NCBI RefSeq assembly: GCF_001280565.1
Contig: NZ_LGRO01000001.1
Coordinates: 1,426,001-1,490,000, forward strand
Origin: Sulfobacillus thermosulfidooxidans
Lineage (GTDB): Bacteria > Bacillota > Sulfobacillia > Sulfobacillales > Sulfobacillaceae
Reading direction: 5' to 3'
Length of the DNA: 64,000 nucleotides
Under the pieces are notes generated by a model that worked only from the letters and a program-made list of their open reading frames with translations, did not search any database and had not been told where the DNA came from. Shown here one piece after another: positions 1 to 64,000 of the stretch. Position numbers and translations under genes: made by a program. How positions within the stretch are numbered: position 1 is the first letter of the stretch; each line of letters begins with the position of its first letter.

Positions 1-2135
1 ACGACCTCTATAAGAAATTCGGCCAACTCTTTGAGATGTTCAACGCGATTTACATCAGGAACATCCGACGGAATAGCCAATACACTATTCGCACGCACAT
101 TAAAGGGCGAAGGCAATCGCAAAGTGCGCATGCGTTCCTTTGGAATACCCAGACTTCGTGCCATGTAATCAAAATCCCCTGCCACACTTAAAGTCGCGGA
201 AGTCAGCACACCGGTTTTGATTTGACTCCATAACGTCTCATGGACTAATGGAGCGACATCGACCGGTCCAAAGCGCAACGTTATTTGCGGATTAGCGTCT
301 AAATGTGTGGCTTCCCACCAGCTCACCTGCTGCGGAGTCGGGGCTCCCCATTGATCGAGATTCAGACTATACGATGACATATCGTCTGCCCACTTCTCAA
401 AACGTAACCAGGTAGGGTCGTTTTTAATCACATCCCCAAATATCGCTTCGGCAGCACTCCAAATATCTCGTGACGCCTGTGCGACATTCGCCATGGCCTC
501 ACGGGTCAACCCCATCGCTTTTTCCAGTTCAGTTCCCTGCCATGATTCGAACTTCTCTGTAGTGACTCGCACGGCTTGCCGGTTATAATCACTGGCAGGA
601 GTTTCCGCAATGAACATGCTCTCTAAAACTTCCAAACGCTCAAGCAAAGTGATACTTTGCGCTCGCAAATATTCTATGGGACTAAATAAGTCGGGGTGCG
701 TCTTCAAATGATCAAAGAGACCATTTCTTGCCGTGTTTTCGGCTAATGTCCGCCTAAAATCCGCCATCACAAATTCCATCCCAAAAGTCCGCTCGACGAC
801 ATCGGCAAAGTGATGGGCTTCGTCAATAATCACATGATCGAATTCCGGAAGAACGACTGGATTGGCCATATGAGACGCTAGTAAGGCGTGATTGACAATA
901 ACAACATGGCTTTCCTCCGCTTTTCGACGGGCCTGGCGCATAAAACATGGACCCGCATAGGGACAACGAGGACCAGCGCACGCGTGGCGATCAGCCATCA
1001 CGTCTTGCCATAACTCTTTGGCTTCTCGTGAAAACGGATTAAATGCGTCGTAATCGCCGCGGTCCGTTTGCGCAATAAAGGTCAATAACCGCGCAATAGC
1101 GATACGTCGCTCACGGCTTTCATTGAGAACTGTCGTGGTTTGCCGTATTTCATCAGACTTCAGCAAACAGACATACTGCCCACGCCCTTTGACTAACGCT
1201 ACATTGACCGGCAAATCCTGTTGGGCCATCGGCAAATCTTTATTCCACAACTGCTCTTGCAGCGCTAAGGTATGCGTCGCAATGACCGTGCGTTCTCCTT
1301 GTTTCAAAGACACCAGTACAGCAGGAATGAGATAAGCCAGACTCTTGCCAGTTCCCGTGCCTGCTTCGACCAGCAAAATGGACTGATCTTGGTAAGCTTG
1401 CTCGACTGCAGCCATCATAGATTCTTGAGAAGGACGCTGTTCAAATTCTTCAAAATTTTTCCCGATATTTGTAGGGTTTTTGAGCCAGCTTTGGGATTGC
1501 CATCCGTGAGGGAAAGGCACAAGCTCGCGCCCAGTATTTGGTTCCCCGTGGGGCTGATCTAAAGGTGAGGGGCGAGTATTGGGTAGAACCTCCACTTGCC
1601 ACCAATCCCATTCGTTCCCTAGTAAATAGCGTAAATCTCGTTGTGTTGTTTCGGGTAGATGACTTAACGCAGTGCGAATGCGGTATAACAGGCGATAAGT
1701 TGCTTGAACATCATTACGAGCATCATGAAAATGCCCTTCCTCTGGAACTAAATTTTCAAGGCGGTAAGACGGTTCCGTTGGCAACGCAATTCGAGCCCAT
1801 TCTAAAGTATCGAGACAGGCTTCGATATACAGTCCCGCTCGTTTGAGAAAAGCCAGATCAAAACCAATTTGATGTCCTACCACTAATCGATCGCCGATAA
1901 AGTCTCGAATCTCCTCAATAACTTCATCCAACGTCGGAAATTGTGAAAAGTCCATGGTGTCAAACCCTGTTAACCGCCTTACAAATGCGGGAATCGATCT
2001 ATTCGGATTAATAAAAAAAGCCAGGGTATCTGTCTGACCGTTTATTTCCCGTAGCATCGCAATTTGAATCACTTGATCCGATTCAGGATTTAAGCCTGTG
2101 GTTTCGAGGTCTACAATGACGAAATCTGTTCGCAT
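1..2135 (-). CDS. dinG: DinG-type DNA helicase fused to an epsilon-like 3'-5' exonuclease (3' end outside window)
   Basis: I translated this strand by hand from the ATG at 2135 to the window edge; 711 codons are open, with the C-terminus missing. The first ~170 residues are a DEDD exonuclease domain like DNA polymerase III epsilon (VDLETTGL near residue 8, then GHQIGFD and HDARNDV). A superfamily-2, XPD-like helicase follows, with Walker A EAGTGTGKS and the DEAH box VIIDEAHHF. Between them lie four Cys (YVC, then HACAGPRC and PYAGPC) spaced like the iron-sulphur cluster ligands of DinG/XPD. This exonuclease-helicase fusion is the usual Gram-positive DinG. The likely role is 5'-3' unwinding or nuclease action on damaged or looped DNA. 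GAGGCG lies just before the start. It is divergent from the next gene. Confidence 0.9.
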   Translation of the reverse strand, partial: MRTDFVIVDLETTGLNPESDQVIQIAMLREINGQTDTLAFFINPNRSIPAFVRRLTGFDTMDFSQFPTLDEVIEEIRDFIGDRLVVGHQIGFDLAFLKRAGLYIEACLDTLEWARIALPTEPSYRLENLVPEEGHFHDARNDVQATYRLLYRIRTALSHLPETTQRDLRYLLGNEWDWWQVEVLPNTRPSPLDQPHGEPNTGRELVPFPHGWQSQSWLKNPTNIGKNFEEFEQRPSQESMMAAVEQAYQDQSILLVEAGTGTGKSLAYLIPAVLVSLKQGERTVIATHTLALQEQLWNKDLPMAQQDLPVNVALVKGRGQYVCLLKSDEIRQTTTVLNESRERRIAIARLLTFIAQTDRGDYDAFNPFSREAKELWQDVMADRHACAGPRCPYAGPCFMRQARRKAEESHVVIVNHALLASHMANPVVLPEFDHVIIDEAHHFADVVERTFGMEFVMADFRRTLAENTARNGLFDHLKTHPDLFSPIEYLRAQSITLLERLEVLESMFIAETPASDYNRQAVRVTTEKFESWQGTELEKAMGLTREAMANVAQASRDIWSAAEAIFGDVIKNDPTWLRFEKWADDMSSYSLNLDQWGAPTPQQVSWWEATHLDANPQITLRFGPVDVAPLVHETLWSQIKTGVLTSATLSVAGDFDYMARSLGIPKERMRTLRLPSPFNVRANSVLAIPSDVPDVNRVEHLKELAEFLIEV

Positions 2136-2250
2136 AACGCCTCATTTCTCTATCCGCACATTACATAATATTATTCTAGCACACCCATGGTCATAGTCCT
2201 TCGCAAAATCAGCAACACTACCTCCATCACCGTTGATAGGAGGTTCTTCG

Positions 2251-2577
2251 ATGGAAGAGAAAAACATTTTAGCCTTTTTTCGTTCTCTGGAACAGGCTCA
2301 AAGATGTCAAGACGCCCTACGTCATCAAGGATTTGACGTGATCCAAATTGATGCAGTGCCCTCAGACATGGGAAATGAAATCTTAAATCATGCACCGTTG
2401 GTTGATTGGGGCCGTTATGGCTATGACATTGGCCGCCTCGATGATAAATGGACAGCATCTGGCGCATGGTCTCAGCAGGGGTTAAGTGTTGGAGCATGGA
2501 TTTTAACCGCGGTAGTGCCTGCAAGTGACCGCGATCATGTGGCCCACACCATCCAGGAATTCGGCGGGCAACTTTAG
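2251..2577 (+). CDS. Small conserved-type hypothetical protein, 108 aa
   Basis: The start at 2251 is chosen because AGGAGG lies 8 nt upstream; an in-frame start at 2233 would place the ribosome site inside the gene. The product is soluble and mildly acidic. It begins with a segment that reads like the small alpha/beta stress-protein fold of Bacillus (YflT-like: AFFRSLEQAQ, then a strand with QGFDVIQID), followed by a Gly/Trp-rich middle and a final hydrophobic strand ILTAVVPA. I cannot assign a function. It runs convergently into the PHP-like gene, overlapping its stop by 4 bp, and is divergent from dinG across a 115-bp promoter region. Confidence 0.6.
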   Translation: MEEKNILAFFRSLEQAQRCQDALRHQGFDVIQIDAVPSDMGNEILNHAPLVDWGRYGYDIGRLDDKWTASGAWSQQGLSVGAWILTAVVPASDRDHVAHTIQEFGGQL

Positions 2578-3566
2578 ACTTCTGACGCTCGAATGTAGAC
2601 AGGATTGCTAACCAACCACGGCTGATGATGTCCACGGTAAACTTCAACACGCCAAGTTCCCGGCTGACGGACTGAATATTCCTGGACCAGTCCTGTGCCT
2701 TCATATTCCACCTGGCCATTACAGAAAATCTTCCACTGGGATGGAACAGGACTGATCGCTTTTAACTTTTGGCCGGGTTGCCATAGCATTTCACGGCCCA
2801 TCGGATATCTTTGCTGTCCCTGCTCAATCCAGTAACGAAACCCTTTCTCCCATCCGACGCGGGAGAACATCACATCAACGCGGCCTTCTATCAATGCCTC
2901 TGTGATGAGCCGTTTGTCGTGCGCCAGGTGTTGGAAAGTTAAAGGTTGCGGAACTAAGACTTGCGTGCGGATTGTCCGTAATGGAAGGTCCATCCTTATG
3001 ACCTTTTCGCTCCCGACAGACCATAGATTGGTACCAATGGCCACCACAGGCTTTTTTTGTATCCAACGGTCCCAAAGCGCCAGACGTTCTCTAAGGAGGT
3101 CATATGTTTTGGGACGGCTCCAGGGAAAAAGGCCCAAATGTCCCTTAAAAGAATAATAATTTGGCCAAACGTTCAAACCCATGAGTCCTGTCTTTTCGCA
3201 AAATTCCATGGGAAGATCTTCGAAATCAGTCGTTGAATTCAGAATAAAAGACGGTCCACCAACATCTTCGGCCGCACGTTCTGGTCGCCATAGGGGCTCG
3301 GCGCGCCCATCCCAAAGATGGAGAATATCCGCACCCAAATCTTTCCCCCACGTTCCCCAAAGTAGCAAGACCCGGCCATAATAGCCTTCCTCCAAGGGAT
3401 ACCCAATCGTGTCAGGTGCTAACAAGGATCGTGCTGATAAGATAATGTCCACCGATTCTTGTTGCGCTGTGTCGAGCAAATGAAGAAGAAGCCTTGATTC
3501 GGGAACATCACGGGCCAATTGGTAAATCAACAGTGAGTACTCATAAAAATTAAACGGATCAATCAT
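2574..3566 (-). CDS. Degenerate PHP-like phosphoesterase (CehA type), probably without metal sites
   Basis: The layout resembles the C-terminal two thirds of CehA/McbA-type PHP proteins: a barrel part with the segment KKPVVAIGTN where active relatives read AIGGSDAH, then a region equivalent to the 'lyv.. aL..GRvfv' stretch (ITEALIEGRVDVMFSR), and a final beta domain ending in WLVSNPVYI. What is missing is telling. The N-terminal HxH cluster and the Asp-Ala-His motif are absent, and there are very few His in conserved places. I infer an inactive or repurposed member. Its start overlaps the stop of the thioesterase gene by 4 nt (ATGA), so the two are probably co-translated. Confidence 0.5.
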   Translation of the reverse strand: MIDPFNFYEYSLLIYQLARDVPESRLLLHLLDTAQQESVDIILSARSLLAPDTIGYPLEEGYYGRVLLLWGTWGKDLGADILHLWDGRAEPLWRPERAAEDVGGPSFILNSTTDFEDLPMEFCEKTGLMGLNVWPNYYSFKGHLGLFPWSRPKTYDLLRERLALWDRWIQKKPVVAIGTNLWSVGSEKVIRMDLPLRTIRTQVLVPQPLTFQHLAHDKRLITEALIEGRVDVMFSRVGWEKGFRYWIEQGQQRYPMGREMLWQPGQKLKAISPVPSQWKIFCNGQVEYEGTGLVQEYSVRQPGTWRVEVYRGHHQPWLVSNPVYIRASEV

Positions 3567-3973
3567 TCAGGAAGACCCTTGGCCGGAAGAAAAATACCTT
3601 CGGAACTGGCCATAACCTCTTGATTTTGTTCAATAAAAGCCTGGGCGCGCATAAGCCGCCGTGTTGATTCGACTAATTTCCCTATTACCAGCAAAGGGGT
3701 ATTAATAGAGAGCGGTTTGCGGTAACGGACTCTCAAGTCCGCTGTCATAGACACCACATGCGTTTCATTCCACAGGATATGCCACATCGCATCGTCAAGA
3801 AGTCCAGCAATAATCCCGCCATGAACAATCCCTTTGAAGCCTTGCCACGATTCCGTTACCACGACCTCGGCGCGAACCAGATGTTCATGGGGTAGATAGG
3901 TAAAATGCACATGCATCCCCTGATCATTTTGGTTACCACATACAAAGCAAGGATTATTCTGCCATTCATCCAT
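3563..3973 (-). CDS. PaaI-type hotdog thioesterase
   Basis: A 136-residue single hotdog domain. The motif IVHGGIIAGLLDD around residues 48-60 is the PaaI/YigI-type active-site helix start (HGG followed by an acidic residue further along). The opening CFVCGNQNDQGMHV is the typical N-terminal signature of this subgroup (NPCFVCG, then hydrophobic strands). Members hydrolyse acyl-CoA thioesters; the acyl substrate cannot be told from sequence. It is upstream of, and overlaps by 4 nt, the PHP-like gene, and is 69 bp downstream of the deaminase gene, so it is likely the fourth gene of the SAM-recycling operon. I see no obvious link of function to that operon. Confidence 0.8.
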   Translation of the reverse strand: MDEWQNNPCFVCGNQNDQGMHVHFTYLPHEHLVRAEVVVTESWQGFKGIVHGGIIAGLLDDAMWHILWNETHVVSMTADLRVRYRKPLSINTPLLVIGKLVESTRRLMRAQAFIEQNQEVMASSEGIFLPAKGLPE

Positions 3974-4042
3974 GGCTTAGACACCTCATTTGACTGTAAA
4001 ATCCACTTTAGTCACGTATGTCACATAAGATTCACCAAATCG

Positions 4043-5320
4043 CTAAATGGATAAAAGCCTGGCCACTCGATTTTGTACCTCGGCACGAATCGCACGTTCA
4101 TCGAGTGTCGTTAACATCCCCTCAGCCAGAAGGATTTGACCATTGACAATCGTATAGAGAACATCATGTCCTGTCGCCGCATAGACGAGATTGGCCGTTG
4201 TATCAATGTCGGGCGTCATATAAGGAGCGGTATTATCCACAACGATGAAGTCGGCTGGCCTCCCCGATTCCAATATTCCCCCAGGAAACCCCAATACCCT
4301 GGCACTGCCCCGCGTTGCCAGCATCAGAGCTGTTTGTGCCTGAAAACTTTCCGGTTTCCCTTCCCGCACTTTTTGCATCCATGCCATGGCCTTCATTTCC
4401 AAAAACATATCTAATGAATTCGTCGAGGCGGCGCCGTCTGTTCCCAACCCTACCGCAATCCCCGCTTGTTGTAGTAAATTGTAGGGCATTATCCCATTTC
4501 CCAATTTCGCATTGCTCACGGGACAGGAAATGACTCCACCTTGCATTGGTTCAAGAAACGGAATATCTTCCGGCTCGATGTGAACGCCGTGGGCAATAAG
4601 CGTTCGGTTTTCAAAAATCCCTGTTTGGGCAGCTAATTGAATGGGCGTGACACCGAATCGATTTCGGATTTGGGCCACCTCATCCAGGCTCTCTGACAAA
4701 TGGATATGAATACCTAATTGATGTGCCTTTGCCTTCTCAGCAACGCGCTCTAAAAATTTTGGCGAACATGTATAGGGAGCGTGAGGACCGAGCATCGGTG
4801 TAATCAAGGGATGTTCTTTCCAACGGGTGGCAAATGCAATGGCGTCGTTTAGTTTGTCGTCTTCGTCATCTTGACCGATAAGTCCACGGCTAAGCCAACC
4901 TCTCAAGCCACTTTCCACTGTAGCCTTGGCGACCGCGTCCATTTCGAAATACATATCGGCATAGCCCACCGTGCCCGATTTGATCATTTCTACCGCTGCC
5001 AGCAACGTGCCAATATAAATGTCCTCGGCCGTCAGTTTAGCTTCTACGGGCCAAATATGTTTTTCAAGCCATTCGAAAATAGGGCTATCGTCGGCTAGGC
5101 CTCGAAACAATGTCATGGCAGCATGATTGTGGCCATTATAAAAACCAGGCAGCAAAATGCCTCCGGTTACATGAATGAGTTGATCCACCGAAGTCGCATC
5201 ATCTTCTACCGGGCCAACACTTACAATCCTCCCATCTTCCCAGGTAAGTTGTCCAGGTCGAAAAATGCGAAATGCGTCGTCCATGGTTAGGACCGTATCT
5301 GTCTCAATTCGGTATCTCAT
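4043..5320 (-). CDS. mtaD: 5-methylthioadenosine / S-adenosylhomocysteine deaminase
   Basis: An amidohydrolase-superfamily enzyme of 425 residues with the full metal-site set: the HxH of GFYNGHNHAAM (about residues 57-67), HIHLSES near 200, HGVHIE near 242, and GTDGAASTNSLDM near 292. These match the MTA/SAH deaminase family, which converts methylthioadenosine or S-adenosylhomocysteine to the inosyl form. Placement next to MTA phosphorylase and SAH hydrolase supports that substrate range. A related chlorohydrolase/guanine deaminase role is the main alternative. The ATG at 5320 has no close Shine-Dalgarno. An AGGAGG lies ~55 nt upstream, just before a short ORF in another frame that overlaps this start (see findings). 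Confidence 0.85.
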   Translation of the reverse strand: MRYRIETDTVLTMDDAFRIFRPGQLTWEDGRIVSVGPVEDDATSVDQLIHVTGGILLPGFYNGHNHAAMTLFRGLADDSPIFEWLEKHIWPVEAKLTAEDIYIGTLLAAVEMIKSGTVGYADMYFEMDAVAKATVESGLRGWLSRGLIGQDDEDDKLNDAIAFATRWKEHPLITPMLGPHAPYTCSPKFLERVAEKAKAHQLGIHIHLSESLDEVAQIRNRFGVTPIQLAAQTGIFENRTLIAHGVHIEPEDIPFLEPMQGGVISCPVSNAKLGNGIMPYNLLQQAGIAVGLGTDGAASTNSLDMFLEMKAMAWMQKVREGKPESFQAQTALMLATRGSARVLGFPGGILESGRPADFIVVDNTAPYMTPDIDTTANLVYAATGHDVLYTIVNGQILLAEGMLTTLDERAIRAEVQNRVARLLSI

Positions 5321-5489
5321 CAGATATTTGCGGTGCGGAAACCGGGACCTTCGGACCAGGAAAGACCGCCACCGCCCTCCTTCCTATGTGATCAATGGAA
5401 CCCACCCACGCCATACTCGTCGCCCGCTGCACGATTGAGCAAAAATGGTGATGGATGCTTTGCACCAAACCGTACCTCTTCCATTCTTA

Positions 5490-6728
5490 TTACCAAGAGG
5501 CCATATATTGTTGTTGTTCTGGAGTTAACGTATCAATTTCAATACCTAACGCCTTTAAGCGAATTTCAGCAACCCATCTATCGACCGCCGGGTCTACGGG
5601 ATAAACCCCAGGTTCTAAAGGATGGTTTAACAAATATTCCAGCGATAAAGCTTGAAGGCCAAAGGTTAAATCCATAATTTCCACGGGATGTCCATCCCCA
5701 GCCGCCAGATTCACCAGCCGCCCTTGAGCCAGAAGCCAAAGGGTCTGCTTTGTGGGTAATACAAAACCTTCAACATTTTCATTGCGACCGGGAATGACCT
5801 CGGTAGCCATAGCGCGTAGACCTTTGACATCAACCTCTACATCAAAATGACCCGCATTTGCTAAGACCGCGCCATCTTTCATTTTGACAAAATGTTCGGG
5901 ACGAATAACATCACGATTTCCTGTAACCGTCACAAAAAAGTCTCCATAGGACGCGGCTTGGTCCATCGTCATCACTTGATGTCCATCCATTAGGGCTTCA
6001 TTAGCCCGCACCGGATTAACTTCTGTGACAATGACTCGCGCTCCAAGCCCTCTGGCTCGCTCTGCTACCCCACGTCCACACCAACCATATCCCGCCACAA
6101 CAACAGTCGTCCCGGCAATCAACAAGTTGGTGGTACGCATAATCCCGTCCCATGTTGATTGACCAGTTCCATACTGGTTATCGAAAAGATGTTTCATATC
6201 GGCATCATTGACGGCTATCATCGGGTAAAGAAGCCGATGTTCACCTGCCAGTGCCCGCAAACGCGTCACGCCGGTCGTCGTTTCTTCTGCTCCCCCCAAA
6301 ACATGGCGGGCTAGATCCTTTCTAGATGAATGCAGGCGTTCGGTCAATTCTCCACCATCATCGATCAGTAAAGTGGGTTCAATATCCAATACATGTTGAT
6401 GAAACTGGTCAAATTCTTCATCGCTGGCTCCACGAAATGCATGCACCTCAACACCGGTCGTTGCCAATGCTGCAGCTACATCATCCTGGGTACTGAGAGG
6501 ATTCGAACTGGTAATGCTGACACTCGCTCCTCCAATATGTAACAGTTCGGCCAATATGGCGGTTTTCGCTTCAAGATGTAAAGAAATTGCGATGCGCTGT
6601 CCTTTAAAAGGCTGCTCCTTGACATAACGATCACGCAGCGCTTTTAACACAGGCATCTTGCGGCGAACCCAATTCATTTTGTCGTGACCCAACGCTGCAA
6701 GCCCGGGATTTTTTAATGTGGACATCAT
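5490..6728 (-). CDS. ahcY: Adenosylhomocysteinase (S-adenosylhomocysteine hydrolase)
   Basis: 412 residues, the short bacterial/archaeal type lacking the ~40-residue insert. The NAD-binding Rossmann motif is visible as GYGWCGRGVAERARGLGA, the substrate region as NDADMKHLFDNQYGTGQS, and a late NAGHFDVEVD segment; all are diagnostic for SAHH. It splits SAH into adenosine and homocysteine, relieving product inhibition of methyltransferases. The start is ATG-ATG with AGGAGG about 6 nt upstream (the second ATG at 6725 is equally possible). It lies 30 bp after the stop of mtnP and 169 bp before mtaD on the same strand, so one operon for SAM by-product recycling is likely. Confidence 0.95.
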   Translation of the reverse strand: MMSTLKNPGLAALGHDKMNWVRRKMPVLKALRDRYVKEQPFKGQRIAISLHLEAKTAILAELLHIGGASVSITSSNPLSTQDDVAAALATTGVEVHAFRGASDEEFDQFHQHVLDIEPTLLIDDGGELTERLHSSRKDLARHVLGGAEETTTGVTRLRALAGEHRLLYPMIAVNDADMKHLFDNQYGTGQSTWDGIMRTTNLLIAGTTVVVAGYGWCGRGVAERARGLGARVIVTEVNPVRANEALMDGHQVMTMDQAASYGDFFVTVTGNRDVIRPEHFVKMKDGAVLANAGHFDVEVDVKGLRAMATEVIPGRNENVEGFVLPTKQTLWLLAQGRLVNLAAGDGHPVEIMDLTFGLQALSLEYLLNHPLEPGVYPVDPAVDRWVAEIRLKALGIEIDTLTPEQQQYMASW

Positions 6729-6758
6729 TTCTTCCTCCTGTTGAAAGTATTTAAGGTC

Positions 6759-7556
6759 TCACGATCCCCCTAATGGAGTATCGGCCGAATTGTGGCAATA
6801 ACAGTCTCGATGTGATTGCAATAACGGAATACTCGTGACAATCAATTGTTTTAAATATGTCATATTTTCAGCCATGAGATCCAATACTTCTTGATGAGTT
6901 AAAGGATGCGGTGAGATTCCGGCTGCATAATTTGTAACCAAGGCCAACGAACTATAACATAAACCTAATTCCCGTGCGAGTATCACCTCTGGAACACTGG
7001 TCATCCCGACGACATCACCTCCAAGAAGGCGAAAAGCTCGAATTTCTGCAGGCGTCTCAAACCTGGGCCCTTCTGTGGCTACATAACATCCCCCGTTGAC
7101 TGTTGGGTAGTTCCTTGTTAAGGCCTGTTGATAAATGACTTGACGCATATGAGGACAATACGGTTCGGTCATATCCGTATGTACCACGCCCTGAGGTCCG
7201 CCTTCAAAAAAAGTGCTCACGCGTGACTTGGTAAAATCAAGAAATTGATCACACAAAACCACGCTACCGGGGGGCATTGCCACGTTTAGCGAGCCCACAG
7301 CCGCCGTCGCTATAATCCGTTCTACACCAACGTGTTTCAGAGCCCAAATATTCGCACGATAATTGACTAGATGCGGCGGAATCTGATGGTTTGTCCCGTG
7401 TCGATTCAAAAAATACACAGCGTCGTCCAGCTGATTCACTTGACCTTGAATGACTTTCACAGTGCCATAGGGTGTATCTACGCGTAATTCTTGGATCGAA
7501 CTGAGCCATGACGAATCATAAACTCCGGTTCCGCCGATAATGGCGATTTTCATCAT
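6759..7556 (-). CDS. mtnP: S-methyl-5'-thioadenosine phosphorylase
   Basis: The open frame reaches a TTG at 7673, but homologues begin at the strand motif MKIAIIGGTG, so I place the start at the ATG-ATG of 7556/7553 (265 aa); the ribosome site there is weak. Family hallmarks are the phosphate loop IGGTGVYD, NRHGTNHQIPPH near residue 50, GSLNVAMPPGSVVLCDQFLDF, and ATEGPRFETPAEIR, which separate MTA phosphorylases from ordinary purine nucleoside phosphorylases. It converts MTA, released by polyamine synthesis, to adenine and methylthioribose-1-phosphate. The AdoMet decarboxylase a little upstream in the window would be the start of that flux. The 235 bp before the gene show no SAM riboswitch that I can recognise. 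Confidence 0.9.
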   Translation of the reverse strand: MMKIAIIGGTGVYDSSWLSSIQELRVDTPYGTVKVIQGQVNQLDDAVYFLNRHGTNHQIPPHLVNYRANIWALKHVGVERIIATAAVGSLNVAMPPGSVVLCDQFLDFTKSRVSTFFEGGPQGVVHTDMTEPYCPHMRQVIYQQALTRNYPTVNGGCYVATEGPRFETPAEIRAFRLLGGDVVGMTSVPEVILARELGLCYSSLALVTNYAAGISPHPLTHQEVLDLMAENMTYLKQLIVTSIPLLQSHRDCYCHNSADTPLGGS

Positions 7557-7791
7557 ATCTGGCTCGAAATCTTTGGATATATCTCCAAAAGAATGAGCCT
7601 TTCCCTCCCTTGCGATTGCATAACCCCGTACAGATAAAGATAGTTGACACTGATCTTGCATCTTCTCAATCAAAATGATGAACGGTCAGATGCCATGAAC
7701 TTTTCCTTTCAATGCATCTACGGTGTCTGCGGCCATCTCTGATGCCGACAAAGACATTGATTGCATTGTACCGTTATTGGGGCTACATTTC

Positions 7792-8580
7792 TTAGCCCCG
7801 AATTAATCTAATCCAAATAATTTGTGGGCGAGCACCAAATCGTATGGGTAACTCAGAGGATCCTAAACCCCGTGAGGTGATCAGCACGGTACCGCTCGGA
7901 CCGATCCATTTGCCCCAGGCATAGCGTTTGCCAACGTGGGTATGACGTACAGGTATTAAGCGTCCAAACACCGTCACTTGTCCACCATGCGTATGGCCCG
8001 ATAGAATGAGTCCAAATCGTGAAGCATAGGGATTCAGTACCGCATCGGGACGATGCGAAAGTAAGATCGCTGGCGCCTTTTGAGGGATCTCCGCGTTGAT
8101 TTTCTCCCAATCGGGGTGCCCTTTGACCAGATCAGGAATTCCTGCCAACCATAGTGTATCTTCTCCGCGCCGTAAAGGAATCACGCGATTATCTAATAAC
8201 CGTTCTCCGACGTTCCACGGCGAGACATTCAGGCGGCCATTGCGGTAGTCGTGATTGCCGCTCACGAAATATACACCGTCAGGCGCTCGAAGTTGATCAA
8301 GCGCGTGAGCGATTCGTGACCGGGGTAGCGTTTTCCAAGCAAATAGATCCCCAGTTACTACAATAATATCCGCAGTAATTTTCTTTTTTTTCAAAAAAGA
8401 AAAGGCCCCCACCCGGCCGTGAAAATCGGATAGATGGAGGATAGAAAATCCGTCAAAAGACGTCGGAAGATTTGGAATAGCAATATCGTAACGCGTAAAT
8501 TGAATCCACCGAGGTTCAATGACCACGCTATAAAAGATGAGTCCGGCCACAAGAAGTGGCGTGATGACAAAAACCAACAT
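7792..8580 (-). CDS. Membrane-anchored calcineurin-like metallophosphoesterase (YkuE/YaeI type)
   Basis: 262 residues with an N-terminal signal anchor (hydrophobic residues 2-22), then the full calcineurin-like set: LSDFHG for the usual DxH, VVTGDLF, SGNHDYR, LLSHRPD and SGHTHGGQ. That order and the 'GHTHGGQ' ending are typical of YkuE/YaeI-like enzymes facing the outside of the membrane, some of which cleave UDP-diacylglucosamine-type lipids. The substrate here is unknown. The gene sits 5 bp after ndk on the same strand, so it is likely co-transcribed. A GC-rich inverted repeat (7779-7785 with 7793-7799) overlaps its stop codon but lacks a U-tract on either strand. Confidence 0.88.
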   Translation of the reverse strand: MLVFVITPLLVAGLIFYSVVIEPRWIQFTRYDIAIPNLPTSFDGFSILHLSDFHGRVGAFSFLKKKKITADIIVVTGDLFAWKTLPRSRIAHALDQLRAPDGVYFVSGNHDYRNGRLNVSPWNVGERLLDNRVIPLRRGEDTLWLAGIPDLVKGHPDWEKINAEIPQKAPAILLSHRPDAVLNPYASRFGLILSGHTHGGQVTVFGRLIPVRHTHVGKRYAWGKWIGPSGTVLITSRGLGSSELPIRFGARPQIIWIRLIRG

Positions 8581-8585
8581 AAAGG

Positions 8586-8999
8586 TTAAACGAGTTCTTC
8601 CGGCGAGAAATAAATGCTTATTTCTCGCGCTGCGGATTCTTCACTGTCCGAACCATGAACAATATTTTCGGTTATGGCCAAAGCGAAGTCACCACGAATC
8701 GTGCCAGGTTGCGCCTTGACGGGATCTGTTGTTCCCATTAATGTTCGAGCCACCGAAACCGCCTCGCGCCCTTCCCACACCATAGGCACAGATGGACCGG
8801 ACGTAATAAACGATATCAGCTCTCCATAAAATGGCTTGTCCCGATGCTCTTCATAATGTTTTCCTGCCAATTCCGGAGTAACCTGGATCAATTTCATAGC
8901 CTTAAGACGCAGACCCTTTTGTTCCAGTCGGCGAATGACTTCCCCGACCAATCCACGTCTCACACCATCTGGCTTGACCATAACAAATGTTTGTGCCAC
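8586..8999 (-). CDS. ndk: Nucleoside diphosphate kinase
   Basis: 137 residues, the standard length. The phospho-accepting histidine is His115 in ENIVHGSDS, and the N-terminal strand reads [10 protein letters not shown]; both are invariant in the family. The enzyme passes the gamma phosphate of ATP to other nucleoside diphosphates through the His intermediate. Translation starts at GTG (8999), with AGGGGG about 9 nt upstream. It lies 19 bp downstream of speH and 5 bp upstream of the metallophosphoesterase gene; the three probably share the speH promoter. Confidence 0.97.
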
Positions 9000-9018
9000 C
9001 TTGAGATCCCCCTAATCG

Positions 9019-9402
9019 TCAAATCGCAGCCTTTTGCGTACTAACGTTAGACTCGACCAAAACACCCCGGAGGGTTTCCGAAGCGGTAAAATTTTGGGCG
9101 CGGAACTGTTCGACGATATAGTTACAGGCATCCCAGGGGTTGACAGAATCACCGCAAGTAAATACATCCACCGCGGCATAGCCGTGTTCAGGCCAAGTGT
9201 GCACGGCTAAATGCGATTCTGAAATGACCACCACCCCGCTTACACCTTGCGGACTAAACTTATGGAAAGCCACTTCACGCACCTCAGCGCCTGCCTTTAA
9301 GGCAGCTTGTACCATTATTTCCTCCACGCTGGTGATGTCGTTCAACACGTTGGAATCACAACCATGAATTTCTGCCAAAATTTGTCGACCCAATGCGTTC
9401 AT
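9019..9402 (-). CDS. speH: S-adenosylmethionine decarboxylase proenzyme
   Basis: 127 residues, class 1B. The self-cleavage site lies between Glu62 and Ser63 in SESHLAVHTWPEHG; Ser63 becomes the pyruvoyl cofactor, and the processing residues His68 and Cys83 are at the same numbers as I recall for the Thermotoga enzyme. It supplies decarboxylated SAM for spermidine synthesis, producing MTA as by-product, which fits mtnP nearby. No spermidine synthase gene is in this window. A strong vegetative promoter lies 70-95 bp upstream, and AAGGGGG precedes the ATG. Confidence 0.95.
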   Translation of the reverse strand: MNALGRQILAEIHGCDSNVLNDITSVEEIMVQAALKAGAEVREVAFHKFSPQGVSGVVVISESHLAVHTWPEHGYAAVDVFTCGDSVNPWDACNYIVEQFRAQNFTASETLRGVLVESNVSTQKAAI

Positions 9403-9733
9403 CGCATTCCCAACCCCCTTATTTACCCGAGTTGAGCTCGCCTACAGTGTCCTGTCCGACGGCCAGAATAATTTTATCAAAATAAGTCCTTCTGTCAACA
9501 AAATAATGCATTTACCCAGAAAAAGATGGACTTTTTTTATTTCTTTCCGACAAAAACTCGTTCTTTCTCTGTTTTTTTCCTGATTTCGCAGTATTACTAT
9601 GCCATAGATGGTAACCTTCTACAACAGTACCCTATGGGGTACTCGTACGATTTCCCTAGCATAGCATATCCAATTGACCATCTGCTTCTCAATGGAAAAA
9701 TATAAAAGAGACGCCAGAACCTAGAAAAAATTA
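9403..9733. other. 331-bp intergenic region with the speH promoter
   Basis: An A+T-rich spacer between the SRPBCC gene and speH, both on the minus strand. Apart from the sigma-A-like promoter at 9471-9498 I see no gene. There are pyrimidine-rich tracts around 9525-9580 and a short inverted repeat (ACCCTATGGGGT at 9629-9640). I recognise no known riboswitch. Confidence 0.5.
9471..9498 (-). promoter_or_regulatory. Sigma-A-type promoter of speH
   Basis: On the minus strand: TTGACA (9498-9493), a 16-nt spacer, then TAAAAT (9476-9471). The predicted start near 9464 gives a leader of about 60 nt before speH. It is a near-consensus vegetative promoter. Confidence 0.75.
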
Positions 9734-10174
9734 TTATGCTTGTCCCCGCACTTGTCCGGCTATGGCATGCACCATAGCTTTGGCGTTTTCTCTCAGCGCG
9801 AGTTTCGCTACCGGATTTAGAAGACTGGCCAACATGGGCATACCAAATTCGAAAGTGGTTTCAAGCGTAACTTCCGTACCATTTTCCACTGGCTTGAGCT
9901 GCCAATATCCTTCGAAGGTTTTGAGATCTCCTTGAATTTGACGGTAGGTAATGCGCCACAACTCCGGATAAAATTCATCACGCTCAGTCCATTTAAATGT
10001 TGCGCCTTGCAACTTGATGACCCATTCCGAATGCGTATAATTTTCTCCTTGTTCTACAACCTTTACGGACTCTACATTTTTCATAAACCGTGGAAATTGC
10101 GCCATGTCTGATAAAATGTTGTAAAGCGTTTCAATCGGTGCGGGTACAACTTCTGTGATTGTCACCGTAGGCAT
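9734..10174 (-). CDS. SRPBCC-fold (polyketide cyclase / coenzyme-Q-binding type) protein
   Basis: 146 residues forming one START-like helix-grip fold. It starts with a strand ending in VPAPIETLYNILSDMAQFPRFMKNVESV, the usual beginning of ribosome-associated toxin RatA/COQ10-like proteins, and ends in a long amphipathic helix. These proteins bind hydrophobic ligands; no catalytic residues can be pointed to. It lies 26 bp downstream of the aminotransferase gene on the same strand, so co-transcription is likely, though a metabolic link is not evident. The ATG at 10174 has only a weak G-rich stretch upstream. Confidence 0.8.
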   Translation of the reverse strand: MPTVTITEVVPAPIETLYNILSDMAQFPRFMKNVESVKVVEQGENYTHSEWVIKLQGATFKWTERDEFYPELWRITYRQIQGDLKTFEGYWQLKPVENGTEVTLETTFEFGMPMLASLLNPVAKLALRENAKAMVHAIAGQVRGQA

Positions 10175-10200
10175 AATATGCCCCCCTGTCGTCGCTGAGT

Positions 10201-11451
10201 TTATTCTTCTAGTAAGTCCTCTAAAATGCTTTGAACCGTATTCAAAGACTCTGCCAAGGCTTCTATGACCTGATCAAGCTGTTGACGAGTAATAACCAAA
10301 GGTGGAATCATCCGGATAACTTTTTCGTTATTCAGGGTATAGACAGCCAAAATGTGACGCTGAAAAAGTTCTGAGATTAAGGCCCCTCCCACTCCCGCAT
10401 TAGGGACCTCAATGCCAATCATGAGTCCTCGACCTCGTACATCGGTGATGACTTGCGGATATCGATTCTGTAAGGCGTGTAACTGACTCAAGAAATGGCT
10501 TCCCAGGGTAGCGGCTCTCTGTGGCAGTTCTTCTTCGATCGTGACCCGTAATGCCTCCTTAGCTACCGCACATGCCAAGGGATTTCCGCCAAATGTCGAC
10601 GTATGAATTAGAGGCGACGAGTCAAAAAAAGTCCAGGCATTAGGTCTTCCTACTACTGCTCCAATCGGAATTATTCCCCCGCCTAAAGCTTTGGCGAGGC
10701 ACAAATAATCCGGAACGACATCAGAATGCTCCACCGCAAACATACGACCTGTTCGACCGATACCCGTTTGCACTTCATCAGCAATGAATAAGGCTCCGGT
10801 TTGATCGCACATCTTTCGAATTCTCGGCAAATAATCGTCAGGCGGAACAATCACTCCGCCCTCGCCTTGGATGGGTTCAACAATGACTGCCGCCGTGTTG
10901 TGGTCGATAATACCGGCAATCGCGTCAGCATCCCCATAAGGCACATGAATGATATCCGGCACAAGCGGTTCAAAAGGTCTCCGATATGTATCCCGTCCGG
11001 AAGCCGATAATGACCCCATGGTTTTGCCATGAAATGCTCCATATGTTGCAATAATGCGTGTTCTGCCTGTCTGAATACGGGCAAACTTCAAAGCCGCCTC
11101 GACGGCCTCGGTACCGCTGTTACAAAAGAAAGTATATTGCAAATCACCCGGAGTAATGCGAGCCAGTTCCTCTGCCAAATCCACCATGGGTCGGTTAAGT
11201 AAAATGCGTGAGGACATTGCCAACTCATCTAACTGGGCGTGAGCTTTGGCCACAATTTGGGGATTTTGATATCCCTGGACAAAAACTCCGTATCCTCCGG
11301 CACAATCCAGATACTCTTCTCCGTCTTCCGTCACAACAACGGCTCCATGACCGGTTTTCTCGATGGCATTCAATCCCATAAAACGAAGTGCCCGGGCTAA
11401 TCCCGGATTGACGTATCTTTCATACCGCGCAATTAACTCTTCCGCATCCAT
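10201..11451 (-). CDS. Class-III aminotransferase, probably putrescine aminotransferase
   Basis: A 416-residue PLP enzyme of the ornithine/acetylornithine/putrescine class. The PLP lysine is in CLAKALGGGIIP, the cofactor motif in FIADEVQTGIGRTG, and substrate/phosphate contacts in FFCNSGTEAVEAALK and TSTFGGNPLA. From memory it runs close to E. coli PatA (YgjG), sharing the segments GAFHGK, EPIQGEGGVI and CLAKALGGG and the LNN..IR.PPL ending, which favours putrescine or another diamine over acetylornithine. Being near speH fits polyamine turnover. 4-aminobutyrate or ornithine as donor cannot be excluded. AAGGAGG lies about 14 nt before the ATG. Confidence 0.82.
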   Translation of the reverse strand: MDAEELIARYERYVNPGLARALRFMGLNAIEKTGHGAVVVTEDGEEYLDCAGGYGVFVQGYQNPQIVAKAHAQLDELAMSSRILLNRPMVDLAEELARITPGDLQYTFFCNSGTEAVEAALKFARIQTGRTRIIATYGAFHGKTMGSLSASGRDTYRRPFEPLVPDIIHVPYGDADAIAGIIDHNTAAVIVEPIQGEGGVIVPPDDYLPRIRKMCDQTGALFIADEVQTGIGRTGRMFAVEHSDVVPDYLCLAKALGGGIIPIGAVVGRPNAWTFFDSSPLIHTSTFGGNPLACAVAKEALRVTIEEELPQRAATLGSHFLSQLHALQNRYPQVITDVRGRGLMIGIEVPNAGVGGALISELFQRHILAVYTLNNEKVIRMIPPLVITRQQLDQVIEALAESLNTVQSILEDLLEE

Positions 11452-11654
11452 TATGATACGGTCGCCTCCTTAGCTCCCCTAGATTACCATGTCTATTACG
11501 GTTAGCCCCTCCGTCATTGAGGCTGAGCATTATCATCATCATACCGCGATTCTCGGTGATATGATGCATGATCTTGAGTATACACCTCGCGAAAAAACGG
11601 TGCCGAGTCATGATCCGATACCCTTCCTAATGTTTATGTTTTGAGCAATGAAAA

Positions 11655-11684
11655 CCGGAGGCCATGATGTGTCATAGCCTCCGG
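11655..11684 (-). terminator. Rho-independent terminator after the first binding-protein gene
   Basis: Stem CCGGAGGC (11655-11662) with GCCTCCGG (11677-11684), and an inner ATGA/TCAT pairing. On the minus strand it is followed by TTTTCATT. It sits ~22 bp past the stop of the gene at 11707. Confidence 0.75.
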
Positions 11685-11706
11685 CCACGAACTTAGACGA
11701 TCTTTT

Positions 11707-13452
11707 TTAGTGATTAATGGTCCAGTAGTTGGGGTAGTTCAGATCTTCAATCGGGTTAAAGGCTGAATTGACACCATGGACGTAGGTAGCCACTTCACTG
11801 AAAGTTGGGGTCCACGGCACCCAAATGACAGGCAAATCCTTTACGGCCCATGCCTGGTATGCATCCATTCGCGCCGTGATTTGGCTTGCGGTACCCGGTT
11901 CGTAAGTCTTCTTAATCAATGAGTCCATGGTCGAACTGCTGTAACCGCCATAGTTAGCAGCTGAACCGGTTCCAAATAATCCGCCACCGGTTGGATAATA
12001 GTCAGGTTCGTACGTCCAACCACCGCCCCACCAATCAAGTTGCCACTTTGTGGGGTCGCCCTGGTTGGCGTCCGAAATAATGGTGTCAAATGGCTGCGAC
12101 AACAGCGTCACTTGAATGCCTTCTTGAGCCCAGTCTTGCTTCATTAACTGAACCTGATCGGTAATCGTGTTGCTCCCGGACACATAATCAAGAGTGAACG
12201 CAAGTTTTTGACCATTCTTGGTCATGACACCATTAACCAGTTTCCATCCATGCTCTTCCAAGAGTTTCTTTCCAGCTTGTGGGTTAAACGGTGCCGGATT
12301 GGTGAGATTGGGATCATCGAACTGCGTGGGCGGCTTGGAAGGAATCGGCCCAAATTCGACGACACCATGACCGTGATAGAAGCTATTAATCATTCCTTGT
12401 TGATCAATACCCATTTCCAGTGCTTCACGCACATACCGGTGACTGATGATTTGGCCAAAGCCACCGGGAGCTTTCGAGTTATAGTTGGGTTGGAGATAAT
12501 TAAATCCGAACAGGTAGACAGTAGAAAACTTGTCCGCAGTCAGTTCACCGCGAGAATTCCACAGCGATGGCGGCAAAAAGCCCACATTGACTTTTTGTGT
12601 CTTCAAATCAGCAAATTCCGCACTCGAGCTCGTCTCATATTTGTAAATTAACTTGCTAATGCTAGCTTTATGCCCATCATAATTGGGATTAGGCACAAAG
12701 GTCCAATATTGGTTATTAGTCTTGGACGCTGCCGCATCAAATTTAAAGGCGCCATCGACAACATTGTAGTATTGAGAACCAGGGTCATTGGAAACAGACT
12801 GGATAAACTTCAGCTCATTATCTATATTTTTGTGGATATCCCACACGGATTTCGGTGCCGGTAGAATTTGTCCCAAACCGTTATGCAAAAACCACTGAGG
12901 GTTAGAAGGTTGGGTGAGTGTCACGATAACCTTGTAGGGTCCGTCAGCAGTAACACTCTTCCAGCGAGTAGGAATTCCGCCAATTCCTGCTCCGCCATAG
13001 CCCCACGGCAGAGACGAAGCCCCAGAGCTCGCTGCCAACATGAGTTGTGTTGTCCATACAACATCCGCTGATGTGACAGGCTGGCCGTTAGACCAGTGCC
13101 ATTTCTTGTTTAAGGTAATCGTATAAACCGTACCCGTGCTATTCCAAGTGACATTGGACGCTAACGAACGCTTATAATCGATGCCGTCCGTCTTGGAAAT
13201 ATGAATTAAGGGAACATACATCAACGACTGCATTTGGCTGTTTAAGTCACTATAAGCTGTTGATGCCACAACAGGAAACCACCAGTTTGGAGATGTCTGT
13301 GGAGTCAACGCAACCACTGCGACATTGCCCATGGGAGATTTGACTGCTTGGGATGAGCCTGTTGATGGTGTAGATGTTGATCCACAACCCGCTAAAACGA
13401 GAGACGATCCGATTATGCCCGCCGATAATACGGCGACAGAACGACGCTTCAT
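11707..13452 (-). CDS. Oligopeptide ABC transporter substrate-binding lipoprotein (family 5), copy A
   Basis: 581 residues from the ATG at 13452, chosen because AGGAGG lies 6 nt upstream and a lipoprotein signal follows directly (basic MKRR, hydrophobic core, lipobox LVLAGC; the Cys is lipidated). The mature part has the SBP_bac_5 layout: the edge motif WHWSNGQPVTSADVVW, GPYKVIVTL, DGAFKF, NPNYDGHKA, a central YVREALEMGIDQ, and a C-terminal YEPDYYPTGGG. It binds peptides, or possibly another ligand such as nickel, outside the membrane. It is nearly a duplicate of the next gene upstream (14015-15751) and has its own terminator, so it is probably expressed as a single gene. Confidence 0.92.
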   Translation of the reverse strand: MKRRSVAVLSAGIIGSSLVLAGCGSTSTPSTGSSQAVKSPMGNVAVVALTPQTSPNWWFPVVASTAYSDLNSQMQSLMYVPLIHISKTDGIDYKRSLASNVTWNSTGTVYTITLNKKWHWSNGQPVTSADVVWTTQLMLAASSGASSLPWGYGGAGIGGIPTRWKSVTADGPYKVIVTLTQPSNPQWFLHNGLGQILPAPKSVWDIHKNIDNELKFIQSVSNDPGSQYYNVVDGAFKFDAAASKTNNQYWTFVPNPNYDGHKASISKLIYKYETSSSAEFADLKTQKVNVGFLPPSLWNSRGELTADKFSTVYLFGFNYLQPNYNSKAPGGFGQIISHRYVREALEMGIDQQGMINSFYHGHGVVEFGPIPSKPPTQFDDPNLTNPAPFNPQAGKKLLEEHGWKLVNGVMTKNGQKLAFTLDYVSGSNTITDQVQLMKQDWAQEGIQVTLLSQPFDTIISDANQGDPTKWQLDWWGGGWTYEPDYYPTGGGLFGTGSAANYGGYSSSTMDSLIKKTYEPGTASQITARMDAYQAWAVKDLPVIWVPWTPTFSEVATYVHGVNSAFNPIEDLNYPNYWTINH

Positions 13453-14014
13453 TATTATCCTCCTCAAGTAAGTATAAACAATGCATGGCATGAAGCCATT
13501 CTTAGTCCTCGTTTGCGGCACAATGAACTCTGCCGAAATAAATTTGAGGCATATGCCAATTCGACATCATCATCCAATTTTCCTTCTTATTTTAATTCTT
13601 CCACTTTAGAATAAATCGGTCTAAAACATCTTTTGACCAAATTTTTTTCTGTAATCTTCATTTCTCAACGAAAAGTTACATTAATAAAGAGATGCCCCAC
13701 AAACCTTCAGTGGATAACTATACAAGATGGCAATGAGTCGGCAAAGGCATGTTATGTCTTACAAATCACGGTTTTGTAACCGCAAGAAAAACGTATACCG
13801 TTGAAATCATTATTTATAAACATCCGTTTATTTATAATTTTTGTCTTTTAGCGTAAGGTTTATACACTTTTTGTTATGGCATTTATTGGCGCGTTCGATT
13901 TTTCTATTCATTTTTGGATCCATAAGATTATCCATAAGAAAAACCGGCACGAGGTCTCAATAAGACTCATGCCGGTTTAAATGGAGATTTTTCTCCTAAT
14001 CGATTTACAGAACC
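13453..14014. other. 562-bp A+T-rich spacer between two binding-protein paralogues
   Basis: It holds the terminator of the upstream paralogue (13941-13978) and, by position, the promoter of the gene starting at 13452. I could not settle on one promoter. An inverted repeat TTACAAA/TTTTGTAA lies at about 13759-13780. No ORF with a ribosome site was seen. Confidence 0.45.
13941..13978 (-). terminator. Rho-independent terminator of the second binding-protein gene
   Basis: Stem AAACCGGCA (13941-13949) with TGCCGGTTT (13970-13978), with partial inner pairing GAG..CTC. The minus-strand transcript continues as TTTTTCTTATGG. It lies 37 bp past the stop at 14015. Confidence 0.85.
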
Positions 14015-15751
14015 TTAATGATTAATGGTCCAGTAATTCGGGTACTGGGTATTAGTGATCGGATTATAGGTCGAATTCACCCCATGGATGTAGTTAGCCG
14101 TTTCGTTAAAGGTCGCGGTCCAAGGCATCCATAACACCGGAAGTTGGTTGGCAGCATACGCCAAATACGCATTCATACGAGTTCGAATCTGACTCGATGT
14201 GCCTGGTTCGTATGTCGCTTGGATAAGATTATTCATCGTTGTGCTCTGGTAGGCACCGTAGTTAGCCGCTGAACCCGTTGCAAATAATCCGCCGCCCGTG
14301 GGATAGTAATCAGGTTCATACGTCCATCCGCCACCCCACCATACAACCTGCCACTTGTTCGCGTTAGCCTGGTTGGTGTCCGCAATCAAAGTGTTAAAGG
14401 GCTGGGACTCTAAGTTCACCTGGATACCTTCTTGAGCCCAATCTTGTTTCATCAATTGCACCTGATTCTCAACAGCCGATACGCCTGAGACATAGTCCAA
14501 AGTGAAGGCTAATTTGAGGTTGCCCTTGGTCATAACCCCGTTAACCATTTTCCAGCCATGGTCCTCGAGCAACTTCTTTCCTGCGGCCGGATTATAGGGG
14601 GCTGGATTGGTTAAGCTGGCATCATAGAACTGCGTCACCGGCTTCGCCGGAATGGGACTAAATTCTGTCACACCGTGCCCATGATAGAAACTATTGATCA
14701 TACCCTGTTGGTTAATGCCCATTTCTAAGGCTTGACGAACATAACGGTGGCTTATTATTTGGCCGAAGTTCCCGGGAGCCTTGTCACTAAAGTTCAACAC
14801 CAGGTAATTGAATCCAAACGGATAGGCCGTACTGAATCGATCATCAACCAATTGGTTTCGCGAATCGTATAGAGAAAACGGCAAATATCCCACATTAATC
14901 TTGTTTTGTTTTAATGCCCCAAACTCTGCACTGTTGCTGGATTCATAGACATAGACCAATTTTTGAATGGAGGCTTTGTGTCCGTCATAGTTTGGATTCG
15001 GCACAAATGTCCAATATTGGTTATTGGTCTTCGATGCCGCGGCGTCAAATTTAAAGGCTCCGTCCACAACATCAAAATATTTAGAACCGGGATCATTGGC
15101 AACGGACTGGATAAACTTCAGCTCGTTGTCCATGTTCTTATGAATATCCCACACGGCTTTCGGCGCGGGAACAATTTGCCCTAAACCGTTGTGTAAGAAC
15201 CACTGAGGGTTAGATGGTTTGTTTAATGTCACGATCACTTTATATGGACCGTCAGCCGTCACACTTTGCCAACGAGTTGGCAATCCGCCAATACCTGCGC
15301 CTCCATATCCCCACGGGAGAGATGATGAATTCGAACTTGTTGCCAAAAGCAATTGCGCCGTCCACACCACATCTTGAGACGTTACAGGCGCCCCGTTGGA
15401 CCAATGCCATTTCTTGTTTAGGGTAATGGTATATACTGTACCATTACTATTCCACGACACATTTGATGCCAAAGATCTCGCATAATCAATGCCATCGGTT
15501 TTGGAAATGTGCAACAATGGAACATACATGAGTGAATTCATCTGGGAATTATAGACCGAAAAAGCGGTTGAGGATTCTACTGGGAAAAACCAGTTAGGTG
15601 ATACTTGCGCGGGCAATGCAACCAATGCCACATTGCCTACCGGTGACTTAATCGTCGATGCTGATGAGGCTCCTGACGTGCCACATCCGGCCAATAATAG
15701 CGACGACCCCGCTACCACTGATGCCAATAAAGTCAAAGACCGACGTTTCAT
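14015..15751 (-). CDS. Oligopeptide ABC transporter substrate-binding lipoprotein (family 5), copy B
   Basis: 578 residues from the ATG at 15751 (GGGGAGG lies ~13 nt upstream; the frame stays open to 15781). Signal peptide MKRRSLTLLAS... ends at the lipobox LLLAGC. The body aligns almost without gaps to copy A, sharing long runs around WHWSNG, NPSNPQWFLHNGLGQI, FKFDAAASKTN and YEPDYYPTGGG. The two must come from a recent tandem duplication. Differences cluster in the first 35 mature residues and in the central region, so ligand range may have changed. No permease or ATPase lies on this strand nearby; the closest permease pair is on the other strand from 17075. Confidence 0.92.
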   Translation of the reverse strand: MKRRSLTLLASVVAGSSLLLAGCGTSGASSASTIKSPVGNVALVALPAQVSPNWFFPVESSTAFSVYNSQMNSLMYVPLLHISKTDGIDYARSLASNVSWNSNGTVYTITLNKKWHWSNGAPVTSQDVVWTAQLLLATSSNSSSLPWGYGGAGIGGLPTRWQSVTADGPYKVIVTLNKPSNPQWFLHNGLGQIVPAPKAVWDIHKNMDNELKFIQSVANDPGSKYFDVVDGAFKFDAAASKTNNQYWTFVPNPNYDGHKASIQKLVYVYESSNSAEFGALKQNKINVGYLPFSLYDSRNQLVDDRFSTAYPFGFNYLVLNFSDKAPGNFGQIISHRYVRQALEMGINQQGMINSFYHGHGVTEFSPIPAKPVTQFYDASLTNPAPYNPAAGKKLLEDHGWKMVNGVMTKGNLKLAFTLDYVSGVSAVENQVQLMKQDWAQEGIQVNLESQPFNTLIADTNQANANKWQVVWWGGGWTYEPDYYPTGGGLFATGSAANYGAYQSTTMNNLIQATYEPGTSSQIRTRMNAYLAYAANQLPVLWMPWTATFNETANYIHGVNSTYNPITNTQYPNYWTINH

Positions 15752-15907
15752 AATCTTTTGATGTCCTCCCCTGCTGCTCACAATTTTCGCAAAAATACCA
15801 ACAAATCACGACAACTTAATTCGACATTCCGAACCATGGAGCATTGTAGTCTAGTCATGACAATTCGTCTAGGGGGAACATCCGTGCACTCAAGTCAAAC
15901 CCACTCG

Positions 15908-16822
15908 TTATATCCATTTTCTTCTTTTAAATATCCATAACAGAATAATTGAAATTAGCACAACGCTTCCGATCACTAAATGAAATCCCCAAGGATTATC
16001 GGCTCCTGGTATGTGATCGAAGTTCATACCATATAACGCAGCAATCACCGATGCAGGCATGAACAACGCTGTCACGATCGTGAGAGTTTTAACAATTTCA
16101 TTGAGGCGATTGGAAACGCTGGAAAGATAGATATCTAATACAGTATCCATCATTTCACGATACGTATCGGCCGAATCGGAGAGACGAATTACGTGATCAT
16201 AAAGTTCGAAAGCGTAAATAGTATCCATACTGGGTTCACCACTCCAATAACGCGCAAGCTGGTAAGCCACATCGCGTTCCGAACCCAGAATTCTACGAAC
16301 TCGCATAATAATACGCTTCAAGCGAAAAATCTCTTCTTTTATTTGCGTATCATGATTGTCATGCAATGTTTCATGTTCAATATGCGCAACCTTATCGTTG
16401 AAATAATCAAAAAATGGAAATGCCATTTCGAGCAAATCATCAGCCACATAAAATGCCAAATGATTCGAAGACTGGATGAGTGCAGGATGTAACAGCAACT
16501 TTTTGCGAGTTTCTGCAAAATCCTGCGCTACGGTAGAGTCTGACGACCATGATAACATTACGTGAGGCGTAACAACAAAATGTACGGCAGCAATCTCCAG
16601 CTCATCAGTTTCCAACCCCGTGGGATTTAATTTAAACAAGCGTAAATAGAAGAAATGTGGATAGCGGTCAAACGCGGCTCGAGTATGGCCCTCACCTATA
16701 GGGGGCAGCAATACATTAAGGGCTTTTAGCCGGATATCTAATTCTTGATGAGATGGTGAATCCATGTGAATCCAACGGATTGGAGGAGTTATGTCTTTAA
16801 ATGTGGTGTCTTGGATCCCCAT
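15908..16822 (-). CDS. corA: CorA-family divalent cation transporter
   Basis: 304 residues. The signature YGMNF (GMN motif) sits at the end of the first of two C-terminal membrane helices, followed by a short periplasmic loop with acidic residues, a second helix and a basic tail RRKW. The N-terminal ~240 residues form the soluble funnel with long helices. CorA proteins form pentamers carrying Mg2+, or Co2+/Ni2+/Zn2+ in relatives; which ion applies here is not decidable. AGGAGG lies 7 nt before the ATG. The gene is divergent from the permease operon starting at 17075, with a 252-bp shared control region. Confidence 0.93.
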   Translation of the reverse strand: MGIQDTTFKDITPPIRWIHMDSPSHQELDIRLKALNVLLPPIGEGHTRAAFDRYPHFFYLRLFKLNPTGLETDELEIAAVHFVVTPHVMLSWSSDSTVAQDFAETRKKLLLHPALIQSSNHLAFYVADDLLEMAFPFFDYFNDKVAHIEHETLHDNHDTQIKEEIFRLKRIIMRVRRILGSERDVAYQLARYWSGEPSMDTIYAFELYDHVIRLSDSADTYREMMDTVLDIYLSSVSNRLNEIVKTLTIVTALFMPASVIAALYGMNFDHIPGADNPWGFHLVIGSVVLISIILLWIFKRRKWI

Positions 16823-16931
16823 ATGCCACCTCCTACCACAGGGTGCCCTCTTCCTTCAATAATCATTCATAAAGTGAATAACGGAAGAGGATAAGGCAGG
16901 AGACAATTGGTAGGATGACCAATGTCGATAA

Positions 16932-16961
16932 TTGACATCAAACTCAAGCCCACATTATAAT
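16932..16961 (+). promoter_or_regulatory. Sigma-A-type promoter of the plus-strand permease operon
   Basis: TTGACA (16932-16937), an 18-nt spacer, TATAAT (16956-16961): both hexamers are consensus. Start of transcription near 16968 gives a ~107-nt leader before 17075. Confidence 0.8.
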
Positions 16962-16992
16962 ACATTGTCACTAGTTTTCAAACAATTATGGC

Positions 16993-17021
16993 GCTCATTA
17001 AGCTTTCGAAACTTAATGGGC
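16993..17021 (+). repeat. Inverted repeat in the permease leader
   Basis: GCTCATTAAG (16993-17002) pairs with CTTAATGGGC (17012-17021) around a 9-nt loop. It lies inside the transcribed leader, with no U-run after it on the plus strand, so it is not a terminator. It could be an operator or an mRNA structure. Confidence 0.5.
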
Positions 17022-17074
17022 TAAAAAAACGACTTATGCGGTGATAGACGGTTGAGGCAGGAGCGGATAACAAC

Positions 17075-17986
17075 ATGATTTCACCAGAACTCGAACTGCA
17101 AGATCCCCTTCATGGGAATCAACCGGTACTGGAAAGAAAGCGTAGTGCTTCTCGCGAATGGAGAGCATTTTGGAAAAATCCGCTTGCCCGTTTTGGCGTA
17201 GGTGGACTCCTTTTTCTTGTGTTGTTTACATTCGTTGGGCCTCTTTTTTATCATGCCAGTGCCTATCAACCCAATCTTCTCAGCACATTACAGCCTCCTA
17301 GCGCCAAATTCCCTCTCGGCACCGATAGTTTAGGGCGGGATTACTTAGCGCGAATGATGCTGGGCGGACAATTGTCGCTAGAAGTTGGTTTTGCTGCAGC
17401 CTTAATGACAACTATCATTGGAGTCATATACGGCTTAACGGCAGGTTTGATCGGCGGCGCTGTGGATTCGTTGATGATGCGTCTTGTCGATATTTTTATT
17501 GCTATTCCTAGTCTTTTCTTATTACTCTTTGTAGATTCTGTATTTCGTCCGAGCGCCATTCTCCTCGTTATTATTATCGCCGTATTGTCGTGGTTCGGCG
17601 TAGCACGTTTAGTGCGTTCTGAAGTCCTATCCCTCAAACGGCGTGATTATGTCGAAGCTGCTCGGGCATTAGGAGCTACAAACTGGCGGATTATGATTAA
17701 ACATCTATTGCCCAATGTCATGGGAGTTGTGATTGTAAACGCAACCTTCCAGGTCGCCGATGCCATTCTCACAGTGGCCGCTTTAAGCTTCTTGGGTCTT
17801 GGGCTTCCCCCGCCGACACCAAACTGGGGGGAAATGTTGTCGTCAAGCATGTCATACATGTTCCAAAATGCATGGTGGCTAATCTATCCTCCCGGCTTGG
17901 CAATTCTCTTGGTCGAACTATCAGTAAACTTTATTGGCGATGCATTACGGCAAGCATTTGATCCCCGCTTGCGGAAGTCCAGTTAG
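17075..17986 (+). CDS. Oligopeptide ABC transporter permease, DppC/OppC type (system 1)
   Basis: 303 residues. After a cytoplasmic N-tail ending in EWRAFWKNPLARFG comes the first membrane helix, the OppC-N signature FPLGTDSLGRDYLARMMLGG, four to five more helices, and the permease EAA loop YVEAARALGATNWRIMIKHLLPN that docks on the ATPase. These proteins form the channel with a DppB partner, here the next gene 14 bp downstream. The order C then B is the reverse of the common dppB-dppC order. The start ATG is preceded by CAGGAGCGG. The promoter at 16932-16961 serves it. Confidence 0.92.
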   Translation: MISPELELQDPLHGNQPVLERKRSASREWRAFWKNPLARFGVGGLLFLVLFTFVGPLFYHASAYQPNLLSTLQPPSAKFPLGTDSLGRDYLARMMLGGQLSLEVGFAAALMTTIIGVIYGLTAGLIGGAVDSLMMRLVDIFIAIPSLFLLLFVDSVFRPSAILLVIIIAVLSWFGVARLVRSEVLSLKRRDYVEAARALGATNWRIMIKHLLPNVMGVVIVNATFQVADAILTVAALSFLGLGLPPPTPNWGEMLSSSMSYMFQNAWWLIYPPGLAILLVELSVNFIGDALRQAFDPRLRKSS

Positions 17987-18000
17987 GAGGGCGACACGCG

Positions 18001-18954
18001 ATGTTAAAATACATCTTTCGGCGCGTACTTCAGGCGATTCCCTCCCTTTTGGGTATTACGATAATTGGATTTTTCTTGGTTCACATTGTTCCGGGTGGAC
18101 CAGCACAAGCCATGCTGGGACCGCGCGCCACCCCGGCTCGAATCGCTCAAGTGAACCAAGAATTTGGCCTTAATAAACCCTTACCTGTTCAGTATATTCA
18201 ATGGTTAGGGCAATTATTACACGGCAATCTGGGTACATCTTACTTTTACAATGAAACGGTGTGGCACTTGATCGCCGTGAATATGCCACGAACGTTGTCC
18301 ATTGTGGGATTGGGTGTTTTGATTGCCCATATTCTGTCCATCCTTTTGGGCAGTCTACAGGCGTACTATCATGACACCAAGTTTGATTATATTATGACGT
18401 CATTAACCTATTTCTTTTATTCCATGCCAATCTTTTGGTTGGGCATCATGATTATCATGTTGTTCTCAATCACACTGAATTGGTTTCCCAGCGGAGGACT
18501 CTCTAATCCGTTGAATCCCAATCCAGGATTTGGCTCGTGGGTTGCCCATACAACATTGCCGGTACTCACGATCGTTTTAACCACCGTGGCAGGTTGGGGC
18601 CGTTATATGCGCACCGCTATGAGCGAGAATCTCATTCAGGATTATGTACGGACAGCACGTGCCAAAGGCATAAAGGAATCTGTCGTCGTGCTTAAACACG
18701 CTTTGCGTAATTCGGTGTTGCCATTAATCACCCTATTGGGATTTGCGCTGCCTAATCTGTTTTCCGGTGCATTACTGGTCGAAGTGATTTTTAATTATCC
18801 GGGCATGGGCTTATTGTTCTGGGATGCAGCCAACCAACGAGACTATCCGGTAATTTTGGGAATCGTCGTGATTACTGGGTTTTTAACCATTCTCGGAAAC
18901 CTCCTGGCCGACTTACTTTACGGCCTCGTGGATCCGCGTATTCAATATAACTAG
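18001..18954 (+). CDS. Oligopeptide ABC transporter permease, DppB/OppB type (system 1)
   Basis: 317 residues, six membrane helices. It begins with the DppB hallmark MLKYIFRRVLQAIPSLLGI, then HIVPGGPAQAMLGPRATP (periplasmic loop), PRTLSIVGLG, and the EAA loop YVRTARAKGIKESVVVLKHALRN. The C-terminal ILGNLLADLLYGLVDPRI is also typical. AGGAGG lies ~9 nt before the ATG. It is very similar to the minus-strand DppB at 21610-22563, so the whole permease pair has been duplicated in this region. No ATP-binding subunit follows; the operon ends in a large hairpin. Confidence 0.93.
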   Translation: MLKYIFRRVLQAIPSLLGITIIGFFLVHIVPGGPAQAMLGPRATPARIAQVNQEFGLNKPLPVQYIQWLGQLLHGNLGTSYFYNETVWHLIAVNMPRTLSIVGLGVLIAHILSILLGSLQAYYHDTKFDYIMTSLTYFFYSMPIFWLGIMIIMLFSITLNWFPSGGLSNPLNPNPGFGSWVAHTTLPVLTIVLTTVAGWGRYMRTAMSENLIQDYVRTARAKGIKESVVVLKHALRNSVLPLITLLGFALPNLFSGALLVEVIFNYPGMGLLFWDAANQRDYPVILGIVVITGFLTILGNLLADLLYGLVDPRIQYN

Positions 18955-18970
18955 GCCAGTTTCTTTCCAA

Positions 18971-19010
18971 CAACGTCCAAGCAGACTTGGCACTATCTGC
19001 TTGGACGTTG
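18971..19010. terminator. 15-bp perfect hairpin shared by convergent genes
   Basis: CAACGTCCAAGCAGA (18971-18985) pairs perfectly with TCTGCTTGGACGTTG (18996-19010). It lies 16 bp after the dppB stop, and the stop codon of the minus-strand gene (18993) is in its loop. There is no strong U-tract on either side (TGCTCTCTG on plus), so termination may be inefficient or the hairpin may protect the 3' ends. Confidence 0.55.
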
Positions 19011-19421
19011 TGCTCTCTGTGAACAAACAATTCGCCCTTTACTGGCAAGCTCCCCTCTATCTCTCATGCTAATTTCATAAATCCATCCAAATGTGGTTGA
19101 CAAGATATGCTCGATGCCGTTAGCAACAAGTTGGTCTGGTAATAACTCATACAGTTTTTTTGCGGGATTTAGGGCCATGGGACAATCGGACAAATGGTTG
19201 AACGAATGAATCACCACCGGTAAGCCATCACGAGATCGCTCTCTCATAAAATCCAGCAAACAATCACTCACACTTTGACCCGTATCTCCTTGTTCCAATG
19301 CTAAATAAATGACAACAGCATCTTTCACCGAGACAGCACAGGGATTTGCACTCGCACTACGAATCGCTGGTACCGCTGGCACTGCCGAAAACTCTTGGGT
19401 GTAAAAATATAACGCCTTCAC
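18993..19421 (-). CDS. Stand-alone archaeal-type threonyl-tRNA editing domain protein
   Basis: 142 residues from a GTG at 19421, with AAGGAG 9 nt upstream (the frame stays open to 19535 but without a ribosome site). The fold pattern matches the N-terminal editing domain of archaeal threonyl-tRNA synthetases, which is related to D-aminoacyl-tRNA deacylase: a first strand KALYFYT, a helix after VIYLALEQGD, then VVIHSFNHLSDCPMALNPA, corresponding to the archaeal VYPFAHLS segment, and TTFGWIYEISM, corresponding to PFGYYKAFKI. The conserved His is kept (FNHLS); the archaeal Lys after FGYY appears to be Tyr here. In Archaea the domain removes Ser from tRNA-Thr. A free-standing copy in a Firmicute is unusual. 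Confidence 0.65.
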   Translation of the reverse strand: MKALYFYTQEFSAVPAVPAIRSASANPCAVSVKDAVVIYLALEQGDTGQSVSDCLLDFMRERSRDGLPVVIHSFNHLSDCPMALNPAKKLYELLPDQLVANGIEHILSTTFGWIYEISMRDRGELASKGRIVCSQRAQRPSR

Positions 19422-19467
19422 TGTGATATTCTCCTTGTCCAACTCTCCAAATTTTGTTGCGTCTCTT

Positions 19468-19476
19468 TGGTATAAT
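19468..19476 (+). promoter_or_regulatory. Extended -10 promoter directly before the third binding-protein gene
   Basis: TGG-TATAAT at 19468-19476, with no clear -35. Transcription would begin near 19483, only ~2 nt before the ATG at 19485, giving a leaderless message, or ~17 nt before the ATG at 19500. Confidence 0.5.
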
Positions 19477-19484
19477 ACTAAAAC

Positions 19485-21029
19485 ATGAAGAAAGGACACA
19501 TGGCAGATCATTCTATGCGGAAAAGAATACGGCAATGGATAGGACTTTTAGCCAGCCTGATGGTGTTAGCCGGGTGTGGGACCAAAGTCAGTCTCCCCCA
19601 CCCGAGAATCTTTAATCGTCCACAAATTGTCTTGGGATTCCCCCGGTTTGGACTTAATCCTTTCCAAAGTGCTGGACCACCACATGATTGGATTATGAGC
19701 GTCATGTATGACAGTCTGGTCAAAATTCGGCCAAACGGTAACATTGTTCCTGATATTGCGAATAAGTGGCAGATTAAAGACCATTATACTGTTTACATTT
19801 TTCATTTGAATCCGCACGCCAAGTGGTGGAACGGGCGGCCAATAAGCGTTCATGATGTTGCCTGGTCTTATTGGCTCTACGCCAATCCCAAGGCTCCCAT
19901 TCCCGCTTCCCAATCCCTGGTTTCACTTATTCGCGATGTGCGCATTATTAACGCCAGCACCATTGAGATCCGATTAAGACATCCTGACCCCAGCTTTTTG
20001 GCCGATGTTGCGGGGACAGGCAGCGGGCACTGGATCCTACCGGCATTCATGGTACACAATGTTCCGATTAACAAATTAGCATCGTCGCCCGTTTTTAATA
20101 AAATCCCTGACATGATGGGTTCAGGACCCTATCGGCCGGTTATGGCCTATAATGGCGGAATCAAATGGATCGCCAATCCTCATTATTTTTTAGGGGCACC
20201 GAAGACACATGCATTAATTACCACGTGGGATAATTCCCCAACTCCCGATATTAATTGGACGTCACAGACAATTGAAGGACAGCCTCGTGTTCTCTATTAT
20301 CAGGGACCTGAGTATTACATGTTACTTTACAACATGCAACAGATGCCTGCAGCTCTGGGAAAAGCACTTCCAGAGCTCATCAATCGGCTTGCCCTGGCCC
20401 GTGCTGAAGCGGAGCCATTTGTTCCGGCATATGAACCCCTTGTTCCCGGAAGCCCTTATCATGTATCACAACCCCAAGTCAATCCCCATGCGATCTTAGT
20501 GCAGGCAGGATATAAAGAGATTCACGGTGAATGGAGTCTCCCCCATCATTCACCCATTTCGCTCACGGTGTTAACTGGCAATAGTCCAACCGCCATGTTA
20601 TTAGGCACTGCCATTCACCATCAATTGGCGCTAAATGGAATTGCCAATCATGTGGTCACGACTGCAGATCTGACTTCGCTCCTGAGCCGCCACGCCTTTA
20701 CGGTCGCTGTGATTGAACGGCGCGCCTACCCATATCCTCTTCTGTCACAGGAGTACGGTCCCATGGGTCCGCTCAATTATGGAGAATATCGTAACGTGAT
20801 GTTTCGCCAATCCTTGAAACATATTCTTAATGCACCTACTCTGACAACATCTACCCAAAATGCATTAGGCGTTCTCTTACAATCACCCCCAGGAGTCTTT
20901 TTGTTGTGGCGCCAACATCAAGTCTTTGTGAATACCGAGGTCCAAGGATTTGAGATTAATGTGTTTGACCCATTATCTAGCATCCGTTATTGGAGTGTTC
21001 ACCAATCACGCACGACTAATAATCCTTAA
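19485..21029 (+). CDS. Divergent family-5 substrate-binding lipoprotein (system 1 partner?)
   Basis: Up to 514 residues. The lipoprotein signal is MRKRIRQWIGLLASLMVLAGC, so the functional start may be any of the ATGs at 19485, 19500 or 19515. AAAGGA sits just before 19500 but only 3 nt away; the closeness of the -10 box suggests leaderless translation from 19485. The body keeps family-5 elements (VPDIANKWQIKDHYTVYIFHLNPHAKWWNGRPISVHDV, MGSGPYRPV, NPHYFLGAPK). It is ~65 residues shorter than copies A/B and much more diverged, with the central helical part reduced. It follows the system-1 permeases on the same strand, so it may be their binding protein. Confidence 0.82.
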   Translation: MKKGHMADHSMRKRIRQWIGLLASLMVLAGCGTKVSLPHPRIFNRPQIVLGFPRFGLNPFQSAGPPHDWIMSVMYDSLVKIRPNGNIVPDIANKWQIKDHYTVYIFHLNPHAKWWNGRPISVHDVAWSYWLYANPKAPIPASQSLVSLIRDVRIINASTIEIRLRHPDPSFLADVAGTGSGHWILPAFMVHNVPINKLASSPVFNKIPDMMGSGPYRPVMAYNGGIKWIANPHYFLGAPKTHALITTWDNSPTPDINWTSQTIEGQPRVLYYQGPEYYMLLYNMQQMPAALGKALPELINRLALARAEAEPFVPAYEPLVPGSPYHVSQPQVNPHAILVQAGYKEIHGEWSLPHHSPISLTVLTGNSPTAMLLGTAIHHQLALNGIANHVVTTADLTSLLSRHAFTVAVIERRAYPYPLLSQEYGPMGPLNYGEYRNVMFRQSLKHILNAPTLTTSTQNALGVLLQSPPGVFLLWRQHQVFVNTEVQGFEINVFDPLSSIRYWSVHQSRTTNNP

Positions 21030-21301
21030 CACATTGATGAAAATAGGGCCGTGGGTAACTTTCAATCCATGAGGCTTCCCGTATCCCGGAGAAACCCCAC
21101 CGGGTAACATTATGGGCCGATTCATTTAAGCGGCTCGAGACGTCTAAGACCCCTACGGTCTCACTGTTGACTAGCTATGAGGTGTCAAAAATTCTTTCGA
21201 CCTACGCAAGCATCACATGGGCATCTTGAAGGTTTTGCTTCACGATCTGTAATGTTAGGTATCGAATTTTTCTTATGCGGAACGCATAGGAAATCAAAAA
21301 C
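21030..21301. other. Spacer without recognisable gene
   Basis: About 270 bp between the binding-protein stop and the tRNA-Pro terminator. It contains a hairpin (TTTCTTATGCG at 21269-21279 with CGCATAGGAAA at 21283-21293). Short ORFs here lack ribosome sites and resemble nothing known. Confidence 0.4.
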
Positions 21302-21344
21302 AAAAGCCCGGAACATAGTGTATTTCCATATGTTCCGGGCTTTT
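21302..21344 (-). terminator. Terminator of tRNA-Pro (bidirectional)
   Basis: A 16-bp perfect stem, AAAAGCCCGGAACATA (21302-21317) with TATGTTCCGGGCTTTT (21329-21344). On the minus strand a U-rich tail TTTTGTTTTTGATTT follows. It also works in the plus direction for the binding-protein gene. Confidence 0.88.
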
Positions 21345-21380
21345 CACAGGTTGTGTCATAAGGCTAAAAAATAATTCAAA

Positions 21381-21457
21381 TGGTCGGACTGGCGGGATTT
21401 GAACCCACGACCTCTACCACCCCAAGGTAGCGCGCTACCAAACTGCGCCACAGCCCG
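21381..21457 (-). tRNA. tRNA-Pro (anticodon GGG)
   Basis: Read on the minus strand, 77 nt including an encoded CCA (21383-21381). The acceptor stem CGGGCTG pairs with CAGTCCG (one G-U). The anticodon arm is CTACC-TTGGGGT-GGTAG, so anticodon GGG decodes CCC/CCU proline. The T arm contains GGTTCAAATCC. A strong terminator follows 36 nt after the 3' end. Confidence 0.95.
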
Positions 21458-21542
21458 ATTTCGTGCAAAGAGATTATATCATGGGGGCTATTTCTTAGCA
21501 ACTATTTTATCTCACTTGATTTCGGTCAACACAGAAATCAAA

Positions 21543-21568
21543 AACGAGAAGGAATCAACCTTCTCGTT
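21543..21568 (-). terminator. Terminator of permease system 2
   Basis: Stem AACGAGAAGG (21543-21552) with CCTTCTCGTT (21559-21568), loop AATCAA. The minus transcript continues TTTTGATTTCTG; the plus side has seven T. It lies 41 bp after the dppB stop at 21610. Confidence 0.8.
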
Positions 21569-21609
21569 TTTTTGCCGTCATATGGTCTTCTTTCCTAAAG
21601 ATTGGTTCG

Positions 21610-22563
21610 TCATTTATAACTAATACGCGGATCCACCAAGCTGTATAGAATATCCGCTAAGAGGTTGCCAATTACGGTGAGAAGCCCAATAATCATGATA
21701 ATCCCCAAAAGAATGGGATAATCTCGCTCATTGGCTGCATTCCAAAACAGAAGTCCCATCCCCGGATAGTTGAACACTAATTCCACCACTAATGCGCCCC
21801 CAAATAGGCTCGGGATAGAGAGGCCAAACAGTGTAATAATCGGCAGTAACGAGTTTCTCAAGGCATGTTTAAAAACAACTGCCAGTTCGGACAGTCCTTT
21901 GGAGCGTGCCGTACGGATATAATCCTGCAACATCGAATCGATCATGGAGGAGCGCATAAATCGTGCCCATGATGCTACCGTTGCCAGTACTAAAACGAGA
22001 ATGGGCAATGTAGCATGATCAATATAGCCGACAAAACCTGCGGGACCTCCATTTGTAAAATTAATCCCTCCAGAAGGAAACCATCCCAGGTAAATCGAGA
22101 AGATCAGTACGACCATAATGGCCAGCCAGAACACAGGCATAGACCAGAAGAAAAAGGTTATTGTTGTGATCACGTGATCAAACCAGCGGTTGCGGAAATA
22201 TCCTTGAATCGTCCCAAGAATAATCGCAATGAGATGAGAAATCATAATGGCAACCACAACTATGGCAATAGTATGCGGGAGATATTGACCGATTACTGTA
22301 AGCACGGGCTGATTGAAACTATAGGAATACCCAAAATTTCCATGCAGTAAATTGACAAACCAAATCCAGAACTGAACGTATAAGGGTTTATTCAGTCCGA
22401 GTGCCCGGTTGATAGCAGCTATCCGCTGGGGCGTTTGGTGAGGGCCCAATAACGTTTGGGCGGGACCGCCTGGCACAATATGCAAGAGAATAAAGCTAAA
22501 TATTGCAATGCCAATTAAAGCGGGAATGGACTGGATTAAGCGGCGAAGTATATAAATCAACAT
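21610..22563 (-). CDS. Oligopeptide ABC transporter permease, DppB/OppB type (system 2)
   Basis: 317 residues from the ATG at 22563 (AAAGGAGG 9 nt upstream; an in-frame TTG at 22572 lies inside the ribosome site and is rejected). Same build as the system-1 DppB: ILRRLIQSIPALIGI, HIVPGGPAQTLLGPHQTP, PHTIAIVVVA, EAA loop YIRTARSKGLSELAVVFKHALRN, and the ending IGNLLADILYSLVDPRI. It is a clear paralogue, with changes mostly in periplasmic loops. It is last in the minus-strand operon SBP-dppC-dppB. It needs an ATPase encoded elsewhere. Confidence 0.93.
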   Translation of the reverse strand: MLIYILRRLIQSIPALIGIAIFSFILLHIVPGGPAQTLLGPHQTPQRIAAINRALGLNKPLYVQFWIWFVNLLHGNFGYSYSFNQPVLTVIGQYLPHTIAIVVVAIMISHLIAIILGTIQGYFRNRWFDHVITTITFFFWSMPVFWLAIMVVLIFSIYLGWFPSGGINFTNGGPAGFVGYIDHATLPILVLVLATVASWARFMRSSMIDSMLQDYIRTARSKGLSELAVVFKHALRNSLLPIITLFGLSIPSLFGGALVVELVFNYPGMGLLFWNAANERDYPILLGIIMIIGLLTVIGNLLADILYSLVDPRISYK

Positions 22564-22578
22564 GAGTGGCAACCTCCT

Positions 22579-23472
22579 TTATAAGCGAGTGTCGAGAGCG
22601 CTTTGCAACGCTTCAGAAATAAAGTTAATGGACAACAACGTCCACAACAGTGCAATACCGGGAGGATAAATCAACCACCATGCATTTTGAAACATGTAGT
22701 TCATCGAGGTCGACAGCATTTCGCCCCAGTTGGGTGCTGGAGCAGGTAAACCCAGACCCAGAAAGCTCAATGTCGCGATGGAAATAATAGAGCCGGCAAT
22801 TTGAAAAATTGTCGCGACCATCACGGTTCCCATCACATTGGGCAATAACTCCCGCAACATGATGTGCCAGTTACTCGCCCCAAATGCCCGCGACGCTTCC
22901 ACGTAATCCCGTTGTTTGAGAGAAAGAACTTCAGAGCGGACAATGCGGGTCACACCAAACCATGAGGTGATGGCAAGAATAATGGTAAGCAATAGAGCGT
23001 TGGGTTGAAACACGGCATCTAAAAACAACAAGACAAACAATGTAGGAATAGTCAGCAACACATCAATAATTCGCATCATAATAGCGTCGACGATACCGCC
23101 AGCAAGCCCACTAATCAGTCCATACCCGACACCAATAATCATGGAAGCGATAGCTGCCGCAAATCCTACAATTAAAGATACTTGCCCTCCCAACATGAGG
23201 CGGGCTAAATAATTGCGTCCCAGATCATCCGTGCCTAAGGGGAACTGGGCACTTGGTGGCGACATTAAGGCATTAATATGGGTCGCATAGGCACTTGCAG
23301 GATAGATAAGAGGTCCAACAAAACAAAATAGCACAATCGAAGTCAAGCCAATGACGCCTGCAAGTCCCAAGGGATGGCGCCAAAAGGCCCGCCAGGTTCG
23401 AGACCGTAATGGTTGCTCCTCGTACACGGTCTGCTCTTCAAGTGTCAACGAATTTGGTGTCTGTGAAACCAT
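22579..23472 (-). CDS. Oligopeptide ABC transporter permease, DppC/OppC type (system 2)
   Basis: 297 residues; cytoplasmic tail ending SRTWRAFWRHPLGLAGVIG, the OppC-N motif FPLGTDDLGRNYLARLMLGG, five to six membrane helices and the EAA loop YVEASRAFGASNWHIMLRELLPN. Near its end MNYMFQNAWWLIYPPG is almost identical to the system-1 copy. The start ATG at 23472 follows AAAGGATGGCCTCGC. It is 15 bp upstream of the dppB start and ~100 bp downstream of the binding-protein gene, with an intrinsic terminator in between that should lower permease expression relative to the binding protein. Confidence 0.93.
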   Translation of the reverse strand: MVSQTPNSLTLEEQTVYEEQPLRSRTWRAFWRHPLGLAGVIGLTSIVLFCFVGPLIYPASAYATHINALMSPPSAQFPLGTDDLGRNYLARLMLGGQVSLIVGFAAAIASMIIGVGYGLISGLAGGIVDAIMMRIIDVLLTIPTLFVLLFLDAVFQPNALLLTIILAITSWFGVTRIVRSEVLSLKQRDYVEASRAFGASNWHIMLRELLPNVMGTVMVATIFQIAGSIISIATLSFLGLGLPAPAPNWGEMLSTSMNYMFQNAWWLIYPPGIALLWTLLSINFISEALQSALDTRL

Positions 23473-23533
23473 GCGAGGCCATCCTTTCTATTGTTAGACA
23501 GTACGTTTTATGCAAAACGACAGCATGAAAAAG

Positions 23534-23568
23534 ACCGGAAGGGGCATAGTTTCCCTACCCCTTCCGGT
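23534..23568 (-). terminator. Intercistronic terminator/attenuator between binding protein and permeases
   Basis: Stem ACCGGAAGGGG (23534-23544) with CCCCTTCCGGT (23558-23568). The minus tail is CTTTTTCATG. It sits right after the stop at 23575, and the permease genes continue downstream, so partial read-through is expected. Confidence 0.8.
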
Positions 23569-23574
23569 TCTGAC

Positions 23575-25338
23575 TTATTTCGATACCCACCAATAATTCG
23601 GAGAAATACCTCCAGTGAACGGATTAGCATATTTGACAACGTTATGAACATTTTTCGCCACTTCCGTATACGAAGGAGGCCAAGGAACAAATAATACCGG
23701 CAGATCTTTCGCCACAAACGCTTGGAAGTTGTACAACGCCTGCAACGATTGTTGCTGCGTGGGGTAGGGTTTATGCGTCAGAGCGATCAATTTGACCATT
23801 TCTGGGTTGTAATATCCCTGGTTGTCAAGCCCTTGGCCGGGTTTACCAAAGAGCCCGCCACCTGTCGGATACGATCCGCCCCAGGCAATCCCGCCGTAAT
23901 CCATGATATCCCACTGATTATTCGTCAGACCAATAATGGTACTAAAGGGTTCAGCCTTCAACGAGACATCAATGCCCTCTTTGGCCCATCCCTGCTGTAA
24001 CAACGTTGCTTCTTGAACAAATGATTGCGATCCGCTGGAATAAACCATCTGGAACTTCATTTGTTGGCCATTTTTGGTCATCACGCCGTTCACTTCATGC
24101 CATCCGTGCTCTTCCAGGAGTTTCTTACCTTGAGCCGGATTGTATGGATAGATGGTTTTCAATGACGGATCAAAGAATATGGTCTTCGGCTTGGGAGGGA
24201 TAATGCCGACCTCGTCGACGGCATTCCCATGAAATGCCGCATCATTTATGGCCTGTTGGTTAATACCCATCTGCATGGCTTGACGCACATACAAATTCTT
24301 GAAAATATCACCGACTCCATTCGGCGCATTAAGACTTGCTTGGGAGTTGCCATGGTTCATATTGACGAGAACATCCCCATAGGCCAAACTGTTTTGGACT
24401 GACAAGTTGTAGTTGTTATACAAGGCTGCCCGCGAACCCCATAACGAATTGGGCAAATATCCGACTTGAATTTGACCTGTCTTGAGTGCAGCAAATTCCG
24501 CATCCCCACTGGTTTCATACTGGAAGATTAATTTCGAGACATAGGCTTTATGACCGTCGTATGAAGGATTGGGGACAAACACCCATTTTTGGCTGGACAC
24601 CGCTTGACTCAACTTAAATGGGCCATCAACAACCTGATACACACTAGACGTGGGCTCGGTAGCCACTTTAGCCAGATAATTTAATTCCTGGGTCATATTC
24701 GTCGGGTATTTATCAAATACTGATTTGGGCAACGGCGTAAATTGGCCCAAACCATTGTAAATAAACCACTCTTGGTTAGCCGGTTGATTCAGCGTCACGG
24801 TAAATTGATATGGACCATTGGCAACCACACTCTTCACACCCGAAGGAATGTCACCAGTCCCCGCACCCACATACGGCCATGGAGCCGGCGCGTTCGACGC
24901 CGATGCGGCTTTAATCAAATCCCAGGTAAAAACCACATCTTGCGCCGTGACCGGGTGCCCATTAGACCAGTGGTACTTCGGATTCATCGTCACAACATAC
25001 TGTGTGCCTGCCGCATTGGGTTTAATACTTTCCGCTATGGAGCGGCTATAATCTATAGATCCTGTGGGACCAATCGTAAACAAACTTTTATACATTAAAC
25101 TCTGAACCCATGCATTATAAACACTGTCTGATGGACCATCCATAAGAGGAAAATACCAGGTCACATTACTATCCGCTGGCAATGCCATCACTATCGTGCC
25201 ACCTGATTGCGGCTTTAACGATGCGGATGATGGTTGACTTGTTGTTGTCGGTGTACTGCCGCATCCTGCAAGAGCTAAACTCGCAGTCACAGCCAAAGCT
25301 GATGCAAGTGTGATTTTCTTCGACGTATTCCGCTTCAA
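23575..25338 (-). CDS. Oligopeptide ABC transporter substrate-binding lipoprotein (system 2)
   Basis: 587 residues starting at a TTG (25338): AGGAGGAG lies 7 nt upstream and the lipoprotein signal KRNTSKKITLASALAV...LALAGC follows at once. The body shows the same family-5 pattern as copies A/B (YHWSNGHPVTAQDVVF, GPYQFTVTL, NPSYDGHKAY, YVRQAMQMGINQQ, SYPTGGGLFGKPG) but is clearly more distant from them than they are from each other. As first gene of SBP-dppC-dppB it is the natural binding protein of system 2. The mature N-terminus is rich in Ser/Thr/Pro, a flexible tether common in acidophile lipoproteins. Confidence 0.92.
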   Translation of the reverse strand: MKRNTSKKITLASALAVTASLALAGCGSTPTTTSQPSSASLKPQSGGTIVMALPADSNVTWYFPLMDGPSDSVYNAWVQSLMYKSLFTIGPTGSIDYSRSIAESIKPNAAGTQYVVTMNPKYHWSNGHPVTAQDVVFTWDLIKAASASNAPAPWPYVGAGTGDIPSGVKSVVANGPYQFTVTLNQPANQEWFIYNGLGQFTPLPKSVFDKYPTNMTQELNYLAKVATEPTSSVYQVVDGPFKLSQAVSSQKWVFVPNPSYDGHKAYVSKLIFQYETSGDAEFAALKTGQIQVGYLPNSLWGSRAALYNNYNLSVQNSLAYGDVLVNMNHGNSQASLNAPNGVGDIFKNLYVRQAMQMGINQQAINDAAFHGNAVDEVGIIPPKPKTIFFDPSLKTIYPYNPAQGKKLLEEHGWHEVNGVMTKNGQQMKFQMVYSSGSQSFVQEATLLQQGWAKEGIDVSLKAEPFSTIIGLTNNQWDIMDYGGIAWGGSYPTGGGLFGKPGQGLDNQGYYNPEMVKLIALTHKPYPTQQQSLQALYNFQAFVAKDLPVLFVPWPPSYTEVAKNVHNVVKYANPFTGGISPNYWWVSK

Positions 25339-25507
25339 GGAATCTCCTCCTAATCATGTTTACAGCACGGCTAATGAATTAATAGAAGTACTTTTCAAGC
25401 GAATCAGTATTCGACAATGAAAAATGAAAATCCTTCTAACAGCGGAATAAATTTTAAAATTTCATCGAAAGGACAAAAATCCTAAAAAACCTTGACAAAT
25501 AAAAATC

Positions 25508-25538
25508 TGCCAATCATCTGTAATTTGGATGACTGGCA
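25508..25538 (-). terminator. Terminator of spoIVA
   Basis: TGCCAATCATC (25508-25518) pairs with GATGACTGGCA (25528-25538), with one A-C mismatch. The minus tail is GATTTTTATTTG. It is 25 bp after the spoIVA stop. Confidence 0.75.
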
Positions 25539-25563
25539 GTCAAATAAGATGGAACAACGAGGC

Positions 25564-27042
25564 TCAAATAATAATGCAGATAAGTCCTCCCGAACCTTCA
25601 TTGATGATTCGCTGAAGAGTTTCCTGCAATTTTTCCTGGGCATTTTCTGGCATCTTAAACAACTTAGACTGAATGCTTTCTCGGACCAAATCATGTAAAG
25701 ATTTGCCGAATAAATTGGTTTCCCATAATTTTACGGGATCGTCTTCGAATTGCTCCATCAGATATTGGACCAATTCATCAGCCTGTCGCTCTGTCCCAAT
25801 TATTGGGGTAATCTCTGTTTCAATATCGGCCCGGATCATGTGAATAGAAGGAGCGGTCGCCTTGAGTTTGACACCAAATTGCGCTCCTCGACGAATAGGC
25901 TCTGGTTCGGCTAAATTCAATTCGGTAAGGCTGGGCGCTACCATTCCGTAACCAGTTGCCCGGACTTCATGCACCGCTTCTTCCACTTTGTCCCATTCAG
26001 CTTTAGCCACAACATATTCCCGCCACAGTTTCATAATGTCCCCATATGTGGCAACGTGGCGATCGGCCAATTCCCCGAGAACCCGGAAGAATAAATCACC
26101 TTGGACCCCCACAAAAATTTCTGCGATGCCTGTTCCCAAATCCATATGCACAAGGCGAACGTCATCCAGGTAGTCATAGCTCCTCAGGTTATTTACTGCC
26201 GGATCGACGTCTCGTAGACGGGTAATGGCTGCTTTGGCTTCATCCAGGGCCGTGTCGATTTGTTTGCGTAACCAGTGAGATGTCATTAACGCTTCCACCC
26301 AGTCCGTTAACTGGAAACTGATGTCGGTCACTGGGAATTCATAGAGAACTTGTTCGAGAATATGAACAATGTCTTCTTGTTGAAGTTCCTGGCAATTGAC
26401 AGGAATAACCGGCACATCATATTTTTCTTGGAGTTCTAAAGCAAGAGCCATCGCTTCTTCTGAAGCAGGTTGCGAAGAATTTAACAATACCACAAAAGGC
26501 TTACCCAATTCTTTGAGCTCACTAATAACACGCTCTTCTGCGTCTAAATACGCCTCGCGGGGCAAATCGCCAAAGCTACCATCCGTTGTGACAACCAGCC
26601 CAATGGTAGAGTGGTCCTGGATGACCTTGCGGGTGCCAATTTCCGCAGCTTCCTCAAACGGCATCGCTTCATCTGCCCAAGGGGTCATCACCATGCGTGC
26701 ACCGTCTTCTTCTAAATAACCCAAAGCCCCGGGCACAGCATAGCCGACGCAATCCACGAGTCGGGCTCGAAATGCAATGGCATCCGTGAGTTGTATTTCC
26801 ACCGCCTCATCGGGTATAAATTTGGGTTCTGTGGTCATAATGGTCTTTCCGGTTCCACTTTGGGGCAGCGAGTCTTGAGCCCGTTCCCGGTCATTGAGGT
26901 CTTCAATAGCTGGTAGGATCATACGTTCCATGAAACGTTTAATAAATGTTGATTTGCCGGTGCGGACCGGTCCCACGACGCCGATATACACATCGCCGCC
27001 GGTTCGTTCGGCCAAATCCTTAAACAGATCAAACTTTTCCAT
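25564..27042 (-). CDS. spoIVA: Stage IV sporulation protein A (spore coat morphogenetic ATPase)
   Basis: 492 residues, the normal size. Walker A GVVGPVRTGKST is at residues 21-32; the start MEKFDLFKDLAERTGGDVYIG and the very C-terminal hydrophobic GLICIII are family signatures. SpoIVA polymerises on the outer forespore membrane using ATP and anchors the coat; the C-terminal end contacts SpoVM and the membrane. Its presence is one of the surest markers of an endospore former. It is transcribed alone (terminator downstream, 142-bp gap upstream). A SigE promoter is expected in 27043-27184, but I could not identify one with confidence. Confidence 0.97.
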   Translation of the reverse strand: MEKFDLFKDLAERTGGDVYIGVVGPVRTGKSTFIKRFMERMILPAIEDLNDRERAQDSLPQSGTGKTIMTTEPKFIPDEAVEIQLTDAIAFRARLVDCVGYAVPGALGYLEEDGARMVMTPWADEAMPFEEAAEIGTRKVIQDHSTIGLVVTTDGSFGDLPREAYLDAEERVISELKELGKPFVVLLNSSQPASEEAMALALELQEKYDVPVIPVNCQELQQEDIVHILEQVLYEFPVTDISFQLTDWVEALMTSHWLRKQIDTALDEAKAAITRLRDVDPAVNNLRSYDYLDDVRLVHMDLGTGIAEIFVGVQGDLFFRVLGELADRHVATYGDIMKLWREYVVAKAEWDKVEEAVHEVRATGYGMVAPSLTELNLAEPEPIRRGAQFGVKLKATAPSIHMIRADIETEITPIIGTERQADELVQYLMEQFEDDPVKLWETNLFGKSLHDLVRESIQSKLFKMPENAQEKLQETLQRIINEGSGGLICIII

Positions 27043-27184
27043 CCTTGTGGTTCCCTCCCTTTAGGTCTCCATGTGGGTTGGCGCCGGTCCCCGCCTGTCC
27101 CGGGATCACCCTAATGATGACAGTAGCAAGATATGAGAGAACCACCGGATTCATGCTCATGCTGGTAAAAAATCTCATAGAAAT

Positions 27185-28186
27185 CTAAAAATCAGATTCC
27201 TGTACCCGTTCCCGGCTCATTAAGTCCTGCACGGCTTGGCGCACAGGTTTACCATTAAAAATCTCCACCACCTCTGAGGTAATCGGCAAGGGCAAACGAA
27301 ATTCATCGCCGAGTCGTTTGGCTACATAGGCAGTCGGCACACCTTCAACAACCATGGAGGTACTCGCGATAATTTCGTTCAGGGGCCGGCCTTTGGCCAG
27401 TTCCTGCCCTAACCACCGATTACGCGATTTAGGGGAACTCGCTGTAGCGACAACATCTCCTAGTCCCGATAAGCCCGCTAACGTACTCCATTTTGCTCCG
27501 AGTTCTACGGCCAACCGTCCCATTTCATGAAGACCTCGTGTCATTATTGCCGCCTCGGCATTGGCACCGAGTCCCGATGCATTGGCAATTCCCACGGCAA
27601 TGGCTAAAACGTTTTTCAGTGCTCCACCTAACTCCACTCCCACAATATCCGGTTGGCCATACAAACGTAAATTCGCATGACCCAAAAGTGGCGCCATAGC
27701 CTCAAACAAGGTCGCACTGCCAGCAATGACACTTGCAGCGGGTTGACCCAAACTAATCTCATAGGCCAGATTCGGCCCGCTTAATGCTCCAAGCTGTGCA
27801 TTAACACCTGGCCAACAATCTTGCAGCACTTGTGTCATCCGCAAAGCGGTATGTTCTTCAAGCCCCTTAGCGGCTGACAGCACATGATGCGCATCAGTAA
27901 CGAATGGCCGCAACTGTATTGCCAAGGCACGCATGTGTTGGCTAGGAACAACCATCAGCCAATTATGGGAATATGTTGCCGCCTCGCCCAGATCATGCGT
28001 AAATATCACATCGGGTGGAAGTTTAAGATGTGTAAGATACTGAGGATGGCCATGTGTGCGCTTTAAAATATCACATAATTCTTGGCGTCTCACATACATA
28101 GTCACTTCGGTACCGGAGCGCGCTGCAATATCTGCCAATGTGAGGGCCCAATTTCCCGACCCAAAAATTGTCAGACGCGGTGTCAT
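27185..28186 (-). CDS. gpsA: Glycerol-3-phosphate dehydrogenase [NAD(P)+]
   Basis: 333 residues. The dinucleotide-binding motif FGSGNWALTLADIAARSG is at the N-terminus; VVPSQHMR, LSGPNLAYEI and the catalytic-helix region GVELGGALKNVLAIAVGIA follow, with GLSGLGDVVATASSPKSRN later. The enzyme makes sn-glycerol-3-phosphate from dihydroxyacetone phosphate for membrane lipids. Its start overlaps the der stop by 4 nt (ATGA), the same der-gpsA order as in Bacillus, with spoIVA downstream as there too. Confidence 0.97.
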   Translation of the reverse strand: MTPRLTIFGSGNWALTLADIAARSGTEVTMYVRRQELCDILKRTHGHPQYLTHLKLPPDVIFTHDLGEAATYSHNWLMVVPSQHMRALAIQLRPFVTDAHHVLSAAKGLEEHTALRMTQVLQDCWPGVNAQLGALSGPNLAYEISLGQPAASVIAGSATLFEAMAPLLGHANLRLYGQPDIVGVELGGALKNVLAIAVGIANASGLGANAEAAIMTRGLHEMGRLAVELGAKWSTLAGLSGLGDVVATASSPKSRNRWLGQELAKGRPLNEIIASTSMVVEGVPTAYVAKRLGDEFRLPLPITSEVVEIFNGKPVRQAVQDLMSRERVQESDF

Positions 28187-29499
28187 TGTTCAAACTCCCT
28201 TCTCGAACGGGGACGAAACGAGAGTTGAATAGGCGAACCGCGAAATCCCCATTTTTCTCTTAAACGGTTCTCCAGATAACGTTCATAACTAAAGTGAACC
28301 AATTCCGGATCATTAACAAAGAGAACAAAGTGCGGCGGCTTTGTCGACACTTGCGTTGCGTAATAGATTTTCAGACTCCGCCCCTTATCCGTTGGTGGCG
28401 GATTCAAATGCACCGCTTCTTGAATCAATTGATTGAGCTGGTGGGTGGTAATCCGCGCCGTAAAGCTTTGATATGCCTCGGTTATCGCAGGCCAAATCAT
28501 ATCTAAATGCCATTGGGTCACAACCGAAATGGGAATTATTGTCGCATAGTCTAAAAATTTGAGATCCTCACGGGCTTTGGTTTGGATAGGAACCGTGCTG
28601 CCTTTAACTAAATCGGATTTGTTGAGCAACACCACGCAGCCCTTGCGTGCCTTATGAATTTGGCCGGCAATGCGCTGATCCTGTGCAGTTAATTGGTCAT
28701 TGGCGGCCAATAATAACAAAACAATGTCTGCATTGCGAATCGCATCTAACGTGCGTTGCACCGTTTTTTCTTCTAATTCATCAGATATCTTATTGGGTCG
28801 TCGCAACCCTGCTGTATCAAGAATGATGTAACGCTGCCCATCAATATCTAAGACACTATCCACAACATCCCGTGTAGTCCCGGCAATCGGGGTCACTAAT
28901 GTCCGTTCCTCGCCGGTTAGCGTATTAAGAAGCGATGACTTGCCGACGTTGGGACGTCCCGCTAAAGCAATGCGAATTTCGTCGCCAGATGGTTCCTCTT
29001 CCGTGCCTGCCTGAGGGGGGAGACTGTCAACAATCCGGTCAAGTAAATCGCCTATTCCTTCTCCGTGCACCGCGGAAACCAACACGGGATCACCCAGTCC
29101 AAATTCATAAAATTCAATCCCGGTCACTTTGGGACTCTCAGCCTTATTGACAGCCAAAATCACCGGTTTGCGCGTCCTCCTCAGAATTTCTAGGACATCA
29201 AAATCTCCACCCGTAGGTCCCGCTTGACCATCTACAACAAACACGATTACGTCTGCGTCATTCAGAGCAATCTCGGTTTGGGCACGAGTCATCGACAATA
29301 AATCATCGTCATCACTAATCCATATGCCCCCCGTATCCACTAACGTAAACGTCCGACCGTTCCAGTCCGTATCCTCATAAAGACGATCACGCGTTACACC
29401 AGGCGTATCTTCAACAATCGCACGCCGGGTTTCAGTGATACGATTGAACAAAGCCGATTTACCCACGTTGGGTCTTCCGACCAAAGCTACCAATGCCAA
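28183..29499 (-). CDS. der: Ribosome-assembly GTPase Der (EngA)
   Basis: 438 residues from a TTG at 29499, with GGAGG 7 nt upstream, giving the usual N-terminus (M)ALVALVGRPNVGKS; the frame is open to another TTG at 29550, but that would add an odd hydrophobic stretch. Two G domains are visible: GRPNVGKS/DTPG/NKAE and GRPNVGKS/DTAG/NKSD, followed by the KH-like C-terminal domain (LFVNDPELVHFSYERYLENRLR). Der is essential for 50S subunit maturation. It is translationally coupled to gpsA. Confidence 0.96.
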   Translation of the reverse strand: MALVALVGRPNVGKSALFNRITETRRAIVEDTPGVTRDRLYEDTDWNGRTFTLVDTGGIWISDDDDLLSMTRAQTEIALNDADVIVFVVDGQAGPTGGDFDVLEILRRTRKPVILAVNKAESPKVTGIEFYEFGLGDPVLVSAVHGEGIGDLLDRIVDSLPPQAGTEEEPSGDEIRIALAGRPNVGKSSLLNTLTGEERTLVTPIAGTTRDVVDSVLDIDGQRYIILDTAGLRRPNKISDELEEKTVQRTLDAIRNADIVLLLLAANDQLTAQDQRIAGQIHKARKGCVVLLNKSDLVKGSTVPIQTKAREDLKFLDYATIIPISVVTQWHLDMIWPAITEAYQSFTARITTHQLNQLIQEAVHLNPPPTDKGRSLKIYYATQVSTKPPHFVLFVNDPELVHFSYERYLENRLREKWGFRGSPIQLSFRPRSRREFEQ

Positions 29500-29559
29500 C
29501 CCAATCCCTCCAATGATTACGATTATCCCAGGGTCTTGGGACTCTGGCAAGACAAAGTC

Positions 29560-30153
29560 TTATGAATTCGACATCTCGGCATGGCGCTTTGTGTAAATCC
29601 AGTTCATAATCCATGACATATGCCACGCAATAAGGGTCGAACTCAACAAAAACGCCATGTCGCGTATCGTGCCAAAATGCATACGTCCCGCGAGAAATGT
29701 GAGGATGATACCAGATTGTACCGCGGCCATACCGGCTGATAACGCCGAGAACAAAGGATCGGAAATGATAGACCCCATGAACACACCCGTAATGACACTT
29801 TCCCACAGGGCCCAATTCACCACATCTGCATGATGAGGATTCACGGGACCAAAGCCTCGAACAACCGTAAGCATGACAGCAACCATAAAGGTCTCCCACC
29901 ATAATCGTGGACGGGCTCTTAATAAAAATACGCTGCTCATGAAGGTTTCCCAGATTATGTTCCCGACATTAACCGAGCGAGAAGGATAAAATATTGCGCT
30001 AATGATTGCTATGACACTCGTCATCAGCATAACCAGACCGATTGGGGTCACACGCATTTGGTGCCTAGAGAAAATTTCACGTCCGAATCCTGTAATCATT
30101 AAGATGGATCCCGCGATCCAAAAAGTAAAAGTGGTTAAAATGAACATCGCCAC
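29560..30153 (-). CDS. Multi-pass membrane protein of unknown function (YphA-like position)
   Basis: 197 residues with about six hydrophobic helices (roughly residues 3-20, 36-56, 66-88, 105-125, 131-153 and 160-182). I recognise no catalytic or transport motif. Bacillus carries unassigned membrane genes of the same size beside der-gpsA-spoIVA (the yph cluster), so this may be the positional equivalent. It is 60 bp upstream of der on the same strand and divergent from bioY. Confidence 0.65.
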   Translation of the reverse strand: MAMFILTTFTFWIAGSILMITGFGREIFSRHQMRVTPIGLVMLMTSVIAIISAIFYPSRSVNVGNIIWETFMSSVFLLRARPRLWWETFMVAVMLTVVRGFGPVNPHHADVVNWALWESVITGVFMGSIISDPLFSALSAGMAAVQSGIILTFLAGRMHFGTIRDMAFLLSSTLIAWHMSWIMNWIYTKRHAEMSNS

Positions 30154-30247
30154 CGCCTTATCCCCAACAATGTGCCGCCATTGATATTAAGACATCCATT
30201 ATTGTCCCGCGCCAGTGTCTTTCCATGCATTTAGGCGTTGTGATAAA

Positions 30248-30274
30248 ATGACGCAGCTTATAGGACAGCGTCAT
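30248..30274. repeat. Inverted repeat in the bioY promoter region
   Basis: ATGACGC (30248-30254) and GCGTCAT (30268-30274) flank CTTATAGG, a possible -10. The position suits an operator for bioY. It does not look like the Bacillus BirA operator. Confidence 0.4.
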
Positions 30275-30312
30275 GGGTGTCGCAATTTTATCGTGTTTTC
30301 AGGAGGAATAAT

Positions 30313-30876
30313 ATGCCTTATTACATGCGGTTTTTGGTTTTGGCTTCCTTTATCACCGCCATTACAGCAGTGGGGGCTGTGACATCTTTTACCTTACCTT
30401 TTTTAACCGTCGTACCGTTTAGCTTGCAGGTATTGGGTGTCTATCTGGCGGGAGGCTTATTACCTCCCAAGTGGGCGTTTCTCAGCATGATGACCTATCT
30501 GATCTTAGGCGCCCTTGGGCTTCCTGTATTCGCCGAAGGAGGTCATGGTGTGGCCATTCTTGTGGGACCGTTTGGAGGCTACCTTTGGGCATTCCCGATA
30601 GCTGCATGGGCAATGGCTACATTGACGGGATCGACCACGCGCAAGAGCCGACTCATCGCCGGTCTAGCCGTTAATCTTATCATCATCTATCTGGGAGGCA
30701 TGATAGGGCTCATTTTAACAACCCAAGCGACAGTGTCCCACGCATTTCTTGAAGGCGTGGTACCCTTTATCGGATGGGATGCCCTCAAAGCGGTCATTGC
30801 ATTTCCGATTATTCGAAAAGCACGAGCGTTTACGATCGCCCGTTGGGGCGAAAATAGTTACCAACAAGCCGGCTAA
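30313..30876 (+). CDS. bioY: Biotin transporter BioY (ECF S component)
   Basis: 187 residues from the ATG at 30313 with AGGAGG 6 nt upstream (an in-frame start at 30277 has none). Six membrane helices. BioY signatures are VPFSLQVLGVYLAGGLLPPKWAFLSM in the first third, LGALGLPVFAEGGHG, and GPFGGYLWAFP; the final GWDALKAVIAFPI is also conserved. It binds biotin and works with the shared energising module EcfAA'T, which is not in this window, or alone at low rate. It is a single gene ending in a strong hairpin. Confidence 0.95.
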   Translation: MPYYMRFLVLASFITAITAVGAVTSFTLPFLTVVPFSLQVLGVYLAGGLLPPKWAFLSMMTYLILGALGLPVFAEGGHGVAILVGPFGGYLWAFPIAAWAMATLTGSTTRKSRLIAGLAVNLIIIYLGGMIGLILTTQATVSHAFLEGVVPFIGWDALKAVIAFPIIRKARAFTIARWGENSYQQAG

Positions 30877-30908
30877 TCACGAAGAACATTAGCTTGAGAA
30901 CACAAATG

Positions 30909-30943
30909 CGCTAACCCCCGAGGTCCATCCTCGGGGGTTAGCG
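30909..30943. terminator. Shared hairpin terminator between bioY and rpsA
   Basis: CGCTAACCCCCGAGG (30909-30923) pairs with CCTCGGGGGTTAGCG (30929-30943), loop TCCAT. It lies between the convergent bioY and rpsA stops. The U-tracts are poor on both sides. Confidence 0.65.
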
Positions 30944-30977
30944 TGTACTTGCTATTAGGAGTGTCTTTCCTAACTCT

Positions 30978-32219
30978 TTACGGCTCTTTTTCATCATCCC
31001 AGTTCCCTGCGTGATACGCATTTAAATGCTCACCGATAGTTGTCGAACCGCCATCCTCTTCAATGTGGTCATGGGATGATAACGCACCATTGGCGATATC
31101 TTCGTCGGCTTGCCGTTTAGACAGCGAAATGCGTTTATTGGCTGCGTCCACGGAAAGGACTTTCACCCAAATCTTATCTCCTACAGCCACCACATCTGAG
31201 GGTTGATGAATCCGTTCCGGGGCAAGCTGTGAAATGTGTACCAGTCCATCGACACCTGGTTCTAATTCGACAAACGCTCCAAATCCCGCCAGTCGAACGA
31301 CAACCCCTTGATATAATTGCCCAACACGGTATTTTTCTTCGACACCCTCCCACGGGTTCGGCAATACCTGTCGAAGGCCTAATGAGATCTTATTTTTCTC
31401 CGGATCCAGTCGCAAAACTTTCACGTCAATTTCTTGGCCCACTTCTAAGACTTCGGACGGGTGGTTAATACGTCCCCACGACATTTCGCTGATGTGTAAT
31501 AGACCATCCACCCCTCCTAAGTCAATGAAGGCACCAAAGTCGGTTAAACTCTTTACAACTCCATGGCGTACTTGACCTTCTTGGATAGTTTGCCAGAGCT
31601 GTTCTTTTTTCGCATTTTCCTCGATTTCCATCGCGATTTTGCGAGATAAAATCGCACGCCGTTTGTTGCGATCTAATTCAACAACTTTGAGCGGCACCAC
31701 TTGTCCTAAATATGGTGTCATGTCACTGACATAGCCCCGGGCGATGTGAGAGGCTGGAATAAACCCACGCAGACCCACATCGACCACTAATCCACCCTTG
31801 ACAATTTCTACGACGGGAGCGTGTAAAATTTGGCCCGATTCTTGAGCCTCTTCAAGTTTTTTCCAGGCATCTTGTTCGTCGGCCCGTTTTTTCGAGAGTT
31901 TCAAAACGCCCTCTTCGCCTTCATAACCTAATACATAGACCGATATGACGTCTCCCAGCTTCACCACATCTTCGGGGCGCTCAATACGGCGGTGACTTAA
32001 ATCCTGCAAATGGATGATTCCTTCGGATTTTGCCCCCACGTCAACGAGCACGCCATCATTGGAAATATGGACAACTTTTCCTTCCACTATGTCCCCCGGA
32101 TGGACATCCTCCATGGGCGCATAAGCGAGAGAATCTTCCATATTCATGATGTCTTCATGCTCTTGATTTTTAGCTTGCTCCGTGGTGTCCTCTGGCATTG
32201 TGTGTTCCCGTTCATCCAT
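30978..32219 (-). CDS. rpsA: 30S ribosomal protein S1 homologue (four S1 domains)
   Basis: 413 residues from the ATG at 32219 (AGGGGG ~9 nt upstream; an ATG at 32240 overlaps the ribosome site). Four S1 RNA-binding repeats start near GDIVEGKVV, GQILHAPVV, GQVRHGVVK and GQLYQGVVV; repeats 3 and 4 carry the canonical FGAF(I/V)(D/E)L..GVDGL(L/V)HIS. An acidic N-terminal tail and a Gly/Ser/His-rich end flank them. Four-repeat S1 proteins are usual in Firmicutes. The genes cmk-plsC-rpsA follow each other in this order, as in many clostridia-like genomes. Confidence 0.95.
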   Translation of the reverse strand: MDEREHTMPEDTTEQAKNQEHEDIMNMEDSLAYAPMEDVHPGDIVEGKVVHISNDGVLVDVGAKSEGIIHLQDLSHRRIERPEDVVKLGDVISVYVLGYEGEEGVLKLSKKRADEQDAWKKLEEAQESGQILHAPVVEIVKGGLVVDVGLRGFIPASHIARGYVSDMTPYLGQVVPLKVVELDRNKRRAILSRKIAMEIEENAKKEQLWQTIQEGQVRHGVVKSLTDFGAFIDLGGVDGLLHISEMSWGRINHPSEVLEVGQEIDVKVLRLDPEKNKISLGLRQVLPNPWEGVEEKYRVGQLYQGVVVRLAGFGAFVELEPGVDGLVHISQLAPERIHQPSDVVAVGDKIWVKVLSVDAANKRISLSKRQADEDIANGALSSHDHIEEDGGSTTIGEHLNAYHAGNWDDEKEP

Positions 32220-32328
32220 GATCGCCGGCCCCCTTGTCATTGCGCCTGTATGAAACGTGTTTCACATACTACTCCTTTACATATTACACCGGAAGTTGGC
32301 ATCAATCCAAGAATTTTCATATGACCCG

Positions 32329-32931
32329 TCATCGCTTAATACGTTTTTTCCGCGAAAAATGTTCGATCTGATTACCCGGAATTTGCTCGGCAATCTTGCG
32401 CATAATCAATTTCTGCGCTTCGTGCCTTTCCATGTCACGGGGAATCGTGAACACTTCCCCAATGGAATATCGGATCGTTTTGCGAAAACCATATTGCCCA
32501 CTGATCCCAATGGGAATGCAAGGGGCTCCCGTCTTTTGTGCTAAATACACAGCACCCGCCCGGGCTTCTTGCAAAGCACCAGTTTCAGAGCGGTGACCTT
32601 CAGGAAAAATCATTAAAGCCTTTTCCTGTTCTAAAATGCGTAAAGATGTGCGAATAGCTTGTCGGTCTGGATGACCGCGGCGCACTGGAAAGGCGTGAAG
32701 ATGTTGGATAAGCCACCCAAAAATCGGATATCGGAATAATTCCACTTTTGCCATAAAATACACGGGTCTCGGCATCAAAATAGCCGCCATAGGCGGATCT
32801 AATAATGTAATGTGATTGACTAAAATCAGTAATGGTCCTTTTCGCGGTACGTTTTCCACGCCTTTAACCTCAATACGAAAGTATAATGAAAAGGCCCAAC
32901 GTACCATCCAATATAAGACCCAATAAAACAT
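32329..32931 (-). CDS. plsC: 1-acyl-sn-glycerol-3-phosphate acyltransferase
   Basis: 200 residues. The acyltransferase motif HxxxxD is NHITLLDPP near residues 38-46, and the second motif is FPEGHRSETGAL. An N-terminal hydrophobic helix anchors it to the membrane. It adds the second acyl chain to make phosphatidic acid. The start codon overlaps the last base of the cmk stop, so the pair is co-translated; rpsA follows 109 bp later. Confidence 0.94.
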   Translation of the reverse strand: MFYWVLYWMVRWAFSLYFRIEVKGVENVPRKGPLLILVNHITLLDPPMAAILMPRPVYFMAKVELFRYPIFGWLIQHLHAFPVRRGHPDRQAIRTSLRILEQEKALMIFPEGHRSETGALQEARAGAVYLAQKTGAPCIPIGISGQYGFRKTIRYSIGEVFTIPRDMERHEAQKLIMRKIAEQIPGNQIEHFSRKKRIKR

Positions 32932-33617
32932 TACGAGACGCGTTGCCGATAATACTCCAACATCATATCGACAACACGATCCACCTCCATATCGGTGGTG
33001 TCAATCAAAATGGCATCCTCCGCTTGACGCAAGGGGCCTACTTCGCGGGCAGCATCCAGGGTATCCCGGTGACGAATTTCTTCCCCTAATGTCTCTAAAT
33101 TTGGATGAAAACCTAAAGCCACCAAATCATTTAACCGACGCCGAGCTCGGGCTTCCAATGATGCCGTCAAATAAAATTTCAAGTCCGCATCCGGCAACAC
33201 GTATGTACCAATGTCGCGTCCATCCATCACCACGCGTCCTTCACGCGCCATGGCCCGCTGCCTTCGAACCATTTCTTCACGAACCAGCGGAAATCCCGCG
33301 ACCAGCGAAACACTCGCATTGACTTCCGGAGTACGCAATAGAGTCGTCACGTCTTCCCCATCTAACCAGACTGATGGCTGTCCTTGCCCATTTCCTATTA
33401 AATCAATGGTGGTCGATTTCAATAATTCGGCCAACTGCGATTCATCACGTAAATCAATACCATGTTGCAATGCCTTCAGTGCTAAGGCCCGGTACATTGC
33501 TCCAGAATCAAGATACAAGAAGCCCAATCGCTCCGCCATTTTTCGGGCCACGGTGCTTTTACCCGCACCGGCAGGCCCGTCAACTGTCACGACTGGGCCT
33601 CGTCCCAAAGCCTTCAT
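32931..33617 (-). CDS. cmk: Cytidylate kinase
   Basis: 228 residues. P-loop GPAGAGKSTVARKMAERLGFLYLDSGAMYRA at the N-terminus, then the CMP-binding insert and MDGRDIGTYVLPDADLKFYLTAS, all standard for bacterial Cmk. It phosphorylates CMP and dCMP. TAATG overlap links its start to the aroH stop, and its own stop overlaps plsC by one base. Confidence 0.97.
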   Translation of the reverse strand: MKALGRGPVVTVDGPAGAGKSTVARKMAERLGFLYLDSGAMYRALALKALQHGIDLRDESQLAELLKSTTIDLIGNGQGQPSVWLDGEDVTTLLRTPEVNASVSLVAGFPLVREEMVRRQRAMAREGRVVMDGRDIGTYVLPDADLKFYLTASLEARARRRLNDLVALGFHPNLETLGEEIRHRDTLDAAREVGPLRQAEDAILIDTTDMEVDRVVDMMLEYYRQRVS

Positions 33618-33997
33618 TATCCCTGTGACTCCTCACGACTCTTTACGAGATCTTCGCGTAATACCACAGCACCATACTGATAGATGTGGCGGATTTCTTC
33701 TTGCGATTTTTGCGTCTCGGCTTGCATCAAAATGCGTACCGTCATAGGCAATCCATGAGGGACATCCAATTCTCGCATACAGATAACCGGCACATATTGC
33801 CATCCAATTTGTCGTGCCGCTTCTGCTGGAAAGGTCGCATGGAGATCAGGAGTCATGGTAAAACAAATACTGCTCATATCTTCCGGGCGTATATCGTTCG
33901 CGCGAGCCATCTCCAACAAAAGTTCCTGAGTACGTTCTAAAATGTGATGTGCCTCATCACGATCGACCTGTGTCGCTCCTCGTATTCCCCGAATCAA
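33617..33997 (-). CDS. aroH: Chorismate mutase, AroH class
   Basis: 126 residues if translation starts at the TTG at 33997 (AAAGGA ~10 nt upstream), giving the family N-terminus (M)IRGIRGATQV; the frame extends to a GTG at 34030. AroH-type features: the N-terminal RGIRGAT, a helix with ERTQELLLEM, FTMTPDLHATFPAEAARQIGW and VPVICMRELDVPHGLPMTVRI. It converts chorismate to prephenate for Phe/Tyr synthesis. No other aromatic gene is adjacent; pairing with cmk by stop-start overlap suggests co-expression only. Confidence 0.93.
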   Translation of the reverse strand: MIRGIRGATQVDRDEAHHILERTQELLLEMARANDIRPEDMSSICFTMTPDLHATFPAEAARQIGWQYVPVICMRELDVPHGLPMTVRILMQAETQKSQEEIRHIYQYGAVVLREDLVKSREESQG

Positions 33998-34080
33998 TCC
34001 GTCAACATCCTTTCTATCCTTGATATCCACATGCTATTACGCCTGATCACAACATGATTTCGAGATTTTTGCAAGTGATT

Positions 34081-34236
34081 TTATGATTTCTGGCCTTCCT
34101 TAGCCTCCAATTGAATCTTTTGTTGACAGGTACGACAGATGTAAGGATGTTCAGGACTATACTTTAATAGCTCGTATTCTTTAGTCCAAGCGGCCACATC
34201 GCTTACTGTACCACAAATTTGGCAACGTACTTGCAT
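34081..34236 (-). CDS. Small zinc-ribbon protein (YlaI/DUF2197-like), 51 aa
   Basis: I found this by translating the spacer. ATG at 34236 follows AGGAGG by 7 nt (a second ATG is at 34239). The protein has two Cys pairs, VRCQICG near residues 3-9 and YICRTCQ near 32-38, an arrangement for one structural zinc. It resembles the small DUF2197/YlaI proteins of Bacillus, whose role is unknown. It lies 83 bp upstream of aroH on the same strand and is divergent from the SWIM-protein gene with only 56 bp between starts. Confidence 0.75.
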   Translation of the reverse strand: MQVRCQICGTVSDVAAWTKEYELLKYSPEHPYICRTCQQKIQLEAKEGQKS

Positions 34237-34292
34237 CATTATCCCTCCTAGCTCATGATGTGACTGAGAAAACCTTTAAAAAGGGGGCCATC

Positions 34293-35423
34293 ATGTCTCA
34301 AATAGTGTCCCAAAACCCGATGGACATCACCATAGAAATTGTTGACGAATATATACGGCGAATCCCAGAAAAAACACTACGGTTAGCCCGTGATTATATT
34401 TATGAAGACCGCTGTATCCGCAAGATGAGCATGCCTGGGCGCCTCATTGCGGAACTGCGTGGTTACCATGACTCCTATATTCCACATTTTGAACTCTCTG
34501 CGGATTTGTGGCAAGGGGGCTGCACCTGTATGCGCCCTGCTCCATGTGCTCATGTCGGAGCGTTATTGCTAAGTTTTCGCCAGCATCCCGAGCAATTTGT
34601 TTTTCCGCCGTACGCCTTCGCCATGGCATTACAAAATTCATGGCGTGTTCTTTTTGAGGCCACAACGGGCGTCAATATTCTTCGGTTGATGCCCGAAATC
34701 GCGCCATGGTGGATGCTTCCCCGCAAAATAGCACATACTAAATCTGAACAAATGGCTTTGGACAATTTAGAGCGCATCATTCATCAGCCCCAAATGCTCG
34801 TCGATCTCCATCCAAGTTGGTTGGATGATCCTTCGATTTTGAACGCGATAAAAGGCTGGAAGAACGCACAGCTAATCCGCAAGCCGGGATTATTATTCTG
34901 GATTAAACTATGGGCGTATAATCCCTTTTTGCCGCTGGACCATATTTTTTCGAGTTTTCCTGACGAAATCGAGGCATTGACGTCGCAGATTCTTGCCGAG
35001 TTATGGAATCCCGGAGTGATTCCTTTCCCAACGGACCGGCAGTGGCACCGGGTACAGCGTCTTTTATCCCTTATGGAGCTGATACCCTCAGTGCCCATTG
35101 TGTTTTTATGGGATCAATTTGCAGCGATGGACCCCTTATTTTTAGCAAGAACCCATGCCCTAATTCGCCAAGGCCAAATGGACCAGGCTATCCATTATAT
35201 TGAACAGCACTGGCCCGAAGATGCCCAGGAACAACACATTGTTCGTCAAGCCCTCATTAATTGGCTACCAGACTCGAAGAAATTGCCTTATCTCATCGCC
35301 GATTGTCTGGAAACCGGATCTGTTCCAGAATTGCAAGAACTCAAAAAACACCTCATACCCGAAGCCTATGAGGATTTAAAAAACTTGTTCAATCGCCGCT
35401 GGCCATCCTCTTACGAATCTTAA
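34293..35423 (+). CDS. SWIM zinc-finger protein
   Basis: 376 residues from the ATG at 34293, with AAGGGGG just upstream (an in-frame GTG at 34260 is less likely). The SWIM signature CxCx(n)CxH is Cys77, Cys79, Cys85 and His87 in GCTCMRPAPCAHVGALLL. The rest is helical without a further known domain; a Trp/Pro-rich C-terminal half resembles repeat-like helical hairpins. SWIM domains bind DNA or proteins and in bacteria often occur beside SNF2 ATPases; a SNF2 gene lies 7 kb away in this window but not adjacent. Its 3' end overlaps the convergent nicotinate phosphoribosyltransferase gene by 35 bp. Confidence 0.78.
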   Translation: MSQIVSQNPMDITIEIVDEYIRRIPEKTLRLARDYIYEDRCIRKMSMPGRLIAELRGYHDSYIPHFELSADLWQGGCTCMRPAPCAHVGALLLSFRQHPEQFVFPPYAFAMALQNSWRVLFEATTGVNILRLMPEIAPWWMLPRKIAHTKSEQMALDNLERIIHQPQMLVDLHPSWLDDPSILNAIKGWKNAQLIRKPGLLFWIKLWAYNPFLPLDHIFSSFPDEIEALTSQILAELWNPGVIPFPTDRQWHRVQRLLSLMELIPSVPIVFLWDQFAAMDPLFLARTHALIRQGQMDQAIHYIEQHWPEDAQEQHIVRQALINWLPDSKKLPYLIADCLETGSVPELQELKKHLIPEAYEDLKNLFNRRWPSSYES

Positions 35424-36474
35424 GATCTGGGGAAGGTGTCAGTCCAGGAATTCTCCCCCGTTTCGCTACGGGTTGACCTTCAATCGCTTTAAGATCCATT
35501 GTCATATCGAGTGGTGGCGCTGCCGCGATATAACTGCCCACACCAAATCCCGTCACCCCAGCTTCTTTTAAAGCAATAATCCGTTCAGGAGTGAGGCCGC
35601 CAGATACAAATATGCCCACATGATCAATCCCTTTTTGGGCAAGACGAATACGGATTTCCCGGACTAATTCCGGCGTTACTCCTCCCCGTTCTCTTGGAGT
35701 ATCGAGCCGGATCGCATTAAGTCGCTCTTTCAAAGCCTCTGCCACTCGAATGGCTTCCTCGGCCTCGTCTTTGAAGGTATCGACCAAAACCACCCGTGGC
35801 GCATCTTCTGGCATAATCCGGTCATAGGCCAAAGCTGCGTCGACAGTATCGCCCGCCATCAGAAGTAAGGCATGGGGCATGGTCCCCGAAGGCATTTGAT
35901 TCGCCTGACGAGCTCCCAAAATACTGCTGGCTCCTTTGGCTCCACCGACAAGGGCCGCCCGGTCCATCACCGAAGCCACGGCAGGATGGACATGCCGCGC
36001 ACCAAACGAGTAGACCGGAACGGGATCGGCGGCTTCCACAATCTCGCGGGTCGCGCTGGCCCAACCTGAAGAGGACGCCAAAATGCCCAACAGTGCCGTT
36101 TCGTATAATCCAAAGTCTCCGTACCGTCCCGTTATCCGCATCACGACTTGTTTCGCAGTTACTGTAGTGCCCTCATCTAACGATTCCACCTGAACTGGCA
36201 ACGGTTCCAGTAATGCCAAAGCCTCGTCAATTCCTGCAAGCAGCCCAGACCGATTGGCAAAGATTTCAGCGGTCACAATCTTATTGTTCAGTCCTAATTC
36301 CTTAAGAATTTGCTGGGTTCCCACGAAGTACACATCAGCGGTGATTCCGGCCTGAATTTCCTCGGGTGTGGCTGAGCGAATGCCGCGACTGGGCGGTTGG
36401 TATTGTTGAACGGCCTGGACGCTTGATACCACGTGCTGTAAATCTGGATTTGGTGATTTCATTCGATTTGTCAT
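35389..36474 (-). CDS. Nicotinate phosphoribosyltransferase (archaeal/short type)
   Basis: 361 residues, closest in memory to the Thermoplasma enzyme: ATPEEIQAGITADVYF at the start, GRYGDFGLYETALLGIL, SFGARHVHPAVASVMDRAALVGGAKGAS, GTMPHAL, LVDTFKDE, RLDTPRERGG and VSGGLTPERIIALKEAG. It makes nicotinate mononucleotide from nicotinate and PRPP for NAD salvage. It lacks the C-terminal zinc-binding tail of the Thermoplasma protein. The ATG at 36474 has AGGA 9 nt upstream; this puts its first 140 nt inside the end of the pseudouridine synthase gene. The overlap is real for both stops; only the exact start is uncertain. Confidence 0.88.
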   Translation of the reverse strand: MTNRMKSPNPDLQHVVSSVQAVQQYQPPSRGIRSATPEEIQAGITADVYFVGTQQILKELGLNNKIVTAEIFANRSGLLAGIDEALALLEPLPVQVESLDEGTTVTAKQVVMRITGRYGDFGLYETALLGILASSSGWASATREIVEAADPVPVYSFGARHVHPAVASVMDRAALVGGAKGASSILGARQANQMPSGTMPHALLLMAGDTVDAALAYDRIMPEDAPRVVLVDTFKDEAEEAIRVAEALKERLNAIRLDTPRERGGVTPELVREIRIRLAQKGIDHVGIFVSGGLTPERIIALKEAGVTGFGVGSYIAAAPPLDMTMDLKAIEGQPVAKRGRIPGLTPSPDLKIRKRMASGD

Positions 36475-37222
36475 CCCTTCGATTCCTGGAATTCTTTTGC
36501 CGTGCTGTTTCCACCATGCTATATAATGCCTTGACTTCGCGGTGTGTCAACGGGCGAAATTGGCCCTCTTCAAGTCCTTCCAATGATAAAGGTCCAAATG
36601 CGATCCGTTTTAATGACAACACTGGGTGGCCGATAGCCTCAAAAATTCGCCGAACTTCGCGTTTTCGCCCTTCTGTTAACGTCAGACGAAACAGCGCATT
36701 GTTATTTTCGGTCCGAAGAATTTTAATTTCTTGGGGATGGGCATACCCGTCCTCCAGTTGAATGCCTTTTTCCAACCGCAACCAGTGATTCCGTCGAGGA
36801 ATACCTTGAACCCAGGCCTCGTAAACCTTGGGGACAGCATACGACGGATGCATCAGGTGATGCGCCAACACACCATCATTAGTCATGATGATGAGACCCG
36901 ATGTCTCTTTGTCGAGACGGCCTACAGGAAAAACCCGCCCAAATCGAGCAGGCACTAGCTCAGATATGAGATGCTCCGCGTGGCGGTCTTTCAAAGAAGT
37001 GGTATAACCTACGGGCTTATTGAGGATTAAATAGATTCGTTCGGTTTTGACTTGAAGGGGACGGCCATCCACGACAATTTGATCCGTCTCAGGGTCTACG
37101 ACTTGCCCTAAATGAGCCTTCTGACCGTTGACGAGGACCCTTCCGGCATCAATCCATGTTTCCGCTTCACGCCGCGAACAGAGCCCAGCTTGGGCTATAA
37201 CTTTTTGTAGACGGGAATTCAT
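36335..37222 (-). CDS. rRNA pseudouridine synthase (RsuA/RluB family)
   Basis: 295 residues. An S4 RNA-binding domain occupies residues 1-60 (LQKVIAQAGLCSRREAE). The catalytic Asp104 is in GRLDKETSGLIIMTNDG; the C-terminal motif is ALFRLTLTEGRKREVRRIFEAIGHPV. It modifies U2605-type positions of 23S rRNA if RluB, or 16S rRNA if RsuA; the length and position favour RluB. The last ~45 residues are a highly basic tail (many R/K/S) encoded in the region that overlaps the next gene, so they may be dispensable. AGGAGG precedes the ATG by ~8 nt. Confidence 0.92.
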   Translation of the reverse strand: MNSRLQKVIAQAGLCSRREAETWIDAGRVLVNGQKAHLGQVVDPETDQIVVDGRPLQVKTERIYLILNKPVGYTTSLKDRHAEHLISELVPARFGRVFPVGRLDKETSGLIIMTNDGVLAHHLMHPSYAVPKVYEAWVQGIPRRNHWLRLEKGIQLEDGYAHPQEIKILRTENNNALFRLTLTEGRKREVRRIFEAIGHPVLSLKRIAFGPLSLEGLEEGQFRPLTHREVKALYSMVETARQKNSRNRRDDKSNEITKSRFTARGIKRPGRSTIPTAQSRHSLSHTRGNSGRNHR

Positions 37223-37246
37223 GCCGTCCCTCCTTTGGTGAACAAC

Positions 37247-37711
37247 CTATTCACGAATCAAAAAAATACATTCGACTTCCACGGCAGCATTAAGCGGCAA
37301 GGCATTGGTGCCAACGGCCGAACGAGCATGCCGTCCGTTTTCTTGAAAGATTTCTTCCAAAACCCACGATGCCCCATTAATGACTTGCGGTTGATCATGA
37401 AATTCCGGCGTCGATTGTACAAATCCCACGACCTTGATAACCGCTTCCAGACGGTCTAAATCCCCAACGGCTGCCGCTGCCACACTGATCGCATTTAAGG
37501 CCGCCTGACGAGCAGCTTGTTGTGCGTCTTCAAGGCTCACATTTTCGCCGACCTTGCCCTCGGCAACAAGTTTTCCTTCTCGAAAAGGCAGCTGCCCCGA
37601 TGTAAAACACAACGATCCGGCAACACGCGCTGGCACATAGGCGGCTACCGCTTTGGGAGCTTCCGGTAAGATAATTCCTAGTTCTTGTAATCGTTTAGAT
37701 AATAATCCCAT
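37247..37711 (-). CDS. RidA/YjgF-family protein (atypical subgroup)
   Basis: 154 residues, ~25 longer than RidA, with an N-terminal helix MGLLSKRLQELGIILPEAP typical of the 'RidA-like, YjgH' group. CFTSGQLPFREGKLV and VVGFVQSTPEFHDQPQVINGAS match the family core; the Arg of the active cleft is present in NGRHARSAVGTNALPLN. RidA hydrolyses reactive enamine/imine intermediates; the subgroup's substrate is unknown. It is 24 bp upstream of the pseudouridine synthase gene and probably in its operon. Confidence 0.88.
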   Translation of the reverse strand: MGLLSKRLQELGIILPEAPKAVAAYVPARVAGSLCFTSGQLPFREGKLVAEGKVGENVSLEDAQQAARQAALNAISVAAAAVGDLDRLEAVIKVVGFVQSTPEFHDQPQVINGASWVLEEIFQENGRHARSAVGTNALPLNAAVEVECIFLIRE

Positions 37712-37858
37712 TTTTGTCCTCCATTCATGCTTGTCACGGTTGTATCATATCTTTTCCTAGACAAGACGTCGCCACTCGGGATTTTCCGGATTAGTATACC
37801 AGGTTGTCCCATCTATTTCGACCGTCACCGTGTATCCTTAAAGGAGCGCAAAGACCAC

Positions 37859-38392
37859 ATGACCGCGATTATCGAAACGGTATCAGTTTGGGCCATCCCC
37901 TTTCTCATCGGCTTTATTCCGATTTATGGATGGCTTAAAGGAATCAAAGTGTACGAAACCTTTGTCGAAGGAGCCGAGGAAGGATTTCGCATGGCCGTCC
38001 GGATGATTCCTTTCTTAGTCGGCATTTTAGTTGCCCTAAATATTTTCGAAGCTTCTGGGGCATTAGATGCCGTGATTCATTTTCTTTCCGGCCCCCTGCA
38101 CTATTTAGGGGTACCGGCACCCGTGGTTCCCTTGTTGCTAGTGCGTCCTTTATCAGGAGGTGCGGCATTAGGAATAACCACCGGGTTGTTGCATCGCTAC
38201 GGACCTGATTCTTTTATTGGCCGATTAGCATCGACCGTGCAAGGGAGCACCGATACCACGTTTTATGTTGTCACCCTCTATTTTGGGTCAATCGGTATCA
38301 AAAAGATTCGCTATGCACTGACAGTCGCGTTAATCGGAGATCTCGCGGGATTTATTGCCGCTGTATTTATCTGTCATCAACTATTTGGATAA
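37859..38392 (+). CDS. spmB: Spore maturation protein B
   Basis: 177 residues from the ATG at 37859 with AAGGAG 12 nt upstream (the frame is open to 37727). A nucleoside-recognition (Gate) domain membrane protein with about five helices: VWAIPFLIGFIPIYGWLKG, FRMAVRMIPFLVGILVAL, then LVRPLSGGAALGI and STVQGSTDTTFYVVTLYFGS, which are SpmB signatures. SpmA and SpmB together help dehydrate the spore core and support full heat resistance. In Bacillus spmA and spmB are adjacent on one strand. Here spmA lies 540 bp downstream in the opposite orientation. Confidence 0.93.
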   Translation: MTAIIETVSVWAIPFLIGFIPIYGWLKGIKVYETFVEGAEEGFRMAVRMIPFLVGILVALNIFEASGALDAVIHFLSGPLHYLGVPAPVVPLLLVRPLSGGAALGITTGLLHRYGPDSFIGRLASTVQGSTDTTFYVVTLYFGSIGIKKIRYALTVALIGDLAGFIAAVFICHQLFG

Positions 38393-38932
38393 TCCTTGGG
38401 CATTAACCCCAAAAAAGATGAGCGTGATGGGTGCAGGTTTTCCTAAACCCTAAGGACAAAATAGACGGCGTTTGTGCAAAGTTTCACTGACCTTGTGGAT
38501 AGCCATTGTAGACAACGGCTCAATACGAACAAACTATTTGATGGCACTGTGTCCATCAAACTAGCTATTGCCTGGATTCCTACGATTTGTACGAATTGAG
38601 AACCACAAAAAACGTCAGATGATCAAATTTCCGAAGACTGGGGGCAATTTCTGCTCCATGGCTGCCGCGATATTCGAACGGGTCAGAAGTCTCAGCGTTA
38701 TATCGTCCCCCCTTTGATCCCTAAGAAGCCCTTTTCGAGCATTGAGCAGGTGCTGTGGGGCGAAAGCCTTGGGTTCCCGAAATATTTTGCCAGGTCAGCT
38801 GAAAGATCTCCTCTACCAATCAAGCAAGGAGAACGCACGACAAGACTTGCCGAGATTAACTTCTCCGCCTTGAACGGCCGAATTTTACGGCGCATCCCAT
38901 AAGAGATGAATGCCCCAAAACTGTAGTCCGAA
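38393..38932. other. 540-bp debris region between convergent spmB and spmA
   Basis: No functional gene recognised. A plus-strand frame is open for ~93 codons from about 38621 to the TAA at 38900-38902, without start or ribosome site, and ends with a tail reading ALNGRILRRIP. The same DNA motif (about 20 bp with three mismatches, 38870-38890) recurs after the decayed tnpB at 40228-40246. I infer a remnant of a mobile element. Confidence 0.4.
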
Positions 38933-39523
38933 TTATAGTTTATCGTTGCGGTGAAAATGGCGGAAAAGGCGCTCGGCCGTAATGGCGACGATAGACGCCA
39001 CGGTCGTCGCCACAATCGTCGGTCCAACAATTTCGGTAGGATTTTTGGATCCCGCCGCTACCCGTAAAGCAATGACAGTTGCCGGGATTAGGTTTATCGA
39101 GGCTGTATTAATTGCTAAGAAGGTAATCATATTAGCGGACGCTGTATCTTTGACGGGATTAAGTTTTTGCAACTCCTCCATGGCTTTCAATCCAAAGGGC
39201 GTTGCTGCCCCGCCCATCCCCAGGATATTAGCTGCCATATTCATTAACATATTGCCCATAGCCGGATGATCTTGGGGAATACCAGGAAATAACCGCGACA
39301 CCAACGGAGCGAGGAGACGAGAAAACGCTCGCATTAAACCCGATTCTTCGGCAATTTTAGCCATGCCTAACCACAGCGCCATAATCCCAATAAATCCAAA
39401 GGCGACTTCAACGGCCTTCTCGCTACCGGTCACAATCGCCTCAGTCACCGACATCATGGAGTGATGTAGGGCACTAACTACCAAGCCGCCAACAATTAAC
39501 ACCAGCCAGACGATATTGACCAT
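38933..39523 (-). CDS. spmA: Spore maturation protein A
   Basis: 196 residues, a Gate-domain membrane protein with about five helices. SpmA signatures: VEVAFGFIGIMALWLGMAKIAEESGLM, NMLMNMAANILGMGGAATPFGLKAMEELQ and MITFLAINTASINLIPATVIALR. It acts with SpmB in spore core dehydration. The gene is in opposite orientation to spmB and is bracketed by two copies of a short motif linked to IS debris, so a local rearrangement is likely. The protein itself looks intact and full length. No promoter was identified in the 220 bp upstream. Confidence 0.94.
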   Translation of the reverse strand: MVNIVWLVLIVGGLVVSALHHSMMSVTEAIVTGSEKAVEVAFGFIGIMALWLGMAKIAEESGLMRAFSRLLAPLVSRLFPGIPQDHPAMGNMLMNMAANILGMGGAATPFGLKAMEELQKLNPVKDTASANMITFLAINTASINLIPATVIALRVAAGSKNPTEIVGPTIVATTVASIVAITAERLFRHFHRNDKL

Positions 39524-39745
39524 GCTTATCCCCCCAATATTCTAGGGGACATTATATGTAGCTCGTCCGGTTAAAAGACCGCACTGGTGAAATTGTCTCA
39601 ATTTGACCATTATTAATTATGTAATGGATTAACATTGTTACCAAAATGGGACATAAAGCCCCGACCTTGAGGTCTTGGGATATCAGCCCATGACCCGAAA
39701 GGACCAAAAGTCTTTTAGGGTTCGCCATTCGATACCATGACACGG

Positions 39746-40008
39746 GTGGCAAACGAACGCGCTGCCGAAATCATCGAGTGGGAATCATACCGGATTATGT
39801 GCATTTGCTTGTGGACGATCTGCACTACGGCATTCGCAAATTAGGGAAGCCGCTCAAAGGCCGATCCTCAAAATTTTTGTGCCAAGAGTTTCCATGGCTT
39901 CCAAATCGTCTGCCCAGTTTGTAGACACATGCATATTGTGTTTCTACGGCGGGGGATGCCCCGCTTGCCAATATCAAGCAAGACATCGAAAACCAAAAAT
40001 CGGTCTAA
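39746..40008 (+). pseudogene. tnpA: Decayed IS200/IS605-family transposase tnpA
   Basis: Hand translation gives TnpA-like pieces: VANERAAEIIEW (from 39746), then after a frameshift GIIPDYVHLLVD, KPLKGRSSKFLCQEFPWL, an in-frame TAG where relatives have Trp, and STAGDAPLANIKQDIENQK to the TAA at 40006-40008. The HUH motif is altered (DYVHLL instead of DHVHLL). The 5' third of the gene is missing. IS200/IS605 TnpA is a Y1 HUH transposase moving single-stranded DNA; this copy cannot be active. Confidence 0.75.
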
Positions 40009-40032
40009 ACGATCTCGCTCATCCGTCGTGTC

Positions 40033-40265
40033 GTGTGTGACATCCCGCTGGAGATCACGCCAGCGCAAGAAGGGCGACTCCTGACGCGGTTTGAGGGGGG
40101 CCCGACAACTGTATAATGCGCTTCTGAGCGAAGCCCTCCGGCGTCTCCGGTTGCTCAATGCTTGACCCTAAAAAGGGGATTACAGTACCATTGACCCCTA
40201 CAGGGTCAATGCCTGATATCCCTGCTCTGAACGGCGGGATTGTACGGAAAATCTCAAACTCTTAA
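40033..40265 (+). pseudogene. tnpB: Deleted remnant of an IS605-type tnpB
   Basis: Directly after the tnpA relic, plus-strand pieces read DIPLEITPAQEGRLLTRFEGG and, after a frame change, LYNALLSEALRRLRLL, matching TnpB N-termini. Frame is lost at about 40165; then a tail PALNGGIVRKI ends at the TAA of 40263-40265, 12 bp before the panC stop. About 300 or more central codons are missing, including the RuvC-like nuclease. The same tail motif occurs at 38870-38902. Confidence 0.55.
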
Positions 40266-40277
40266 GACGCTCCGGCT

Positions 40278-41132
40278 CTAAGGAACCAATACCACATTAT
40301 CAATTAAGCGGGCTTGTCCTATGCGCGCAGCCAGAGCGATCAAGACCGGAGAATCTCTAATCACCTCAATGGGCTCGAGTGTTCGTTGGTCTACCAAAGC
40401 AATATATTCAGGATCGATGTTCTGGCTTTGTAAGACCTGCTTCACTTTGTCTATCAGCTGATTCGCCCTACGCTCACCGTTTTCAAACAGGACCTGCGCC
40501 GCATAAAGTCCTTGATAAAGAAAAGCAGCCTGCTCCTTTTGTGATGGCGTTAAATATTGATTACGTGACGACATCGCCAGCCCCGATGTTTCTCGGACTG
40601 TAGGGACAGCAATAATGGCTATGGGAAAATTTAAATCCTCGACAAGTTGTTTGATAATGGCCAGCTGTTGGGCATCTTTTTGTCCAAACAAAGCCAAATG
40701 AGGCCGCGTGATATTAAATAACTTAGCCACAACCGTCGCCACTCCATCAAAATGGCCCGGCCGAGCTAATCCACACATGACCATGGTCATCGAAGGCATG
40801 GTAATAACCGTTTTACTCGGACCATGCGGATACATTTCCAGTACTGTGGGAGCAAATACCGTGAGCGGATGATACGGCTCCAAAACCGCCAAATCGTTCT
40901 CTAAATTGCGCGGGTATTTCTCGAAATCTTCATGGGGTCCAAATTGCATGGGATTGACGAAAATGCTCACAATGACAACCGGCGCCAATGCCTTGGCCCG
41001 TTCTACTAACGCCAAATGACCGGCATGTAACGCGCCCATTGTCGGTACTAACGCCACCTTTTGATGGGACGGGACGCTATCGCGAAATCGTTTCATCGCA
41101 TCCAAGGTTTCTAAACACGTGATCCTTGACAC
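40278..41132 (-). CDS. panC: Pantothenate synthetase
   Basis: 284 residues from a GTG at 41132, with AGGAG 8 nt upstream; this equals the normal PanC length (the frame extends to 41192 without support). ATP-site motifs VPTMGALHAGHLALVERA and SIFVNPMQFGPHEDFEKYPR, the RPGHFDGVATVVAKLFNI segment, FGQKDAQQL, and the KMSKS-like MSSRNQYL are all present. It condenses pantoate and beta-alanine. panB and panD are not here. It is 13 bp downstream of the TGA-containing oxidoreductase gene on the same strand, so the two are likely one transcript. Confidence 0.96.
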   Translation of the reverse strand: MSRITCLETLDAMKRFRDSVPSHQKVALVPTMGALHAGHLALVERAKALAPVVIVSIFVNPMQFGPHEDFEKYPRNLENDLAVLEPYHPLTVFAPTVLEMYPHGPSKTVITMPSMTMVMCGLARPGHFDGVATVVAKLFNITRPHLALFGQKDAQQLAIIKQLVEDLNFPIAIIAVPTVRETSGLAMSSRNQYLTPSQKEQAAFLYQGLYAAQVLFENGERRANQLIDKVKQVLQSQNIDPEYIALVDQRTLEPIEVIRDSPVLIALAARIGQARLIDNVVLVP

Positions 41133-41145
41133 CGACAAGCTCCTC

Positions 41146-41814
41146 TCACAGCTCCAGTAATCCCTTAAGTTGACGAATAAAGTGATCTTCACTTAAGGCG
41201 CCTTCAAAACTTTGCTTCATACTTAAATCTTTCACCGTCATAATCGTTTTGGGAACGGCGTAAACGCCTTCTTCCTCCGACCATTCCGCAAATTCGTTAG
41301 CCTCGATGGATTCTCCACGGATTCTTGCTGGATTGGCTAAAGCCATCTGATGGACCAGGCGAACCGCCCGGGGACAGTGCGGTCACGTAGGCGTCACAAA
41401 CACTTGCAAAAGCACGTCATGTTCTAAATTGCGAACATAATTCATGGTCTTCTCACTCAGCCGGGAGCGGCCAACGGAAACATCGAGAATATCTTCAATT
41501 AACACAGCGAATTCATAGCCTGACGGTATCCCTAAAATGCGAATGCCGGTATCATCCTCGTTTTTGTCACGCAGAATTAATGTCGGAACATGCTCTACAC
41601 CATAGAGTGCAGCTAATAATTGATTTTTGTGAAAGTCGTAAACTTCCAGATGTAAAAGGTCCGGCATTAAGCTGACCACTTCGGTGAGAATACCGTGCGT
41701 ATGCTGACTCCAATCTTGGTCCGGATCCAAAAACAAATCTAAATGCACGGGAAATTTTAGATCCCGAAACATTTCTGCCAAAGTTTGCCGATCCCGTTCG
41801 TTTAAAAATCCCAT
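41146..41814 (-). CDS. Protein disulfide oxidoreductase (PDO family) with in-frame TGA at the active site; candidate selenoprotein (UxxC)
   Basis: Two open frames (41814-41383 and 41346-41146) are in the same phase and separated only by TGA at 41385-41383. Read through, they give 222 residues that follow archaeal/Aquifex PDO end to end: MGFLNERDRQTLAEMF at the start, GIPSGYEFAVLIEDILDVS in the middle, then VFVTPT-(TGA144)-PHCPRAV, EWSEEEGVYAVPK and a last helix. Relatives read TPTCPYCPRAV, so TGA replaces exactly the first Cys of CxxC. In the N-terminal thioredoxin fold the other CxxC is gone (DPDQDWSQHTHG). I infer selenocysteine at 144 paired with Cys147; a nonsense mutation or sequencing error is the alternative. 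GAGGGA lies before the ATG. panC follows. Confidence 0.75.
41355..41371 (-). promoter_or_regulatory. Candidate bacterial SECIS hairpin after the active-site TGA
   Basis: On the minus strand CCGGGCG (41371-41365) pairs with CGCCTGG (41361-41355), six Watson-Crick pairs plus one G-U, around GTT; opening the last pair gives the loop GGUUC. Eighteen nt separate the TGA from the loop. Bacterial SECIS elements need a stem-loop with G (often GGU) in the apical loop about 16-37 nt after UGA, which this satisfies. The segment also encodes the PHCPRAV helix, so pairing could be chance. Confidence 0.5.
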
Positions 41815-41987
41815 AGTTGTCCCTCGCTGCCAATAATCAGATCATACACTCTTCAATGCCATGAGAAATTGTTCAGAACGCCACTCAGTTCCGTCGTTAC
41901 TGATACTTTATGACACGATGGGTCAACTGGTCACCCCGAATCTTTGGTACGTTGTACCAGACATTATACTGCTGACCCAGCCAAAAT

Positions 41988-43616
41988 TCAGTTAACAGAT
42001 TCTTTTGGATTTTGTGTGGTTGACTCAGGCGACGTGGAGGATTTGTCCAAATGTGGCCAACTCAAACGCCGGCGCGCCGCTAAAAATTCTTGGCCCAAAG
42101 CGTCTAAGCGCATCTCAATCGCTTTGCGATCATCTTCCCAGAAAAAGATATCCAGCAACCGTTTTTCCAGGCTTCCCCGGCGTTCCAAGTGTCTTAGAAT
42201 CACATCAAGTTCTCCAATCACATGGCGAAACAAATCAATTTTCTCATGCAGTAGATGTAATATATTTTCTTCGATCGTGTCAACCGTGAACAAGTTGTAA
42301 ATTTCCACCGGATGTTCTTGCCCAATCCGGTGGACCCGACCAATACGCTGTTCAATACGCATAGGGTTCCAAGGTAAATCAAAGTTGATTAACTGGTGAC
42401 AAAATTGCAGGTTTAATCCTTGTCCTCCGGCCTCCGTGGAGACTAACACATGATCCCCGTCGCGAAACCAGGCAATTAAGCGGTCACGCTCGGTTCGGTT
42501 TAAGCCCCCGTGAAACGCTTCAGCCAAAATCCCTTGTTCTCGCAAAAAATTAACAATCATTTGCTGACTGGCCCGATATTCCGTAAAAATGAGAACCTTA
42601 CCTCCAATCACTCGAATCAAATCACTAATCGCCCGGATTTTCGCGGTCACGGGGATGGACCGGGCCAGTTCTAACAGTTCCTGTTGTAAGGATCCTAACC
42701 AGGTGGAGGATTCCAATGTCGGAATTAGCGCCTGAGGCGACGAACATAATTCTCGTTGCAACGTAATGAGGGGAAGTACCGTCTGATTGCCTTGAAGACG
42801 ATGGCGGTATTCCACCTTCAACGCGTGGGTCATCGTGTCATAAAGCCGGCGTTCGGCCTCACTGAGCACAATTGGCCACAATGTGACTTCGCGGGGAGGT
42901 AATGACAGCCCCACATCCTGTCGTTGATTACGAACCATCACTTGCGACAATAACTTTTTTAAAGCGCGTGCATTTTTAGGCGTGCGTTTGTCCAAAATGA
43001 ATTGACGATAAAAGCGCAAATAATTCCCAAATAATCCGGGTTTCACCAAGTTTACGAGGGTATATAATTCTGTTAATTCATTTTCCATCGGTGTGGCCGT
43101 TAACAAGACTAAATACCGCGACTGAAGTCCTTCCACCAACTGGTAGTTTAATGTCTTGGTATTTTTAAGGTGATGCGCCTCATCGACAATGACTAGATCC
43201 CAAGGCACATATTGTAATTGTTGATAAAGCGGCGGCCGTTTAGCCGTATCAATAGATAATACCCATAACCAGCCTTGATCATGGGCATTGTGTAGAGCTT
43301 GCCAACCGAACTTATTTTTGAGTTCGTGAATCCATTGGGTGATCAGTCCCGCTGGCACTAAAATCAATACCCGGTCGACAAGGCCTTGGGCCTTCAATTC
43401 AGCGATAATTAATCCTGCCTCAATGGTTTTGCCGAGTCCGACTTCATCAGCTAAAATGGCTCGACCTTGAAGATGATTTACCACCGTTAACACACTATCA
43501 ATTTGATAACTGTGCAAATGTAATCCCTGTTCGATATACGGCTCAATTGCGGGCCAACAGTGGAGATGGCCTATTAAGTGCTCTAGAGTCGGTGCTTGGC
43601 GCGATTTTCTGGTCAT
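41988..43616 (-). CDS. SNF2-family ATPase/helicase, last gene of the NHEJ cluster
   Basis: 542 residues. Motif I ADEVGLGKTIEAGLI, motif II VIVDEAHHLKN, motif III LTATPMENEL, and in the second lobe GKVLIFTEY, STEAGGQGLNLQFC and the motif VI pair RIEQRIGRVHRIGQ. This is the compact RapA/DISARM-like helicase core without SNF2 accessory domains; the C-terminus is a short coiled-coil-like helix and a Ser/Thr tail. It presumably remodels protein-DNA complexes using ATP. Its start overlaps the stop of the polymerase gene by 4 nt (ATGA), so it is co-translated with the Ku-ligase-polymerase set, suggesting a role at DNA ends. Confidence 0.9.
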   Translation of the reverse strand: MTRKSRQAPTLEHLIGHLHCWPAIEPYIEQGLHLHSYQIDSVLTVVNHLQGRAILADEVGLGKTIEAGLIIAELKAQGLVDRVLILVPAGLITQWIHELKNKFGWQALHNAHDQGWLWVLSIDTAKRPPLYQQLQYVPWDLVIVDEAHHLKNTKTLNYQLVEGLQSRYLVLLTATPMENELTELYTLVNLVKPGLFGNYLRFYRQFILDKRTPKNARALKKLLSQVMVRNQRQDVGLSLPPREVTLWPIVLSEAERRLYDTMTHALKVEYRHRLQGNQTVLPLITLQRELCSSPQALIPTLESSTWLGSLQQELLELARSIPVTAKIRAISDLIRVIGGKVLIFTEYRASQQMIVNFLREQGILAEAFHGGLNRTERDRLIAWFRDGDHVLVSTEAGGQGLNLQFCHQLINFDLPWNPMRIEQRIGRVHRIGQEHPVEIYNLFTVDTIEENILHLLHEKIDLFRHVIGELDVILRHLERRGSLEKRLLDIFFWEDDRKAIEMRLDALGQEFLAARRRLSWPHLDKSSTSPESTTQNPKESVN

Positions 43617-44506
43617 TTTGCCTCACCCTCCGAAGAGTGGCTCAAGCTGAGAGGAACCATAATCCCTTGAGCTTCGAGGTGCTGGCGTAAAGAAATGGCT
43701 GGTGTAAACACGCCGAAGAGATCGCCATAACGCCCAATTCGTTCTATGACACGCGGCATTGTCCACCATGTGGGCAGGATATCCACTTCATCAAGCATTA
43801 CAGGGCAGGAAACAGATGCTGTCTTAACCGCTCGAACGCTATAGACCCCCGCCATCGTCCGGTGATATCCGTTTTGCAAGAAATCAATATAGACACGTTG
43901 TCCTCGCCTAACTTTTAGCCGTTCCGTGGTGAATAAATGCGGGTAGGTCTTGACAGCGATTTCTGCAATAAGACGACAGGCCGTCGTGACTATTTCATAG
44001 GATTCCGGCTCAATTCTCATATAAATGTGCATCCCGTTATGACCGGAGGTTTTCAAAAGATAAGGAAGACGGAGTAATTCCAAAAGTTTAGCCATTATCC
44101 TTGTTGCCTCTGCAACTTTCTCCCACCCTACCTCGTGGGGATCCAAGTCAAAAACTGCCCAATCATGCAGGTCGGGTTCCTCAATTAAGGCTAGAGGCAC
44201 GTGCCATTCAATAACCCCCAGAGCCACCCATTGTAACAATTCTTTCGAGGTATGAATTTGAATCATCTGCGAGGCATTTGTTCGAGTCCGCTCATGTTTT
44301 TGATAAAACATCGGCCCGCCGATTCCATGGGGCCACCGTTTAACCGTCAAAGCCCGGTGAGAATAGTGCGGCAAAATCACCGAGCTCACGGCGGCATAAT
44401 AATCCAACAAATCGAGCCGTGTCACCCCAATATCTGGGAATAACACTCTTTCAGGGTGCGAAACATGAAGGCTAATTCGATGTTCGCCATTGACGAATTC
44501 GACCAT
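43613..44506 (-). CDS. LigD-type NHEJ polymerase/primase (PolDom)
   Basis: 297 residues, matching the free-standing polymerase domain of LigD. Start region HVSHPERVLFPDIGVTRLDLLDYY, KRWPHGIGGPMFYQKH, the catalytic pair Asp120/Asp122 in FDLDP, KTSGHNGMHIYM, RGQRVYIDFLQN (third Asp) and VYSVRA near the end are all diagnostic. It fills gaps at broken ends, preferring ribonucleotides. Here ligase and polymerase are separate genes instead of one LigD; no phosphoesterase domain is found in the window. It overlaps the ligase gene by 35 bp and the SNF2 gene by 4 nt. Confidence 0.92.
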   Translation of the reverse strand: MVEFVNGEHRISLHVSHPERVLFPDIGVTRLDLLDYYAAVSSVILPHYSHRALTVKRWPHGIGGPMFYQKHERTRTNASQMIQIHTSKELLQWVALGVIEWHVPLALIEEPDLHDWAVFDLDPHEVGWEKVAEATRIMAKLLELLRLPYLLKTSGHNGMHIYMRIEPESYEIVTTACRLIAEIAVKTYPHLFTTERLKVRRGQRVYIDFLQNGYHRTMAGVYSVRAVKTASVSCPVMLDEVDILPTWWTMPRVIERIGRYGDLFGVFTPAISLRQHLEAQGIMVPLSLSHSSEGEAK

Positions 44507-45305
44507 GCCGCATCTTTCCTTCTGCTGTGAGTTCTCGGTATTCGACTTCTACGTCAATTGGATCGGGTAAGCGCCAGATGATATCCGTCCCTCTCTTCTC
44601 CTTGACTAACAACGAAACCTCCACGTTCCAGTCCTTGGGGGCTAATAATTTAGCCATCACATCTCCGCCATCCTTGTCCGAACTCACCCACCACATCCAT
44701 TGACCATCCAGGGCTCGGGAAATTACAGACACGACGGCCCATTGACGGTTCATGACTAAAAATTTCTGCCAGGCCCTCACCCGCTTTCCTGGTAAATAGG
44801 GACTGTTTAAGTTCTTGGCCATGACCCCTTCAAGACCATGGTCCCACGCCGCCGTCCACAAAGCCATTCCGTGTTCGACCACACCATCGGCCACGACAAT
44901 TTTTCCCTGCGTTGACACCACGTTATGCAAATATTCAAGACGTGTTTTCAGTGGTTTGGCCAACAGCCATTCACCCTCTGCATATAAACAATCAAACACA
45001 ATCACTCGGTGTGCCCCTCCATGACGTCGTTGAAGAGCCGAAAAAGACGGTTTGCCGTTCTCCCAGGCAATCAACTCGCCATCTAAAATAACGGGCCGAT
45101 CGAGCTCCTTAGCCACATCGGCCAAATCAGGAAATTGCCTGAGTAGGCTTTGGCCGTTACGCGAAAAGATTTGGAGATGGTCGGTCCAATGGATTTGACA
45201 CCGGTAACCATCCCATTTTATTTCATACCACCAGTGGACATCATCAAAGGGATGGGGCACCCGAACGGCCAACATGGGGGCAATGAACGTATGAGGCTCT
45301 ATCAT
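44472..45305 (-). CDS. ATP-dependent DNA ligase (LigD ligase domain, NHEJ)
   Basis: 277 residues, small for a ligase: nucleotidyltransferase core plus OB fold only. The adenylated Lys30 is in EIKWDGYR (motif I); motif III PVILDGELIAW, motif IV HGLEGVMAKN and motif V RAWQKF follow; the OB fold begins at about residue 190. It seals nicks at rejoined double-strand breaks with ATP. Start and Ku stop overlap by 4 nt (ATGA). Its C-terminus overlaps the start of the polymerase gene by 35 bp. Confidence 0.93.
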   Translation of the reverse strand: MIEPHTFIAPMLAVRVPHPFDDVHWWYEIKWDGYRCQIHWTDHLQIFSRNGQSLLRQFPDLADVAKELDRPVILDGELIAWENGKPSFSALQRRHGGAHRVIVFDCLYAEGEWLLAKPLKTRLEYLHNVVSTQGKIVVADGVVEHGMALWTAAWDHGLEGVMAKNLNSPYLPGKRVRAWQKFLVMNRQWAVVSVISRALDGQWMWWVSSDKDGGDVMAKLLAPKDWNVEVSLLVKEKRGTDIIWRLPDPIDVEVEYRELTAEGKMRHGRIRQWRTSN

Positions 45306-46069
45306 ACCCTTTGGGCCGTCTGCGAAACCGATGCCCGTAATTGTTCCATCAAAGACATCACCTCGCGCGTCGTGTGTGTTTCTTCCGGGGTTATCGCTTG
45401 GGGCATCAACGCTTGGATCCGTTCTAAAAGCTCTCGCTTGGCCTCATTGGGATACCGTTCTGGAACAAATGGCTCCTGCATTTGTTTCACCAACATTACG
45501 GCCATATCCCGTTCTTTATCAGATATTTGCACGGATACATCGCCAAAGTTTTTTCCTTCTTCACGCAAACTTTCCGGAAAATACAAGGTATGCATCATCA
45601 AGGTCGACGAATGAAAGGTCCGGACCACAGCTAAGGACGGCTTAGACCGAAGCGTCAATTCTGCCAACGCGACTAAATGCGTATTCTGCATTGTATCCGC
45701 TAATAAGCGGTAAGCTTTGTGCCCTCCCGGCAGAGGCTTCAGCCAGTAAGCTTGCCGGAAGTAGACAGGATCAATGGCATCTAACAGATGAAAACTCATA
45801 ATGGTGACGTTATGATCCGTCGAAGACTGGACGATGTCCTGATCCTCGAGCACCACATAACGTCCATCCGGCACAGGAGCCCCTCGCACTATCTCACCGG
45901 ATTCGACTTCGACATGGCAGGTCGGACAATATTTTCGATATTGAATCCTGGATCCACATACCTTGTGAAGCCAATGAATCTCCACTTTTTCATCATCCAT
46001 CGCTTTATAAACCTGGATGGGAATAGAGACCAAGCCAAAACCAATCACCCCTTTATATAAGCTTCTCAC
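45302..46069 (-). CDS. ku: Ku homodimer DNA-end-binding protein
   Basis: 255 residues from a GTG at 46069 giving (M)RSLYKGVIGFGLVSIPIQVYKA, the standard Ku start, with AGGG 8 nt upstream; the frame runs to 46189 but there it overlaps the previous gene. The core bridge and ring segments are IHWLHKVCGSRIQYRKYCPTCH (a Cys pair seen in many bacterial Ku), RQAYWLKPLPGGHKAYRLLADTM, and LAVVRTFHSSTLMMHTLYFPESLR. The C-terminal extension is short. Ku threads onto DNA ends and recruits the ligase. It starts 10 bp after the gerW/ytfJ stop. Confidence 0.95.
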   Translation of the reverse strand: MRSLYKGVIGFGLVSIPIQVYKAMDDEKVEIHWLHKVCGSRIQYRKYCPTCHVEVESGEIVRGAPVPDGRYVVLEDQDIVQSSTDHNVTIMSFHLLDAIDPVYFRQAYWLKPLPGGHKAYRLLADTMQNTHLVALAELTLRSKPSLAVVRTFHSSTLMMHTLYFPESLREEGKNFGDVSVQISDKERDMAVMLVKQMQEPFVPERYPNEAKRELLERIQALMPQAITPEETHTTREVMSLMEQLRASVSQTAQRV

Positions 46070-46079
46070 TACAATCACC

Positions 46080-46547
46080 CTATTGAGATACGTCTTGGGG
46101 GTTGACCAGGGTTGTGGTGTGGTTTTGTGCCTTCGGCTTACCATTACCACTAATGAGATGCTGGATTTGGTCAAGAAGTTGGGGCACATTGTTCACGATC
46201 GATTCGAGCACATCTCCGCGATCAACCGAGAGTAAGCGTACATTATCTCCATGAGCAACCAGAAAACCGACGGGATGAACAGTCACTCCGGCTCCACTCC
46301 CGCCGCCAAAAGGATGCCCGGGACCGTCACTTTCCCGTTTCCAGTATTCACCACCCCCAGCGGCAAATCCAAAGGAAACACGCGACACCGGAATAATTGT
46401 CCCGCCGTCAGGCGTCTGAACCGGTTGACCCACCACCGTGTTCACATCGATCATGCCTTTAATCGATTCCATGGCTGTTTTCATGAGACTTTCAATAGGA
46501 TGTCCCTCTTGATATGCATGTGAGTCCGTGTTGGTGATATGTTCCAC
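46080..46547 (-). CDS. ytfJ: Spore protein GerW/YtfJ
   Basis: 155 residues from a GTG at 46547 (GGAG 8 nt upstream); the frame runs upstream to 46631 into the neighbour. The signature is HPIESLMKTAMESIKGMIDVNTVVGQPVQTPDGGTIIPVSRVSFGFAAGGGEY, then a Gly-rich stretch GGGSGAGVTVHPVGFLV. YtfJ/GerW is made in the forespore under SigG control in Bacillus and is needed for some germinant responses. Location directly before ku suggests the repair genes share its forespore expression. Confidence 0.94.
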   Translation of the reverse strand: MEHITNTDSHAYQEGHPIESLMKTAMESIKGMIDVNTVVGQPVQTPDGGTIIPVSRVSFGFAAGGGEYWKRESDGPGHPFGGGSGAGVTVHPVGFLVAHGDNVRLLSVDRGDVLESIVNNVPQLLDQIQHLISGNGKPKAQNHTTTLVNPQDVSQ

Positions 46548-46611
46548 AAAGTTCACTCCTACCTCAAAGTTTTTTGGCTGCCGATGGTCGTCGGATAATG
46601 ATGCTAGACAA

Positions 46612-47202
46612 CTATTTTTGGTAACGGCCATGAATAAAGAGGAAAATGGCCCGAATCAACGCTTGGAGAGATGCTTCGACCAGACTGCCCACCCGAAATC
46701 GTAATGTCGCATGAAATTCTCCTTGGAATTGCACGCGGTCCCATACCGGATAAATCCCATAAACCGGGCGTCGGGAACTTCTCGGTGCTATGCGCAAGCT
46801 TACCCAAGGCCCCAGCAAATTATTCAACAGGCCAATAATTAGTGCCGTGCTGGCCGCTTCTGCCAGCCCTAAATACAACACACAAGAAAAATTTGTGACG
46901 GATGTTTTATCCCATAGCGTTTTGACAAAATGACTATAAATTTTGAGACCCGTGAATCCTTGCGACACCCTTTTCGGGTCGAACCCTGTGGTCGGTTTAA
47001 CCTTTTGTGCCGGAGTCATAGGAACACGCCAGGCATGGTGACTATGCCAGCCGAGAATTTGGGCATTAAAACCCATTGTCCATTGAGTTCCTTGACCAGA
47101 CACCTTGATCGTGGTTGTAACCGGCACCAACATAACCCCAACGGCCACAACCCCGAAAGTGGTCACCAGGAAGATTGCGATCGCGATCACCCACCACACC
47201 AA
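46612..47202 (-). CDS. DUF2953 membrane protein (YtfI-like)
   Basis: 196 residues with an N-terminal membrane helix (residues 3-28), a second hydrophobic stretch around 105-130 and a C-terminal beta/helix region ending RAIFLFIHGRYQK. The pattern and the position next to ytfJ match the Bacillus YtfI (DUF2953) proteins, sporulation-associated but of unknown role. It has 64 bp to ytfJ downstream and 55 bp from scpB upstream, all on one strand. Confidence 0.75.
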   Translation of the reverse strand: MVWWVIAIAIFLVTTFGVVAVGVMLVPVTTTIKVSGQGTQWTMGFNAQILGWHSHHAWRVPMTPAQKVKPTTGFDPKRVSQGFTGLKIYSHFVKTLWDKTSVTNFSCVLYLGLAEAASTALIIGLLNNLLGPWVSLRIAPRSSRRPVYGIYPVWDRVQFQGEFHATLRFRVGSLVEASLQALIRAIFLFIHGRYQK

Positions 47203-47257
47203 ATTGACATGTATAGAGTGTCACAAGCCTTAGAAAATTATACGCGGGGTGCTAATA

Positions 47258-47794
47258 TTATCCGGATATAGAAGAATCTTGCGGTAAAGGAGGGAGTTGC
47301 TCTAAGGAATCAAGCCCAAACTCTTTGAGAAACTGCACCGTGGTGCCATAGAGAATGGGACGGCCAGGAGCTTCTTTGCGACCGACTTGTTCAATCAGTT
47401 CGCGATTTAAAAGGGTATCGAGAGCGCGTTCCGAATTGGTTTGGCGCAAAGCCTCAATTTCTAAACGGGTAATGGGCTGTTTATAGGCAATAATCGCCAA
47501 TACTTCCCAAGCCGCCGCGGATAACGGTTCAGGCCTTTCCATTCCCAAGCGTTCGTCGAGAAAGGACGACAAATCAGGCGCCGTGGCCAATAGATATCCC
47601 CCAGCCACTTGACGCACACATAATCCAGATTGCCGGGCTTGCAAATATTGACGAAAGGATTCCAGAAGATTGGGAATGTGTAGGGGATCAATGTCCAACC
47701 ATAAGGCTAGTTGGTCATTCGAGACAGGATCTTTTTGTGTAAACAATAGGGCTTCAATTTTTCGCATTATCATAGAATCATATTGCAGACTCAT
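47258..47794 (-). CDS. scpB: Segregation and condensation protein B
   Basis: 178 residues. Winged-helix kleisin partner: IEALLFTQKDPVSNDQLALWL, then the second winged helix with LSAAAWEVLAIIAYKQPITRLEIEALRQTNSERALDTLLNRELIEQVGRKEAPGRPILYGTT split over the middle, which is nearly invariant in ScpB. It binds ScpA and SMC to compact and resolve chromosomes. It is 6 bp downstream of scpA. The smc gene is not in the window. Confidence 0.95.
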   Translation of the reverse strand: MSLQYDSMIMRKIEALLFTQKDPVSNDQLALWLDIDPLHIPNLLESFRQYLQARQSGLCVRQVAGGYLLATAPDLSSFLDERLGMERPEPLSAAAWEVLAIIAYKQPITRLEIEALRQTNSERALDTLLNRELIEQVGRKEAPGRPILYGTTVQFLKEFGLDSLEQLPPLPQDSSISG

Positions 47795-47800
47795 TATGCA

Positions 47801-48493
47801 TTATCCTCCAAGCGAAATCCAAATCGGACCAAAGGCGCCGGGCTGATCCACCTGAACTTCTTGACGATGCCATAAATGCACCATGGCCAAAAATGTGCTG
47901 ACAACCTCCGAGGGCTCTTGGGCATTGACCATCAGGTCGAAGGGGACAGGCTGATCGTAAGAACGAAGGCGGCGCATGAATTGATCCATGCGGACCTCCA
48001 ACGGATCGTCTTCCGCCTTCACCACCCGTTCGGGAATGGACGATTTGCGAACATGCAAGCGAGGCCAAGACCATGCCAATTTCCACACTGTTGCCCCTTT
48101 AATGGGCCGATAAGGATGCGCACTTTGAATCGATACCGGACGAGCATAAAAGGCTTGAGCGCTATGCCAAAGTTGTTGCAAAGCCGTTGTTGCTGGTTCA
48201 ATCCATACCTCGTCATACTCTTCGACTGGTTCCAAGACTTCAGGTTCACTATCCGGCTCCACCTGGGGTAATACCACATCTGACTTACGTCGGATAATCC
48301 ACGCTGTGACAGGCGCTTCCTCGCTCACCGTTTGCAAATCGCTCACTGTCCGCCAACGTTCTGACAAAAAACGAACCAGTTGTAATAAACGTAATTCCCG
48401 TGCCAAAAGGGGCCGACGTCTCACTTTAAGAGCCAGTGCCTGCACATTTTCTTCCCAGCCGGGATCCAGATCCTGCTGTTCACTGGCTATCAT
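47801..48493 (-). CDS. scpA: Segregation and condensation protein A (kleisin), divergent
   Basis: 230 residues, slightly short for ScpA (~250) and quite diverged: the N-terminal 'FEGPLDLLLHLI' hallmark is not visible, so the SMC-neck-binding part may be reduced. The C-terminal winged helix is clear: EVVSTFLAMVHLWHRQEVQVDQPGAFGPIWI. The middle has an acidic linker (residues 80-95). Identification rests on that C-terminus and the position directly before scpB. Its ATG overlaps the trpS stop by 4 nt. Confidence 0.78.
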   Translation of the reverse strand: MIASEQQDLDPGWEENVQALALKVRRRPLLARELRLLQLVRFLSERWRTVSDLQTVSEEAPVTAWIIRRKSDVVLPQVEPDSEPEVLEPVEEYDEVWIEPATTALQQLWHSAQAFYARPVSIQSAHPYRPIKGATVWKLAWSWPRLHVRKSSIPERVVKAEDDPLEVRMDQFMRRLRSYDQPVPFDLMVNAQEPSEVVSTFLAMVHLWHRQEVQVDQPGAFGPIWISLGG

Positions 48494-49500
48494 TGGAGGC
48501 CGTTCAGATGCATCGCATCTTTAACCTCGTCCATAGTTGCCTGGGCTAATCTTTGGGCTGATTTTGCGCCTTCTTGAAGAATTTCTTCCACTTGTTCAGG
48601 ATGGGCTTCCCACTGAGTGCGTCGTTCCCGAATCGGATCTAAGCGGTTATTGATTGATGCCGCCAAAAGCGCTTTACAATCGACACAGCCGATGGTGGCG
48701 TTCCGACAAGCAAGGTCAATTTCCTCAACGGTTTTTTTCTCGCTAAACACTTTATGCAAACTAAATGCAGGGCATACATCAGGATGACCAGGATCCGAAC
48801 GCTTTACTCGGGCAGGATCTGTCATCATGACCCGAATTTTCTTTGTTATACTGTCGGCTGGTTCTCCCAGGGCCAAAGTATTCCCATAACTCTTACTCAT
48901 CTTTTTGCCATCCAATCCCGGAAGCACACGCGCCTCGGTTAGGACGGCTTCGGGTTCGACCAGGACATCACCATACAAGCCGTTAAACCGGCGAACAATT
49001 TCTCGGGTTAACTCAACATGGGGAACCTGATCTTGACCGACAGGAACCTTGTTGGCACGATAAAGAATGATGTCCGATGACATTAAAACCGGATAGCCTA
49101 AGAATCCATAGGTATGGATATCGCGTTGTGCTAATTCTTTTAACTTTTCCTTGTAACTGGGAACGCGCTCTAACCATCCCAGAGGTGTAATCATGCTGAG
49201 TAAAAGATGTAACTCCGCATGTTGCGGCACCATGGATTGGCGAAAAATAATGGAGCGTTGCGGATCCAGTCCCGCCGCTAGCCAATCCACTACCATATTA
49301 AAGACCATAGAAGGCAGTTGACGGGTGTCATGATACCCCGTGGTAAGGGAATGGAAATCCGCAACCATAAAATACGAATCATAGATGTCTTGCATTTTCA
49401 CCCAGTTATCTAGGGCCCCCATCCAATTTCCAATATGAAGTGCTCCAGAAGGTTGCATTCCTGATAAGACACGATCTTTCATCGATGTTGCCACGCTCAC
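48490..49500 (-). CDS. trpS: Tryptophanyl-tRNA synthetase
   Basis: 336 residues, class I. HIGH motif is ALHIGNW near residues 20-26, and KMSKS is DGKKMSKSYGN; GQDQVPHVELTREIVRRFN in the middle is typical TrpRS. The start at 49500 is a GTG with AGAGGA 6 nt upstream; an ATG at 49482 is an alternative giving a more usual N-terminus. It is 15 bp after lysA and overlaps scpA by 4 nt. I see no T-box leader, consistent with its internal operon position. Confidence 0.96.
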   Translation of the reverse strand: MSVATSMKDRVLSGMQPSGALHIGNWMGALDNWVKMQDIYDSYFMVADFHSLTTGYHDTRQLPSMVFNMVVDWLAAGLDPQRSIIFRQSMVPQHAELHLLLSMITPLGWLERVPSYKEKLKELAQRDIHTYGFLGYPVLMSSDIILYRANKVPVGQDQVPHVELTREIVRRFNGLYGDVLVEPEAVLTEARVLPGLDGKKMSKSYGNTLALGEPADSITKKIRVMMTDPARVKRSDPGHPDVCPAFSLHKVFSEKKTVEEIDLACRNATIGCVDCKALLAASINNRLDPIRERRTQWEAHPEQVEEILQEGAKSAQRLAQATMDEVKDAMHLNGLQ

Positions 49501-49515
49501 TGTCCGTCCTCTTTT

Positions 49516-50838
49516 CTATAGGAAATCACGCAAGCCGGCAGGATCTCGCCAGGGCAGATCTTGCGCGACTAAATCTTGATAGGTTTCACGTTTCACCCAT
49601 AACTGGCTGTGACCATCCGCAACCAAAACCACAGCAGGTTTGGGCACACGATTATAATTGGACGACATCGCATAATTGTACGCACCGGTACCGAAGACCA
49701 CCACATAATCTCCCACTTCCACAGAAGGCAAGGTGACGTCGCGAATTAAGATGTCTCCACTTTCGCAATATCGTCCAGCAACAGTGTAAACTGTAACTCC
49801 CTCTATGGGCTTTCCATCGACCTGGGCCATATATTCGGCTTGATAGAGGGCAGGCCGAATATTATCCCCCATTCCCCCATCGACAGCGATATAGTTTTTG
49901 CCACCCGGGACTGTTTTGGTAGCATTCACCTGATAAACGGTTACGCCTGCTTCGGCCACGATAGCCCGCCCCGGTTCAATAAATATTACCGGTGGTACGC
50001 ATCCCATGGGAGTCATGGCCTGAACAGCTGAATTCACCCGGGCCAAAATGCTCGGCACTTCCGGAGGATCATCCTTCTCGGTATATTGCACACCGAATCC
50101 GCCCCCGATATCCAGAACCTCCGGCCAAAATCGGCGCTGTTCCCATAAAGACTGGATAAATTCCATCAGCCGCGCCGCATTATGGACAAAAGGATCTTCA
50201 TCGAAGATTTGGGAGCCAATGTGCGCATGAAAACCCTTTAAATCAATATGTGAAGACGCTAGCGCGACACTGACGGCTTCCTCGTGAATGCCATCTTTCA
50301 TGCTAAATCCGAATTTCGAATCAAATTGCCCCGTTTGGATAAATGCATGGGTATGCGCCTCAATCCCCGGGGTCAGCCGTAAGAGGACGGGCGCCTTAAT
50401 GGTCATGCGGGCCGCAATCTCATCGATAAGATGTAACTCATCGAGCGAATCAACCACTACATATCCCACGTTATGCTTGAGCGCCAGCTGGATTTCTTCG
50501 GCTGTTTTCACATTGCCATGAAACACAACGTTTTGCATATTAAAGCCGGCCGCAATAGCAGTATATAACTCACCGCCTGATACAACATCGAGACCCACGC
50601 CGTGAGCATTTAAGAATCCCGCCATCGCTGTAGTCAAAAAGGCTTTGCCTGCATAAAATGCACGACCCGGTGGAGTCATTTCATTTAATGCCTCTTGAAA
50701 ATCATGAATACGGTGTAACATTGTCGCATAATCCAATACATATAATGGTGTACCATAAGCTTCTGCGAGCTGGCGAATCGGTACTCCGCCTATGGAGATC
50801 CGATTGTGCTCATCCCTCTGATAAGTATCCGGAAACAT
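49516..50838 (-). CDS. lysA: Diaminopimelate decarboxylase
   Basis: 440 residues from the ATG at 50838 (AGGGGG ~7 nt upstream; the preceding in-frame TTG is discarded). Fold-III PLP enzyme: the PLP Lys in AFYAGKAFLTTAM, HGNVKT, GFHAHIGSQIFD, DIGGGFGVQY, FIEPGRAIVAEAG, and the second-subunit motif RYCESGDILIRD. It makes lysine from meso-DAP. It follows spoVAF as in Bacillus, where spoVA and lysA are also neighbours. The 205-bp gap upstream carries a possible 42-codon gene and no lysine riboswitch that I can see. Confidence 0.96.
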   Translation of the reverse strand: MFPDTYQRDEHNRISIGGVPIRQLAEAYGTPLYVLDYATMLHRIHDFQEALNEMTPPGRAFYAGKAFLTTAMAGFLNAHGVGLDVVSGGELYTAIAAGFNMQNVVFHGNVKTAEEIQLALKHNVGYVVVDSLDELHLIDEIAARMTIKAPVLLRLTPGIEAHTHAFIQTGQFDSKFGFSMKDGIHEEAVSVALASSHIDLKGFHAHIGSQIFDEDPFVHNAARLMEFIQSLWEQRRFWPEVLDIGGGFGVQYTEKDDPPEVPSILARVNSAVQAMTPMGCVPPVIFIEPGRAIVAEAGVTVYQVNATKTVPGGKNYIAVDGGMGDNIRPALYQAEYMAQVDGKPIEGVTVYTVAGRYCESGDILIRDVTLPSVEVGDYVVVFGTGAYNYAMSSNYNRVPKPAVVLVADGHSQLWVKRETYQDLVAQDLPWRDPAGLRDFL

Positions 50839-50895
50839 CAAATCCCCCTCATGGCCTGCAATTGATCCGTTGTCCTGATCATTGGTTTTAGCCTA

Positions 50896-51024
50896 TCATT
50901 CGATCGCAAGAGGGTCAACGATCTGACACCACTTATTCATCGGCGATGTCCAATTGCATGAATATACAAGAAGAGCCAGCACCTTTTCATACGGCGATGA
51001 CTCGTCTTGTATTAGGTTCCACAT
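50896..51024 (-). CDS. Possible small protein, 42 aa, between spoVAF and lysA
   Basis: ATG at 51024, 19 bp after the spoVAF stop, preceded by AAGGGA about 8 nt upstream. The product begins MWNLIQDESSPYEKVLALL, has a hydrophobic middle (LALLVYS), three Trp and two Cys, and no match in memory. Spacing and ribosome site support translation. The short length and lack of homologues leave it uncertain; it could be a chance ORF. Confidence 0.35.
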   Translation of the reverse strand: MWNLIQDESSPYEKVLALLVYSCNWTSPMNKWCQIVDPLAIE

Positions 51025-51043
51025 TTCTTTTCCCTTAAGTCCC

Positions 51044-52570
51044 CTAAACTTTGGGTTTGGGGCGGCGGTGCGTTTTATCAATGGGCAGTGTAATAGACGG
51101 TCTTAAAAATTTGCGGTTCAAGGGTTTGCGAATAAATTCCGAACCTAATGCACTCCCATCTAACGGATACACAGGCCATGAATACCGCATACCAAATGAA
51201 TTGGTCGTAACGAGAATGATGAGGGGAATGAGAATACCTAGGAAAAATCCGTCCCACGGTGCCCCCACTAACTCCCCGACTCCCGTCATAATCAAGAGAA
51301 AAATACGCAAAAGCCGCACGGCCATGCCAAAGTCGATGTCTGGAGCCGAAAAAGTCCCCACCGCGGCAATGGCAACAAAAACCATTACTTGAGCGTCAAT
51401 CAGTTTTGCTTTCACAGCAATGTCACCTAACAAAATGGCACCAAAGAATCCCATCGACTGAGTCAGGGGATCAGGACTAAATGTGAGCGCCAAACGCAGA
51501 AGATCCACTCCAATTTCTGCGCCAATAAGTTGCCAGAAGATTGGAATTTCCGTGACCGTAGGATGAATCAGTGTCTGCCATCCATCTGGCAAGTGGGTAT
51601 GACTAACGAGCATGGCGTACCATAACGGCGGAAGAAACCATGACAATGCCACGCCCAAAAACCGGACCCATTTTAAATACGTTCCAACCATCACATCTTC
51701 ATGGTATTCCTCAACCGATTGCAAAAATGAGAAGAAGGATACCGGCAAAATCATTGCATTAGGTGATGTGTCAATCATCACCAAAACATGTCCTTCGGTC
51801 AGGTGTTCCGCTGCCACATCCGGTCGCTCTGTAAACCGGCTATTCGGAAAGGGATTCCACCATGGTTTATGCATAATCCATTCCTGGAGAGCTTTTTCCG
51901 ACATGGTCAGTGCATCTACGTTGATATCCTTAATCCGTTTGCGAATCTGTCGAACAAAATAATCGTCCGCAATGTCTTTAATATAAATCAATGCCACATC
52001 AGCTCGAGAACGCCGTCCCACTTCGTGAATTTCAATCCGTAAATTGGGATCTCGCAGCCGTCTTCGAATAAGAATCGTATTAAAAATAAGGGTTTCCACA
52101 AATCCGTCTTTGGGGCCCCGTAAAACACGCTCTAATGATGGCTCACTGGGATTGCGATCCGGATATTTTCGAACATCCATAATGATCGCGTGGGTAATGC
52201 CGTCTACTAATAAGGCGGCAGGTCCTGCTAAAATTTGATCTGCGGTTTTATCCAAAGCTGTTTCCGGGGTGATTTCGATGAACGGAATTTTGCGGTTCAG
52301 CAAAATCGCCAAACTTGGATGGTTTAACTGATCATCAGGAGTTTTAAATAATTCCTGCATAATTAAGGTCAAATCAGTCTGACTGACGAAAGAATCGAGA
52401 TACACTAACGCCACTTGACGGGATCCAATTTTAAATTCTCTCACAATCAGGTCAAACGTTTCTTTATATCCTAAATATTCTTTTAGCCACTGTACATTTG
52501 CCTTGAGATCGCGCGAAATCTCATGGGAGTGGACCATGGCTTTACCGTGCAACATATAATTAACGGGCAT
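51044..52570 (-). CDS. spoVAF: Stage V sporulation protein AF (GerA-family membrane protein)
   Basis: 508 residues from the ATG at 52570 with AAAGGAG upstream. A soluble N-terminal half of the GerA type (YLGYKETFDLIVREFKIG, PFIEITPETALDKTADQILAGPAALLVDG, EPSLERVLRGPKDGFVETL) is followed by four to five membrane helices with PVSFFSFLQSVEEYHE and a basic tail. SpoVAF sits in the inner spore membrane and works with the SpoVA channel and germinant receptors during germination. Its start overlaps the SpoVAEa stop by 11 bp. Confidence 0.93.
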   Translation of the reverse strand: MPVNYMLHGKAMVHSHEISRDLKANVQWLKEYLGYKETFDLIVREFKIGSRQVALVYLDSFVSQTDLTLIMQELFKTPDDQLNHPSLAILLNRKIPFIEITPETALDKTADQILAGPAALLVDGITHAIIMDVRKYPDRNPSEPSLERVLRGPKDGFVETLIFNTILIRRRLRDPNLRIEIHEVGRRSRADVALIYIKDIADDYFVRQIRKRIKDINVDALTMSEKALQEWIMHKPWWNPFPNSRFTERPDVAAEHLTEGHVLVMIDTSPNAMILPVSFFSFLQSVEEYHEDVMVGTYLKWVRFLGVALSWFLPPLWYAMLVSHTHLPDGWQTLIHPTVTEIPIFWQLIGAEIGVDLLRLALTFSPDPLTQSMGFFGAILLGDIAVKAKLIDAQVMVFVAIAAVGTFSAPDIDFGMAVRLLRIFLLIMTGVGELVGAPWDGFFLGILIPLIILVTTNSFGMRYSWPVYPLDGSALGSEFIRKPLNRKFLRPSITLPIDKTHRRPKPKV

Positions 52571-53129
52571 GATACCCACTCCTTTGCAAAATCTCTTCCA
52601 AAGCCCTTTTCGTCGCGGGAACACCGTGTTCGACAGTATCGTGACCATGCATTTTACCAGGGTCGCCTAGCCCAATTATGGGTACGTGCCCCGCATCATC
52701 TTCGAGGACATCCACCGTATCGCCATAGAGGCGCGAAGAAGAGGCTTGGCGTCCCTCTTTGTCCACAGCATGCGAAATGATACGGCCATGATCTGTCACC
52801 GAGGAATCAATAGGCACGCCGTCCACCGGATGGGTATTGGCCGCCACCGCAATAACGCCCAATACATTCAATTCTGGAGCGTTCATGAGAACTTCCAAGG
52901 CTTTTTCTCCCGCTCCCGTCCCCGCTTCCCCCCGGTCATCGACCATAACCACGACCGGTTCCTCGGGAGCGCGAGTAATAGCTTCGACTAACTCCTGGCC
53001 ACTAAGGGGAGTCGGATTCCCTTTAGATTCTTCCAATACATAGAGATTTAACGACTCACTCGCGGCTTTTAAGGCTTCATAAGCCGTGTTATCACCATCA
53101 GTGACAATAATGACGGGCTTAGCACGCAT
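52560..53129 (-). CDS. spoVAEA: Stage V sporulation protein AE, soluble subunit (SpoVAEa)
   Basis: 189 residues, soluble, starting MRAKPVIIVTDGDNTAYEALKAAS and containing VVVMVDDRGEAGTGAGEKALEVLMNAPELNVLGVIAVAANTHPVDG, a Toprim-like alpha/beta region specific to SpoVAEa. In Bacillus it is a forespore protein of the SpoVA set that carries dipicolinate across the inner membrane. GGGGAT precedes the ATG. It lies 17 bp after spoVAEB and overlaps spoVAF. Confidence 0.92.
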   Translation of the reverse strand: MRAKPVIIVTDGDNTAYEALKAASESLNLYVLEESKGNPTPLSGQELVEAITRAPEEPVVVMVDDRGEAGTGAGEKALEVLMNAPELNVLGVIAVAANTHPVDGVPIDSSVTDHGRIISHAVDKEGRQASSSRLYGDTVDVLEDDAGHVPIIGLGDPGKMHGHDTVEHGVPATKRALEEILQRSGYHAR

Positions 53130-53146
53130 AATAATCCCCCTTATGG

Positions 53147-53497
53147 TTAAGTCTTCGGCTTAAACACCAAAGCCGCTGTTAATCCAAATAATACGGCTGC
53201 TTTAATCCCGCCAGCAGCAGCCGTAAGTCCTCCTGTAAGTAATCCTAAGACCCCTTTGGTCTTCACAGCTTCCCCAATTCCCGTGACTAATGTATATCCG
53301 AATCCCGGTAGGGGAACAGTCGCTCCCGCACCGGCAAAACTGACCAACTTGCCATAAAGCCCTACTCCTCCGAAGATGGCTCCTAAAACCACAAACAACA
53401 CTAAAACGTGAGCCGGGGTTACCGGAAACAAATCTAGGATGAGTTGTGCCAAAACGCATAAAAGACCGCCGATGACAAAAGCCCATAAAAACGTCAT
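53147..53497 (-). CDS. spoVAEB: Stage V sporulation protein AE, membrane subunit (SpoVAEb)
   Basis: 116 residues with four membrane segments: FLWAFVIGGLLCVLAQLILDL, PAHVLVLFVVLGAIFGGVGL, the Gly-rich ATVPLPGFGYTLVTGIGEAV, and a last helix IKAAVLFGLTAALVF. It is paralogous to SpoVAC in the LPGFG/G(I/V)GEA part. It is a component of the Ca-dipicolinate channel. GGGGGT lies before the ATG. Confidence 0.94.
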   Translation of the reverse strand: MTFLWAFVIGGLLCVLAQLILDLFPVTPAHVLVLFVVLGAIFGGVGLYGKLVSFAGAGATVPLPGFGYTLVTGIGEAVKTKGVLGLLTGGLTAAAGGIKAAVLFGLTAALVFKPKT

Positions 53498-53564
53498 GCT
53501 ATTACCCCCTATTGATAATCAACACACCTGGCTGTTATTTTCCCGAGTCCTTTGATTAATTTGG

Positions 53565-54587
53565 TTAAGCACGGGAGATCGCGACAGCATGGGCGATGGA
53601 AGGAATGCTTTCACCTTGTTGATAGCTTGTGGGAGAAAATAAAGCGCCTGTAGAGACGAGTAAAATACGATGAAACTGGCCATGTTGGAGTTGGTGATAA
53701 AGAAAACCCGAAAAGACACTGGCCGAACAGCCGGCACCAGATCCTCCATTATGAACATCTTGTCTGTCAATATCATATAAGGACCGCCCGCAGTCATTCA
53801 GTCGATGAGACCAATCCAATCCTTCTTTACTCGCTAAAGCATCAAGCAGCTTAACACCCAACACACCCAAGTCGCCCGTATAAATCTGATCGTAATCTGA
53901 AATATCCCGGTCAAAGTCTTCGAGATGTCGTTTAATGGTGTCAAATGCTGCTGGAGCCATCGCGGTACCCATGTCATTGGGGTTTTTCGATCCCCAATCC
54001 ACAACCCGGCCAAAGGTTGCTGCTTCCACGATAATATCTCCCGAATCCACGGACGACGTTGCAGACAACAGACACGCTCCGGCCGCTGTGGCCGTCCATC
54101 CTGCCGTTGGAGTGCGTTGATAGCCGAGTTCTATAGGATAGCGAAATTGCCGTTCAGCAGCCATGTGATGGCTCGTTGCCCCGACCAAAACCGTTTTAGG
54201 CCCATGGCCGGCAATGGCCAAAGCCGCCAGACCCAAACCTTCAGTAAACACGGCACAAGCTGAAAAAAGTCCCAGTAAAGGTCTTTGATGTTCACGGGCA
54301 GCAAAATTGGTCGAGATTAATTGATCTAAGAGATCGCCGCCCATGACAACGTCCACATTAAACCAATCTTGCTCTCCTTTCTTCAAAGTGAGATTTTGCG
54401 CTTCAATCAACAAAGCTCGTTCCGCAACTTCAAAACTTGAATGATTATTGAGTTCAGATGGCCAAATCCGATCAAAGTACGAGCCCAACGGGCCTTCCCC
54501 CTCCTTCGGCCCCACAACAGCCGCCGCAGAGCGAATAACCACGTTATCAAATGCATAGCTCGATGCTGACCGGCGACGCACACCCAC
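53565..54587 (-). CDS. spoVAD: Stage V sporulation protein AD
   Basis: 340 residues, thiolase-like fold: VVGPKEGEGPLGSYFD, GLFSACAVFTEGLGLAA (the Cys region), VGATSHHMAAERQFRYPIELGYQRTPTAGWTATAAGACLL, and the final NGGSGAGCSASVFSGF. SpoVAD binds dipicolinic acid directly in Bacillus. Translation starts at a GTG (54587) that abuts the TAA of spoVAC, so it is translationally coupled. It is 67 bp upstream of spoVAEB. Confidence 0.95.
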   Translation of the reverse strand: MGVRRRSASSYAFDNVVIRSAAAVVGPKEGEGPLGSYFDRIWPSELNNHSSFEVAERALLIEAQNLTLKKGEQDWFNVDVVMGGDLLDQLISTNFAAREHQRPLLGLFSACAVFTEGLGLAALAIAGHGPKTVLVGATSHHMAAERQFRYPIELGYQRTPTAGWTATAAGACLLSATSSVDSGDIIVEAATFGRVVDWGSKNPNDMGTAMAPAAFDTIKRHLEDFDRDISDYDQIYTGDLGVLGVKLLDALASKEGLDWSHRLNDCGRSLYDIDRQDVHNGGSGAGCSASVFSGFLYHQLQHGQFHRILLVSTGALFSPTSYQQGESIPSIAHAVAISRA

Positions 54588-55055
54588 TTAAGCCACCCCC
54601 GTTAGTAAATATCGAATCAATCCGACCACAAAGGCTGCGGCTAATCCATAGGTTAATACCGGTCCTGCTACCGTAAACAATTTGGCACCAACGCCCAATA
54701 CTAACCCTTCGGTGCGGTATTCCATGGCGGGAGCGACCATGGCATTAGCAAAGCCGGTAATGGGCAATGATCCTCCCATCCCTCCACGCTTCACTATCCG
54801 GTCATACCATCCTAATCCGGTCAATAATGCCCCGAGTCCGATCATCACTACGGTCGTGGGAGAAGTGGCTTCTTTGGCGCTCATACCTTGTTGCATAAAA
54901 AACCATTGGACTCCCTGACCGACTTCGCAAATCAGACCGCCAACAAAAAATGCCGTAATCGCATTTTTTAGCATCGGCTTTTTCGGACGGATCTGACTGG
55001 CCATATTTTGATAATCTTGCATTTCCTGACTTAACTGTCTGGCTTGATTGGCCAT
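54588..55055 (-). CDS. spoVAC: Stage V sporulation protein AC
   Basis: 155 residues from the ATG at 55055 (GTAGGAGGG 7 nt upstream; the frame is open to 55142 through the terminator and is rejected there). Four membrane helices with NAITAFFVGGLICEVGQGVQWF, PTTVVMIGLGALLTGLGWYDRIVKRGGMGGSLPITGFANAMVAPAMEYR broken over helices 2-3. SpoVAC is the mechanosensitive-type channel of the spore inner membrane. It is first of five spoVA genes here; spoVAA and spoVAB are absent, as in many clostridia. Confidence 0.95.
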   Translation of the reverse strand: MANQARQLSQEMQDYQNMASQIRPKKPMLKNAITAFFVGGLICEVGQGVQWFFMQQGMSAKEATSPTTVVMIGLGALLTGLGWYDRIVKRGGMGGSLPITGFANAMVAPAMEYRTEGLVLGVGAKLFTVAGPVLTYGLAAAFVVGLIRYLLTGVA

Positions 55056-55103
55056 GGACTTCCCTCCTACATCCAGTGATGACATAACAACTGGCAAAGA
55101 AAA

Positions 55104-55130
55104 ACTCCTGCAACCCACGGGTTCAGGAGT
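55104..55130 (-). terminator. Terminator between sigF and spoVAC
   Basis: ACTCCTG-C-AACC (55104-55115) pairs with GGTTCAGGAGT (55120-55130). The minus tail is TTTTTCTTTG. It separates the spoIIA operon from the spoVA genes and suggests the latter have their own, probably SigG, promoter. Confidence 0.78.
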
Positions 55131-55154
55131 AGTATGTTCCAAACACCGATTTTT

Positions 55155-55931
55155 TTATCCCTCACCGGGATCAGGTGGCGGATCATCGTTCAAGGCCAAT
55201 TTTAAACGGTCCAGGGCACGGCGTTCCAATCGTGAGATTTGCACTTGCGAGACATTTAACCGCCGCGCCACTTCGGTTTGGGTTCGTCCTTCAACAAAGC
55301 GTGCGCGCAAAATAAAGCGCTCTCGTTCGTCCAAGGCTCCAAATGCTTGACTTAGTGCCATTTGTTCCAACCAATCGGATTCTCCCACATCATCGCGCAC
55401 CGTATCGCCCAAATGCGTTTCCGATCCGCTTAGTGATTCGATGGGTTGGTTAAGAGAGGCTGGGGCTCGAATGGCTTCCATTGCTTCTGCAATATCGCTA
55501 GGATCTACGCCCATTTTTTCAGCGACTTCTTGGGGTGTCGGATCCCGTCCTAGCTGCTGCGACAATATTGAACGCACCTGTTCGACCCGCATTCCCAATT
55601 CCCGTAAGGATCGTGCCACCCGAATGGGCTGATCATCGCGCATATGACGGCGGATTTCCCCCATTATCAACGGTACCGCATATGTCGAAAACTTTAATCC
55701 TCGGTCCACATCAAAACGATCAATGGCTTTGAGTAAGCCAATAGCTCCCACTTGAAATAAATCTTCAGGGTCATAGCCCCGGCCTTGAAACCGGTGGACA
55801 ATATGCCAGATTAAGTTCCAATGTCGCTCCACTAACTCTTCCCGCGCCGTCAGATCTCCTGCTTGGGCTAAGCGATATAACTGGGCTTCGTCGCGGGGCG
55901 AGTGCCAATGTGTTTGGCCTTCATTGGGCAT
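55155..55931 (-). CDS. sigF: Forespore RNA polymerase sigma factor SigF
   Basis: 258 residues from the ATG at 55931, which lies inside the spoIIAB end (11-bp overlap); AAGGAG is 12 nt upstream. Sigma-70 group 3: region 2 GDLTAREELVERHWNLIWHIVHRF...DLFQVGAIGLLKAIDRFD and YAVPLIMGEIRRHMRD, region 3 LGRDPTPQEVAEKMG, region 4 RFVEGRTQTEVARRLNVSQVQISRLE. It is the first forespore-specific factor, held by SpoIIAB. Gene order spoIIAA-spoIIAB-sigF is universal in spore formers and separates it from SigG. Confidence 0.96.
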   Translation of the reverse strand: MPNEGQTHWHSPRDEAQLYRLAQAGDLTAREELVERHWNLIWHIVHRFQGRGYDPEDLFQVGAIGLLKAIDRFDVDRGLKFSTYAVPLIMGEIRRHMRDDQPIRVARSLRELGMRVEQVRSILSQQLGRDPTPQEVAEKMGVDPSDIAEAMEAIRAPASLNQPIESLSGSETHLGDTVRDDVGESDWLEQMALSQAFGALDERERFILRARFVEGRTQTEVARRLNVSQVQISRLERRALDRLKLALNDDPPPDPGEG

Positions 55932-56364
55932 CGCGCGACAGTTCTCCTTGAATCGTTGCAAATCGTTGCATTTCGACGCGGGTGCCCTTTCCCACTGTCG
56001 ATTCCACATGAAGCCCATGCATAAAAGACTCCATAAATACAAATCCGAGTCCCATTCGTTCGGGATCACTAGAAAATGACGGCTGTCGTGCTTGTTCAAT
56101 ATCGGCAATGCCAACACCAAAATCTTCGATCACGATGGTTAATCCGAGTTTATCGAGCGTTCCCGTTAATTCAACCCAACCGTCGGGTTTTCCTTTATAC
56201 CCATGAATAATCGCATTAGAGACGGCTTCGGACACGGCCACTTTGATTTCGTCAATATCGGATAGGGAAAAGGGTGCCTGAGCGGCTAATGCTGCGATGG
56301 CAACCCGGGCTAGCCCCACATTGTCAGGTACCGATAAAAATCGCATTTGCATCGTATTTTTCAC
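55921..56364 (-). CDS. spoIIAB: Anti-sigma-F factor SpoIIAB
   Basis: 147 residues from a GTG at 56364 with AGGAGG 8 nt upstream. GHKL kinase fold: N box EIKVAVSEAVSNAIIHGY, G1 IEDFGVGI and MGLGFVFMESFMHGLHVES. It binds SigF or phosphorylates SpoIIAA depending on nucleotide. It overlaps sigF by 11 bp. An unusual 152-bp gap separates it from spoIIAA, which in Bacillus is directly adjacent. Confidence 0.96.
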   Translation of the reverse strand: MKNTMQMRFLSVPDNVGLARVAIAALAAQAPFSLSDIDEIKVAVSEAVSNAIIHGYKGKPDGWVELTGTLDKLGLTIVIEDFGVGIADIEQARQPSFSSDPERMGLGFVFMESFMHGLHVESTVGKGTRVEMQRFATIQGELSRDAQ

Positions 56365-56516
56365 TCAAAGTTCCTCCTAGCTTAATATTTTGGGTAACAC
56401 CATGTGTTCTCCTAGAGATGGAATAGTCCCTTGGTCCAAAAATGATCCGGAATAATCCCTAAGTCCCATCATAAAATAGCGAGCACGAAAATTCGCTTAA
56501 GACATGTTCATGGCTC

Positions 56517-56852
56517 TTACACATGTTGATCCTTCACGGCCGGCTTGACAGCATCGGTGACCGATATGATAGCAGTAATCCCGGCTAGCTCCAGCACAGC
56601 TTTCACGCTGGGCCTCACTCCAACAAGAGACAAGGTTCGGTTTCCCATCCGGCGGTATCGTCCGAGGATGACCCCGAGACCAGAGGAGTCAATAAACTCG
56701 ACTTCGGATAGATCTAACACTAGCGCTTTTTCCCGGTAGCGGTCCAATAATTCATCTAAAGCTTCACGCAGGGGAGCTGCAGTCGTTAAATCGAGATCAC
56801 CGTGAATGGCGACCAGAATCCGGTTCCCCTGAATCGTATGGACAATGGTCAT
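56517..56852 (-). CDS. spoIIAA: Anti-anti-sigma-F factor SpoIIAA
   Basis: 111 residues from the ATG at 56852 (GGGAGG 7 nt upstream; the open frame reaches 56900). A STAS domain with the phosphorylatable serine in FIDSSGLGVILGRYR near residue 56 and the N-terminal GDLDLTTAAPLREALDELL. When dephosphorylated by SpoIIE it frees SigF from SpoIIAB. It opens the spoIIA operon, directly after the yteA terminator. I could not find a convincing SigH promoter in the 65 bp before it. Confidence 0.95.
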   Translation of the reverse strand: MTIVHTIQGNRILVAIHGDLDLTTAAPLREALDELLDRYREKALVLDLSEVEFIDSSGLGVILGRYRRMGNRTLSLVGVRPSVKAVLELAGITAIISVTDAVKPAVKDQHV

Positions 56853-56917
56853 AAACAATCCTCCCGAAAATCCAATATTTTCCTGACCATTATCATACAC
56901 GCTTGCGGCTGCGAAAA

Positions 56918-56938
56918 AAGGCGGCTTTTGGCCGCCTT
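56918..56938 (-). terminator. Terminator of the yteA-type gene
   Basis: AAGGCGGC (56918-56925) pairs with GCCGCCTT (56931-56938), loop TTTTG. The minus tail is TTTTTTCGC. The stop codon of the gene ending at 56937 overlaps the stem. Confidence 0.85.
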
Positions 56939-57590
56939 AAAACGGATATTCATCACTTTCCTTGTCGGTACTTCGGGCTTGACGCTTCATTTTCTCGCGT
57001 GCCGCATCCAAAAGCGGCTCGCCTTGTTCATCGACAACAGATTCGACTTGTTCGACAAAACTCACCGGTTCATCAAATCCGACATACGTTTCATGGTAAT
57101 CCACGGCTGGCGGAGTATCTTGAGGACTATTTGAGGTTCCCCATTGTGCGACACTTTGCCAGATATCTTCCCCATCTGTTTCCACATCGCCATGATGAAT
57201 ATCGGGTCGGTCCCCAAAGGGCATAGGGATCACGTGATGCGCAACAGGCACATAGCCCTGTTCTTGTTCTTGTTGGCACTGCAAACAATAGACAGACTCT
57301 GGGCGCGCCTCAAGACGCTCAGCATCGATAGGCTGATGACAGCCATCACAAATGCCATAACTATCCTCGTCAATCTTTTCGAGAGCTCTTTCTACCTCCG
57401 CAAGGTGGTGAGCTAATCCCCGTTCTAAGCCTACATCCAATTCCCGTTCAAAGGTATCAGTACCTAAGTCGGCGGGATGATTGTCATAAGCACTCAACGC
57501 GTGCACTGAATCCGTTTCTTTCACTGCCAACTGCTGGCGCAAATCTGACACCATATCTTCTAACTGATCTTTAACCGCATATAAATCCAT
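56937..57590 (-). CDS. TraR/DksA-type zinc-finger protein (YteA family)
   Basis: 217 residues. N-terminal coiled-coil, then YDNHPADLGTDTFERELDVGLE, the YteA signature, and a C4 zinc finger GICDGCHQPIDAERLEARPESVYCLQCQ split across residues 82-110. The acidic C-terminal third is family-specific. YteA-type proteins are common in spore formers; some are SigK- or SigF-associated, but the target on RNA polymerase is not established. It lies between dacF and spoIIAA, a place empty in Bacillus. AGGAGG lies ~7 nt before the ATG. Confidence 0.88.
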   Translation of the reverse strand: MDLYAVKDQLEDMVSDLRQQLAVKETDSVHALSAYDNHPADLGTDTFERELDVGLERGLAHHLAEVERALEKIDEDSYGICDGCHQPIDAERLEARPESVYCLQCQQEQEQGYVPVAHHVIPMPFGDRPDIHHGDVETDGEDIWQSVAQWGTSNSPQDTPPAVDYHETYVGFDEPVSFVEQVESVVDEQGEPLLDAAREKMKRQARSTDKESDEYPF

Positions 57591-57616
57591 AGCTCTCCTC
57601 CTATCCTGCCGGACCT

Positions 57617-58789
57617 TTAACTAAAGAGCTTCCATAAATATCGCCATGTCAGTTGTCCCATCGTAATTTTGTCTACACCCTGGCTAGCCCGGATGGGAAT
57701 GCGTCGGACAACCTGTTTTTGACTGGTCACCGTTAGGTAACCTAAAATTTGGCCTTTTTGGACAGGGGCTGCAATTTCTTCCGGCAATTCCTTAGAAGAT
57801 TGAAGGCGTCCTGCTGTACTAGGCTGGGTAATCGCCACCGCATGATCAACCACTGCGTCGACATAGGGCTTAGTACCGCGAATAATCCGTACCCGTCCCA
57901 AGATTTCATGCGCCTTTACGACTGATGTAGTGCGAAAGTTTTGAAATCCCCAGGACATCAGAGACGCGGCGTCTTGGGCCCGCGCCTTACCCGTCGGTGC
58001 CCCTAATATGGCCACAATCATGCGAGTGTTATCCCTTTTGGCCGTAGCCACCATACAATAGCCCGCCTCATGGGTAAATCCGGTTTTTAGCCCGTCACAG
58101 CCCGGATATGTTCGAAGTAATCGGTTGTGGTTCACAAGCCACAACGTCCCGCCTTTGCCATTACGGATACTGCGATCTTCCCACATAGACGTGTAGTGGA
58201 GGAGCAACGGCATTTTTACGGCCTGCTGGCCTAATAGAGCTAAATCGTGCGCCGTGGTATAATGGCCTGCCGCAGGCAGCCCATGAGGATTAACAAAATG
58301 CGTGTGCAACATCCCCAATTGATGGGCCGTTTGATTCATTTTCTGAACAAATGCCGACTCGGACCCTCCAATAAATGCTCCGAGCGCATAAGAGGCATCA
58401 TTCGCGGAACCTATCGCCACCGCTTTTAACATTTGATCGACGCTAAGACGTTCTCCTGGTTCCAACCAAATTTGTGACCCGCCGATACGGTATGCTGTCT
58501 CATCAGCCGGCACTAAATCCCTTAAGCTAATCTGATGCTGCTCAATCGCTTTAACGGCCAAATACAAGGTCATTAACTTTGTCACACTCGCCATCGGAAG
58601 TTCTTCATTAGGATTTTTCGCATAAAGAACCTGACCCGAATTGGCATCAATTAATTCCGCTGCCTTTGCCTGTACAGATGGAGGTTCGGTAACTGTTTGT
58701 GCAAAGATTACCGGTGTCGAAACGACATTCAACACAAAAACCGTGCTAATAATCCAACGAAGACGTTTTAGGCCTCCTCGAAGCCCCAT
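57617..58789 (-). CDS. dacF: D-alanyl-D-alanine carboxypeptidase (DacF-type)
   Basis: 390 residues with a signal peptide (LRWIISTVFVLNVVSTPVIFA, cleavage near residue 31). Penicillin-binding motifs: SxxK in ASVTKLM, SxN as GSANDAS, and KTG in DGLKTGFTHEAGYC. A PBP5-type C-terminal beta domain and a terminal amphipathic anchor (ITMGQLTWRYLWKLF) follow. It trims peptidoglycan stem peptides; in Bacillus dacF is transcribed in the forespore just before spoIIA, and the same order is kept here. GGAGGGTG precedes the ATG. Confidence 0.93.
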   Translation of the reverse strand: MGLRGGLKRLRWIISTVFVLNVVSTPVIFAQTVTEPPSVQAKAAELIDANSGQVLYAKNPNEELPMASVTKLMTLYLAVKAIEQHQISLRDLVPADETAYRIGGSQIWLEPGERLSVDQMLKAVAIGSANDASYALGAFIGGSESAFVQKMNQTAHQLGMLHTHFVNPHGLPAAGHYTTAHDLALLGQQAVKMPLLLHYTSMWEDRSIRNGKGGTLWLVNHNRLLRTYPGCDGLKTGFTHEAGYCMVATAKRDNTRMIVAILGAPTGKARAQDAASLMSWGFQNFRTTSVVKAHEILGRVRIIRGTKPYVDAVVDHAVAITQPSTAGRLQSSKELPEEIAAPVQKGQILGYLTVTSQKQVVRRIPIRASQGVDKITMGQLTWRYLWKLFS

Positions 58790-58888
58790 CTTTCACCCTC
58801 CCCACAAGATTGTCTGGCTGATAGTATGGGGCAAAAGAGTGGGAATTCATGCAATACGGTCCGCTACTTAAAGCTTATGACCCGGCTA

Positions 58889-59779
58889 TTAAGCCCGTGG
58901 GTGAGTCTGGTCATAAACCGGACGAAGACGTTTTTGGCTGACATGGGTATAGATTTGCGTAGTCGAAATATCTTGATGTCCTAACATTTCTTGCACAGCA
59001 CGCAAATCGGCCCCGTTTTCTAACAGATGGGTTGCGAAGGAATGACGAATCATATGAGGCGTAATCGGTTTTGTGATGCCAGCGTTGACAGCATATTTTT
59101 TAAGCAGTTTCCAAAATCCTTGACGGGTTAACGCTTTCCCCTGCCGGTTAAGAAATAATGTGGGTTCCTGTACATCTTTGATTAACTGAGGTCGAGCCAC
59201 GTCCACATACCGCATCAACCATTCGGCCGCAAGTTTTCCGAGGGGAATATAACGCTCTTTGGATCCTTTACCTAGGCACCGGATTTTCGGCGGGTCTAAC
59301 CACCAATCATTCATGGTCAAATGACATAATTCACTGACACGTACTCCGGTGGCATACAACAATTCTAACATTGCCCGGTCACGCATACCGTTCACGGTAC
59401 TTAAATCAGGCGCCTCAATGAGCCGTGTAACCTCTTCAATACTTAAAACATGAGGAAGCCGTCTATTAAGTTTTGGAGCAGACAATAGTTCCGTCGGGTC
59501 ATTGCTCAGCCCTTGGTCATTGACAACAAAACGATAATAGGCTTTAATGGCAGCCAGTCGCCTGGCTTGCGTGGCTGGAGCGCGGTGTTCCTGTTGTAAG
59601 AATTGCAAGTAGTTAATCACACTCTGCTCATCTTCTTGGCACCCGTGGGTGTCTACAAAATCCATATAATCAGTTAAATCTCTGTGGTACGACTCAATCG
59701 TATTGGCAGAGAGGTTTCGTTCATACCGTAAGTAATCCAAAAAATCATCGATCCGTTGATTCACAGTTTTTCGCCTCAT
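58889..59779 (-). CDS. xerD: Tyrosine recombinase XerD
   Basis: 296 residues from 59779; a GTG at 59764 with GAGGCG 7-9 nt upstream may be the real start, giving the more usual (M)NQRIDDFLDYL. Catalytic set: Arg in YATGVRVSELCHL, Lys in LGKGSKERYIP, His/Arg in HMIRHSFATHLL, His in LGHQDISTTQIYTH with the nucleophile Tyr. It resolves chromosome dimers at dif together with a second Xer or alone. Upstream of dacF it is in the same place as ripX/xerD in Bacillus. Confidence 0.93.
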   Translation of the reverse strand: MRRKTVNQRIDDFLDYLRYERNLSANTIESYHRDLTDYMDFVDTHGCQEDEQSVINYLQFLQQEHRAPATQARRLAAIKAYYRFVVNDQGLSNDPTELLSAPKLNRRLPHVLSIEEVTRLIEAPDLSTVNGMRDRAMLELLYATGVRVSELCHLTMNDWWLDPPKIRCLGKGSKERYIPLGKLAAEWLMRYVDVARPQLIKDVQEPTLFLNRQGKALTRQGFWKLLKKYAVNAGITKPITPHMIRHSFATHLLENGADLRAVQEMLGHQDISTTQIYTHVSQKRLRPVYDQTHPRA

Positions 59780-59885
59780 TATCCAGGAAATAAAATGATT
59801 ATGTTAACCATTCGACGATGTTAAAACAATTCCTGCTGAAAACTCCTAAGCCACAAAAATTGCAACGGATTTTATACGAAAAAAA

Positions 59886-59913
59886 CTGACCCTCAACACC
59901 TCTTGAGGGTCAG
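59886..59913 (-). terminator. Terminator of ald
   Basis: CTGACCCTCAA (59886-59896) pairs with TTGAGGGTCAG (59903-59913). The minus tail is TTTTTTTCGTA. It is 25 bp after the ald stop. Confidence 0.9.
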
Positions 59914-59938
59914 CCCATGTGACAATAAAATGAGTAAT

Positions 59939-61057
59939 TTAGGACCAGATTTCTTGAGGAGCAACATACGGTTTTTGATGAGCTTCAGCCACCGCTTTGA
60001 ACGTAATCGCTCCTTGATAAACATTTAGCCCTTTGGCTAAAGCGGGATCACGCCGCATCGCTTCCACCGCGCCGTATTTTGCCAATAGTCTGGCGTAAGG
60101 CAGTGTCACGTTGGTAAGAGCCAATGTAGAGGTTCTGGCTACCGCTCCAGGCATATTCGCCACCGCGTAATGGACCACCCCGTGCTTGACATAGGTAGGA
60201 TGACTATGAGTCGTCACATGATCAATGGTTTCGATTGATCCTCCCTGGTCAATAGCCACATCCACAATCACAGAGCCAGGTTGCATCGTGGCTACCATGG
60301 CTTCACTCACTAAATGCGGAGCCCGAGCACCAGGAATCAAAACGGCTCCCACAAGCAAGTCACAAGTTTTGACTGCCTCTGCAATATTGTATTCGTTTGA
60401 CATGAGGGTCCGGACATGTCCATGGAACATGTCATCTAATTGCCGAAGACGATCTGCATTAATATCGACAATCGTCACATCCGCACCGAGTCCTAACGCA
60501 ATCCGCGCAGCATTCGTTCCGACAATTCCACCCCCGATAACCAGAACAGACCCAGGCAGAACTCCCGGAACTCCTCCTAACAGAATCCCCCGGCCCCCTT
60601 GAGGTTTCTCAAGGAAATGAGCACCAATCTGCGTGGCCATCCGGCCAGCCACTTCACTCATTGGCGTGAGCAAAGGTAGTGACCCATCAGCTGCTTGCAC
60701 CGTCTCATAAGCAATGGCCGTTATCCCTGAATCCACCAGAGCCTGCGTCAGTTCTGGCTCAGGAGCCAAGTGCAAGTATGTAAAAAGCACTAAATCCTTT
60801 CGAAAATACCGATACTCCTCGGGCAACGGTTCTTTGACTTTAATGACCATTTCGGCCCCGGTCCATACGTCTTCTGCCGTGGGCACGAGGGTTCCTCCCG
60901 CATTACGGTACTGGTCATCGGAAAAACCGCTTCCAAGTCCCGCGCCTTGTTGAATAAGCACTTGGTGGCCATCTCGGGTTAACGCCATCACTCCGGCCGG
61001 CGTTAAGGCCACGCGATTTTCGTCGGGTTTAATTTCTGTAGGCAAACCTATTTTCAC
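59939..61057 (-). CDS. ald: Alanine dehydrogenase
   Basis: 372 residues; N-terminus [34 protein letters not shown]-like core ([12 protein letters not shown]), catalytic-region [16 protein letters not shown] and TAIAYETVQ, the NAD motif [22 protein letters not shown], and [42 protein letters not shown] split over the C-terminal part. It interconverts alanine and pyruvate/ammonia; in spore formers it supports sporulation and germination on alanine. GTG start at 61057 with AAGGGA 7 nt upstream. A single gene with a strong terminator. Confidence 0.96.
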
Positions 61058-61165
61058 GACATAGTCCCTTCTTCCCCAATTATACGCACCTCAAATCCTC
61101 CGGTTATCTCGCGCAGGATCAGCATTCATTCTAACACACCAAAATTCGACGACACAGAGGGTCCT

Positions 61166-62683
61166 TCATTTTTCGTGCTGCTGCTTTAAACGCTTTGCGC
61201 GAACCGGCAAATACGCCACAAAAAATATCACCGATGCTCCAATACTGATCTCCAAAGAGATCATTTCATGCGGCGCCAATGGAGCGGTGGCAATGACACC
61301 GACAATAAGAATCACCGCTAAAATGGAGGAATAGGGATATCCTTTTAACCGGAATTCCAAGTCCTTTCCTTCTTTTAACAAGATCTTCCGGTAGACGATT
61401 TGCGTCACAATGATTAAGCCCCAGATAAATAAGGCTTGAAATCCGGTCGCGGTGACCAGATATAAATAAGCCGTTTTTGGTAAAAAATAGGCCAAACCAC
61501 TAATCACCACGAATAAAATCCCCGTCACAAGATTCGCCATCCGGGGAATGCCGTGTGATTCCTTTGCCACCACTTTTGGGGCTGCATGAATTCTGCCGAG
61601 CGTGGCAAGGACTCGGTCTGTTGCAAATAGTCCGGCATTCATCGCACTCAGCACCGCTAAGAGGATTACCAAATTAAAGACATTGACCAGCCATCCCCAC
61701 GGAAGGGTGCGTAAAGCTGCAGTAAAGGGACTTTGTGCTGTGGGAACGGTATACCAGATCAAAATCGAGGTTAAGGCCAAGGCTGCTCCGACATACAAAA
61801 TATAAATGGCGATAATGGTATTGCGAATGCTTTTGGCAATGGTCGTTTCAGCATCTTTCACATTGGGTGCCGCGAGACCCAGCACGCCCGTGCCCGACAT
61901 CGAAAATAGCACGAGCACCATAGCGGCTAACACTCCTTTAATGCCGTGTGGAAAAAAGCTCGGCATGGCATACCATCCCCGGATCCCCACCGGATGTTTA
62001 ACTGGCAAAATCCCTGCAATCGCTAAGATGCCAACCAAAATAAAGAGAATCGTCGCCGTAATCTTCGTGCCAGACATCCATGACTCCACGGTACTAAACC
62101 CGCGCACGGTTAAAAAGTTTATCCCCACAACGATCAAGGCATAGCCCACACTAAAAACATAAACCGGAATTTGTGGAAACCAAAGACGCGTAAAAATGGC
62201 GCCCGCAGTGGCTTCAGCAGAGATATTAAGGATACTGGAAAACCAAAAAATCCATCCCCCAACAAAGGCGGCCCCAGGTCCTAACGCATGGTGAGCAAAG
62301 GCCAAAAACGATCCCCGTTCCCTGTCAGCCGCAGCCATTTCAGCAAGGGCTGCGACTTCCAAGGCCATAATCGTCACTCCAATTAACAATGAAATTGCAA
62401 TGGCAGGACCCGCTAATCGAATGGCTTGTCCTATTGCTAAGAATAAACCCGAACCCATGATTCCCCCTACCGTCATCAACGTTAGACGGGTCGCGTTAAT
62501 ATCGCGGGGAACCTTCACGCGCTTTCCTGAACCATATTTGTTACTAACAAGTCTGGATTGTGTTGGTTGTTTTATCCTGCTAGATGTTTTCGTTTTGTCC
62601 ATAGTGATAGTATTTTGTTCAGTCCCGCACATCCTTATTCCACCGATATTCGGGCAAATTGGTGTATAATCCATTGAATCCAT
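61166..62683 (-). CDS. APC-family amino-acid permease
   Basis: Up to 505 residues with twelve membrane helices after a ~60-residue cytoplasmic tail. APC signatures: TLMTVGGIMGSGLFLAIGQAI in helix 1, RERGSFLAFAHHALGPGAAFVGGWIFWFS around helices 2-3, and SGTGVLGLAAPNVKDAETTIAKSIRNTI in the middle, like the AAT/GABA permease group. The substrate is not inferable. The start is unresolved: no ATG (62683, 62674, 62632 or 62602) has a good ribosome site, and the long basic tail may not all be translated. It lies divergently from the 35-residue membrane protein gene. Confidence 0.85.
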   Translation of the reverse strand: MDSMDYTPICPNIGGIRMCGTEQNTITMDKTKTSSRIKQPTQSRLVSNKYGSGKRVKVPRDINATRLTLMTVGGIMGSGLFLAIGQAIRLAGPAIAISLLIGVTIMALEVAALAEMAAADRERGSFLAFAHHALGPGAAFVGGWIFWFSSILNISAEATAGAIFTRLWFPQIPVYVFSVGYALIVVGINFLTVRGFSTVESWMSGTKITATILFILVGILAIAGILPVKHPVGIRGWYAMPSFFPHGIKGVLAAMVLVLFSMSGTGVLGLAAPNVKDAETTIAKSIRNTIIAIYILYVGAALALTSILIWYTVPTAQSPFTAALRTLPWGWLVNVFNLVILLAVLSAMNAGLFATDRVLATLGRIHAAPKVVAKESHGIPRMANLVTGILFVVISGLAYFLPKTAYLYLVTATGFQALFIWGLIIVTQIVYRKILLKEGKDLEFRLKGYPYSSILAVILIVGVIATAPLAPHEMISLEISIGASVIFFVAYLPVRAKRLKQQHEK

Positions 62684-62770
62684 AGTAATGTGTGCGGATT
62701 TCGTGATACAATATAACTAGATTTTGAAACCTGAAGTGCACTCAATTCAGGGTGTGAAGGAGGGATTGCG

Positions 62771-62878
62771 ATGATTACAGCGGGTGACCTTCTGGTTATC
62801 GCAGTGGTCGGAATCGCATTTATCGGTGCAATTGCGGTGTTGGCGCCTATGTTATACCGTGATTACAATAAGGAATAA
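62771..62878 (+). CDS. 35-residue single-span membrane protein
   Basis: Found by translating the spacer: ATG at 62771 with a strong AAGGAGG 8 nt upstream, 35 codons to TAA. The product is MITAGDLLVIAVVGIAF then ...VLAPMLYRDYNKE: a single hydrophobic helix of ~22 residues with a charged cytoplasmic-type tail. I know no homologue by sight; small subunits of oxidases or transporters look like this. The excellent ribosome site and compact composition argue it is translated. It is divergent from the permease and convergent with the phosphoesterase gene. Confidence 0.65.
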   Translation: MITAGDLLVIAVVGIAFIGAIAVLAPMLYRDYNKE

Positions 62879-62916
62879 TTTATCATTGCCGCGCCTGCCA
62901 TCCTCCCACGCCTTAA

Positions 62917-63996
62917 TTAGCGTGTCGAGGATGTTTTCTTTTCGGGGAAAAATGGAGTTAATACGGGCACATCCGCGTCTTGTGCATGGCCAAGATATGG
63001 CAAATCCCAACTATCTTCAATTGTCTTGAGCACGCTGTAATGATCGGCCCACAAGTTGATCTGCAAACGATGAGGATGACGCCCATACAGCACTAATAAA
63101 GGTACTTTACCGCCTCCTATAGCAATATCGGCAACAGGCACTACCGGAGCCTCCGGACCGGGAGCCAAATACTCGCGGAGATCGGTCGGTGATAAAAAGT
63201 TGGCGGGATCATTGGTCTCATCCCACGTGAGAAAAATTACTGAGTGACTATTCCAGCTCGGCGAATGAATGATCTCCGGAATCAACTGTTGAAGAAAATG
63301 GTCGCCATTTTCGATCAGCAACGTGGGGTTGCTCGTCGGACAACTAGCACCCGGCCCCGAGGCTTGGCCGTGCATGTCATGGCATAAATTCGGTGTAATC
63401 CAGGTAAATTGAGCAATATGGCCGGACGCTAGTTCCTGACGAAACTGGGTTAAATTTATGGTGTGAGTTGCCCGGCTTGGCTTTAAGGCTGGAAATAAGG
63501 CAAAAGGATTATGCTTTTTAGCATATAGTGCATCAGGAGGCGGAACAATCGGGGCGGTATTTTTCGGTAAATGATCCGGATACCAGTTCCCGTTAAAGTC
63601 AGAGGACGGAATACTTTCCATAACGGCTTGCCAGCTAATATTGGCCTGGTTTAGCTCTTGAGGCAAACTCATTTGATGAAACCGTTGTATGGGGCTATCG
63701 CTGTGTGTTCCTCCTGTAGAACCTGATAACAACGCGACGTAATTCGGTAGGCTTACATGCGTAACCCCAAAATAATTCGTGTCAAATCCCCACGTGTTCA
63801 TCAATTGATTAATATATTTTGCGTGGGGATTATTGAGCAAAATTTTATCGCCATGGTTTTCCATCATGATGACAACCACATGCGAAAAATATGGCAGACG
63901 TGGACGTGCAAGTTGAACAATCGGTTTTTGAAATTGTGGTCCCAGTATGATTTTAAGTATTAGAACAAATAAGAGGGCAAGTCCAATCAGTCCCAC
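62917..63996 (-). CDS. Phosphoesterase family protein (acid phosphatase / phospholipase C type), possibly partial at its 5' end
   Basis: 359 residues visible from a GTG at 63996; the frame is still open at the window edge, so the true start may lie beyond. An N-terminal membrane anchor is followed by the PF04185-type metal and nucleophile motifs: VVVIMMENHGD, FGVTHVSLPNYVALLSGSTGG, FTWITPNLCHDMHG, FLTWDETNDP and the late WADHYSVLKTIEDSWDLPYLG. Such enzymes (AcpA, PlcC-like) hydrolyse phosphomonoesters or phospholipids outside the cell. Exact substrate unknown. An extracellular acid phosphatase would fit an acidophile. Confidence 0.88.
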   Translation of the reverse strand: MGLIGLALLFVLILKIILGPQFQKPIVQLARPRLPYFSHVVVIMMENHGDKILLNNPHAKYINQLMNTWGFDTNYFGVTHVSLPNYVALLSGSTGGTHSDSPIQRFHQMSLPQELNQANISWQAVMESIPSSDFNGNWYPDHLPKNTAPIVPPPDALYAKKHNPFALFPALKPSRATHTINLTQFRQELASGHIAQFTWITPNLCHDMHGQASGPGASCPTSNPTLLIENGDHFLQQLIPEIIHSPSWNSHSVIFLTWDETNDPANFLSPTDLREYLAPGPEAPVVPVADIAIGGGKVPLLVLYGRHPHRLQINLWADHYSVLKTIEDSWDLPYLGHAQDADVPVLTPFFPEKKTSSTR

Positions 63997-64000
63997 AATG

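Follow-up and report, generated by a model that had tools for sequence, protein, structure and literature searches.

The window (the whole 64,000-nucleotide stretch of DNA that was analyzed) contains a PDO-family gene whose reading frame is interrupted by TGA at a catalytic position, which raises the question of whether this codon ends the protein or is read as selenocysteine (Sec). The frame runs from an ATG at 41814 to a TGA at 41148-41146, and the TGA at 41385-41383 is its sole internal stop, with identical phase on either side. The two frames that the initial annotation had joined do make up one PDO of 222 residues, whose translation has U144 and C147 within the motif TPTUPHCP; the second Cys of the active-site pair is retained, as had been claimed. 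ORF calling under translation table 11 ends the gene at its catalytic residue. In an NCBIfam profile search, residues 6-217 match TIGR02187, named PDO_seleno_TRX, with 208.3 bits against a cut-off of 185. We predict from the sequence that the gene product is a selenoprotein belonging to the PDO/AhpF-N-terminal-domain family, with UGA codon 144 read as Sec (probability about 0.95).

Table 1. Features at the PDO locus (positions in the window)
Feature	Position	Strand	Description	Basis
Sec-containing PDO gene (predicted)	41146..41814	-	222 aa, one in-frame UGA (Sec144), UxxC	Frame, TIGR02187 match, fold, codon column
TGA codon 144	41383..41385	-	First Cys position of CxxC (TPT-U-PHC)	Translation and homologue column
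Predicted bacterial SECIS hairpin	41355..41371	-	CCGGGC-ggttc-GCCTGG	6 pairs, 5-nt loop, comparative pairing
panC	40278..41132	-	Pantothenate synthetase of 284 aa; starts with GTG, 13 nt past the PDO stop codon	
SNF2-type helicase-like protein	41988..43616	-	173 nt upstream of PDO gene	

PDO relatives were found in all 34 genomes of the same family that were searched, and 120 distinct PDO-family genes from these genomes were mapped to the active-site column. This column holds TGA in 87 genes and TGC or TGT in 33; no other codon, TAA and TAG included, occurs there in any of the 120 genes. The alignment thus bears out the proposal that TGA occupies the position of the first active-site Cys, and the relatives supply the corresponding TGA/Cys pairs. 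TGA is present at the same column in a sister family and in some distant genera of the phylum, several of them with the hairpin described below.

The SNF2-type helicase gene upstream and panC downstream are kept across the orthologue clade, in Sec and Cys members alike, and these conserved neighbors fix the orthology. The distance to panC given in the initial annotation is correct, as counted to the GTG at 41132. Eleven of the 15 close orthologues, which come from different genera and assemblies, have TGA, and Cys is found in genomes G017, G007, G008, and G005. Because a single base separates TGA from TGC or TGT and Cys orthologues are known, the gene could be a pseudogene, an ordinary Cys-type PDO gene in which the TGA arose by nonsense mutation or through a sequencing error. 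Such an accident would have to be shared by the 11 orthologues and by the 87 TGA genes of the family. It is also at odds with purifying selection on both halves of the gene (dN/dS after the TGA of ~0.01 to 0.19 where computable, well below 1), with a column that lacks TAA and TAG, and with a hairpin that is retained specifically alongside TGA. We rejected the pseudogene reading on the conservation of TGA across genera and give it practically no weight; the argument that a chance nonsense mutation is unlikely holds.

The upstream ORF by itself encodes a complete N-terminal thioredoxin fold, which fits a UGA that is a true stop, with either a functional truncated protein of 143 residues or a second half that is re-initiated. 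Under a true stop, however, drift to TAA or TAG would be expected in some of the TGA genes, and none of the 87 shows it; moreover, the downstream half is as conserved as the catalytic domain in Cys homologues. Also against this reading, the PDO copies of G003 and G004, two genomes of one genus in which neither selA nor selB was found above cut-off, are all uninterrupted Cys frames (7 of 7 copies, across four paralogue clades). Because these assemblies are fragmented (96-97% complete), the absence of selA and selB is likely but not proven. Given the lack of TAA and TAG in the 87 genes and the conserved downstream half, functional truncation was rejected, and we regard a true stop as exceedingly improbable.

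The host genome (G000; 3.83 Mb, 99.98% complete) encodes tRNA-Sec with anticodon TCA and has matches to selA (557 bits), selB (361 bits), and selD (362 bits). The sel genes that the initial annotation had proposed looking for are therefore all in place, and none of the findings that it had named as speaking against a selenoprotein, such as a genome without sel genes, was made. Read-through by itself would likewise yield a full-length product if UGA were reassigned to, or misread as, Trp or Cys. Yet the PDO gene's own terminal stop is TGA, the column exchanges with Cys codons only, and tRNA-Sec, SelA, SelB, and SelD are all encoded, so we consider such a reading very unlikely. The selD gene (L017) holds a UGA of its own in the motif SGUGCK, and selenophosphate synthetase is thus also a predicted selenoprotein. 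The genome further encodes a PrxU-type peroxiredoxin whose TPVU motif includes an in-frame UGA (L183, positions 1273-1920, minus strand), a possible partner of the Sec-PDOs, and a canonical thioredoxin reductase (C2:164537-165439; 401 bits, above its cut-off). Since the PrxU of S. thermotolerans is reported to be upregulated in ore-grown cells (PMC7409299), Sec use already has a precedent within the genus.

Reading of UGA as Sec would be directed by the predicted SECIS hairpin, which begins 11 nt after the UGA codon. With the T of TGA numbered +1, its stem pairs +15 to +20 with +26 to +31. The 5-nt loop follows the pattern NGUNN, with an invariant G and with U in 86 of the 87 TGA genes. The stem is complete in 75 of the 87 TGA genes versus 1 of the 33 Cys genes; in the other 12 TGA genes, one to three of the six pairs do not form. 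At other offsets, a complete stem is found in 0 to 5 of the 87 TGA genes. A TGA-versus-Cys difference of this size was not matched in any of 20,000 label shuffles. The stem sequences include compensatory variants (CCGGGC/GCCTGG, CCATGT/ACATGG, CCAGAT/ATCTGG, CGAGGC/GCCTCG, and ACATGC/GCATGT). The sole fully paired Cys gene, from G017, adjoins an orthologue with TGA and has the look of a recent switch.

Because the relatives are not independent, contrasts were drawn on the tree. The family tree needs ~11 Sec/Cys changes, at least 10 of them on well-supported branches, and 10 independent contrasts were paired on the maximum-likelihood tree. On average, the hairpin went with Sec in 7.8 contrasts, went against it in none, and was unchanged in 2.2 (median P = 0.008). 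The stability of the single sequence relative to shuffles is not significant (z = −1.5 for a short stretch and 0.1 for 51 nt), and the case for the hairpin is therefore entirely comparative. An Rfam scan of the hairpin site returned chance-level matches only. Three genes of a distant genus in the same phylum (L162, L163, and L164) have TGA at the column and no stem at the usual spacing; their SECIS must differ or sit at another offset.

We scanned the window for in-frame TGA codons flanked on both sides by 40 or more open codons. Of these, only the TGA of the PDO gene has a hairpin at the offset conserved among its relatives; the remaining long frames joined across a TGA lack a hairpin there. 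The longest TGA-joined pair, at 6761, was rejected as two separate adjoining genes. Promoter and terminator scans gave scores at or under chance level. Next to the SNF2 helicase gene, positions 43613-46189 hold a Ku-like and two LigD-like genes (ligase and polymerase domain) in a row; judged by eye from their translations, they appear to make up a non-homologous end-joining cluster. The panC and SNF2 helicase neighbors give no pointer to the substrate of the PDO.

The genome encodes five PDO paralogues including the window gene, four with Sec and one with Cys. The others are located at C2:67352 (L054), C1:1246869 (L056), C1:1004120 (L057), and C1:2958662 (L055); at the active-site column, three of these are TGA genes (UPYC, UTRC, and UPKC), and the remaining one encodes CRWC and has an imperfectly paired hairpin. 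In the clade that includes the panC-linked orthologues, several Cys members (L038, L041, L043, L046, L052, L082, and L092) have CPHS instead of CPHC, and this loss of the second (resolving) Cys as well suggests a changed mechanism. A search among named genomes gave a match at 83% identity in Sulfobacillus benefaciens AMDSBA1, and a plasmid collection contained distant PDO homologues only (<60% identity). A viral-classed contig from IMG/VR (IMGVR_UViG_3300005855_000003, L195) carries a Cys-type PDO homologue at 43% identity, with CxxC in its N-terminal half as well; it may represent either host DNA or a carried gene.

The AlphaFold2 model of the PDO is a double thioredoxin fold (mean pLDDT 95). 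Its closest PDB structure is the Pyrococcus furiosus PDO (1a8l; TM 0.93), to which the window PDO is homologous over its full length (135 bits); the Aquifex PDO (2ayt) is likewise a classical PDO comparable over the full length and in fold. Classical PDOs have CxxC in each half, whereas the window PDO has none in its N-terminal half and UxxC in its C-terminal half. In the alignment to 1a8l, the N-terminal half contains no Cys, and its CxxC is also absent from close relatives but present in most of the relatives that were sampled from other parts of the phylum. With no CxxC in the N-terminal half, the protein has a single redox center and is not a classical two-site PDO. Next among the structures are the AhpF N-terminal domains (5h29 and 1zyn; TM 0.79-0.86), which share with the window PDO both the double thioredoxin fold and an active site confined to the second half. 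AhpF, however, has Cys and is fused to a C-terminal flavin/NADH reductase, while the window PDO is a free-standing protein of 222 aa with predicted Sec. Bacterial Sec-thioredoxins and Sec-glutaredoxins have the same UxxC and chemistry but are single-domain proteins of other families.

We propose that SelB with Sec-tRNA, recruited by the SECIS hairpin inside the coding sequence, would decode UGA 144 as Sec. The product would consist of two fused thioredoxin folds, of which the N-terminal one lacks active-site cysteines. In the C-terminal fold, Sec144-Pro-His-Cys147 would cycle between a selenenylsulfide and the selenol/thiol form, and the protein is expected to act as a one-center thiol/selenol-disulfide carrier, presumably in the cytoplasm. 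Electrons would most likely come from NADPH via thioredoxin reductase and most likely pass to protein disulfides or to peroxiredoxins, for example, the PrxU-type protein of this genome.

The initial annotation had called the gene a likely new UxxC selenoprotein. The machinery, the TGA/Cys exchange, the covarying hairpin, and the all-Cys copies in G003 and G004 strongly support the selenoprotein part, but "new" is too strong, because TIGR02187 UxxC proteins have been listed as predicted selenoproteins since 2006. The list of that year has them under the family name "homolog of AhpF, amino-terminal domain," for Carboxydothermus and Symbiobacterium (PMC1794560), and the family also appears in selenoprotein tables of 2022 and 2026 (PMC9312934 and PMC13188914). 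The Carboxydothermus (ABB15282.1) and Symbiobacterium proteins match the same model and, like the window PDO, have predicted Sec first in UxxC; two genes were counted in 2006, versus several Sec paralogues per genome in the Sulfobacillus group. None of these three papers mentions this group of acidophiles as carriers of TIGR02187, and the open-licence literature on Sulfobacillus holds no description of a PDO selenoprotein, only of formate dehydrogenase and PrxU. The expansion of the family, with Sec in several paralogue clades and, in this genome, four copies with Sec beside one with Cys, may be unreported in the open literature.

The finding corrects a gene model where standard ORF calling cuts at the catalytic residue. 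More tentatively, we suggest that the Sulfobacillus family might possess a diversified set of Sec-PDOs, including a one-site form, that could act with the PrxU-type peroxiredoxin in a selenium-based relay, a previously undescribed, lineage-specific "seleno-thioredoxin" system in an aerobic acidophile. The family also offers a natural experiment, with at least 10 Sec/Cys switches on one tree, a hairpin that usually decays after replacement by Cys, and Cys in all copies of both genomes without SelA and SelB. Retention or loss of Sec in aerobic acidophiles is thereby directly testable.
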